33,168 bases of DNA, taken from Nitrospinota bacterium. Lineage in GTDB: Bacteria; Nitrospinota_A; UBA7883; JACRGQ01. This document shows positions 1-33,168 of this stretch, in pieces (the stretch's first letter is position 1; the number at the start of each line of letters is the position of its first letter). The stretch is from positions 1 to 33,168 of the forward strand of contig JACRGQ010000031.1 of assembly GCA_016217735.1 (NCBI GenBank). Direction: 5' to 3'. The notes under the pieces are model-generated. The model made no database searches. It saw only the letters and a list, made by a program, of their open reading frames with translations, and was not told where the DNA came from. A program made the translations under genes and the position numbers.

Positions 1-1
1 C

Positions 2-304
2 TATGTCCCCGGAGCGGGTTGGGTGCCGGCCGACCCGGCCGACGTGCGGAAGGCGATATTGGAGAAGAAGCTGGAAAACGATCCGGCGGAAGCGGCGAAA
101 TACCGTGAATACTATTTCAACGCCGTTGATCCGTATCGGGTTGTTGTGGCGACGGGCGGCAGGGGATATTACCTGAACCCGCCGCAGAAGGGCGGCCCGT
201 TGAACTACTTCATGTATCCGTATGCCGAGATCGACGGGAAACCGGTCGAATGGCTGGCGGCGCAAAAGGAATTGAAATACAAGATCACCTTCAAGAAATC
301 GTGA
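2..304 (+). CDS. C-terminal part of a transglutaminase-like protein (5' end outside the window)
   Basis: The reading frame is open from the first bases and ends at TGA 302-304, so about 100 C-terminal residues are visible. It begins YVPGAGWVPADPADVRK, which resembles the end of bacterial transglutaminase/protease-like domains, where a 'GWVPvDp' stretch carries the Asp of the Cys-His-Asp triad. The later part (YFNAVDPYRVVVATGGRG, then a Tyr/Pro-rich end) also fits the tail of that domain. The Cys and His would lie upstream and cannot be seen, so activity cannot be judged. A GTG at 23 is an internal codon, not a credible start. No terminator is obvious after it. The next gene starts 155 bp later and has its own candidate regulatory site. 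Confidence 0.6.
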   Translation, partial: YVPGAGWVPADPADVRKAILEKKLENDPAEAAKYREYYFNAVDPYRVVVATGGRGYYLNPPQKGGPLNYFMYPYAEIDGKPVEWLAAQKELKYKITFKKS

Positions 305-359
305 TCGGGTGTATGTAAGGCGCGGGGTACGCGTCCGGCTCGCGGCAATCTTAACCAAA

Positions 360-404
360 TTGTCATTAAACGCTCATGCCCACGTAACACTGAACGTTTA
401 TAGT
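360..404 (+). promoter_or_regulatory. Pho-box-like direct repeat and -10 upstream of the porin
   Basis: TTGTCAT (360-366), TAAA, CGCTCAT (371-377): two 7-base half-sites 11 bases apart with an AT-rich 4-base spacer. This is the architecture of the PhoB box (consensus CTGTCAT, 4 AT-rich bases, CTGTCAT). A weaker third unit may lie at 382-388, and a possible -10 TATAGT is at 399-404. The downstream gene encodes a porin O/P-family protein, a family that includes phosphate-inducible channels. The site is read from the sequence; phosphate control is inference. Confidence 0.4.
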
Positions 405-459
405 TGGCGGCAGTTATTGAACAAGCCATTAACCTTTAATGATTGGGAGACGGAGAACG

Positions 460-1785
460 ATGAAGAAGATTTTAGCGTTGGCAATTGCGGTATTATTTGC
501 CGCGGCCGCCCCGGCATTCGCCGGCCAGATGATCGGCGACAAGCCGCTGATCGAGAAGCTGAAGGAGAAGGGGGTTCTTACCGACGACGACATCAAAGCG
601 ATCAACGGAAGCGATACCGCCAAGATTGAAATGGGCGGCCGCTTTCAGACGCAGTACAAAAACGTGATGGGCGACAACACCGCGGCAAGCCCCGTCACCG
701 ACACGCTTTTTATCCGCCGCGCGCGCCTTGAATTCAAGGCCCAGATCAGCCCGATCGCGTTTGTGAAGATCGAGCCGGAGTTCGGCCAGGTGGCCCAGAA
801 GACCGTGCCTTCCGCCACCACGGTATCCACCACGTGTACGCAGGCCCAGGTGACCGCCGGAACCGCCTGCACAACCACCGCCAGCAATACCAAGTCGGTG
901 AACACCGTCTATCTGGAAGACGCCTACATCGGCGTCACTCCGGGCTTCGGCGAATTCGATGTCGGCAACCACTATGTGCCGTTCTCGCTGGACGCGCTGA
1001 CATCCGATAAGAAGATCGCATTCGTGGAACGGAACCTTACCGCGTCGCTTGCCCCGTACCGCCAGGTCGGCGTATCGTGGCAGAACTATGCGCTGGACAA
1101 GGTGCTTTTCTACCAGCTTGGCATCTTCAATGGCTATGTACAGCCGGGAAGCCTTAGCGGCACGAAGCTGGCCAACCAGATTTACACCGGGAACGGCGCC
1201 GCCAACGACAACAACAAATACCTGTATAGCGCCCGCATCGAACTGCACCCCCTCGGCAACATGGGATCGGGCACCGCGCCGGCCCAGGAGAACTTCGAAG
1301 GCGTAACCAAGTTCGCCATCGGCGCTTCGTACTACACCTCGGATGACGCGCCCGCCACCGGCGCGGCGTCCGCCAGCACCGAAAAGGCGAGCAACGGAAC
1401 CGAGATCGACGCGCAGTTCAAGGCCGGCGGCTTCTGGGCCACCGCGGAATACATTCTCCGCGATGTGAAGTACTGGGACGCCGCCGCGGCCGAACAGACC
1501 GCGAATCAGAGTTCCTACACCGTGCAGGCGGGCTACATGCTTGTTCCCGATACCTTCTCGCTGGCGCTGCGCTATGAATACATGAAGTATGACGGCAATG
1601 ACAAGATTTTGGGATCCTCCGGCCAAAACGAGGACAAATGGATCACGGTGGGCCTGAACTACTATCTGCTGAAGAACAACATCCGCATCCAGGCCAACTA
1701 TATCCAGAAAGGCGAAACCATGCCCGGCGGCGGCACCGAGCCGAAAAACGACACCATCCTCGCGATGATGACATACCACTTCTAA
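460..1785 (+). CDS. Porin O/P-family outer-membrane channel
   Basis: The 441-residue protein begins MKKILALAIAVLFAAAAPAFA, a clear Sec signal peptide ending in an AxA-type site. I start it at ATG 460, with GGAGA at 452-456 just upstream; the open frame reaches back to 439, but that would add a charged, non-signal leader. After the signal comes a short 'KLKEKGVLTDDDIKAI' helix, common at the N terminus of such porins. Then comes a barrel of alternating aromatic/polar strands with motifs typical of Porin_O_P proteins (FIRRARLEFKA, VKIEPEFG, VYLEDAYIGV, NHYVPFSLD), ending in the C-terminal Phe (MTYHF) expected for BAM-dependent insertion. It probably forms an anion or oligosaccharide pore; the substrate cannot be read from sequence. 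Residues near 126-137 form a Cys-x10-Cys loop nearly identical to one in the next porin. A strong terminator follows. Confidence 0.82.
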   Translation: MKKILALAIAVLFAAAAPAFAGQMIGDKPLIEKLKEKGVLTDDDIKAINGSDTAKIEMGGRFQTQYKNVMGDNTAASPVTDTLFIRRARLEFKAQISPIAFVKIEPEFGQVAQKTVPSATTVSTTCTQAQVTAGTACTTTASNTKSVNTVYLEDAYIGVTPGFGEFDVGNHYVPFSLDALTSDKKIAFVERNLTASLAPYRQVGVSWQNYALDKVLFYQLGIFNGYVQPGSLSGTKLANQIYTGNGAANDNNKYLYSARIELHPLGNMGSGTAPAQENFEGVTKFAIGASYYTSDDAPATGAASASTEKASNGTEIDAQFKAGGFWATAEYILRDVKYWDAAAAEQTANQSSYTVQAGYMLVPDTFSLALRYEYMKYDGNDKILGSSGQNEDKWITVGLNYYLLKNNIRIQANYIQKGETMPGGGTEPKNDTILAMMTYHF

Positions 1786-1798
1786 CCAGTCCCTCCCC

Positions 1799-1845
1799 AG
1801 CCCGCGCGGCGAGATTAACCTCCTCGGCCGCGCGGGCTTTCTTAT
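1799..1845 (+). terminator. Rho-independent terminator after the porin gene
   Basis: A perfect 12-bp inverted repeat (AGCCCGCGCGGC at 1799-1810, its complement at 1827-1838) with a 16-base loop is followed by TTTCTT. It begins 13 bp after the porin stop codon. Confidence 0.85.
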
Positions 1846-1908
1846 TCCTTATCCCGTTGCGGCAACATTGCTTTTGCCAAATTTCCGCCGGAATGGTAAA
1901 ATTCCCCC

Positions 1909-2090
1909 TAGGTTTTAGGGTTTCTGGGGTTTCATGTCATGGGGTTTCAATCAAACACGGTTTTCTTCTGGGGGAAGAGAAAGTTTGATACGGAAGAAAC
2001 TTCACCGAATGGGCTTCAACTTACTTAAAGGAAACGGACGGGATGCAGATTTTGTAAGGGCGATTGAGGGTGTCAAGGGTGATCTAGGGT
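1909..2090 (+). promoter_or_regulatory. G-tract region with four phased AGGG repeats upstream of the second porin
   Basis: The 1786-2111 gap holds the terminator and then two repeated patterns. At 1911-1944 G-tracts (GG, GGG, GGGG, GGGG) alternate with TTT, as in GGGGTTTC. At 2057, 2067, 2076 and 2086 AGGG recurs every 9-10 bases, three of the four continuing as AGGGTG, ending 22 bp before the start codon. Repeats in helical phase on one strand suggest a multimeric regulator site or a G-rich leader; no known consensus is recognised. I see no clear -35/-10 pair. Confidence 0.35.
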
Positions 2091-2111
2091 GACTAAGAAG
2101 AAAGGAAATCC

Positions 2112-3608
2112 ATGAAGACGCGAATAGTACTGCTCCTTCCATGTCTTATTTTTGCTTTCGCGGGGGTAGCGATGGCGGAGCCGCAGCAGGCGACCGGTCA
2201 GGCCGTGCTGAAAATGCTCAAAGCCAAGGAGCTTATCACCGACGATGATGTGAAGGCGGTGATGGATGACAGCGCGCAGGCCGCCCCGCAGGAGAGCGCG
2301 AAGCCCGCTCCGCCGCCGGAGAAAGTGAAGATCAGCGGTGAAATGCGCTTCCGCCCGGAAATGCGGGACAACGCGGACTTCAATGATAAAGTCGATGACA
2401 ACAAAGGGTATATAGGCCAGCGCATCCGCTTGAACTTCGACATCAAGACCGACAGCGGCGTCAAGGCGTTCATCTCGGTGCAGGATTCCCGCAATTGGGG
2501 CGATGTGGGTAATGCCGAGAGCGCCGGCAATGCGAGCACGTCCTACGGCGGTTCCACGGTCTGTACGCAGGCCCAGGTGACCGCCGGCACCGCCTGCACC
2601 ACCACCGCCGCTTCCCAGACGGCGTATGCCAGCAGGGGATCGGACAGGCAATCGCTGGATGTCTACCAGGCGTGGTTCATGCTCGAAAACGTGGGGGGCG
2701 CTCCGGTCGATTTCAAGATTGGGCGCCAGCAACTGGTGTATGGCGACCAGCGGCTTCTCGGCCACCTCGGATGGAGCGATAACGGGCGCGCATTCGACGC
2801 CTACAAGGTGACCACGCGCCTCAATGCGGCGCAGATCGATCTCTTCTTCGCCAAGCTGAAAGAAACCCAGCTTAAGTCGAGCGACAGTTCCAATGACGAC
2901 GACCTGTACGGCCTCTATACCATCTGGCCCGCGGGTGAAGGCAACAAGCTGGACGTTTACTACCTCGTTTGGAAAAACGACGCCGCGCGCAGCGTTAACA
3001 CCTATGGCCTCCGCTTCGGCGGCAAGGCCGGCGCATTTGATTACACCGCCGAGGGGGCGTTCCAGGGCGGCAAGTGGTCGGCAACCGTCGATCAATCCGC
3101 CAACGCCTTCGCCGTCACCGCCGGTTACACGATTGCCGATGTCATGGGCGGGCTGCGGATCGGCGCGGAGTATGACATGGGGAGCGGCGACGACCAGTCC
3201 GACGCCAAAACGCACAAGACCTTCGTGTTCCCGTTCCACACGAATCACGGCCACTACGGTTACATGGATTACTTCAGCTGGGGCAATATGACCGACCTGG
3301 CGTTCAAGATTAAGGGCAAGCCGAGCGAAAAGCTGACGGCGGAAATCGCGTACCACAATTTTGCGCTGGCCCAGGCGAAAGACGCATGGCTGAACGTGGC
3401 GGGCACCGGCACATTATGGGCCGCAAACACCGAAACGTCGACCGACGCCGGCCAGGAAATCGACCTGACGGCCGTTTATGCCTACAACCAATCCGTGAAA
3501 ATAACGGCGGGGTACTCGACGTTCGCCCCCGGCCAGGCCGCCAAGGGCCGCTCCGGCTTCAGCGATACCTCTTCATGGGGCTACGGGATGTTTGAATTTG
3601 CCTTTTAA
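2112..3608 (+). CDS. Alginate-export-type outer-membrane beta-barrel porin
   Basis: The 498-residue protein starts at ATG 2112 behind AAGAAAGGAA. MKTRIVLLLPCLIFAFAGVAMA is a signal peptide cleaved after AMA. Next is the same 'LKMLKAKELITDDDVKAV' N-terminal helix as in the first porin, then a Pro/Ala/Glu linker (about 55-75), then the barrel. The segment VDFKIGRQQLVYGDQRLLG with the following W..NGRAFDAYKV is the signature of the alginate export (Alginate_exp, AlgE-like) family, and the C-terminal residue is Phe. It probably passes negatively charged or bulky solutes across the outer membrane; alginate itself is not implied. At 2562-2609 it carries the Cys-loop shared with the upstream porin (46 of 48 bases identical), although the two barrels otherwise belong to different families. 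It is probably its own transcription unit, between two terminators. Confidence 0.78.
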   Translation: MKTRIVLLLPCLIFAFAGVAMAEPQQATGQAVLKMLKAKELITDDDVKAVMDDSAQAAPQESAKPAPPPEKVKISGEMRFRPEMRDNADFNDKVDDNKGYIGQRIRLNFDIKTDSGVKAFISVQDSRNWGDVGNAESAGNASTSYGGSTVCTQAQVTAGTACTTTAASQTAYASRGSDRQSLDVYQAWFMLENVGGAPVDFKIGRQQLVYGDQRLLGHLGWSDNGRAFDAYKVTTRLNAAQIDLFFAKLKETQLKSSDSSNDDDLYGLYTIWPAGEGNKLDVYYLVWKNDAARSVNTYGLRFGGKAGAFDYTAEGAFQGGKWSATVDQSANAFAVTAGYTIADVMGGLRIGAEYDMGSGDDQSDAKTHKTFVFPFHTNHGHYGYMDYFSWGNMTDLAFKIKGKPSEKLTAEIAYHNFALAQAKDAWLNVAGTGTLWAANTETSTDAGQEIDLTAVYAYNQSVKITAGYSTFAPGQAAKGRSGFSDTSSWGYGMFEFAF

Positions 3609-3624
3609 CTGACTTTCCTCGTGC

Positions 3625-3660
3625 GCGGCGGGGGCCATCGGCTCCCGCCGCCTTTTATTC
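3625..3660 (+). terminator. Rho-independent terminator after the alginate-export porin
   Basis: GCGGCGGG (3625-3632) pairs with CCCGCCGC (3644-3651), and GGCC/GGCT extends the stem inward to an ATC loop (one G-U pair). CTTTTATTCTTTTT follows. It lies 17 bp past the stop codon. Confidence 0.8.
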
Positions 3661-3710
3661 TTTTTCCCGCGCGGATGCGCCTCTCCCCGTTATGGAGGAT
3701 GCGCTGTATT

Positions 3711-3733
3711 CAAAACCGTCCCGGACGGGACGG
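3711..3733 (-). terminator. Terminator for tRNA-Leu (minus strand)
   Basis: On the minus strand a 7-bp GC stem (CCGTCCC/GGGACGG) with tetraloop GTCC is followed by TTTTG. It starts 13 bases after the CCA end of the tRNA. Confidence 0.6.
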
Positions 3734-3746
3734 GTCAGGGTCAATA

Positions 3747-3833
3747 TGGTGCCGAAGAGAAGACTCGAACTTCCACACCCTTACGGGCACAAGATCCTGA
3801 ATCTTGCGTGTCTACCAGTTCCACCACTTCGGC
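3747..3833 (-). tRNA. tRNA-Leu, anticodon CAG
   Basis: On the minus strand an 87-base gene folds as a class II tRNA: acceptor GCCGAAG/CTTCGGC, discriminator A, encoded CCA (complement of 3747-3749), D-loop with TGGTAGAC, anticodon arm CAAGA-TTCAGGA-TCTTG giving anticodon CAG, a long variable arm (TGCCCGTAAGGGTG) and T-loop TTCGAGT. The long variable arm and discriminator A identify leucine; it reads CUG codons, which are abundant in the neighbouring genes. It stands alone between the second porin and gpmI, with its own promoter and terminator. Confidence 0.96.
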
Positions 3834-3843
3834 ACGAACAGGT

Positions 3844-3871
3844 ATTATCTCCAACGGCCCACATTTTTCAA
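3844..3871 (-). promoter_or_regulatory. Sigma-70-type promoter of tRNA-Leu
   Basis: On the minus strand TTGAAA (3871-3866), 16 bases, GATAAT (3849-3844). The expected transcription start falls a few bases before the tRNA 5' end at 3833. Confidence 0.65.
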
Positions 3872-4033
3872 GCACTGAATTGCTTTTGTTTGCCGCGATT
3901 GTTTCCCCGTGGCGGCGGCGGCGGTTTTTTTCAATTATGGCCTGCGCCAAACCTTTGAATTTGCAGTAACTCGCCTTTTTGCGCCGCAAACGTGTTGTTG
4001 AGGGGCGGACGATTAGAAAGTAGAATGGGACGC

Positions 4034-5581
4034 ATGAATAACAACGGCTATCAGCCGGTACTGCTTTGCATCCTCGACGGGTGGGGACACACCGATACCG
4101 TAAAGGGCAACGCCCTGAAAGCGGCGAAGATGCCGGTTTTCGATTATCTCGAAAAAGAGTTCCCCCCGATATTCATCAACGCATCCGGCGAGGCCGTCGG
4201 GTTGCCCGAAGGGCAGATGGGGAACAGCGAAGTGGGACACCTGAACATCGGCGCGGGGCGGGTGATCCGCCAAGAGCTTCCCCGCATCAACCACGCCATC
4301 AAGGACGGTTATTTTTTCAAGAACCCGGTCATCGACCACGCCGTCAAAAAGGCAAAAGCCGACGGCACGAAGTACCACCTCATCGGCCTTCTGTCGGATG
4401 GCGGCGTACACAGCCACATCGAACACCTGATCGCTTTTCTCCAAAAAGCGAAGAGTGAGGGGCTTGACCGCGTCTACGTTCACGCGCTGATGGATGGCCG
4501 CGACACCTCCCCCACCAGCGGGGCGGGTTACATGCGCCAGTTGCTGGAGGCCATCAAAGAGACCGGCTGCGGCCGCGTGGCGACCGTTATCGGGCGCTAC
4601 TACGGCATGGACCGCGACAACCGGTGGGATCGCGTGGAAAAAGCTTTTGACGCGATGGCGCTGGGAGAGGCGGAGAAGAGAGGCCGTGACCCGGTGAAAG
4701 CCATCGAGGAGAGTTACGCCGCCGGGGTGACGGACGAGTTCATCAAGCCGACGGTGATGACGGATGAAGCGGGCGCGCCCGTTGCAACCATCGATGACGG
4801 CGATGTGGTGCAGTTTTTCAATTTCCGCTCCGACCGGGTGCGGGAGATGGTGAAGGCGTTGATCGACCCGGACTTCCAACACTTCGCGCGGAAAAAAACG
4901 CCGCGTGTGCATGTCTGCTCCCTCACCGAGTACAGCAAGGAGTTCACCCTGCCGGTGGCGTTTGAGAACCACCCGCTGGCCGGCACATTGGGGGAAGTGC
5001 TGGCGCAGCGCGGCATTGCCCAGTTCCGCACCGCCGAAACGGAAAAATACGCGCACGTCACCTTCTTCTTCAACGGCGGGGTGGAAAAGCAGTTTCCCGG
5101 CGAGGAGCGGAAGCTGATCCCCTCGCCGGGCGTCGCCACCTACGACCTCCAGCCGGAGATGAGCGCCGACCCGGTGACCGACGAGGTGGTGCATGCCGTC
5201 GCCTCCGGCCGCTTCCCGGCGGTCATCGTCAACATCGCCAACGGCGATATGGTGGGGCACACCGGCGTGTTTGCCGCGGCGGTGAAAGCGGCGGAGACCG
5301 TCGACGCTTGCGTGGGGCGGATGATGGAGGCGGTGAAGCGGGGGGGCGGCTGGATGATCATCACCGCCGACCACGGCAACATCGAGGAAATGCTCGACGC
5401 GAAGGGGAATCCGATGACGCAGCACAGCACCAATCAGGTGCCGTTCCACGTGTACGGCCCGCGCCGCCTGCCGCTCGTGCGGGACGGTGGCGCGCTGTGC
5501 GACATCGCCCCCACCATCCTCAAGCTTATGGGCGTGCCGCAGCCGCCGGAAATGACCGGCCGGCCGCTTGTCGTCATTTGA
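4034..5581 (+). CDS. gpmI: 2,3-bisphosphoglycerate-independent phosphoglycerate mutase
   Basis: The enzyme interconverts 3- and 2-phosphoglycerate in cytosolic glycolysis/gluconeogenesis using two Mn ions and a phosphoserine. The 515-residue length is normal for the family. Visible motifs are CILDGWG (metal-binding Asp), GQMGNSEVGHLNIGAGR with the nucleophilic Ser near residue 65, DGRDTSPTSG and GRYYGMDRDNRWDR of the transferase insert, TEKYAHVTFFFNGG, NGDMVGHTG and TADHGN of the alkaline-phosphatase-like core. ATG 4034 (MNNNGYQ) places the DGWG motif at the usual distance from the N terminus; ATG 4025 in the same frame is an alternative, and neither has a strong ribosome site. It is the first gene of a gpmI-ubiD-trpC operon, with 4 bases to ubiD. 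Confidence 0.96.
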   Translation: MNNNGYQPVLLCILDGWGHTDTVKGNALKAAKMPVFDYLEKEFPPIFINASGEAVGLPEGQMGNSEVGHLNIGAGRVIRQELPRINHAIKDGYFFKNPVIDHAVKKAKADGTKYHLIGLLSDGGVHSHIEHLIAFLQKAKSEGLDRVYVHALMDGRDTSPTSGAGYMRQLLEAIKETGCGRVATVIGRYYGMDRDNRWDRVEKAFDAMALGEAEKRGRDPVKAIEESYAAGVTDEFIKPTVMTDEAGAPVATIDDGDVVQFFNFRSDRVREMVKALIDPDFQHFARKKTPRVHVCSLTEYSKEFTLPVAFENHPLAGTLGEVLAQRGIAQFRTAETEKYAHVTFFFNGGVEKQFPGEERKLIPSPGVATYDLQPEMSADPVTDEVVHAVASGRFPAVIVNIANGDMVGHTGVFAAAVKAAETVDACVGRMMEAVKRGGGWMIITADHGNIEEMLDAKGNPMTQHSTNQVPFHVYGPRRLPLVRDGGALCDIAPTILKLMGVPQPPEMTGRPLVVI

Positions 5582-5585
5582 CCCG

Positions 5586-7409
5586 ATGACAAAGCGCCGC
5601 ACCTGCGAAAACCTCGGACAGTTCATCGCCGCGCTCGATGCGGCGGGGGAGCTTGTCCGCGTGAAAGAGCCGGTCAGCCCCGTCCTCGAAATCACCGAGA
5701 TAGCCGACCGGATGAGCAAGCTTCCCGGCGGCGGCAAGGCGCTGCTGTTTGAGAATGTTGAAGGGAGCGCCATGCCGCTGCTCATCAACGCATACGGCAG
5801 CCACCGGCGGATGGCTATGGCGCTGGGCGTTGCGGATGTGAAAGAGATCGCCGATCAGATAGAAGCGTTGCTTCACATGGCCGCGCCCGAATCGCTGGCG
5901 GACAAGGTTGCAATGCTCGGCACCCTCTTTGACCTGGCGAAGTTCCCGCCGCGCAAAATCGGCGGCGCGGCCCCCTGCCAGGAGGTGGTGCATACCGGCG
6001 ACGCGATAGACCTGACGGCATTGCCGGTTTTGCATTGCTGGCCGGACGACGCGGGGCGGTTCATCACCTTTCCGCTGGTCTTCACGCAAAGCCTCGACGG
6101 GCGGCGCAATATCGGCATGTACCGGATGCAGCTGTTCGACAAAAAGACCACCGGCATGCACTGGCACATCCACAAGGACGGCGCGCACAATTTTCACGAT
6201 TACAAACGCGCGGGAAAACGGATGGAGGTGGCGGTTGCCATCGGCACCGATCCGGTGGTCACCTACGCCGCCACCGCCCCGATGCCGCGCGGCATCGACG
6301 AGCTGCTGCTGGCGGGGCTGATACGCAAAAAGCCGGTGACGCTCGCCAAGTGCAAGACCATCGATATGTGGGTGCCGGCCGAAGCGGAGATCATCATCGA
6401 AGGCTATGTCGACCCGGCGGAGGAACTCCGCATCGAAGGGCCGTTCGGCGACCATACCGGCTACTATTCGCTGGCCGGCTATTATCCGGTGTTTCACGTC
6501 ACCGCCGTCACGCACCGGCGCAACCCGGTCTATTTCACCACCATCGTCGGCAAACCGCCGATGGAGGATTGCTACATGGGGCGCGCCACCAGCGACATCT
6601 TCTTGCCGATGCTCCGCACCGTGTCGCCGGAGGTGAAAGACCTCGATCTTCCGTGGGAAGGGGTTTTTCACAATTGCGTCATCGTATCGATGGAGAAACG
6701 GTTCCCCGCCGCCGCGCACCGGCTGATGAACGCGCTGTGGGGCGCGGGGCAGATGAGCTTCGCCAAAATGATACTGGCGGTGGACGAAGGCGTGGACGTG
6801 CATGATTACCGCGCCGTCTTCCGCCTGCTGATGGATAACCTCGACATTGATGAAGACCTCTTCTACAGCGAAGGGGTGCTCGATGTGCTGGATCATTCGT
6901 CCCCCGTGCCGATGCGCGGCGGCAAGCTGGGGATAGACGCCACTCCGCGCCTGCAAGGGGAATCTCCCCGCCGCCCGCCGGATCTGAAGCCGGTGGACGA
7001 AGCGGCTATCGCCGCGGCGGTCAAGGCCGAAGGGGGCTTGGACCACTGCATCCCGGAGAAGGGAACAAAGAACCGCGCGCTGATTGTCAGCATCGACAAG
7101 AAACTGCCGCGGCAGGCGCAAAACGCCGGGGCGCGGCTGCTGGCGGGGCCGGCCGGGATGATGGTGAACATCGTGGCGGTGGTGGACAAGGAGATCGGCG
7201 CAAAAGACCTTTCAACCGTGACGTGGAAGGTGTTTAATAATACCGACCCGCGCCGCGATTTCATCCGGCGGGAGGGGGCGCTGATTATCGACGCGACGAA
7301 GAAAATGCCGGAAGAGGGACACACGCGCGAATGGCCGGACGATCTGGCAATGACCCCGGCGGTAAAGGAGAAGGTGGAGCCGCTATGGCTAAAAATAAAA
7401 CCGGCGTGA
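5586..7409 (+). CDS. UbiD-family prenylated-FMN decarboxylase (quinone biosynthesis)
   Basis: This 607-residue protein matches the UbiD family along its length: N-terminal LGQFIAALDAAGELVRVKEPV, the central prFMN-binding region with GMYRMQLFDKKTTGMHWH, and the segment RIEGPFGDHTGYYS that carries acidic active-site residues. Members decarboxylate aromatic or alpha,beta-unsaturated acids and need prenyl-FMN made by UbiX, which is not in this window. About 600 residues is longer than Escherichia coli UbiD (about 500) and closer to the decarboxylases placed in the futalosine menaquinone route, so menaquinone synthesis is the likelier role, by inference. ATG 5586 follows gpmI after 4 bases, with no clear Shine-Dalgarno site, suggesting translational coupling; a TTG at 5568 is less likely. 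Its end overlaps trpC by 25 bases. Confidence 0.88.
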   Translation: MTKRRTCENLGQFIAALDAAGELVRVKEPVSPVLEITEIADRMSKLPGGGKALLFENVEGSAMPLLINAYGSHRRMAMALGVADVKEIADQIEALLHMAAPESLADKVAMLGTLFDLAKFPPRKIGGAAPCQEVVHTGDAIDLTALPVLHCWPDDAGRFITFPLVFTQSLDGRRNIGMYRMQLFDKKTTGMHWHIHKDGAHNFHDYKRAGKRMEVAVAIGTDPVVTYAATAPMPRGIDELLLAGLIRKKPVTLAKCKTIDMWVPAEAEIIIEGYVDPAEELRIEGPFGDHTGYYSLAGYYPVFHVTAVTHRRNPVYFTTIVGKPPMEDCYMGRATSDIFLPMLRTVSPEVKDLDLPWEGVFHNCVIVSMEKRFPAAAHRLMNALWGAGQMSFAKMILAVDEGVDVHDYRAVFRLLMDNLDIDEDLFYSEGVLDVLDHSSPVPMRGGKLGIDATPRLQGESPRRPPDLKPVDEAAIAAAVKAEGGLDHCIPEKGTKNRALIVSIDKKLPRQAQNAGARLLAGPAGMMVNIVAVVDKEIGAKDLSTVTWKVFNNTDPRRDFIRREGALIIDATKKMPEEGHTREWPDDLAMTPAVKEKVEPLWLKIKPA

Positions 7410-8197
7410 TCCATCCGCTGCTGAAGCGGATATTGGATAACAAGCGGGAAGAGGTGCATCACACCCGGAGCGTCGTGCCGCTGTACGACATGAAGAAGAA
7501 GGCGGAGGACGCCGACAAGCCGCGGCCGTTCGCCGGCGGCATTTTGGCGGCGAAGGCGAAGCGGAAGGTCATCGCCGAGATAAAGCGCATTTCCCCCGGC
7601 AACGCCCAGCTCCGCAAGGATTTCGATCCCGCCGCCATCGGCAAGGGGTACGAGGCCAACGGCGCGGCGGCCGTCTCGGTGCTCACCGATACGGTTTTCT
7701 TCGGCGGGTCGCTGGGCATTCTGGCGCAGGTGAAAGATGCGGTCTCCATCCCGGTGCTGCGGAAAGATTTCATCATCGAACCGTATCAGATATACGAGGC
7801 GCGCGCATGGGGGGCCGACGCGGTGTTGCTCATGGCGGTGAATTTCGCGTCGAAGGAGGAATTTCAGGAGATGATAGGCCTCGCGCAGGAGACCGGCATC
7901 GAGCCGCTGCTCGAAATCCATAACGCGGAGGAGGCGGCGTGGCTGCCCGCCGGGCGGCATGCGGTCGGCATCAACAACCGCGATTTTAAAGACCCGGACC
8001 TGAAGGTTGATACGGGCACCGCGAAAAAAATCGCCCCGCTGGTGAAAAACGCCCGCCTGCTGGTCAGCGAAAGCGGCATCACCAGCGGCTACATGATGGA
8101 CGAACTGATGGGGCAGGGGATCGACGCCTTCCTCATCGGCAACGCCCTGATGCGCGATGCCGACCCCGGCGCCGCCCTCGCCCATTTGCTGAAGTAG
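7385..8197 (+). CDS. trpC: Indole-3-glycerol-phosphate synthase
   Basis: TrpC closes carboxyphenylamino-deoxyribulose phosphate to indole-3-glycerol phosphate in tryptophan synthesis (cytosol). The 270-residue TIM barrel shows VIAEIKRISPG (substrate-binding Glu and Lys), VLTDTVFFGGS, PVLRKDFIIEPYQIYEARAWGADAVLL (catalytic Lys), LLEIHN (Glu), VGINNRDF (Asn) and LLVSESGI (Ser). ATG 7385 lies inside the end of ubiD, with GGTGGAG 5 bases upstream, and is preferred over an upstream start at 7331 that gives a Gly-rich leader unlike the family. The usual 'SPSKG' reads SPGNA here, a tolerated variation. The other trp genes are not nearby. The gene ends 10 bases from the convergent toxin gene. Confidence 0.94.
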   Translation: MAKNKTGVIHPLLKRILDNKREEVHHTRSVVPLYDMKKKAEDADKPRPFAGGILAAKAKRKVIAEIKRISPGNAQLRKDFDPAAIGKGYEANGAAAVSVLTDTVFFGGSLGILAQVKDAVSIPVLRKDFIIEPYQIYEARAWGADAVLLMAVNFASKEEFQEMIGLAQETGIEPLLEIHNAEEAAWLPAGRHAVGINNRDFKDPDLKVDTGTAKKIAPLVKNARLLVSESGITSGYMMDELMGQGIDAFLIGNALMRDADPGAALAHLLK

Positions 8198-8207
8198 CCG
8201 GGCTTCG

Positions 8208-8462
8208 TTATAAACCCCGGTAGGCGTCTTTGCGGTGGCGGATTTTTACGATTGTCAGGACATTGGCTTTTTTGTTTACAACATATAGAACCCGGTAGTC
8301 TCCCGACCGTATGCGGCAAGTATCTTCGCCTTTCAGCGCTTTATAGCCTGCGGGGAAAGGATTTTTGGCGAGGGAGTCGATTTTCCCCGCAATCTGCCGC
8401 TGGATGTTCACGGGAAGGGCTTTAAGTTCCTTAATCGCAGTTGGAAGGATTTCAACGATCAA
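8208..8462 (-). CDS. RelE/ParE-superfamily toxin
   Basis: The 84-residue basic protein (MIVEILPTAIKELKALP, then GKIDSLAKNPFPAGYKALKG, RIRSGDYRVLYVV, IVKIRHRKDAY) has the RelE fold pattern: N-terminal strand, two helices, then strands carrying 'R.GDYRvlY.v' and a C-terminal 'RHRkdaY' with the basic and aromatic residues used for mRNA cleavage on the ribosome. The start is TTG 8462: TTGA overlaps the antitoxin's TGA stop by 4 bases and no ATG fits, so translation is probably coupled. It is the second gene of an antitoxin-toxin pair on the minus strand, just downstream of mreD and convergent with trpC. Confidence 0.9.
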   Translation of the reverse strand: MIVEILPTAIKELKALPVNIQRQIAGKIDSLAKNPFPAGYKALKGEDTCRIRSGDYRVLYVVNKKANVLTIVKIRHRKDAYRGL

Positions 8463-8713
8463 AGGCCCAAATCCTTTTTCACCTTATTCCAGGCGACCGG
8501 CTTGCTGTTTTTAGGGCTGGCGATGGCTTTGCGGACGGATTCCAGGTCCAGATGATCTTCCAGTTCTTCAAGGAGCCGCAGATCGTCGATAGGCACCACG
8601 GCGGCCACATCCTTGCCGAACTTTTCGATGAGGATCCGCTCTTTGCCATAGGCGGCCTTGTTAATCGTTTCCGCGAAATCCTTGCGCGCCGCGCTTACCT
8701 TGAGTCTGGTCAT
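8459..8713 (-). CDS. Phd/YefM-family antitoxin
   Basis: The 84-residue protein MTRLKVSAARKDFAETINKA..ERILIEKFGKDVAAVVPIDDLRLLEELED has the Phd/YefM fold: a DNA-binding N-terminal dimer domain ('s.aRk.F.e.in.a', then 'i.rhGkdvAalv..edl') and an acidic C-terminal tail (to LGL) that would wrap the toxin. ATG 8713 is chosen because GGAG sits 8 bases upstream; the longer frame from 8758 runs through the promoter. Such antitoxins repress their own operon, alone and with the toxin. It overlaps the toxin gene by 4 bases. The pair follows the mreBCD operon in the same direction but has its own promoter. Confidence 0.9.
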   Translation of the reverse strand: MTRLKVSAARKDFAETINKAAYGKERILIEKFGKDVAAVVPIDDLRLLEELEDHLDLESVRKAIASPKNSKPVAWNKVKKDLGL

Positions 8714-8730
8714 AGGGGGTTCTCCTTTAT

Positions 8731-8786
8731 TGGTTATAGTATAAGCGATACTTGCCATATTTGCTATTATTGTGATATTTGTACAA
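8731..8786 (-). promoter_or_regulatory. Promoter and candidate operators of the YefM/RelE-type module
   Basis: On the minus strand TATACT (8743-8738) is a good -10, with a weak TAGCAA 17 bases upstream. The -10 is embedded in the inverted repeat AGTAT-N5-ATACT (8738-8752), and a palindrome TTGTACAA lies at 8779-8786. TGTACA is the core of the known Escherichia coli YefM operator, so both palindromes are plausible autoregulation sites; binding is inferred. Confidence 0.5.
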
Positions 8787-8816
8787 AGCGAATCTTGAAC
8801 GTAACCCGTTGCGAAA

Positions 8817-9323
8817 TCAGATTTCTCTGATATTGAGGAGGCGGCGCATTCTGGTTTCGAGGGCGATGAGGAACGAGAAGAGCGGCAGGCCGACCGCGAG
8901 GTTGTAGAGCGTCTGCAGGATCATCCGGCCGATGTCGCCGAAGAGTCCGGGGTGGTAATCGAAAAACGACATGGCGTAGTTGCGGAAGATGAGGCCGTTG
9001 ATGAACGTACCCGCGCCGATGGTGATGATCCAGGTGACCGGGCTGTTCCACTCCACCAGATGGTTTTCCTTCAGCCAGCCGGCAAGCAGCCCGATAACCC
9101 CTTTTGACAGCAGGTTGATGCCCATCATGCCGAACGAAGCGATATCCTGCAGCAGTCCGCCGAGCACGCCGCTATCCAGTCCCGCATAGCGTCCGTGGCG
9201 CAGGGCGAACCAGATCGTGGCGAGCAGCGCCGTGTCCGGCGCGATGGATGTGTACATGCGCAGCGCGCTGGTCTGGAGGATGAAGAGGAAGAAAAAAACG
9301 GCCATCTGCGCTGCCGGTATCAT
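8817..9323 (-). CDS. mreD: Rod-shape-determining membrane protein MreD
   Basis: MreD is the small polytopic inner-membrane subunit of the elongasome that works with MreC and MreB in side-wall peptidoglycan synthesis. The 168 residues form about five hydrophobic helices (FFFLFILQTSAL, TALLATIWFAL, the 'GLDSGVLGGLLQDIASFGMMGINLL' segment typical of MreD, TWIITIGAGTFINGLIF, and the C-terminal VGLPLFSFLIAL). ATG 9323 overlaps the mreC stop as ATGA. No mrdA or rodA follows; the next gene in this direction is an antitoxin, so PBP2 and RodA must be encoded elsewhere. Confidence 0.88.
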   Translation of the reverse strand: MIPAAQMAVFFFLFILQTSALRMYTSIAPDTALLATIWFALRHGRYAGLDSGVLGGLLQDIASFGMMGINLLSKGVIGLLAGWLKENHLVEWNSPVTWIITIGAGTFINGLIFRNYAMSFFDYHPGLFGDIGRMILQTLYNLAVGLPLFSFLIALETRMRRLLNIREI

Positions 9324-10180
9324 TTTTTCTTCGGCCCCTCGCTTTTAAGTTCATCGGGAATTTCGGGCGGAGCCGTGGTGATGATGACCTCCTCCAAACG
9401 TTCGAGGTCGGCGGCGGGAACCATCTCCGCCTTGAAGAAGAGCTTGCTGGAGCCGGCCTCAAGCGTGGCGATGCGTCCCACCGGCAGGCCCGCGGGGTAG
9501 ATGCCCCCCAGCCCGGTGGAGATCAGCATATCGCCCGCTTTCACATCGGCGTTCACCGGCAGGTAGAGCACGTCGCACCGTTTGCGGTTTTGTCCCACCA
9601 CCACGCAACGGGTGCGGGTGCGCTGTACATAGCAGTCCACGGCGCTGCGCGCGTCGGTGATCAGCAGCACGCGCGCGGCGTTGGCGGTGACGGCCACCAC
9701 GCGCCCCACCAGCCCCAGGCGGGTCATCGCCACCATTCCCTCGCGCACCCCCTGCTCGTCCCCCCGGTTGATGACCATCGTCCGGGCGATATTGGTGGCG
9801 TCCCACGCCGCCACTTCCGCCAGCAGCAGGCTGTCCGGCTTCAGCGCGCCGTTGCCCAGCATTTCGTCGACGCGGCGGTGTTTTTTCAGCTCTTCGCGCA
9901 GTTGGTTGTTCTTGAACACCTGTTCATGGAACATCCGGAGCAGTTCGTCGTTGTACGCGGCCGTGTCCACGAGGTAGAAGTAGCGGTGGTAGCCGGCTAT
10001 GGCGCCGCGGACGGTTCCGGTGACCATGTTCTGGAAAGGGGTGACGGCGGCCAGCACCGCGCGCTCCATCAGGTTCGGCTTGCGGTTTTCGCGGGCGTTG
10101 TTGGAAAGGAGCACCGCCGCGAAGATGAGGAGGCAGAACAGCAGGATCAGGTTTTCGTATTTTTGGAACAGGCGGCCCAT
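9320..10180 (-). CDS. mreC: Rod-shape-determining protein MreC
   Basis: MreC is a bitopic inner-membrane protein whose periplasmic part organises the elongation machinery and activates PBP2. The 286-residue protein has one N-terminal membrane helix (LILLFCLLIFAAVLLS, about 11-26), a coiled-coil stretch (about 78-105, NDELLRMFHEQVFKNNQLREELKK), and then the two-barrel MreC core with the characteristic 'VINRGDEQGVREGMVAMT..GLVGRVV' and 'GDMLISTGLGGIYPAGLPVG' motifs. The Lys-rich end overlaps the start of mreD by 4 bases. It lies 44 bases after mreB in the same operon. Confidence 0.94.
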   Translation of the reverse strand: MGRLFQKYENLILLFCLLIFAAVLLSNNARENRKPNLMERAVLAAVTPFQNMVTGTVRGAIAGYHRYFYLVDTAAYNDELLRMFHEQVFKNNQLREELKKHRRVDEMLGNGALKPDSLLLAEVAAWDATNIARTMVINRGDEQGVREGMVAMTRLGLVGRVVAVTANAARVLLITDARSAVDCYVQRTRTRCVVVGQNRKRCDVLYLPVNADVKAGDMLISTGLGGIYPAGLPVGRIATLEAGSSKLFFKAEMVPAADLERLEEVIITTAPPEIPDELKSEGPKKK

Positions 10181-10224
10181 GCGTTCTTTATCCTCCCGCG
10201 GAACGGTCCGGGGCGGGGGCCGTG

Positions 10225-11280
<1,056 letters not shown>

Positions 11281-11362
11281 GGCGTTAACACTGTTTCCGC
11301 GCGCATATATTGCCGTGAACTGTATCAGTATTCGGCCTTTGGCGCAACATCGGGCCGCGCGG

Positions 11363-13522
11363 TTAGAAGGACTTTTTTTCGATAACCGGCATCCGGAGTA
11401 TCTCCCCGGCGTGGAGGCGGTCGAGCTGCTTCCCTTCGTTGTACAGGGAGATCAGCCATAGCGGCACCTCACGCTGGCCGTTCCAGATCGTCCATGCCGT
11501 TTGCCCGCGGTGAAGCACGCGGTCGTCCACCTCCTTCACGTTATGGCTGTCGAAAAAATCCTTATACAGGCTTTGGTGGAAATCATTGCGGCGCCGCTCA
11601 AAAGTATCCGCATCGGTCTTGTCCATGGGGATTTTCACCGTCCGCCACAGATGCAGCGCGGGGCGGCGCCATTTGTTGAGGCGCATGATTTCGCGGGTGG
11701 AAACGCCGGCCCAGTCGGCGTAATGGGTCAGGGTTTCTTCCGGCAATACCGATATGACGCCGTAGCCGTCCTCCGCCTTTATGACGCGGAACCTGTCTTT
11801 GCCCGGCACCGGGCGGGATACGGCGGCGGGCTGGATGGGGGGCGCCGTTGCGGCCGCCGCAACCGCAACGGGGGCGGGCGGCGGCGCGCTGTTCCAGCCA
11901 ATCAACGTGGCCACCCGATTGGACATATAAGCAAAGAGCGCGGCGTATTCAGCGCCGATGGAATGTTTACCATCGCCGGGCCGGTCACGCGGCGCCGGCT
12001 CAACGCCCGCGTGCGGCCGGCTGGCGGCGGGTTGGGGCGAAGCCGCCTCTGTTGACGGTTGCCGCGCGGACGGCATGATTTGCGAAGCCGCCTCGGCCGG
12101 CAATGCCAGTTTCTGGCCGGGGTTGATCCGGCTGCGGCGACCCATGTCGTTAAGTTCTTTCAGCGCCGTCACGGTGGTGTTGTATTTCATGGCGATGCTG
12201 TACAGCGAATCGCCGTGATCGACCACATATTCCCCGCCGGGAGCCACGGCGCCGTAATCCTTGCGGCCGGCCGGCGCGGGGTTTGGGGCGGGTACGGCCC
12301 GCGCTAACTCGGCTGGCGTGGGGGTATACGAAGCCACCTGCGCGAAACCGGCGGCTGTGCCGTGGGGGATGCGCAACGTGTAGCCGCGCGGGAGCAAGCC
12401 TTGGCTCGCCAAGGTGTTCTTATGCAGCGCCGGGTTGAGGCGCGCGATTTCTTTCATGTCGTAAAACCGCGCCAAGTCGCGGATGCGTACATGGTTTTGC
12501 AGCCTCACCACGTCGAATTCGAGCGGCGAGTGGAAGTCGATGTTGCCGAAGTACCGTTCGGGGTGTTGCATGATGCGGCGGGCCGCCAGGAATTCGCAGT
12601 AGAAATTGCGGCTGGCGAAACCAAAAGCCGGCCCGTCGTAATTTTTGATGATGCCGGCGATGTCGTCGCCGTAGATTCGTTTGGCGTGGGCCATGCCGTT
12701 CTTGCCGTGGTTGTAGCTGGTGACCACCAGCGGCCAGCTTTCCAGGTGTTCATGATTGTCGCGCAGGAACTTGGCGGCCCCTTCGGTGGCGATGAGCGGG
12801 TCGCGCCGTTCATCCGTTTGGCCGTTGATCTTCATGTAATGCTTGCCGGTGGAGCGCATGAACTGCCAGATGCCGGCGGCTCCCACGCGGGAGTATGCCT
12901 TGACGTTGAACGAGCTTTCCACGTGCGGCAGCGCCAGCAGATCCAGCGGCACACCGTACCGTTCAAAAATCCTTCTCATCTCGGGCATGTATTGTCCGCT
13001 GGTGATGAGCCCCAGCTTGAAGCGGCTCTTGAGGCCGTACTGCACCCGCAACTGCTCCGACGCCTCGCGGTAGACGCGGGCATCCGGCGTGTTGCCAAAC
13101 AGCGCGGCAATCCGGCATTCCCCTTCCCCTTCGCACCGCCCCTCCCGCCGGGCGAGGCGCTTCAGCGCATCGGCTATTTGCCGTTTGCGCAATGTGAGCT
13201 GCCTGGCCGCATAACGGCGCGAGGCGCGGGGGTAGGCTTCGTCCAGATCAACCACCTCGTAGCGGATGTCGAGATTCACGCTGTCATGGAGGATCGCCTG
13301 GTTCTCGTCGTATTTGGTGTAAACGTCGAGCCAAAAATTCACGTTTGGACGCAACACCGCCGGTTCGGGGAACAGGTCATCCTGATAGTCCGGCTCCAGC
13401 GCGGCGGCGGAGAGGGGTTCTTCCCCGGCAAGTTCCGGAGTGGATGCATAAAGCGGAGATGATGCTAGAATAAATGTGGAGGCAAGTGTGACCGCCCACC
13501 CGTTGAACCTTCCCTTTCCCAT
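11363..13522 (-). CDS. MltD-like lytic transglycosylase with LysM domains
   Basis: This exported murein hydrolase cleaves the MurNAc-GlcNAc bond to form anhydromuropeptides. The 719-residue protein starts at ATG 13522 with a signal peptide (TLASTFILASSPLYA, about residues 12-26). The SLT domain at about 185-330 shows LPHVESSFN with catalytic Glu202, then GAAGIWQFM, the fingerprint of family-1 transglycosylases. A Pro/Ala linker leads to a clear LysM (about 435-483, GDSLYSIAMKYNTTVTALKELN..INPGQKLALP), and two more divergent LysM-like repeats follow (LPEETLTHYADWAGVSTREI; VLHRGQTAWTIW..LHAGEILRMP). It lies upstream of mreB on the same strand with 115 bases between them and diverges from the HD-GYP gene. 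The order fits a cell-wall cluster. MltD is the closest family; the third LysM copy is the least sure. Confidence 0.88.
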   Translation of the reverse strand: MGKGRFNGWAVTLASTFILASSPLYASTPELAGEEPLSAAALEPDYQDDLFPEPAVLRPNVNFWLDVYTKYDENQAILHDSVNLDIRYEVVDLDEAYPRASRRYAARQLTLRKRQIADALKRLARREGRCEGEGECRIAALFGNTPDARVYREASEQLRVQYGLKSRFKLGLITSGQYMPEMRRIFERYGVPLDLLALPHVESSFNVKAYSRVGAAGIWQFMRSTGKHYMKINGQTDERRDPLIATEGAAKFLRDNHEHLESWPLVVTSYNHGKNGMAHAKRIYGDDIAGIIKNYDGPAFGFASRNFYCEFLAARRIMQHPERYFGNIDFHSPLEFDVVRLQNHVRIRDLARFYDMKEIARLNPALHKNTLASQGLLPRGYTLRIPHGTAAGFAQVASYTPTPAELARAVPAPNPAPAGRKDYGAVAPGGEYVVDHGDSLYSIAMKYNTTVTALKELNDMGRRSRINPGQKLALPAEAASQIMPSARQPSTEAASPQPAASRPHAGVEPAPRDRPGDGKHSIGAEYAALFAYMSNRVATLIGWNSAPPPAPVAVAAAATAPPIQPAAVSRPVPGKDRFRVIKAEDGYGVISVLPEETLTHYADWAGVSTREIMRLNKWRRPALHLWRTVKIPMDKTDADTFERRRNDFHQSLYKDFFDSHNVKEVDDRVLHRGQTAWTIWNGQREVPLWLISLYNEGKQLDRLHAGEILRMPVIEKKSF

Positions 13523-13594
13523 GAATTTTAATTTTATTGGAACGGATGGGTGAAATCAAGAGAAAACGCTTTTAATGGCAGGGTCTAACTTCCC

Positions 13595-14827
13595 ATGATT
13601 AAAAAGATTACGGTGGAACAGCTCGAGCCCGGCATGTTCGTGGCCGATTTCAACTGCGGCTGGCTTGAGCATCCTTTCCTTACCAATTCGGTTCTAGTAA
13701 AAGACGCGCATACCGTTGAAAAAGTAAAGGCGTTCGGCATCCGGGAACTCTACATCGATACCCGGAAGGGTTCCGATGTGGGGGAGGGGCGCGGGAAAAA
13801 GCGCGAAGATGTGCAAAAAGAGCTGCACGAAGAGATGCACCGGCTGGTCGAGATGGACCGGACGGTGATTAACACGGTGCCGATGGAAGAGGAGATACAC
13901 CACGCCAAAGCGGTGAAACACGAGGCGAAAAAGGTGGTGACCGGCATTCTGCACGAGGCGCGGCTGGGCAAGCAGGTGGCGCTGGAAGAGGCCAACCATG
14001 TGGTGGAGAAGTTGGTCGATTCGGTGTTCCGCAACGTCGACGCGCTTGCCTCCTTAAGCCGCATCAAGAGCAAGGATCAGTACACGTTCATGCACAGCGT
14101 GAACGTCTGCGTGCTGATGATCGCGTTTTGCCGCTTCATCGGCATCGACCGCGAAACCATACAGAAGGTGGGGGTGGGGGCGCTGCTGCACGACATCGGC
14201 AAGATGAAAGTGTCCGACGCCGTCCTCAACAAGCCGGGGCCGCTCACCGACGCGGAATTCGACTTGATGAAAAGCCACGTCACCCACGGTCACGACATCC
14301 TGATTGGCACCAAGGGGATACCCTTCGAGGCGATTGAGGTGGCCAGCCAGCACCATGAGCGGTTCGACGGCACAGGGTATCCCTTACAGCTCGACCACGA
14401 GAACATCTCGCGTTACGGGAAGATGGCCGCCCTGGCCGATGTGTACGACGCGATCACCACCAACCGCATCTACCACAAAGGGCTGGAACCGGCCGAGGCG
14501 ATACGGAAGATATACGAGTGGAGCAAGCACCACTTCGACGCCGAGATGGCCCAGTATTTCGTGAAATGCGTCGGCATCTACCCGGTCGGCACGCTGGTGC
14601 GGCTGGAAAGCGGCCTGCTGGCGGTGGTGGCGGTGCCGGGGCAGCGCTCCATGCTCACCCCCACGGTTATCGCCGTGTACGACGAGGGCACGCACCTGCG
14701 CATTACTCCGCATGAGATCGCGCTGGACGGCCCCGCCGGGGAGCGCCACCGGATCATCGGCTACGAAGACCCGCAGAAGTACCGGCTCAACCCGCTCGAC
14801 TATCTCGACCTCGCGGGAGTGATGTAG
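13595..14827 (+). CDS. HD-GYP domain protein, probable cyclic-di-GMP phosphodiesterase
   Basis: The 410-residue soluble protein opens with a DUF3391-type domain (MIKKITVEQLEPGMFVADFN, about 1-130), then an HD-GYP domain (about 155-330). The metal ligands are visible: FMHSVNVC, ALLHDIGKM (His199-Asp200), the following HVTHGHDIL, and HHERFDGTGYP, which is the GYP signature; all are intact, so c-di-GMP hydrolysis to GMP or pGpG is likely. The C-terminal 80 residues form a small extra domain seen in this architecture. Start ATG 13595 has only a weak AGGG upstream. It is transcribed alone, divergent from the lytic transglycosylase, and 0.75 kb from a protein with a possible c-di-GMP-binding MshEN-like tail. 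Confidence 0.92.
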   Translation: MIKKITVEQLEPGMFVADFNCGWLEHPFLTNSVLVKDAHTVEKVKAFGIRELYIDTRKGSDVGEGRGKKREDVQKELHEEMHRLVEMDRTVINTVPMEEEIHHAKAVKHEAKKVVTGILHEARLGKQVALEEANHVVEKLVDSVFRNVDALASLSRIKSKDQYTFMHSVNVCVLMIAFCRFIGIDRETIQKVGVGALLHDIGKMKVSDAVLNKPGPLTDAEFDLMKSHVTHGHDILIGTKGIPFEAIEVASQHHERFDGTGYPLQLDHENISRYGKMAALADVYDAITTNRIYHKGLEPAEAIRKIYEWSKHHFDAEMAQYFVKCVGIYPVGTLVRLESGLLAVVAVPGQRSMLTPTVIAVYDEGTHLRITPHEIALDGPAGERHRIIGYEDPQKYRLNPLDYLDLAGVM

Positions 14828-14928
14828 GCCGCGTTGCCGTGAATGCGGCGGCGCGGGCGCGGCTACGGACTGTGAAACGGGCCGCGTTCGCCGCCACCCC
14901 CCGCCGCTGAAATCTTTTGTTATCCATT

Positions 14929-14968
14929 ACCGCCGCCCATGATGGGATATCGGTGGTGTTTTATGTTT
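14929..14968 (+). terminator. Possible terminator downstream of the HD-GYP gene
   Basis: ACCGCCG-CCCAT-G-ATGGG-ATAT-CGGTGGT (14929-14957) forms an interrupted stem followed by GTTTTATGTTT. It lies 100 bp after the stop codon. The rest of the 14828-15121 gap is GC-rich with no gene or clear promoter that I can see. Confidence 0.4.
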
Positions 14969-15121
14969 CACGGTATTGGGAACGCCAACGGATGGCGGAA
15001 TAACAACCCGTTTTTCAGCGCATTATAAAAGTCCCCGCCATTTCATCTCCCCCCTTAAAAAGGCCTAAAGGGAAATTTTTGCCGGGCCGATAAGTTATTC
15101 ATAGGAAAAGTGGGGTGTGTA

Positions 15122-15301
15122 ATGGACAAGAACGTCGGGAACAGTTCCGGTTTGAGGATGGACCTCATTAAAAAGTACCGGAAGCAGATTCGGGAGCAGA
15201 CCTATGTGGTCCGTTCCGACGAGATCGCGCAGAAAATGGCGCAGGAACTCTTTGTTTCCAGCCCCTTTTTCAAGGGTCCGCAGATACGGGGGAAAAAATG
15301 A
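15122..15301 (+). CDS. Small protein with a FlgM-like C terminus (possible anti-sigma-28 factor)
   Basis: The 59-residue protein begins MDKNVGNSSG. Its core IKKYRKQIREQTYVVRSDEIAQKMAQELF resembles the sigma-28-binding helix of FlgM ('i..G.Y.vds..iA.kml.el'), which holds back FliA until the flagellar hook is complete. The protein is shorter than typical FlgM (about 90-100 residues), the usual Gly of the motif is replaced, and no flagellar gene is in view, so this is a tentative call. ATG 15122 has GTGGGG 6 bases upstream; GTG 15110 is an alternative. The stop overlaps the next gene as ATGA, so the two form a translationally coupled pair. Confidence 0.4.
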   Translation: MDKNVGNSSGLRMDLIKKYRKQIREQTYVVRSDEIAQKMAQELFVSSPFFKGPQIRGKK

Positions 15302-15486
15302 AGGCGCTTTCCATAGGATTTTTTTCGACGGTCATCGTCGCCGCGCAACAGGCCAAGAACGCCATTGAACGGGCGAGTCTCCGCGAAGTCTATGTGTTCA
15401 TCGACGATAACTTTGCGCCGCTGGCCATATCGCTTTCCACCATCCTCGCGGCGGAGCTGATCGTCGTGGCCATCCTGGCCCGCTGA
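15298..15486 (+). CDS. Small single-span membrane protein, unknown
   Basis: I do not recognise this 62-residue protein. Residues 1-20 (MKALSIGFFSTVIVAAQQAK) are weakly hydrophobic. Residues 41-61 (PLAISLSTILAAELIVVAIL) form one clear membrane helix ending in Arg at the C terminus. Between them lies a charged stretch (NAIERASLREVYVFIDDN). ATG 15298 overlaps the stop of the FlgM-like gene by 4 bases, and GGGGG lies shortly before it. The coupling suggests the two products act together, perhaps as a membrane partner of a regulator. Confidence 0.6.
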   Translation: MKALSIGFFSTVIVAAQQAKNAIERASLREVYVFIDDNFAPLAISLSTILAAELIVVAILAR

Positions 15487-15571
15487 CAGGCCGCAAAAAA
15501 AGCACTGCCGCCCCACCGCGCCCGTTTTGCGCGCCCATGCCCGGCTTGCGGCGATGCCGCGCCTTTGCGCC

Positions 15572-16174
15572 TTAGTGGTTTTTCTTCTGGATTTTCAGCG
15601 CGCGATGCACGTCGTCCTGGGTAACGGCGCCCTGCTCCACCAAAATCTCGCCGATCTTCTTGCCGCTGTTTGACTGCTTTTGAAGCTGCACGGCATTTTC
15701 CACTTCCCGCTCCGAAAGCGTGGGGTTTATGAACCGGGTAATGATCTGCCCCAGAAGCAGCGGGCGGCTTTGCGGTTTGGAAGGATCCTTCGGCATGGCC
15801 GGCAATTTGGCGGTACTGTCGTTTTTCGCCGCCGCGCCTTTGGCATCCCCGGCCACCGCGGCCTTCAGCTTGCTGGAGATGCTCCCGACGCCCTTCCCCA
15901 CCTTGTCGGCGGTTCCGGTGAACAGATCATAGGCCAGCTTGAGCAGAAAAGCGCCGACGAGCAGCCCCACGGGAATCAACAAAATAGTGATGATGGTGTG
16001 AACCTGCTCGGTTTTCTTCTCCGCGACCCCTTCAAAAGCCTTTGCGACTTCTTTTGCGACCGCCTGATGTTCTTCTTCCAGCTCGGCGGATAGAAGATTT
16101 CCCGCGATGCCCGAAACCGCGTCAATGGCGGCGGACAATTCGTTGTGAAAACCGGTCAAAATGTCTATCGTCAT
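15572..16174 (-). CDS. Membrane protein with a C-terminal MshEN-like (GspE N-terminal) domain
   Basis: The 200-residue protein has a helical N terminus (1-58, rich in Glu/Ala/Lys), one membrane helix (about 61-85, IITILLIPVGLLVGAFLLKLA), an Ala/Lys/Pro linker, and a tail (about 139-197) made of two similar motifs: LLGQIITRF..LSEREVENAVQLQ and KIGEILVEQGAVTQDDVHRALKIQ. This tandem pattern (LG..L...G......l..al..Q) is that of MshEN domains at the N terminus of type II/IV secretion ATPases, where it can bind c-di-GMP. Here the ATPase is absent. ATG 16174 has AAAGGGAAAA upstream and lies 22 bases after the hemB stop, so it is probably co-transcribed with hemB. Ligand binding is inference. Confidence 0.6.
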   Translation of the reverse strand: MTIDILTGFHNELSAAIDAVSGIAGNLLSAELEEEHQAVAKEVAKAFEGVAEKKTEQVHTIITILLIPVGLLVGAFLLKLAYDLFTGTADKVGKGVGSISSKLKAAVAGDAKGAAAKNDSTAKLPAMPKDPSKPQSRPLLLGQIITRFINPTLSEREVENAVQLQKQSNSGKKIGEILVEQGAVTQDDVHRALKIQKKNH

Positions 16175-16196
16175 TTTTCCCTTTTCCCCGCCGGGG

Positions 16197-17174
16197 TCAG
16201 CCGTTGAGGTCTTTGGCCGCCTGTTTCGCGTAGTAGGTCAAAATCATGTCGGCCCCCGCGCGGTGGATGGAGAGGAGCACCTCCATCATCACCCGGTGGC
16301 CGTCTATCCACCCCTTTTCGGCGGCGGCCATCACCATGCTGTATTCGCCGCTGACGTTGTAGGCGGCCACCGGCATGTCAAAGCGGGTGCGCACGTCGCG
16401 GATGATGTCCAGATACGAAAGCGCCGGTTTCACCATGACGATGTCGGCCCCTTCCTGGATGTCGAGCGCCACTTCGCGCAGCGCTTCGCGGGCGTTGGGC
16501 GGATCCATCTGGTAGGTCGTCCGGTTGCCGAATTTGGGGGCGCTGTCGCACGCCTCGCGGAACGGGCCGTAGAAGCCCGATGCGTATTTCGCCGCGTAGG
16601 CCATGATGGGGATATCGCTGAAACCGCGCGCGTCCAGCGCCTTGCGTATCACCGCCACGCGGCCGTCCATCATGTCGGACGGGGCCACCATATCGGCGCC
16701 GGCCTCGGCGTGCGAAAGGGCCATCAGCGCCAGCATTTCCAGCGTTTCGTCGTTCAGTATTTTTCCGTGCGGCCCCACGATGCCGCAGTGGCCGTGCGTG
16801 GTGTATTCGTCGATGCATACATCGGTGATAACGACCAGTTCCGGGGCGGCGTTCTTGATCTCGCGGATGGCGTTTTGCACCACGCCGTCCGGCTGGCAGC
16901 CGCTCGTCCCTTTTTCGTCCTTGGTCTCCGGAATGCCGAACAGGATCACCGCCGGGATGCCGAGCGATTGAATCTCTTTCGCCTCCGCCGCCAGCTTGTC
17001 CACCGGCCAGCGGTAGTTCCCCGGCATCGAGCCGATCTCTTCCTTTATCCCCTTGCCGAAGGTGACAAACAAAGGATAAATCAGGTTGTCGGGGGAAAGC
17101 CGGAACTCCCGCGTCATCCGCCTCAACCCCTCGGACATGCGGATGCGTCTGCCACGATATTCGGGGAATTTCAT
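16197..17174 (-). CDS. hemB: Porphobilinogen synthase (delta-aminolevulinate dehydratase)
   Basis: HemB condenses two aminolevulinate molecules to porphobilinogen in haem and tetrapyrrole synthesis, a cytosolic octamer. The 325-residue protein has both Schiff-base lysines ([15 protein letters not shown], Lys196; [12 protein letters not shown], Lys249). The metal site reads [14 protein letters not shown]: Cys120 and Cys130 are kept, but the middle ligand is Asp122 instead of Cys, a hybrid of the zinc (Cys-Cys-Cys) and magnesium (Ala-Asp-Asp) types. ATG 17174 has no ribosome site but lies 6 bases after a -10 (TAAAAT), so a leaderless transcript is possible. It is followed by the MshEN-like membrane protein. 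Haem supply suits the cytochromes nearby. Confidence 0.96.
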
Positions 17175-17180
17175 GCGTCG

Positions 17181-17208
17181 ATTTTAACCGGAATCACGAT
17201 TGAAGCAA
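17181..17208 (-). promoter_or_regulatory. Candidate hemB promoter giving a leaderless transcript
   Basis: On the minus strand TTGCTT (17208-17203), 16 bases, TAAAAT (17186-17181), then CGACGC and ATG 17174. The start site expected 7 bases past the -10 is the A of the ATG itself. Confidence 0.45.
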
Positions 17209-17321
17209 ATACAATAATGCCGTGCGCGCCTTAATCTGCCGAATAAAGCTGGAAAACCGCTATTATGATGATTACTATTGGAGCCGGTTCAAAAGCGGGA
17301 TAAAGGGAAACAGGATTTACA

Positions 17322-19511
17322 ATGAAGCGCGATAATCTTTCGGGTGATTTCTGGGGCGGCCTGACGGCCATGTTGATTGCCCTGCCCTCCGCCATCGCCT
17401 TTGGCGTCGCCATTTATTCCCCTTTTGGCGCTTCCTTTTCCGCGCAAGGGGCGATTGCGGGAATTCTTGGCGTGACGGCGCTTGGCCTTTTGGCCCCGGC
17501 GCTGGGCGGAACCAACCGCCTGATCACCGCCCCGTGCGCCCCGGCGGCGGCCGTTCTGACGGCGTTCGTCATCGAATACCTGCATAAAGGAAACGGCATT
17601 GAATCGGCCCTCCTGATGCTGGCCTTGTTGGGTTTGATCGCCGGAATTATTCAGGTCATCTTCGGGGCCGTCGGCCTTGGCACATTGATAAAATACATGC
17701 CGTACCCGGTCGTCAGCGGCTATCTCAGCGGCGTCGGTTTATACATTATCGCCAGCCAGGTGCCAAAATTCCTGGGGGTGCCTAAAAACGTCCATTTCTG
17801 GGAATCGCTCGCCTCGCTGAATTTATGGAATTGGGAGGGGATGGTGGTCGGCATGGTGACGATGGCGGCCATGCTGGGAGCCGCCAAAATCACCAAGGCC
17901 GTTCCGGCCGCCATAATTGCGCTGTTTGCCGGCATGCTTTCATATTTTCTGCTGGGGCTGGCGGACAGATCCTTGTTGACGCTTGCGGACAATCCCCTGG
18001 TTATCGGGCCTCTGGGCGGAGCGGGAGGCGGACTGGCGGAAGCCATAACCGGCCGCTGGCAGTCCTTTGGCGGCCTTCATCTGGCCGATTTCATGGGGCT
18101 GATGGAGCCGGCCATGACGCTGGCCGTGCTGCTTTCGATCGACACCCTTAAAACCTGCGTCGTTTTGGACAGCCTCACCAGTTCCCGGCACGACTCCAAC
18201 CGCGAGCTTGTGGCGCAAGGCGCCGGCAATATCGCATCGGCGGCGGTTGGGGGAATCCCCGGCGCGGGCACGATGGGGGCGACGCTGGTAAACATGTCAA
18301 GCGGCGCGTCGAGCCGCTTCTCGGGCATCATCGAGGGGATTTTGGCGCTCATCGCGTTTCTATTGCTGGGCGGCGTGATAGCCAGGGTGCCGATAGCCGC
18401 CTTGTCCGGCATTCTGATAGTAATCGGCTTTCGGATGATCGACAAACATACACTCGGCCTTTTGAAATCGCGCTCGACCGTCCTCGACTTTGCCGTGATC
18501 GCCGCGGTCGTCATCGTCTCGCTTACGGTAAGCCTGATCGCGGCCTCGGGCACCGGGGTCGTGCTTGCCGTCGCGTTGTTCATCCGCGAGCAGATCGGCG
18601 GCAGGGTCATCCGGAGCAAGACGTATGGCACCGAGATATCCTCCAAGCATATACGCCTGGAGAAGGAGATGGAGATACTGAAACAGCGCGGAAACCAGAT
18701 GGTGATCTTCGAATTGCAGGGGAGCCTCTTTTTCGGGACAACGGATCAGCTCTTTACCGCCATCGAGGAGGAGATAAAAACGCGAACCTACGTCATTTTG
18801 GACATGCGGCGCGTCCAAACGGTGGATATGACGGCCACGCATATGCTCGAACAGGTCAAGACCCGGCTCGCCGAACGCAACGGATTCCTGATTTTCAGCC
18901 AGATCCCCAAAAATATTCCAAGCGGAAAGGACATCCAGGAGTACTTTGACCAAGTGGGGCTGGTAAAATGGAAAAGCACGACAAGGGATTTCAACGAGCT
19001 TGACGCCGCCATTCAATGGGTGGAAGACCGCATCCTCAAGGGGGCCGCCGTGGAACGCGCCGAGGAAGAGCGCCTTAAGCTGCATGAACTGGAGCTTTTC
19101 AGGGGGCGGAAGGAAGAAACCCTGGCCGTCCTTGAGTCGCGGATGGAGAAGCGCTCGTTTAAGGCCGGCGAACGGATTTTTGCCTCCGGCGATCCCGGCG
19201 ACGAGCTTTTCCTGATACGAAGGGGGGAGGTTCGCATACTGCTTCCTTTGGATAAGAACCATACCCACCACATCGCCACATTCGGGCGGGGCACCTTTTT
19301 CGGCGAGATGTCTTTTCTGGACGGGAGCGCCCGGTCGGCGACCGCGCTCGCCTACACCGATTCCGATCTGTATGTGCTTTCGCGGAAAGCTTTTGACGAC
19401 CTCGCGGGGGACCACAAGATGGCCGCGATCAACCTGCTGGACGGCCTTGCGCGGCTGCTGGCAAGCCGGTTGCGCTACGCAAACGCCGAAATGCACGCCC
19501 TGCGGTCATAA
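17322..19511 (+). CDS. SulP-family anion transporter fused to STAS and cyclic-nucleotide-binding domains
   Basis: The 729-residue inner-membrane protein has a SulP core (about 1-430; roughly 10-14 hydrophobic helices starting GDFWGGLTAMLIALPSAIAFGVA), a STAS domain (about 450-570, with MVIFELQGSLFFGTTDQL and VILDMRRVQTVDMTA), a charged linker (ERAEEERLKLHELELFRGRKEE), and a cNMP-binding domain (about 590-715, ERIFASGDPGDELFLIRRGEVRI and GTFFGEMSFLDGSARSATA with the conserved Glu and Arg of the phosphate cassette). SulP proteins move sulfate, bicarbonate or carboxylates; the substrate is not evident. The cNMP module probably gates transport. ATG 17322 has AGGA a few bases upstream. It is transcribed alone, divergent from hemB. 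Confidence 0.92.
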   Translation: MKRDNLSGDFWGGLTAMLIALPSAIAFGVAIYSPFGASFSAQGAIAGILGVTALGLLAPALGGTNRLITAPCAPAAAVLTAFVIEYLHKGNGIESALLMLALLGLIAGIIQVIFGAVGLGTLIKYMPYPVVSGYLSGVGLYIIASQVPKFLGVPKNVHFWESLASLNLWNWEGMVVGMVTMAAMLGAAKITKAVPAAIIALFAGMLSYFLLGLADRSLLTLADNPLVIGPLGGAGGGLAEAITGRWQSFGGLHLADFMGLMEPAMTLAVLLSIDTLKTCVVLDSLTSSRHDSNRELVAQGAGNIASAAVGGIPGAGTMGATLVNMSSGASSRFSGIIEGILALIAFLLLGGVIARVPIAALSGILIVIGFRMIDKHTLGLLKSRSTVLDFAVIAAVVIVSLTVSLIAASGTGVVLAVALFIREQIGGRVIRSKTYGTEISSKHIRLEKEMEILKQRGNQMVIFELQGSLFFGTTDQLFTAIEEEIKTRTYVILDMRRVQTVDMTATHMLEQVKTRLAERNGFLIFSQIPKNIPSGKDIQEYFDQVGLVKWKSTTRDFNELDAAIQWVEDRILKGAAVERAEEERLKLHELELFRGRKEETLAVLESRMEKRSFKAGERIFASGDPGDELFLIRRGEVRILLPLDKNHTHHIATFGRGTFFGEMSFLDGSARSATALAYTDSDLYVLSRKAFDDLAGDHKMAAINLLDGLARLLASRLRYANAEMHALRS

Positions 19512-19616
19512 GAAAGCGCTTTTTCAGTCGCCCGATGGCTCCTATTTTAATGGTCAATCTGACCGGCAGTTTGAGGAGGCGGGTTTGAGAGCGGGGCAAC
19601 CTGTAATGTTTTAGAG

Positions 19617-19627
19617 GTGAGCGTCAC
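19617..19627. promoter_or_regulatory. Candidate operator of the small HTH gene
   Basis: GTGA-GCG-TCAC is an inverted repeat 35 bases upstream of the HTH start codon, with TATGAT (a possible -10) at 19637-19642. Autoregulation is a guess from position. The rest of the 19512-19661 gap shows only the short palindrome AAAGCGCTTT near its start. Confidence 0.25.
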
Positions 19628-19661
19628 TAATTTGGGTATGATGTTGAACATGGGAGGCGCA

Positions 19662-19892
19662 ATGGGTGACGGGATAATAAAAGGAATCGCACTGAGGAGG
19701 GCGAAGAGCAAAGCATTTCTCGCTTTGAAGGGCCGGGGATTCACGTTGACGGACGTCGCGGATTCGCTCGGCTACTCGGTATCCTACATACACCATGTCG
19801 TGGCCGGCCGGATGAGAAACGCTGGCGTCGAACACGCGATAGCTAAAGCCACCGGCAAAAAAAGGGCGGAACTGTTCAAGGCGGAAAGGTGA
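19662..19892 (+). CDS. Small helix-turn-helix DNA-binding protein (Ner/Nlp-like)
   Basis: The 76-residue protein has a basic N terminus (IALRRAKSKAF) and a helix-turn-helix: ALKGRGFTLTDVADSLGYSVSYIHHVVAGR, then VEHAIAKATGKKRAELF. The order (LkkrG.tL.dla...G.S.s.i...l, then e..iA.alg......lf) resembles Mu Ner and related Nlp regulators, so it may be a phage-derived repressor or a domesticated regulator. ATG 19662 is chosen because GGGAGG lies 4 bases before it; upstream in-frame ATG and GTG codons back to 19617 lack a ribosome site. It stands between the SulP gene and the NPC/cytochrome cluster, all on the same strand, and could control that cluster, which is untested. Confidence 0.7.
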   Translation: MGDGIIKGIALRRAKSKAFLALKGRGFTLTDVADSLGYSVSYIHHVVAGRMRNAGVEHAIAKATGKKRAELFKAER

Positions 19893-19910
19893 AAATCAGA
19901 AATAATCCCG

Positions 19911-20008
19911 GCGGGCTGGAACCAGCCCGCGCCGTATTTATCCATAGGGAAGATTTTAACAATGGCGATGATTCTCCCCTTTCCGTCTTACCGGGGCTAA
20001 CGCCCCGG
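19911..20008 (+). terminator. Two perfect hairpins before the NPC/cytochrome cluster
   Basis: GCGGGCTGG-AA-CCAGCCCGC (19911-19930) lies 18 bases after the HTH stop; CCGGGGC-TAAC-GCCCCGG lies at 19991-20008. Neither has a long T-run, so termination is possible but not certain. They separate the HTH gene from the cluster. Confidence 0.45.
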
Positions 20009-20056
20009 CGGACGGCGGGAACTAAAACATAATAAAAATAAAGGATGGAAGTCAGG

Positions 20057-20562
20057 ATGAAAAAAAGCTGTTTCTGTTTCTTGCGGGGCTGTTTTTGGCC
20101 GTGGGGATAAGCGGCGACGCCTTCGCCGGACCGGGTAATCCCTGCGGGAAGAATCCGTGCGCCGCAAAAAATCCCTGTGGCGTGAAAAACCCTTGCGGGG
20201 CGAATCCCTGCGCCGCCAACCCGTGCGCCAAGGGGCAAAACAAGCCGATCCGCAACACCCATATCACCGACTACAAAAAGCTTGTGACCATGGGGGAGCG
20301 CCTCTGGAATGACGAAAAACTCGGCACGAGCGGTCTTTCCTGCATGTCGTGCCACGCCGATCATGAACATTTGAACCTCAACAAGGTAAAAGGATGGCCG
20401 CATTTCGTAAAAATGACCGGCGACATCGTTACGCTGGATCAAATGGTCAATTACTGCATGATAAACCCGATTGCGGGAGATCCGCTTGACCCGAACTCCA
20501 TCGAAATGACCGCCATGACCGCCTATTACCGGCAGTATGCGGCATCCTTCAAAAAGAAATAA
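20057..20562 (+). CDS. Exported monohaem cytochrome c with N-terminal Asn-Pro-Cys repeats (start codon out of frame)
   Basis: The body encodes a signal peptide core (KKLFLFLAGLFLAVGISGDAFA), six NPC repeats (NPCGK, NPCAAK, NPCGVK, NPCGA, NPCAA, NPCAK), then a c-type cytochrome domain: GERLWNDEKLGTSGLSCMSCHADHEH with one CxxCH (20341-20355) and Met residues near the end that could serve as sixth haem ligand. The corrected protein is about 168 residues and periplasmic. The only plausible start, ATG 20057, is followed by A7; one more A would join it to the signal peptide, whereas as written that frame stops at 20108. No in-frame ATG or GTG precedes the signal core, and TTG 20095 falls inside it. 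This may be a sequence error, phase variation or polymerase slippage. It is followed by the second NPC gene and a pentahaem cytochrome. Confidence 0.7.
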
Positions 20563-20589
20563 TGGATGGAAACGGCGCATGGTGCGTCC

Positions 20590-20598
20590 TGATATAAT
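20590..20598 (+). promoter_or_regulatory. Extended -10 promoter of the second NPC gene
   Basis: TGATATAAT is an extended -10 (TG-N-TATAAT) without a recognisable -35. Transcription would start near 20605, giving a leader of about 20 bases that contains the ribosome site AAAGGGA (20609-20615) for ATG 20624. Confidence 0.55.
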
Positions 20599-20623
20599 CG
20601 GTTTTATGAAAGGGAAAATTGAA

Positions 20624-20878
20624 ATGAAACGCATGACGAAACTGTTTGTTGCGGCGGTTCTAGCCTCCGCCATCGGCCTGGCCGGCACGCCCGCGTGGGC
20701 CGAGGGGAAGAACCCCTGCGGTAAGAACCCGTGCGCCGCGAAGAATCCCTGCGCCGCGAAAAACCCGTGCGCGGCGAATCCCTGTTCAATGAAGGGAATG
20801 AAACACGACAAGCAGGGAAAAACGAAAAACCCCTGCGCGAAGAATCCGTGCGCCAAGAACCCTTGCGGCAAAAAATAA
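20624..20878 (+). CDS. Small exported protein made of Asn-Pro-Cys repeats
   Basis: The 84-residue precursor starts at ATG 20624, with AAAGGGA 8 bases upstream. MKRMTKLFVAAVLASAIGLAGTPAWA is a signal peptide with an AWA cleavage site. The mature part, about 58 residues, is almost only NPC units: four or five NPC(G/A)(A)K repeats, a spacer SMKGMKHDKQGKTK, then three more, giving eight cysteines, all in NPC, with many lysines and no acidic cluster. There is no haem motif. The regular thiols suggest metal binding or a disulfide-linked scaffold, by inference. The same unit forms the N terminus of the cytochrome just upstream, so the two genes probably share origin and role. Its last codons overlap the start of the pentahaem cytochrome in another frame. 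Confidence 0.75.
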   Translation: MKRMTKLFVAAVLASAIGLAGTPAWAEGKNPCGKNPCAAKNPCAAKNPCAANPCSMKGMKHDKQGKTKNPCAKNPCAKNPCGKK

Positions 20879-22020
20879 GCTTCTTCGCATTTATCCTTTT
20901 ATCGGGAATTGCGCTCTCCCCCCTGTCTTCCACCGGGGGAGAGCCTTCCCTTTCAGGGCACTGGCATCGTCCCGCGCCCGCCGGAAAGGGTGATTTTTCA
21001 CTTTATCCCCAAAGTTGCGGCTCCTGTCATACCACGCAATACGAGGGGTGGAAGGAATCGCTCCATGCCAAAGCGGTGGGTCCGGGATTGCTGGGCCAAC
21101 TGGATGTTGGAGAATATCCTGAGACCGCGCTTTCATGTTATACCTGCCACGCGCCCCTTCTGGAGCAGCAGGAAGTTCAGGAAAAGGAAAACGAAAAATA
21201 TCATCCAAACCGCCGCTTCGATGCGGCATTGCAAAAATCAGGCGTAAGCTGCGCGGCATGTCACATACGTAACGGCAAAGTGGTTGGACCGCCCCCATCA
21301 GGCGGGCTGAAAACAGCAAAAGCTGATATAGGCAAACACGGCAAATCAGAATCGCGCGATTTTTTCCAAAAATCGGAATTCTGCGCCGCGTGCCACCAAT
21401 TGGATGAAGGTTACAGCCTCAACGGGAAGTTACTTACAAACACCTACCGCGAATGGAAGCAAAGCGCGTGGGCGCAACAGGGGGTGCGGTGCCAGAGCTG
21501 CCATATGCCGGATCGTGCCCATCTTTTCAAAGGCATTCATGATAAAGAAATGACGCTTCGCGCGGTCGACATCTCCATTTCGCGGGAGGGAGGCCCGGCG
21601 AAATTGACCATTTCAAACATTGGCGCGGGACATTATTTCCCGACCTATGTCACGCCGCTTATTGCAATAAAAGCGTTTTCCGTGGATACGTCGGGAAAAA
21701 CCATTGCCGGATCGCAGAGAGAGGATTTTATCGGCCGCAAAGTAAGCATCGATCTTGAAAAAGAGGAGTTTGATACCCGTATCCCTCCCAACGGAACCCA
21801 TCAGTTCGTCTACGTTGGAGCAACGGCTGGAACAGCAACCGTTTTATTTGAAGTATGGGTTTATCCCGATCAATTCTATTACAACCTTTTTAAATCATTG
21901 CTGGAGGGCAACAGCGCCTCCGACCCGGAGCTTATCAAGCAAGCGATGGGAAATGCAAAATCCACCCCCTATCTCTTGTGGAAAGGGGAAGCGGCGGTGA
22001 AAAGCCGGACAAAGCAATAA
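20848..22020 (+). CDS. Exported pentahaem cytochrome c (cytochrome c554-like)
   Basis: A non-ATG start must be used: GTG 20848 (MRQEPLRQK, a possible GAAG upstream) or TTG 20863 (MRQK), both inside the end of the second NPC gene. Either precedes a signal peptide (ISFFAFILLSGIALSPLSS). Five CxxCH haem sites follow: CGSCH, CYTCH, CAACH, CAACH, CQSCH. The context of the first (SCGSCHTTQYEGWKESLHAKA) is typical of the cytochrome c554 family, which passes electrons in the periplasm. The C-terminal 160 residues lack haem sites and look like a beta-rich domain (NIGAGHYFPTYVTPLIAIKAF) seen behind such haem clusters. There are about 390 residues from GTG. It is the last gene of the three-gene redox cluster; directly after its stop begins a decayed region. 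Confidence 0.85.
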   Translation: MRQEPLRQKISFFAFILLSGIALSPLSSTGGEPSLSGHWHRPAPAGKGDFSLYPQSCGSCHTTQYEGWKESLHAKAVGPGLLGQLDVGEYPETALSCYTCHAPLLEQQEVQEKENEKYHPNRRFDAALQKSGVSCAACHIRNGKVVGPPPSGGLKTAKADIGKHGKSESRDFFQKSEFCAACHQLDEGYSLNGKLLTNTYREWKQSAWAQQGVRCQSCHMPDRAHLFKGIHDKEMTLRAVDISISREGGPAKLTISNIGAGHYFPTYVTPLIAIKAFSVDTSGKTIAGSQREDFIGRKVSIDLEKEEFDTRIPPNGTHQFVYVGATAGTATVLFEVWVYPDQFYYNLFKSLLEGNSASDPELIKQAMGNAKSTPYLLWKGEAAVKSRTKQ

Positions 22021-22146
22021 ACCCATGTTACCCGGATGGAAACCGGACAGATGACGTTGAAACCAATGGTCGAGGCGTCCTACCCGCTGGAAGACGGGCT
22101 TGCCGCGTTCGGGCATGCCGCCGCGATGAAAGTGCTGGTCGGCTGA
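22021..22146 (+). pseudogene. 3' remnant of a zinc-type (MDR) alcohol dehydrogenase
   Basis: The frame directly after the cytochrome stop reads METGQMTLKPMVEASYPLED, GLAAFGHAAAMKVLVG and stops at 22144-22146. This matches the C-terminal end of medium-chain dehydrogenases ('..sG.i..kPli...ypLe...eAf..a....KvlL'). Only about 40 of 340 residues remain, with no catalytic or nucleotide-binding part. The TGA overlaps the ATG of an lgt remnant (TGATG), so an old operon junction is kept while both genes are lost. Confidence 0.6.
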
Positions 22147-22262
22147 TGTTTCCGGTAATACTGCAAATCGGCCCGTTGAAACTCTTCACCTACGGCCTGA
22201 TGGCGGCCATCGGTCTGTTAGTAGGAGTAACGCTTGCCGCCCGCCGCGCGGAAAAAGAGTGA
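22146..22262 (+). pseudogene. lgt: 5' remnant of lgt (prolipoprotein diacylglyceryl transferase)
   Basis: The 38 residues MFPVILQIGPLKLFTYGLMA..GVTLAARRAEKE are the typical first helix of Lgt ('mfPvlf.iGpf.iysYGlm...g...g..l..rrakkeg'), after which a stop ends the frame. Full Lgt is about 260-280 residues, so this is not functional; a complete copy must exist elsewhere if lipoproteins such as the S41 protease are matured. The fragment adjoins a dispersed repeat at 22272. Confidence 0.7.
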
Positions 22263-22271
22263 TCAGGGCCA

Positions 22272-22290
22272 GGTCTTGCTTTGTAGCATT
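22272..22290 (-). repeat. Dispersed 19-bp repeat, copy 1
   Basis: The minus strand reads AATGCTACAAAGCAAGACC, identical to plus-strand 29338-29356. The 22263-22508 gap otherwise holds a GGCCTATAGGCC palindrome (22310-22321), the hairpin at 22401 and no gene. Confidence 0.7.
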
Positions 22291-22400
22291 GGGCGGTAGG
22301 CATGGCGGCGGCCTATAGGCCATTTCCGCGGCGGTTTGTGCGCGTCTGGCTCCGCCAGCTCCGCCGCTCCCTGATTGTCTACTCTGTCAACGCGGGAAAG

Positions 22401-22438
22401 TCGGCCCCCCCGCCTTCGCGGGGGCAGGATCGGGCCGA
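22401..22438. repeat. Nested GC hairpin in the decayed island
   Basis: An outer 7-bp stem TCGGCCC/GGGCCGA encloses a 7-bp stem CCCCCGC/GCGGGGG with loop CTTC. It resembles the GC-rich dispersed intergenic repeats of other bacterial genomes. It could also end transcription of the toxin gene on the minus strand. Confidence 0.5.
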
Positions 22439-22508
22439 TGTACTAAAGTCCCCCCTTAAAGGCTGGCGGGGAACGGGGTGGGATTTTAGGCGCGGCATTC
22501 CGGCCTCC

Positions 22509-22811
22509 CTACGATTCCTTCGCCATGTTTTCAATCCAATATCGCGGTTCGCGGTGAAGATGCGCAACCGCGACCACAAAGATTGTGTCGGAATCCATGC
22601 CGTAAATAATCCCATAAGGGAACCGGGAGAACAAACAGCGCCGAAGACCTTCCTCGATTTCCACGCACGAAAAAGGAAACGCCACGGCCCTTCTGATAAC
22701 CTTATCCAGATCGTCGAGAAATTGCGTATCCAATCCGGCCGATTGGGATGCATACCAAGCCACGGCGTCATCAACCTCAAATTGCGCGGGTTTGAGGAAG
22801 CGTACTTTCAT
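22509..22811 (-). CDS. ParE/RelE-superfamily toxin
   Basis: The 100-residue protein shows the ParE-type order: MKVRFLKPAQFEVDDAVAWY, a long two-helix section (GLDTQFLDDLDKVIRRAVAFPF), then RRCLFSRFPYGIIYGMD, IFVVAVAHLHREPRYW. The 'rr.l...FPygi.Y' strand and the terminal 'aHlhR.P.yW' are usual for this group of toxins. ParE members poison gyrase, RelE members cut mRNA; which applies is not clear from sequence. ATG 22811 overlaps the antitoxin stop as ATGA. The pair sits in the decayed island between the cytochrome and gatC, typical of mobile toxin-antitoxin modules. Confidence 0.88.
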   Translation of the reverse strand: MKVRFLKPAQFEVDDAVAWYASQSAGLDTQFLDDLDKVIRRAVAFPFSCVEIEEGLRRCLFSRFPYGIIYGMDSDTIFVVAVAHLHREPRYWIENMAKES

Positions 22812-23029
22812 GCGATGCGATGTTTGTCCATGACTTGACCATAGGGGACCGTTTCCATTTTGCCCTGCTTATGCGCCTGCCAGCGCCTGCGAGCCTCGTC
22901 CGCCCAAATCCGGTCAATTTCCGGGTCTGGCCTGTCGAGCTGCAGAAGGATGGAATCCACCAGTTCAATCTTCTCAATATCCGGCAAAGATTTGATCTTT
23001 ACCGCAAGCTCGTCCCTGATCGTTCCCAT
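22808..23029 (-). CDS. Addiction-module antitoxin (Unstab_antitox type)
   Basis: This is a 73-residue protein, MGTIRDELAVKIKSLPDIEKIELVDSILLQLD, then PEIDRIWADEARRRWQAHKQGKMETVPYGQVM. It follows the pattern of 'putative addiction module component' proteins: a helical N terminus with 'l..Lp..er..lv..ll..ld' and a C-terminal 'W..Ea.rR......G....v....v' that grips the toxin. GGAG lies 8 bases before ATG 23029. It is the first gene of the pair and overlaps the toxin by 4 bases. Its promoter overlaps neither gatC nor the microprotein. Confidence 0.85.
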   Translation of the reverse strand: MGTIRDELAVKIKSLPDIEKIELVDSILLQLDRPDPEIDRIWADEARRRWQAHKQGKMETVPYGQVMDKHRIA

Positions 23030-23051
23030 AAATATTTCTCCTGGCTTCCAT

Positions 23052-23080
23052 AGTACAAGATAGTTTCACGGCTTGTCCAA
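23052..23080 (-). promoter_or_regulatory. Candidate promoter of the second toxin-antitoxin pair
   Basis: On the minus strand TTGGAC (23080-23075), 17 bases, TGTACT (23057-23052), about 22 bases before the antitoxin ATG. TACTAT, two bases further on, is an alternative -10. Confidence 0.4.
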
Positions 23081-23107
23081 CTCAAGCTGGTTTTTGCCGC
23101 GCTCCCC

Positions 23108-23116
23108 TGATATACT
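23108..23116 (+). promoter_or_regulatory. Extended -10 promoter of the microprotein-gatC-gatA operon
   Basis: TGATATACT has the TG-N extension and a good -10, and no clear -35. The expected start near 23123 gives a leader of about 36 bases with GGAGAGAGA (23145-23153) before ATG 23159. Confidence 0.55.
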
Positions 23117-23158
23117 CCTGCAACACCAAAACACTCATTGCGATGGAGAGAGACCGAT

Positions 23159-23230
23159 ATGCCTAGCCCGACAAAGAAAAAGAAACTGAAAAAACGCTGG
23201 CGCTCGAAGAAAGCTTCCCACCGGAAATAA
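23159..23230 (+). CDS. 23-residue highly basic microprotein coupled to gatC
   Basis: ATG 23159 follows GGAGAGAGA at a 10-base spacing and encodes [23 protein letters not shown]: 14 of 23 residues are Lys, Arg or His and none is acidic. Its TAA overlaps the gatC ATG (TAATG), so gatC translation would depend on ribosomes ending here. It could be a nucleic-acid- or ribosome-binding peptide, or a leader peptide whose translation sets gatC output. I recognise no family. It was found by reading the leader; the good ribosome site, the promoter just upstream and the exact stop-start overlap argue that it is translated. Confidence 0.55.
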
Positions 23231-23514
23231 TGCTTACCGCCGAAGAAGTCTTGAAGGTGGCCAAACTGGCCAACCTCAGGATCAGCGAACGGGAGGTGGC
23301 GAAGACGGCCCACGACCTCTCCGCCATCCTCGGCCACATCGAGCAACTGGGCAAACTCAATACGGCCGACGTGCCGCCGACCAGCCACGTGATCGGGGTG
23401 GAGAACGTCTTCCGCGAAGACGCCGTCACCGCGCACTTCGACCACGCCAAGTCGCTGGCAAACGCGCCGGCCCAGGCGAAAAACTACTTTTCCGTCCCCC
23501 GCATCATCGAATAG
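23230..23514 (+). CDS. gatC: Asp-tRNA(Asn)/Glu-tRNA(Gln) amidotransferase subunit C
   Basis: GatC is the small stabilising subunit of GatCAB, which converts misacylated Glu-tRNA(Gln) or Asp-tRNA(Asn) to the amide forms. The 94-residue protein starts [23 protein letters not shown] and shows the usual 'L..il.hieqL..ldt..V.pt.hv' and 'lReD.v' elements and a C-terminal 'yF.VPriIe'. ATG 23230 shares its A with the microprotein's stop. gatA follows after 8 bases; gatB is not in the window. Its presence implies that the cell lacks GlnRS, AsnRS or both. Confidence 0.93.
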
Positions 23515-23522
23515 GCGGGCGC

Positions 23523-24992
<1,470 letters not shown>

Positions 24993-24999
24993 TTTTCAC

Positions 25000-25146
25000 G
25001 GTAGGACACGCATTCCTGCGTGTCGTTGGTCCGTTAGGGCCAATTTTGTCAGCCCTTTCGAGCTGATGACAGACAAGATGGGAGGAGCGGAATGGCTTTT
25101 TTCCATCCGCTCCGGAGATGGCCTATAGGCTGCTGTCTGTCCTACC
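25000..25146. repeat. 147-bp foldback element with 9-bp terminal inverted repeats and several hairpins
   Basis: GGTAGGACA (25000-25008) is mirrored by TGTCCTACC (25138-25146). Inside are hairpins: GACACGCA-TTCC-TGCGTGTC (25005-25024); TTGGTCC-GTTA-GGGCCAA (25026-25043, one G-U pair); CAGC..GCTG (25050-25065); and GACAGACA (25068-25075) with TGTCTGTC (25134-25141) enclosing GGAGCGG-A-ATGG..CCAT-CCGCTCC (25084-25113). It looks like a MITE or REP-type cassette, or a structured RNA; I see no coding frame. It also holds GGCCTATAGGC (25120-25130), shared with 22310. The remainder of the gap up to 25212 is featureless. Confidence 0.6.
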
Positions 25147-25212
25147 CGCCATATTTTTTCAAACTGAGACACCAACCGGAACGGGCGCGGCAAAATAACC
25201 AACCATCCCGTG

Positions 25213-25249
25213 TGATATACTGTAAGGAAATATTTCATCCGGAGGGGGG
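25213..25249 (+). promoter_or_regulatory. Extended -10 promoter and strong ribosome site of the haem sensor gene
   Basis: TGATATACT (25213-25221) is the same extended -10 as before the gatC operon. GGAGGGGGG (25241-25249) lies just before TTG 25253 and decides that non-ATG start. The leader is about 25 bases. Confidence 0.6.
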
Positions 25250-25252
25250 AAT

Positions 25253-26683
25253 TTGAAGGGGGAGCTTCGGTCGCTGCGGGGAATCATTCTCCGCCGCCTC
25301 GCGCTCATCAGCGTTATCGGCGTGGGACTCGTCTGCATCGTTCTTTCCTACCTCCTTTACCAGCGGGACAAGGTATCCATTTATAACCAAGCCAGGGGAG
25401 AGGCCGAGCTGATCCGCACCGGGCTGCTTTCGGTGATGATGGCAACCGGCGACCCGGAAGCGGTGCGCGGCACGGTTGATAACTTCAAAAAACAGGTGAA
25501 GTTCGATTTCCGCATGGTGCGCGGGGAGCATATCCGCAAGCAGTTCGGCATGCGCGATGGGGAAGAGCCGCACGACGGCATGGAGCGGGCGGTGCTTCAA
25601 GGCGCCCTGCCTGAATACGCCGAACTGGACGGCGCCTCCTTCCGCCTCGTCTTCCCCTTCAAGGCGGATGAACGGTGCGGCCGCTGCCACGTGGGTCTTG
25701 ACGGCAACCCGGTCGCCGCCGGGACGGTATTGGGGATGTCGGAAATGACCTTTAACGTCGCCGAATGGCGCGATGCGTCGATCCGTCTCACCACCCATGT
25801 GGTGACCGGCATGCTGCTCATCATCCTGGCGCTGGGGGGGGCGCTTTATTGGCTCTTTGCCAAAGAGGTGATGGAACCGGTGCATGACATAGCCAATACC
25901 ATCGCCCGCATGGAAGAAGATGGGGCCGTTTCCGCGCTTGCGCCCGCCACCTCGCGCGAGATCGCCATCCTCAACCGGCAGGTGGAGCAGATGTTCAAGT
26001 CGCTGGAGGACGCCCGCCATGCCCACGAGAGCGCGCTGGAAGAAGAACGGCGGAAAATGGCGCAGATACGCTCCTTCGCGCTGGAACAGGCCGACGCGCT
26101 GGGGATAACCGACGCCACCGAGGTGGATCTCATCATAAAACGCCTCTCGTACGCGGTGCAGGAGGTGGAAAAAAACGACATGCTGAAGCAGGTGGCCGAT
26201 TTCGTCACCCTGGAGAAAAAAGAGATGGTGCTGGGCAATGACCGCCGCCTCATACGCCCCACCGCGCTCTACCTCACCAACCTGATCGCCAATTCCCAGG
26301 GAAGCCTGAAAAAGGGATCGATGGAACTGGCGCTGGAAGAGGCCATCACCAACGCCATCGTGCATGGCAACCTGGAGGTTTCCTCAAAACTCAAGGAAGA
26401 TGATTTCGATCTGTTCGAGCGGGCCGTGGGCGAACGGATGGCTCTGCCGCCGTTCAGCGAACGCGGCGTGAAGATCAGCTATGACTACGACCGGCAGAGC
26501 GCCACCTTCCGGATCGAGGACGAAGGTCCCGGCTTTGATTGGTCCCATTTCCTCAAGAAAGAGGTCGACCCGGAGTTGCTCCCCCACGGCCGCGGCATCA
26601 TCATTATCCGCACCTTCGCCTCCGCCGTCGCCTATAACGAAGCGGGGAACGTGCTCACCCTGACCTTCGATTTGGGGGCCTGA
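25253..26683 (+). CDS. Membrane haem-c sensor with a C-terminal RsbW-like ATPase domain
   Basis: The 476-residue protein starts at TTG 25253, behind a very strong ribosome site. Order: membrane helix (about 17-36), a periplasmic sensor domain with one haem-c site CGRCH (142-146) in FPFKADERCGRCHVGLDG, a second helix (about 184-206), a HAMP-like linker (EVMEPVHDIANTIARME), a coiled coil (about 245-280), and a HATPase domain (about 340-475) with N-box EEAITNAIVHGN, DEGPGFDW and PHGRGIIIIRTF. There is no phosphoacceptor His box like that of standard histidine kinases, and the ATPase looks like the RsbW/SpoIIAB type that phosphorylates anti-anti-sigma partners. The haem probably senses redox state or a gas, as in other periplasmic haem-c sensors. 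The FHA gene follows after 46 bases. The partner is unknown. Confidence 0.8.
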   Translation: MKGELRSLRGIILRRLALISVIGVGLVCIVLSYLLYQRDKVSIYNQARGEAELIRTGLLSVMMATGDPEAVRGTVDNFKKQVKFDFRMVRGEHIRKQFGMRDGEEPHDGMERAVLQGALPEYAELDGASFRLVFPFKADERCGRCHVGLDGNPVAAGTVLGMSEMTFNVAEWRDASIRLTTHVVTGMLLIILALGGALYWLFAKEVMEPVHDIANTIARMEEDGAVSALAPATSREIAILNRQVEQMFKSLEDARHAHESALEEERRKMAQIRSFALEQADALGITDATEVDLIIKRLSYAVQEVEKNDMLKQVADFVTLEKKEMVLGNDRRLIRPTALYLTNLIANSQGSLKKGSMELALEEAITNAIVHGNLEVSSKLKEDDFDLFERAVGERMALPPFSERGVKISYDYDRQSATFRIEDEGPGFDWSHFLKKEVDPELLPHGRGIIIIRTFASAVAYNEAGNVLTLTFDLGA

Positions 26684-26713
26684 TTCCCATACCCATCCGT
26701 TCCCGTGATGGGG

Positions 26714-26719
26714 TATAAT
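26714..26719 (+). promoter_or_regulatory. -10 element 10 bases before the FHA start codon
   Basis: GGGTATAATCC contains a consensus TATAAT. Transcription should start about 26726, only 3-4 bases before ATG 26730, so the transcript would be nearly leaderless; there is no ribosome site. Confidence 0.55.
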
Positions 26720-26729
26720 CCAGCCCCAT

Positions 26730-27440
26730 ATGGCAAGACTGGTGGTCAAGCTCAACAACGAAGTGGTGAAAGAACAGCCCCTCGCCGCGGGCGTCGTTTT
26801 CGGACGCGAAACGGGGGACATCGTCCTTAAAAACCCCGCCGTTTCCGCCAAGCACGCGCGCATCGCCGTGGAGAAAAACCATTTCATCCTGCACGACCTC
26901 AAAAGCACCAACGGCACGTTCGTCAACAAAGGGCGGATAACCAGCCAGGAACTGCATCACGGCGACGTCATCAACATCGGCAAATTCGAAATCCTTTTCG
27001 TCAACGAAGAGGAGGCAAAGACCTCATCGGATTTCTTCGGCGCCGCCGAGGTGGCCGGCATGACCGTCATGATCAACGCCGAAGAAATGATGAAACAGCA
27101 AAAAGCCAAAGAAGAGGAGATGAAGCGCAAGAGCGAAGCGGCGCAGCTCATCGTCATTATGGATCAAAGCGCCAGCGGCTCCGGCAGGCTGGTGTTCCAC
27201 AAGCTGGACAAGGAAACGACGCTGCTCGGCTCCGGCGACGGCGCGGATATCAAGACCCCCGGCATCACCATCGGCGCCATCGCCGCCGCCATCACCCGGC
27301 GCGCCGGGAAATACAGCATCAAGCCGATGGGGGGGTTCACCAAGCCGAAACTGAACGGCGAAAAAATAACCGGTGAAAAGGATTTGAAAAGCAAGGACCG
27401 GATCGAACTGGGCCAATACCAGTTTGAGTTCCGGGTCTAG
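26730..27440 (+). CDS. Tandem FHA-domain protein
   Basis: The 236-residue cytosolic protein has a complete N-terminal FHA domain (about 1-95) with the phosphothreonine-binding residues Gly25-Arg26, Ser39 and His42, and STNGTFVN (about 59-66). A charged linker follows (EEMMKQQKAKEEEMKRKSEAAQ), then a second FHA-like domain (about 137-236) in which the motif is degenerate (LLGSGDGADIKTPG, no SxxH), so it may be structural. FHA proteins read phosphothreonine on partner proteins. It lies between the haem sensor and nadB on the same strand. A good -10 sits 10 bases before ATG 26730 and no ribosome site is visible, suggesting a leaderless transcript. The link to the sensor is by position only. Confidence 0.88.
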   Translation: MARLVVKLNNEVVKEQPLAAGVVFGRETGDIVLKNPAVSAKHARIAVEKNHFILHDLKSTNGTFVNKGRITSQELHHGDVINIGKFEILFVNEEEAKTSSDFFGAAEVAGMTVMINAEEMMKQQKAKEEEMKRKSEAAQLIVIMDQSASGSGRLVFHKLDKETTLLGSGDGADIKTPGITIGAIAAAITRRAGKYSIKPMGGFTKPKLNGEKITGEKDLKSKDRIELGQYQFEFRV

Positions 27441-27464
27441 CCGCCCCGCTTCCCCCACGACCGC

Positions 27465-29081
27465 ATGGCACGCACCGGCGCTTCCCCCGTTTTAACGTTC
27501 GACTACCTTGTCATAGGCTCCGGCATGGCGGGGCTGATTTTCGCCCTCGACGCGGCCCGCGCGGGGCGCGTGGCGATCATCACCAAGCGGGAGATGAAAG
27601 AGTCCAACACCCAGTACGCGCAGGGGGGGATCGCCGCCGTCACGTCGCTGGACGACACCTTTGAGCTGCATGTGCAGGACACGCTGAAGGCGGGGGACGG
27701 GCTGTGCCGGGAAGAAGCGGTCCGCCTGCTGGTGGAGGCCGGTCCCGACGCCATTGAATACCTCATCGGCATCGGCGCGCGCTTCACGCGGCAGGACGGC
27801 GGCCCCGGCGCGCCGCTCTCGCTGCACCGCGAGGGGGGCCACAGCAAGCGCCGCATCATCCACACCGAAGACCTCACCGGCCGGGAGATCGAGCGCGCGC
27901 TCATCGCCGCCGCCCGCCTGGAAAAAAACATCACCGTAATGGAGCACCACACCGCCATCGACCTCGTGCTGCAATCGAAGATCGAAGGAACGGGCGGCCC
28001 GGCGCGGGTGGCCGGGGCGTTCGTGCTGGACGCCGCCGCCGGCATCGTGAAAACCGTCCTCGCCCCCGCCACCTTCATGGCGGCCGGCGGCATGGGGAAA
28101 GTCTACCTCTACACCACGAATCCGGACATCTCTTCCGGCGACGGCATAGCGATGGCCTACCGCGCCGGGGCCGGCATCGCCAATATGGAGTTCATGCAGT
28201 TCCACCCCACCTGCCTCTACCACCCGGAGGTGAAATCGTTTCTCATCACCGAGGCGATGCGGGGGGAGGGGGCGCTGCTGCGGCTGGTCACCGGCGAAAC
28301 GTTCATGGAGAAATACCACCCGATGGGCTGCCTGGCCCCGCGCGACGTGGTGGCCCGCGCCATCGACACCGAGATGAAAAAGCGGGGCGACGACTACGTG
28401 CATCTCGACGCCACGCATTTGCCGCCGGAGACGGTGCGGGAAAAATTCCCCAACATTTACCGCACATTGCTGTCGCACGGGCTGGACATAACAAAGGACA
28501 AGATGCCGGTGGTGCCCGCCGCGCACTACATCTGCGGCGGGATCAATGTGGATTTATGGGGGCGCACCTCGCTGCCGGGCCTCTACGCCGGCGGTGAAAA
28601 CGCCTGCACCGGCGTGCATGGCGCCAACCGCCTCGCCAGCAACAGCCTGCTGGAGGCCATCGTATTCAGCCGCCGCGCCGCGCAAAAAGCGGCGGAAGAA
28701 TGGGCGCCGCGCTCCATCAACATCGTCAACCCCTGGTCGGCGGGAAACGCCGTCGATTCGGACGAGCAGGTGGTCATCGCCCAGAACTGGGACGAGATAC
28801 GCCGCACCATGTGGAATTACGTCGGCATCGTCCGCTCCGACAAACGGCTGGTGCGCGCCCAGCGGCGCATCAAGCTGGTGCGCGATGAAGTGAAGCAGTA
28901 TTATTGGGACTTCAACGTAACCTCGGACCTCATCGAACTGCGCAACATCCTCACCTGCGCCGACCTCGTCATCGAAAGCGCCATGCTCCGCCGCGAAAGC
29001 CGCGGCCTCCATTACAATATCGATTGTCCGGCCAAGGAATCCGTCCCGCGCGACACCATCCTCCGCTCCGCCGTGAAATAA
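27465..29081 (+). CDS. nadB: L-aspartate oxidase
   Basis: NadB is the FAD enzyme that oxidises aspartate to iminoaspartate, the first step of de novo NAD synthesis. The 538-residue protein has the FAD dinucleotide fold (YLVIGSGMAGLIFALDAA), NTQYAQGGIAAV, the substrate loop with HREGGHSKRRIIH, the FMQFHPT segment, ITEAMRGEGA, and the catalytic end VPAAHYICGGINVD..LPGLYAGGENACTGVHGANRLASNSLLEA. These HxxGGHxxxRI and HPT features favour aspartate oxidase over succinate dehydrogenase flavoprotein. ATG 27465 follows the FHA gene by 24 bases with no clear ribosome site. nadA and nadC are not in the window. The dispersed repeats downstream may end transcription. Confidence 0.95.
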   Translation: MARTGASPVLTFDYLVIGSGMAGLIFALDAARAGRVAIITKREMKESNTQYAQGGIAAVTSLDDTFELHVQDTLKAGDGLCREEAVRLLVEAGPDAIEYLIGIGARFTRQDGGPGAPLSLHREGGHSKRRIIHTEDLTGREIERALIAAARLEKNITVMEHHTAIDLVLQSKIEGTGGPARVAGAFVLDAAAGIVKTVLAPATFMAAGGMGKVYLYTTNPDISSGDGIAMAYRAGAGIANMEFMQFHPTCLYHPEVKSFLITEAMRGEGALLRLVTGETFMEKYHPMGCLAPRDVVARAIDTEMKKRGDDYVHLDATHLPPETVREKFPNIYRTLLSHGLDITKDKMPVVPAAHYICGGINVDLWGRTSLPGLYAGGENACTGVHGANRLASNSLLEAIVFSRRAAQKAAEEWAPRSINIVNPWSAGNAVDSDEQVVIAQNWDEIRRTMWNYVGIVRSDKRLVRAQRRIKLVRDEVKQYYWDFNVTSDLIELRNILTCADLVIESAMLRRESRGLHYNIDCPAKESVPRDTILRSAVK

Positions 29082-29095
29082 CCCGCCCCCGCGTC

Positions 29096-29300
29096 ATCCC
29101 CGCGCAGGCGGGGATCCAGCCATACTATCCAAGCTCTCTTTATCCCCTTCCCCTCTCCGGGGTAGGTGCGAATTCATTCGCACGGAAGCGGCGGAATAAA
29201 CATGCGGCGGCGGAGTGTTGAATAATCCCCGTTGTCATTCTGAGCACGGCGAAGAATCCCTTTCCGGAATGATATCCTTCACCGTTGGTTCAGGATGACA
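29096..29300. repeat. Cluster of three palindromic intergenic repeats after nadB
   Basis: The 29082-29388 gap holds no gene. It contains ATCCCCGC-GCAG-GCGGGGAT (29096-29115), GTGCGAA-TTCA-TTCGCAC (29166-29183), and a 68-bp unit ended by TGTCATTCTGA (29233-29243) and its near complement TCAGGATGACA (29290-29300). These are of the kind found as dispersed intergenic palindromes in many bacteria. The first may terminate nadB. Confidence 0.65.
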
Positions 29301-29337
29301 CAGCGGGGGCAAGCAATTCCTCTCGCCACCATACCCA

Positions 29338-29356
29338 AATGCTACAAAGCAAGACC
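29338..29356 (+). repeat. Dispersed 19-bp repeat, copy 2
   Basis: AATGCTACAAAGCAAGACC, the inverted copy of 22272-22290, 7 kb away. It lies 32 bases from the end of the S41 protease gene. Confidence 0.7.
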
Positions 29357-29388
29357 CCGACACCCTCGGCTTCGGCGTGGATGGTGGG

Positions 29389-30702
29389 CTAAAGCGCGCC
29401 GGCTTCGCGGTGGATGCCGGTCAGCGGCGCGGAAGCGGCGGCCACGCCCGGCTTTTGCGCCGTTGCCAAACACTTCCCGTTCGCGGCGTAGTACAGCGCC
29501 GCTTTCAGCGACGGCTCCGCCGGATCCCCCAGCGGAACGGTCAACCCGTCGTCCGCCGCGCAGGTGGCGGGGATGCCGTTGTAATATCCCCCTTCCGCAT
29601 GGGCATTTTCCAGCTCAAAGGCGACCGCCGATATCACGTTGCCGCAAAAGGAACAGCCGTACATTCCCGCCGGCTTGCCGTGGGTTTTGCTTCCGATCAC
29701 CGCCACATCCATAAACGGTTTCAGGCCGTTGATGAACGATTCGCTTGCCGAGGCGGTTGCGCCGGTGGCGATGACAACCACCCGCCCGCCGGACGCCGCC
29801 GGGCCGGTGCCGGTGAAACGGAGCAGCCGGTCCAACCCGCGGTGCGCCGCATTATGCCGCAAGCGGGCGAACACGCCGCCGGCCGCGCGGTAGTCCGCCA
29901 CCCGCCCCGCGATGCAGGCGGACGCGTCCATCAAACCGCCGCCGTTGTAGCGCAGGTCCACCACCAGTTCCCGTATTCCCGCGTTCTGGAACACGGCAAA
30001 CGCCGCGTCCACCGCCGCGGGGGTGGTTTCGTTAAAGGAGGTGAACGCAAGATAGCCGATTGAAACCCCGCCGTAATGCAGCACGCGGGCGTCATACACC
30101 GGCGGCACCGTCACCTCGCCTTTGGTCAGCGTTACATTCCCGGCCGCGCCGGAGGCATCGGTATATCCGATGTCCATCTGTACGCCCGCCGCATCCGCCC
30201 CGAACTGCTGCGTCCAGAGGTTTTGGGCGGCGATCTGCGCAACCGGTACGCCATTAAGGCCGGTCACCGCGTAACCACGCCGCAATCCCGCCGCGGCGGC
30301 CGCCGAGCCGGGGTAGACGATGTTGAGCCGCCAGACGCCGTCGCTCCCCTGCTTCACGCCAAGCCCGTAACCGATATATTTTCCCCGCGAAAAAAGGGCG
30401 GTAAAAGTGGAGGCGGAGGTTATATAGCTCCACCGGTCTTTGGGGGCATACACCATCGCCGCCAGAACATCGGCGGGGGTGGCGTACGCGGCGTAATCGA
30501 CCACCGGCGCGGCATCGGCCCAGAAATAAAAATCCTTCATCAAATCATGCACATAGCGGTTCTGCGAAACCGCGTCGCAGGCGGCGGGCGGCGCGGGACA
30601 GACGGCCGCGGCGGAACCGCCTCCGCCGCCGCAACCCGCCAGCAACGGGACGGCCAACAACATGCCCGCCCATACGGGTACCGCCCGGATAATCTTCACC
30701 AT
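29389..30702 (-). CDS. S41-family (tail-specific/CtpA-like) peptidase lipoprotein
   Basis: The 437-residue protein starts MVKIIRAVPVWAGMLLAVPLLAGCGGGGG: a lipoprotein signal with lipobox LAGC (Cys about 24), so it is probably anchored in the periplasm. A helical N-terminal part (HDLMKDFYFWAD) precedes a PDZ domain (about 105-165, GYGLGVKQGSD..VYPGSAAAAAGLRRGYAVTGLNGVPV) and the S41 protease domain: LVVDLRYNGGG, VVVIATGATASASESFINGL with the nucleophilic Ser, and VIGSKTHGKPAGM with the general-base Lys. The serine-lysine pair is intact. It cleaves unfolded or tagged periplasmic proteins; the substrate is unknown. It is convergent with nadB, divergent from typA, and transcribed alone. Confidence 0.9.
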   Translation of the reverse strand: MVKIIRAVPVWAGMLLAVPLLAGCGGGGGSAAAVCPAPPAACDAVSQNRYVHDLMKDFYFWADAAPVVDYAAYATPADVLAAMVYAPKDRWSYITSASTFTALFSRGKYIGYGLGVKQGSDGVWRLNIVYPGSAAAAAGLRRGYAVTGLNGVPVAQIAAQNLWTQQFGADAAGVQMDIGYTDASGAAGNVTLTKGEVTVPPVYDARVLHYGGVSIGYLAFTSFNETTPAAVDAAFAVFQNAGIRELVVDLRYNGGGLMDASACIAGRVADYRAAGGVFARLRHNAAHRGLDRLLRFTGTGPAASGGRVVVIATGATASASESFINGLKPFMDVAVIGSKTHGKPAGMYGCSFCGNVISAVAFELENAHAEGGYYNGIPATCAADDGLTVPLGDPAEPSLKAALYYAANGKCLATAQKPGVAAASAPLTGIHREAGAL

Positions 30703-30730
30703 CGAACAATACTAGTGTATCCGCGGGCGA

Positions 30731-30759
30731 AATAGTATATACTTACAAACTTTACTATT
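30731..30759. promoter_or_regulatory. Divergent promoter region between the S41 protease and typA
   Basis: AGTATATACT (30734-30743) is a perfect palindrome that gives TATACT on both strands, suitable as -10 in both directions. It is framed by AATAGTA (30731-30737) and TACTATT (30753-30759). No convincing -35 is seen on either side. Confidence 0.4.
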
Positions 30760-30806
30760 GCCCATATGCGGCGGTAGCGGCCGCAACAATTATTGGAATT
30801 GAACGA

Positions 30807-32630
30807 ATGAAACAGCAGGACATACGGAACGTTTGCGTTATCGCCCACGTCGACCACGGCAAAACCACGCTGGTGGACACCCTTTTCAAGCAGACCGGCA
30901 CCATGCGCGACAACGAGCGGATGGGAGAGCGGGTCATGGATGCCAACGACCTCGAAAAAGAGCGCGGCATCACCATCTTCTCCAAGAACGCCTCGGTTCT
31001 CTGGAAGGGGAAGAAGATCAACATCGTCGATACCCCGGGGCATCACGACTTCGGCGGCGAGGTGCAGCGCATCCTCAAGATGGTGGACGGCGCGCTCCTG
31101 CTCGTCGACGCGGTGGACGGCCCGATGCCGCAAACCAAGTACGTGCTGGAAAACGCCCTTAAACTCGGGCTGGCCCCGATAGTCGTCATCAACAAGATCG
31201 ACCGCGCCGACGCGCGCCCCGACTGGGTGCTGAATCAGGTGTTCGACCTATTCGCGGCCTTGGGCGCAACCGATCGGCAGCTCGACTTCAAGGTGGTCTA
31301 TACCTCCGCCAAGCAGGGCATAGCCTCGCTCGACCCGGCCGTGTTGGGCGTCAACATGGAGCCGCTGCTCGACGCCATCCTCGAACGGGTCGACGCGCCG
31401 GAGGTGGAACCGGACAAGCCGTTCCAGATGCTGGTCACTTCGGTGGAATACAGCGATTACCTCGGCCGCATGGGGGTGGGCAAAATCCTGCGCGGAAAGG
31501 TGAACACCAACACGCAGATTGCCCGCATCGACCGTGAGGGAAACATCACGTTCAACATGATCATGAAACTCTACTCCTTCGTGGGAATCACCCGTAAAGA
31601 GGTGGAATCCGCCGTGGCCGGCGACATCGTCATCATCGCCGGCTTCAAGGACCTGGAGATCGGCGAAACGCTGGCCGACAAGGAATACCCCGAGGCGCTG
31701 CCGACCATCGAGATAGACGAACCGACCATCTCGATGTACTTCAGCGTGAACACCTCCCCCTTCGTCGGCCGCACCGGCGACAAGCTGACCGGCCGCCACC
31801 TGCAGGAGCGGCTGGAGCGCGAGCTGCGCAGCAACCTGGCATTGCGCGTGGATCGCGTGGAAAACAGCGACTCGTACCGCGTCAGCGGGCGCGGCGAACT
31901 GCACCTCTCCATCCTCATCGAAACGATGCGCCGCGAAGGGTACGAGCTTTCCGTCTCCCGCCCCGAAGTCATCGCCCGCGAGATCGACGGCAAGAAGATG
32001 GAGCCGGAGGAGTTCGTCATCGTCGACGTGGATGACGAATACGTCGGCAAGGTCATCGAAAAATTCGGATCCCGCAAGGGGATGATGAAGAACATGTCCC
32101 CCCAGATGGAGGGGAAATCCCGCCTCGAATTCACCATCCCGGCGCGCGGCCTCATCGGCATGCACGGCGAACTGCTCACCGATACCCGCGGCTCCGCCAC
32201 GATGAGCCACAGCTTTCACAGCTTCATCCCGTGGGCCGGCGCCATACAGGGCCGCCGCAACGGCGTGTTGATCAGCGGCGACGACGGCACCTCCACCGCC
32301 TATGCGATGGACAAGCTGCAGGACCGCGGCGAATTTTTCGTGGAGCCGGGAACCGATGTCTACGTCGGCATGATCGTGGGCGTGTGCAACACCGACACCG
32401 ACATGGTGGTGAACGTGGTGCGCGGCAAGAAGCTCTCCAACATGCGCGCTTCCGGCTCCGACGACATGGTGCAGTTGGCGCCGCCCCGCAAGCTCTCGCT
32501 GGAGCAGTCGCTCGAGTTCCTCGAAGACGACGAACTGGCCGAGATCACGCCGGATTTCATCCGCCTGCGCAAGCGGTACCTCAACGAGGAAGACCGCAAG
32601 CGCCACCGGCGGCAGACCGTCAACAGCTGA
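30807..32630 (+). CDS. typA: Ribosome-associated translational GTPase TypA/BipA
   Basis: TypA (BipA) is an EF-G-like GTPase that binds the 70S ribosome and aids 50S assembly and translation under stress and cold. The 607 residues are full length: G1 AHVDHGKTTLVD, switch ERGITIFSKNAS, G3 DTPGHHDFGGEV, G4 NKIDRADARPDW, then domain II, and the TypA-specific C terminus with RGELHLSILIETMRREGYE, SRKGMMKNMSP, IPARGLIGMHGELLTDTRGSATM and the final KRYLNEEDRKR. ATG 30807 has GGA about 10 bases upstream. It is a single-gene unit ending in a strong terminator, divergent from the S41 protease. Confidence 0.97.
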   Translation: MKQQDIRNVCVIAHVDHGKTTLVDTLFKQTGTMRDNERMGERVMDANDLEKERGITIFSKNASVLWKGKKINIVDTPGHHDFGGEVQRILKMVDGALLLVDAVDGPMPQTKYVLENALKLGLAPIVVINKIDRADARPDWVLNQVFDLFAALGATDRQLDFKVVYTSAKQGIASLDPAVLGVNMEPLLDAILERVDAPEVEPDKPFQMLVTSVEYSDYLGRMGVGKILRGKVNTNTQIARIDREGNITFNMIMKLYSFVGITRKEVESAVAGDIVIIAGFKDLEIGETLADKEYPEALPTIEIDEPTISMYFSVNTSPFVGRTGDKLTGRHLQERLERELRSNLALRVDRVENSDSYRVSGRGELHLSILIETMRREGYELSVSRPEVIAREIDGKKMEPEEFVIVDVDDEYVGKVIEKFGSRKGMMKNMSPQMEGKSRLEFTIPARGLIGMHGELLTDTRGSATMSHSFHSFIPWAGAIQGRRNGVLISGDDGTSTAYAMDKLQDRGEFFVEPGTDVYVGMIVGVCNTDTDMVVNVVRGKKLSNMRASGSDDMVQLAPPRKLSLEQSLEFLEDDELAEITPDFIRLRKRYLNEEDRKRHRRQTVNS

Positions 32631-32637
32631 TCCCGTT

Positions 32638-32690
32638 GGGCGGCGTGCGGCCGCGGCGAAACGCCGCCCCGCGCCGCCCGGTTCTTTTCG
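32638..32690 (+). terminator. Terminator of typA
   Basis: GGGCGGCG (32638-32645) pairs with CGCCGCCC (32672-32679) and encloses GCGGCG-AAA-CGCCGC (32653-32667). GGTTCTTTTC follows. It begins 7 bases after the stop codon. Confidence 0.75.
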
Positions 32691-32763
32691 GCGCGGCCGC
32701 CGCCGGACGCGTTGCCTCATGGGAAAAGGCAACCGAAGGAGGCGCGGATTTTTGATCGATGCC

Positions 32764-33168
32764 TCAAGATTCAGGTAACCGTAAATCATTAAAGAACCCC
32801 CGGAGTTTTTTCTCAATCTCTTTTTTCAGATGGAACGGATTCAGCGTTGCATGAACTGCCCGGAGCTTTTCCTTCGCCTCATCGGCGGCATGGGAAGAAT
32901 CCGGCAACCGCTGATAGGGGGTGGCCGGCGTATCGTACTTTTTGATGTACTTTGAGTTCACCTTCGTTTTCTCCACCAGCTTGCGCTCGAACACATCTGG
33001 CCGGTGGCCAGCCACAACGCCTTTAAATGCCGGACAACCGCCGCGTCGTACACCGGCCGGGGGCCGCTTTTCTTCCGGGCGGGTTTGGACTTTGCCGAAA
33101 GAATGCGGATCGCGTATTTGCGGTTGTACGCGCAATTGACGCAAAATTCCGACAGTATCCGGCCCTTC
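32764..33168 (-). pseudogene. Transposase fossil with internal deletion (integrase-core type)
   Basis: Two frames on the minus strand together give the ends of one transposase. The frame entering at 33167 reads ILSEFCVNCAYNRKYAIRIL, then RPVYDAAVVRHLKALW, the N-terminal DNA-binding part of integrase-core insertion-sequence transposases, up to about 32990. The other frame continues KLVEKTKVNSKYIKKYDTP, PYQRLPDSSHAADEAKEKL, TLNPFHLKKEIEKKL to a stop at 32764, the C-terminal part of the same kind of protein. The catalytic DDE middle (about 200 residues) is missing and the frame changes at the join, so it is dead. The 5' end lies outside the window. Confidence 0.7.

Follow-up and report, generated by a model that had tools for sequence, protein, structure and literature searches.

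Bufferins and oxazolins are exported cysteine-containing peptides that are modified by MNIO enzymes. On the haem side, SoxAX loads SoxYZ, and cytochrome c maturation is among the processes served by CcdA and thioredoxin. The clusters of one bufferin subfamily contain an ECF sigma/anti-sigma pair (PMC12452194). SoxA-family enzymes couple thiosulfate to a thiolate, and in TsdA thiosulfate is bound by Arg109, Arg119 and Ser127 (PMC4423706). Here we compare these systems with a locus in which ladders of Asn-Pro-Cys (NPC) repeats are encoded together with cytochromes. In the open-access literature (subscription papers were outside the scope) we found no description of NPC repeats, of DUF6969 or of this operon, and the small NPC proteins tested and the operon have no Pfam or NCBIfam entry.

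The NPC locus in the window

An initial annotation of the window (the whole 33,168-nucleotide stretch of DNA analysed) placed three genes at 20057-22020, and we found them there in the order given: an NPC protein with a monohaem domain (gene 1), an 84-residue NPC protein (gene 2) and a pentahaem cytochrome (gene 3). The repeat counts of six for gene 1 and eight for gene 2 were borne out. The description of gene 1 held as to a single CxxCH, although its class as a generic cytochrome c gave way to a SoxA/TsdA-type domain. Likewise, the pentahaem gene does adjoin the NPC gene but does not follow it cleanly, since the two overlap.

Gene 1 (20057..20562, + strand; PF21342, E=1.8e-12) encodes a signal-like peptide, the NPC ladder and the SoxA/TsdA-type monohaem domain. 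The six NPC of the ladder (20137..20226, + strand) lie 5 or 6 residues apart. The haem-binding motif CMSCH (20341..20355, + strand) is invariant in 47 relatives. Six of the nine cysteines are in NPC repeats, two in the haem motif, and the last is a further invariant cysteine (20455..20457, + strand). The ladder is predicted to be disordered, and AF2 gives mature-chain residues 1-40 a pLDDT of ~50. The ATG at 20057 is one base out of the frame of the repeats and haem domain, and that frame, open from 20026, contains no ATG, GTG or TTG upstream of the signal-like stretch. Thus an assembly error, a frameshift and an unusual start are all candidates for the start of gene 1 as assembled. A run of seven A follows the ATG (20060-20066); with eight A the protein would begin MKKKLFLFLAG... 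and ATG 20057 would be joined to the NPC-cytochrome frame.

The gene 1 domain is the only PF21342 match in the genome and scores over the cut-off. When its predicted fold was compared by Foldseek, SoxAX and TsdA came top (probability 1.00, TMq ~0.5, E 0.004-0.03). This model-based comparison indicates a SoxA/TsdA fold, which rules out a generic cytochrome c or CCP. The invariant cysteine lies 34 residues past the haem histidine in 47/47 sequences and aligns with a cysteine of the N-terminal haem domain of SoxA (1h31), the best match. The haem is therefore probably His/Cys-ligated, with this cysteine as ligand. Counting by offset from it, the position of TsdA Arg119 (-4) is Met in 45 of the 47 sequences and that of Ser127 (+4) is Pro. 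Since the thiosulfate-binding Arg and Ser of TsdA are absent, the domain is probably not a thiosulfate enzyme. Against the NCBIfam SoxA equivalog TIGR04484 gene 1 scored 45.6 bits, below the cut-off of 110.

Gene 2 (20624..20878, + strand) encodes a putatively exported protein with eight NPC and no other domain; eight cysteines but few His or Met occur in its 84 residues, and it had no Pfam or NCBIfam match. In 20,000 shuffles of this protein the mean number of NPC was 0.16 and the maximum 3, so that eight cannot be put down to chance. NPC is spelled with five different codon combinations in one of genes 1 and 2 and with six in the other, and a 74-nt stretch common to both genes differs at seven codons synonymously and at three non-synonymously. 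Because the NPC codons vary and the shared stretch differs synonymously, the repeat is old and under protein-level selection. This synonymous variety also rules out a DNA-level repeat artefact. A match to the CefA "Cys-every-fifth" RiPP model was weak and below the cut-off (E 0.0074).

Gene 3 (20863..22020, + strand; PF13435, PF22113) contains five CxxCH and a conserved C-terminal region. Its nearest solved structure is MccSep (9wt9/9wt8, E ~5e-15), and against the NCBIfam model ExtKL (NF040886) it scored 62 bits, below the cut-off of 250. The likely start is a TTG at 20863, within gene 2's last NPC repeat. Of the 23 class genomes, 11 contain close relatives of gene 3, and in six of these, the window included, an NPC gene abuts. 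The pairing was also found in other lineages (L117, L131, L120, L088, L183, L189, L190 and L191). At eight loci where the frames overlap, the pentahaem candidate start falls within the last NPC repeat, and the stop codon of the NPC gene ends 13 or 16 nt further on. This arrangement suggests that the NPC and pentahaem genes are translationally coupled, though the start geometry follows in part from the repeat itself, because CCN-TGY always contains NTG in the pentahaem frame.

The locus lies on a ~5.9-kb segment (17229..23128) that by blastn is absent at the same site in the congener G003, in which the blocks matching 15582-17228 and 23129-24995 are ~170 bp apart. In a second congener, G001, the gap is filled by a different insert of ~3.6 kb. 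The G+C content is 53% for 20040-22020 and 60-64% in the flanks, and a window-type cytochrome was not found in three congeners. Taken together, these observations suggest that the cluster was probably gained at this site, or else lost from the congeners. A search for plasmid carriage of the cluster gave no match. The segment also holds a SulP-STAS-cNMP transporter gene (17322-19511), a small HTH gene (19617-19892) and, downstream of the NPC cluster, a toxin-antitoxin pair of ParE-type toxin and Unstab_antitox (22509-23029, - strand; PF05016, PF09720). A short ORF at 22142-22262, possibly a gene fragment, resembles by eye the start of prolipoprotein diacylglyceryl transferase and had no Pfam match.

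Recurrence and partners of the NPC ladder

We scanned ~85,000 genomes for the pattern NPC[AG]xKNPC, which was chosen without regard to cytochromes. At least 119 stretches were found, at least 107 of them with an ORF of four or more NPC. Among the 107 listed loci the NPC ORF itself contains CxxCH in 67 and the reversed motif HCxxC in none; for neighbours within 2.5 kb the numbers are 35 and 17. A random spread of NPC repeats relative to cytochromes, named in the initial annotation as one result that would count against it, is thus refuted. In ~32 of the listed loci no haem family is nearby, partly from cut contigs. The link between NPC and haem is strong but not universal.

By small profiles built in this analysis, 43 of the 107 listed loci have the SoxA-type domain, 25 a P460-type domain, 46 DUF6969 and 14 the pentahaem family. 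The ladder is borne by two unrelated monohaem families, the SoxA/TsdA type of the window and cytochrome P460. The P460 partner occurs mostly in alphaproteobacterial loci, and PF16694 was confirmed for two of these 25. Ladders of 25 to 43 NPC are found on P460-type proteins, again mostly alphaproteobacterial (L034, L048, L078, L083, L099, L124 and L127). In four further loci (L019 1411-2688, L133 340-927, L136 1901-2788 and L046 2-766) NPC is fused to DUF3179, to TPR or to a monohaem domain that matches no Pfam entry.

When 60 related genomes were searched at the protein level, the NPC-cytochrome turned up in several of the class's families, with a single occurrence elsewhere. A search anchored on the haem domain gave matches in 31 of 385 genomes; matches near the window type bear NPC repeats, whether they come from the window's class or from another lineage. 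In the tree built for the SoxA-type domain (73 rows) the presence of NPC changes state once and distant NPC-less matches fall elsewhere; support is weak at many of its forks, and NPC was the criterion by which the named rows, but not the numbered genomes, had been selected. The system occurs in Pseudomonadota, Nitrospinota, Rokubacteria and Myxococcota/"Deltaproteobacteria" bins, with the window's class beside them.

Conservation of repeat and cysteine number, also expected at the outset, failed: within the class the haem proteins have 2 to 22 NPC and the small proteins 4 to 9. This variation argues against a rigid scaffold with fixed geometry. Standalone NPC proteins are basic, with a median net charge of +9 (60/61 positive) and a median of 9 Cys.

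DUF6969 (PF22308) lies near NPC ORFs in 46 of the 107 listed loci, whether the haem partner is SoxA-type, P460 or none. It neighbours NPC genes in Pseudomonadota (L028, L035, L062 and ~40 others listed), and in most of the listed Pseudomonadota loci it takes the place of the pentahaem neighbour, which means that the ladder has no one obligatory partner. As an obligatory partner DUF6969 was ruled out, because it is absent from the window's genome and class although both have NPC genes.

The cluster is not a system of three genes only, as it had first appeared, since relatives add sigma, anti-sigma-like, thioredoxin and CcdA genes. The whole set stands in a row in one genome, G011: ECF sigma, anti-sigma-like protein, NPC-cytochrome, NPC protein, pentahaem cytochrome, thioredoxin and CcdA/DsbD_TM. 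G010 has a row of this type without the cytochrome, with thioredoxin and CcdA beside the NPC gene. Partial sets are found in G005 (sigma-zf-NPC-pentahaem) and G017 (sigma-zf-cytochrome-NPC). Some Pseudomonadota, Marinobacter among them, likewise have the sigma/zf pair next to NPC-cytochromes; the small protein of Marinobacter matches zf-HC2, those of G011 and G017 only profiles built here. In four beta-type loci (L062, L064, L066 and L089) NPC-cytochromes have thioredoxin and CcdA as neighbours. On a cyanobacterial contig (L033) an NPC repeat is fused to a Pfam-confirmed thioredoxin domain and a CcdA-like ORF adjoins; a second cyanobacterial NPC repeat (L123) is fused to a thioredoxin-like domain. 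L064 (2261-3857) also has an MNIO (PF05114) and DUF2063 pair upstream of its Gallionella NPC-cytochrome gene, with ~0.5 kb from DUF2063 to that gene, and this is probably a separate bufferin-type cluster.

In the window neither the sigma/anti-sigma nor the thioredoxin/CcdA genes adjoin the NPC cluster. The nearest ECF homologue in the genome has only 28% identity, a CcdA-like gene on contig C63 has no thioredoxin match beside it, and the genome's other DsbD_TM and ECF genes do not correspond closely to those of the operon.

Candidate functions of the NPC ladder

The system is well supported. Computation shows the genes and how they recur, the fold of the haem domain, its invariant cysteine and the genes that adjoin the operon in relatives, and from these we infer a mechanism that includes export, disorder in vivo, thiol cycling, a direction of electron flow and regulation. 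With thioredoxin, CcdA, ECF sigma and anti-sigma as neighbours, homeostasis of thiol redox or of stress is a likelier role than that of a wire. The first description of the cluster as exported, redox-related and based on NPC repeats is supported, its "metal-binding or covalent scaffold" for electron transfer being a supposition.

We tentatively propose, at somewhat less than even chances, that the NPC ladder is an extracytoplasmic, haem-coupled thiol-redox buffer that is Sec-exported, lysine-rich and flexible. The ladder, placed both on the chain of the SoxA-type haem domain and on a separate small protein, would have its thiols oxidised under stress by oxidants, reactive sulfur or nitrogen species, or soft metals. 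Where the genes exist, a CcdA-thioredoxin route would re-reduce these thiols, and electrons would move among the ladder, the monohaem domain and the pentahaem cytochrome. In most relatives the ECF sigma/anti-sigma pair would switch the set on, and the window copy would have lost, or become separated from, the sigma pair and the reductant genes. We prefer this buffer because the neighbours name thiol chemistry and stress control, and because a ladder that is variable, basic and flexible is better suited to buffering than to serving as a fixed wire. Its main weakness is that CcdA and thioredoxin may simply serve haem attachment. A fuller version is more doubtful: a widespread system in which a ladder reduced by thioredoxin/CcdA swaps electrons with the Cys-ligated haem of its own chain and with a multihaem cytochrome, under its own ECF sigma, the P460 and SoxA-type domains having joined independently and DUF6969 being a maturation or regulatory partner in Pseudomonadota.

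Repeated cysteines on a small exported protein would also suit a metallothionein-like chelator of soft metals (Cu(I), Ag, Hg) of the bufferin kind, with the haem proteins as redox partners of the bound metal. The ECF sigma/anti-sigma pair of relatives has its parallel in one bufferin subfamily (PMC12452194), and such a chelator would need its thiols held reduced by thioredoxin/CcdA. However, no copper exporter or metal resistance gene was prominent among the neighbours examined, MNIO (PF05114) was detected in 0/9 class genomes by a search that did detect its positive controls, and His and Met are few in gene 2. Chelation alone would also leave the recruitment of P460 and SoxA-type domains unexplained, and we regard this role as rather unlikely. 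The SoxA-type domain also raises the idea of a sulfur carrier, in which it would load a sulfur species on NPC thiols, much as SoxAX does with SoxYZ, and electrons would leave through the pentahaem protein. The SoxA/TsdA fold with its invariant cysteine, the SoxA-family conjugation of thiosulfate to a thiolate (PMC4423706) and a rhodanese gene after the pentahaem gene in L207 are consistent with it. The replacement of Arg119 and Ser127, the best match being to the N-terminal haem domain of SoxA, and the fusion of ladders to P460 and thioredoxin as well make it improbable.

A disulfide-linked ladder matrix that holds cytochromes together would account for haem proteins that carry a ladder at one end or at both, for the free drift of repeat number and for the recruitment of two unrelated haem domains. 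The dedicated thioredoxin/CcdA genes adjoining in several lineages suggest reduction instead, and cysteine counts in 61 NPC proteins (37 even, 24 odd) have a weak bias at most, so such a covalent scaffold seems quite unlikely. We give least credence to a cytosolic modification of NPC cysteines that would precede export and, in Pseudomonadota, be carried out by DUF6969. This protein has many invariant His and a model of pLDDT 94 with no fold match in the PDB, but its enzymatic activity is only hypothesised; frequent as it is at the listed loci, it occurs in a single one of the 385 window-related genomes, and the window's genome and class have their NPC genes without it.

If exported thiols are coupled to haem as the preferred buffer supposes, this would be a new way of handling thiol or metal stress outside the cytoplasm. 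It would also assign testable functions to DUF6969 and to many cytochromes at present classed as SoxA-like or P460. Cultured carriers (Marinobacter, Stutzerimonas, Denitromonas and Sedimenticola) make the system testable.

Comparison with known systems

The component folds of the system are known; membership fails, on the features tested, for both Sox/Tsd enzymes and MNIO bufferins. With bufferins and oxazolins it has in common small exported proteins with repeated Cys and, in some clusters, ECF sigma/anti-sigma genes (PMC12452194). MNIO bufferin identity is ruled out for the class, since PF05114 is absent from the nine genomes, and the cluster has no EGKCG or DUF2282-type precursor, only an NPC repeat without family match; haem proteins and thioredoxin/CcdA are found instead. 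With SoxA and TsdA (PF21342; SoxAX 1h31, TsdA 4wq7) gene 1 shares the monohaem-domain fold and a Cys at the probable ligand position. In contrast to them it is a single small haem domain with NPC tails, it lacks the TsdA Arg and Ser, and its neighbours are pentahaem and NPC genes. Cytochrome P460 (PF16694) is a haem partner of the ladder elsewhere and is absent from the window; the P460 proteins of NPC loci add long ladders that are not in the Pfam model. Gene 3 shares a pentahaem region and a matching C-terminal stretch with cytochrome c554, ExtKL and MccSep, yet forms its own conserved family beside NPC genes. Finally, the CcdA and thioredoxin of the CcdA/DsbD-thioredoxin thiol-delivery route both have genes within the NPC operon of class relatives, but here they stand beside exported Cys ladders and not only beside general cytochrome maturation genes.

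Follow-up and report, generated by a model that had tools for sequence, protein, structure and literature searches.

A predicted haem-c receptor joined to an RsbW-type ATPase in Nitrospinota, and a candidate partner-switching circuit for it

To which protein would a membrane receptor of the Nitrospinota pass its signal when it ends in an RsbW-type ATPase and its gene neighbor encodes an FHA protein? The question arises from the window analyzed here, a stretch of 33,168 nucleotides that is contig C31 of a 2.5-Mb draft genome (labelled G000). The features needed to approach it are as follows.

25253..26683, + strand: sensor kinase gene (open reading frame, 476 aa)
25274..25366, + strand: first transmembrane segment, about residues 8-38 (hydropathy; helix in the AlphaFold model)
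25364..25780, + strand: predicted periplasmic haem-c sensor domain, about residues 38-176 (GSU0935 profile match; PF21563; Tll0287)
25676..25690, + strand: CxxCH haem-attachment motif CGRCH, residues 142-146 (invariant in orthologues)
25775..25873, + strand: second transmembrane segment, about residues 175-207 (hydropathy)
25853..26011, + strand: HAMP, residues 201-253 (PF00672, 16.9 bits, below cut-off)
26012..26212, + strand: helical linker, residues 254-320 (no conserved His)
26213..26680, + strand: RsbW/SpoIIAB-type ATPase domain, residues 321-476 (PF13581, 59 bits; structure matches)
26339..26371, + strand: ATPase N box (sequence motif)
26519..26536, + strand: ATPase G1 box (sequence motif)
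26588..26596, + strand: ATPase G2 box (sequence motif)
26730..27440, + strand: FHA gene (open reading frame, 236 aa)
27465..29081, + strand: nadB, L-aspartate oxidase (NCBIfam NF006567 above cut-off; conserved neighbor of the FHA gene)

The gene order on the + strand is gatC (a presumptive name), gatA, the sensor gene, the FHA gene and nadB, with gaps of 260 bp between gatA and the sensor gene, 46 bp between the sensor and FHA genes, and 24 bp between the FHA gene and nadB. The sensor gene starts with a TTG codon preceded by CGGAGGGGGG, and a scan for sigma-70-type promoters returned 0 against 0.7 expected. No STAS gene adjoins the sensor gene in the window. The sole STAS match found there (18690-18914) belongs to a SulP-type transporter encoded at 17322-19511, in which a C-terminal cyclic-nucleotide-binding domain was recognized by eye. 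The STAS domain of a SulP protein is part of the transporter, and this one, 5.7 kb upstream and in such a transporter, was set aside as a partner of the sensor. At 20095-22020, small proteins with NPCAAKNPC-type repeats adjoin a multihaem cytochrome carrying several CxxCH motifs; this cytochrome suggests that c-type cytochrome maturation may take place in the host organism.

The sensor was predicted to combine a periplasmic CxxCH domain and an RsbW-like kinase in one protein, and the open reading frame does contain both halves, laid out as a transmembrane segment, a periplasmic domain with CGRCH, a second transmembrane segment, HAMP, a helical linker and an RsbW/SpoIIAB-type ATPase. We aligned 16 copies from 15 genomes, leaving out L102, L104, L106 and others that are truncated at contig ends. 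The CxxCH motif is kept in all 19 sensor copies, that of the window included, in which this region escapes contig ends, a count that omits L096 and L113, both cut by contig ends. A profile of the sensor copies matched the c-haem domain of the chemoreceptor GSU0935 (3b42) over residues 40-142 (E = 3.1e-5). PF21563 ("Mcp40H-20_sensor") scored 19.4 bits on the window protein against a cut-off of 27 and matched all 16 aligned orthologues at E ≤ 0.1 (best 2.8e-7), while PF11845 had no match in the window protein and matched 5 of the 16 orthologues (best E = 0.01). As both families fall below the Pfam cut-off in the window protein, we describe its sensor domain as related to sCache_heme rather than as a member of that family. 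PF00672 (HAMP) was matched by 10 of 16 orthologues at E ≤ 0.1. In the AlphaFold model of the sensor (pLDDT 80, pTM 0.42), the periplasmic part matched WalK (Z 8.7) and Tll0287 (Z 8.5, 129 residues, 4.3 Å) in what amounts to a tie at middling Z scores; given the pTM, the arrangement of the domains in the model was not interpreted. Taken from motif and profile, the receptor probably carries its haem outside the cell.

HATPase_c_2 (PF13581; 59 bits against a cut-off of 27.4) is the sole domain above the Pfam cut-off in the window sensor, and all 16 orthologues match it at E ≤ 0.1. The motifs that we sought, an N box of the form ExxxNAxxHG, a G1 box DxGxG and a G2 box GRG, are all present. Residues E363, N367, H371, G372, D423, G425, G427 and G446-R447-G448 are invariant in the 16 copies, two of which have NS in place of NA in the N box, and the ATPase has an insert between the N and G1 boxes (about residues 374-404). 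Among the matches listed, the closest structure to the modelled ATPase is LvrC (9qih; Z 17.7, 151 residues, 2.6 Å), followed by SpoIIAB (Z 14.4), RsbW (13.9) and UsfX (12.6); SiaB reached a Z of 10.2, and histidine-kinase catalytic domains stayed well below the best matches at 7.7 or less. Over the ATPase, the sensor profile gave E values of 4.5e-9 for LvrC (9qih, deposited as SenB) and 0.014 for RsbW.

Two readings of the locus can be weighed on this evidence, one concerning the nature of the ATPase and the other its neighbor. The sensor-TM-HAMP-helix layout is typical of histidine kinases, and HATPase_c is weakly matched in 6 of 16 orthologues, so the protein might be a histidine kinase of unusual type, or take part in a phosphorelay, by way of a cryptic His or a partner HPt. 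However, a domain scan found no HisKA-type phosphoacceptor domain in any of the 16 orthologues, the N box is of the HATPase_c_2 type, and no His is conserved within residues 203-350, in which no column has His in more than 6 of the 16 copies. The absence of the phosphoacceptor led us to reject a histidine-kinase identity, and we regard this reading, the cryptic form included, as very improbable; a conserved His box in the linker had been named in advance as a finding against the prediction, and the RsbW-type assignment is supported. The second reading, which is part of the original prediction, holds that the sensor and the FHA protein work together as a phospho-signalling pair. The genes share a strand across the 46-bp gap, G000 has three Pkinase matches, and FHA1, one of two FHA stretches in the protein, keeps the GR, SxxH and STNG residues in all 14 orthologues read, while FHA2 does not have them. 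These residues serve in phosphothreonine binding. A neighborhood survey nevertheless showed that the pairing is not kept in relatives. In adjacency read from tblastn or genome-search coordinates, the sensor and FHA genes are neighbors only in G000, G001, G003 and G008, that is, in 4 of 20 sensor-bearing genomes; in G002, of the same genus as the window, they lie apart, and in G007 both are at contig ends. FHA orthologues occur in 16 of 24 Nitrospinota genomes, in every one of them immediately upstream of nadB and co-oriented with it, and no FHA orthologue was found in five sensor-bearing genomes (G006, G009, G010, G019 and G023). Judged from gene order, the sensor-FHA neighborhood is recent and not a conserved unit, and on the survey we rejected the FHA protein as the sensor's partner; we attach only the slightest probability to the pair. 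The FHA protein, whose best NCBIfam score was for OdhI, below the cut-off, offers a separate lead as a candidate phosphothreonine-reading regulator of NAD synthesis.

Searching with the profile of 16 copies, we identified sensor orthologues in 20 of the 24 Nitrospinota genomes, those of G002, G009, G016 and G023 only as pieces broken by contig ends; none was found in G004, G005, G014 or G021. The two halves were joined in none of 361 other genomes (E ≤ 1e-12, with scoring limited to four candidates in each genome). Outside Nitrospinota, the ATPase half was found in proteins of about 300 aa, and the two that were scanned (L034 and L039) are Rec-HATPase_c_2 proteins. Further, in a pattern scan of 63 loci, only L031-L033 extend into the sensor half or are truncated ahead of it. 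Within this sample, the fusion of the sensor to the ATPase looks particular to Nitrospinota.

The original prediction had the sensor feeding a partner-switching circuit without an obvious STAS partner nearby. Locally this is correct, as no STAS or PP2C gene lies beside the sensor gene in any locus read. It does not extend to the whole genome, where a candidate operon is present on contig C55 (L118:1837-4689). This operon encodes, consecutively, a Rec-HATPase_c_2 protein (276 aa), a haem-c-HAMP-PP2C phosphatase (550 aa) and a STAS protein (111 aa, motif NSSGLG), the last of which we use as the founder of a family termed STAS-B. The phosphatase has a CHGCH motif, a PF21563 match of 27.0 bits (at the cut-off), HAMP and SpoIIE, and the SiaA model scored 59 bits on its PP2C, below the SiaA cut-off. 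Kinase, STAS and PP2C phosphatase are thus all encoded in G000, and the circuit part of the prediction holds in so far as the kinase is of RsbW type and the other components exist. The STAS partner of the sensor is probably encoded elsewhere in the genome, with C55 as the candidate. Other non-SulP STAS matches, three or more of them, are present in G000 as well, and its free STAS proteins include those on C4, C19 and C50. SpoIIE-type PP2C and STAS were found in all 11 genomes searched first, G000 included; among the other 13, SpoIIE was found in 10 and STAS in 12.

In the window's own family, denoted f1, a PP2C gene adjoins STAS-B in 8 of 11 genomes (G000 plus G001, G002, G003, G004, G006, G007 and G008), and all eight of these PP2Cs have CxxCH. 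Hence, a kinase and a phosphatase of this family both appear to bear haem-c domains of similar type. The PP2C profile also gave a long match in G023 (C85). In G005 (L232:1901-4732), a haem-c region of the type found on the PP2C is fused to an apparent hybrid histidine kinase, as recognized by eye, in a protein of 944 aa, which would be a swap of the output domain.

Close orthologues of the C55 STAS (E < 1e-37) are present in 18 of the 24 genomes. Sensor and STAS-B occur together in 17, STAS-B alone in one (G004), the sensor alone in three (G009, G020 and G023) and neither in three (G005, G014 and G021), giving a Fisher p of 0.035 for co-occurrence in a test that ignores kinship, genome reduction and genome size; G005, G009 and G014 are the smallest genomes. 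Among the exceptions, G004 has STAS-B and the haem-c PP2C with no sensor kinase found, G020 and G023 have the sensor with no close STAS-B found, and G009 (92% complete, 270 contigs) has the sensor with no STAS or SpoIIE match.

The Rec-ATPases encoded before STAS-B differ between families. Outside f1, the N, G1 and G2 boxes are missing in all seven loci read (G012, G013, G015, G017, G018, G019 and G022). Within f1, the boxes are intact in all five loci read, a count in which the G001 box, EMVVNAIKHG, was entered by eye. No Rec open reading frame was found beside STAS-B in G004, G006, G007, G010, G011 or G016, although in G007 a HATPase_c_2 match lies beside the operon all the same. Intact and motif-less Rec-ATPases show homology over their whole length (hhalign 99.5%, E = 2.8e-23), and the motif-less ones are apparent pseudokinases. 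Motif-less Rec proteins beside STAS-B were recorded at L203, L204, L205, L206, L207, L208 and L210. In G012, G013, G017, G019 and G020, all of which have SpoIIE, no HATPase_c_2 protein other than the haem-c sensor was found at E < 1e-8, a statement that applies to this family, this threshold and draft genomes, weaker matches having been listed as far as E = 1.3e-5; in the first four of these genomes, STAS-B is accompanied by a motif-less Rec-ATPase. If STAS-B is phosphorylated in those four, the haem-c sensor would be the leading candidate for its kinase, by elimination. The decay of STAS-B's own kinase where the haem-c kinase is alone favors STAS-B as the target. In the f1 loci read, STAS-B comes with a Rec-kinase whose boxes are intact and so would not need the haem-c kinase there.

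The sequences themselves show the domain layout of the sensor, its motifs and their conservation, the C55 operon and the motif loss in the Rec-ATPases outside f1. Based on these patterns, we propose a mechanism in which haem attachment, the ligand, kinase activity, the choice of STAS protein, the sign of the regulation and the final target are inferred. In it, a Cache-like domain in the periplasm, to which haem c is covalently attached, would read NO or redox state and pass the signal through the second transmembrane segment, HAMP and the helical linker to the RsbW/SpoIIAB-type ATPase. The ATPase, probably as a dimer, would phosphorylate a Ser or Thr of a free STAS protein, most likely STAS-B (C55 in the window's genome), which would pass the signal on to a sigma factor or an enzyme. 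In f1, a second haem-c receptor, the HAMP-PP2C encoded beside STAS-B, would remove the phosphate, which could place both arms of the partner switch under the haem signal. It is to our minds an evenly balanced proposition that a partner switch has the sensor as its haem-c-gated Ser/Thr kinase and, in f1, a haem-c-gated phosphatase working against it. We advance more tentatively, as possible only, the narrower version in which two c-haem receptors act in push-pull on STAS-B itself and the haem-c kinase is the sole kinase of the circuit where the Rec-ATPase has decayed. The C55 operon and the pseudokinase pattern strengthen the partner-switch reading.

Two alternatives keep the haem-c receptor and the RsbW-type ATPase and change what the ATPase acts on. 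The haem-c-gated kinase might act on another free STAS (C4, C19 or C50) or on several, leaving STAS-B to be served only by the Rec-ATPase and PP2C. The further non-SulP STAS matches in G000 would supply such targets, the sensor never adjoins STAS-B in the loci read, and the sensor occurs in G020 with a free STAS but without a close STAS-B; however, STAS-B and the sensor are found together in 17 genomes, and it is STAS-B's kinase that has decayed in genomes whose only other kinase found is the haem-c one, and we regard this alternative as unlikely, though by no means negligible. The ATPase might instead act as a haem-gated, anti-sigma-like binder whose sequestration and release of a sigma factor, or of another protein, depend on ATP, with no STAS phosphorylation. 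Its best structural match, LvrC, is proposed as a Rec-controlled anti-sigma factor in the available portion of its description, in which STAS phosphorylation is not among the findings described (PMC13269768), and the G009 sensor occurs without any STAS match. Yet the residues needed by RsbW-type kinases are invariant in all 16 copies, and most sensor-bearing genomes possess STAS and PP2C, which makes pure sequestration improbable.

The proposed haem-c-gated kinase combines elements known from separate systems. Histidine kinases, chemoreceptors and cyclic-nucleotide enzymes with a c-haem sensor in the periplasm are known, and partner-switch kinases are usually soluble and sense via separate proteins. 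RsbW and SpoIIAB of Bacillus, soluble single-domain proteins without a receptor, share the ATPase fold and motifs of the sensor (Z 13.9-14.4), whereas in the sensor the ATPase ends a transmembrane haem-c receptor and has the insert between the N and G1 boxes. The SiaA/SiaB/SiaC system of Pseudomonas aeruginosa likewise has a membrane PP2C and an RsbW-type kinase; SiaA and SiaB act on one small protein, SiaB is soluble, and the system is not known to have a haem-c domain. The haem of the stressosome is a cytoplasmic b-type haem in an RsbR globin. Gas-gated partner switching is likewise a feature of the haem-sensing Gram-negative stressosome, as described in the available portion of PMC4976288; unlike the RsbR globin stressosome, the window sensor is a predicted c-haem transmembrane kinase. 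LvrC of Leptospira (9qih), the closest solved relative of the output, is also an RsbW-type protein under sensor control, a Rec-ATPase response regulator whose receiver is served by a histidine kinase (PMC13269768, available portion); its input is thus a receiver domain, whereas the window sensor is predicted to take its input from haem in a periplasmic part of the chain that also contains the ATPase. The sCache_heme domains (DUF3365/Tll0287, GSU0582 and GSU0935) are periplasmic c-haem domains with CxxCH, a motif shared by the sensor, whose domain is predicted to be of this kind. According to the portion of their paper that is available, Deshpande and colleagues report NO sensing by c-haem Cache domains joined to signalling modules (PMC12889525). 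The outputs named in that portion are histidine kinase, MCP, GGDEF/EAL and cyclase; HATPase_c_2, the output of the window sensor, and SpoIIE are not among them (PMC12889525). No description of haem c with HATPase_c_2 or SpoIIE was found in the literature searched, which leaves subscription papers outside, so this absence weighs little. If the proposal is true, extracytoplasmic gas or redox sensing would lead directly into Ser/Thr partner switching in Nitrospinota. A haem-c kinase with a haem-c phosphatase would make a simple push-pull design, and the pseudokinase pattern singles out one STAS family, STAS-B, as the first candidate.

The surroundings of the sensor gene vary among the genomes. 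One sensor copy in G010 abuts nadB without an FHA gene, and nadA adjoins the sensor in G006 and G009. At several loci of other families, the sensor gene lies between a gene for a membrane protein linked to lon and a cbiX-like gene (lon and cbiX being presumptive names). A membrane protein of about 370-400 aa is encoded directly 5' of the sensor at five loci of other families (L104, L107, L108, L109 and L111). The one at L109:6978-8090, which has no Pfam match, comprises 371 aa and begins with an N-terminal hydrophobic stretch.
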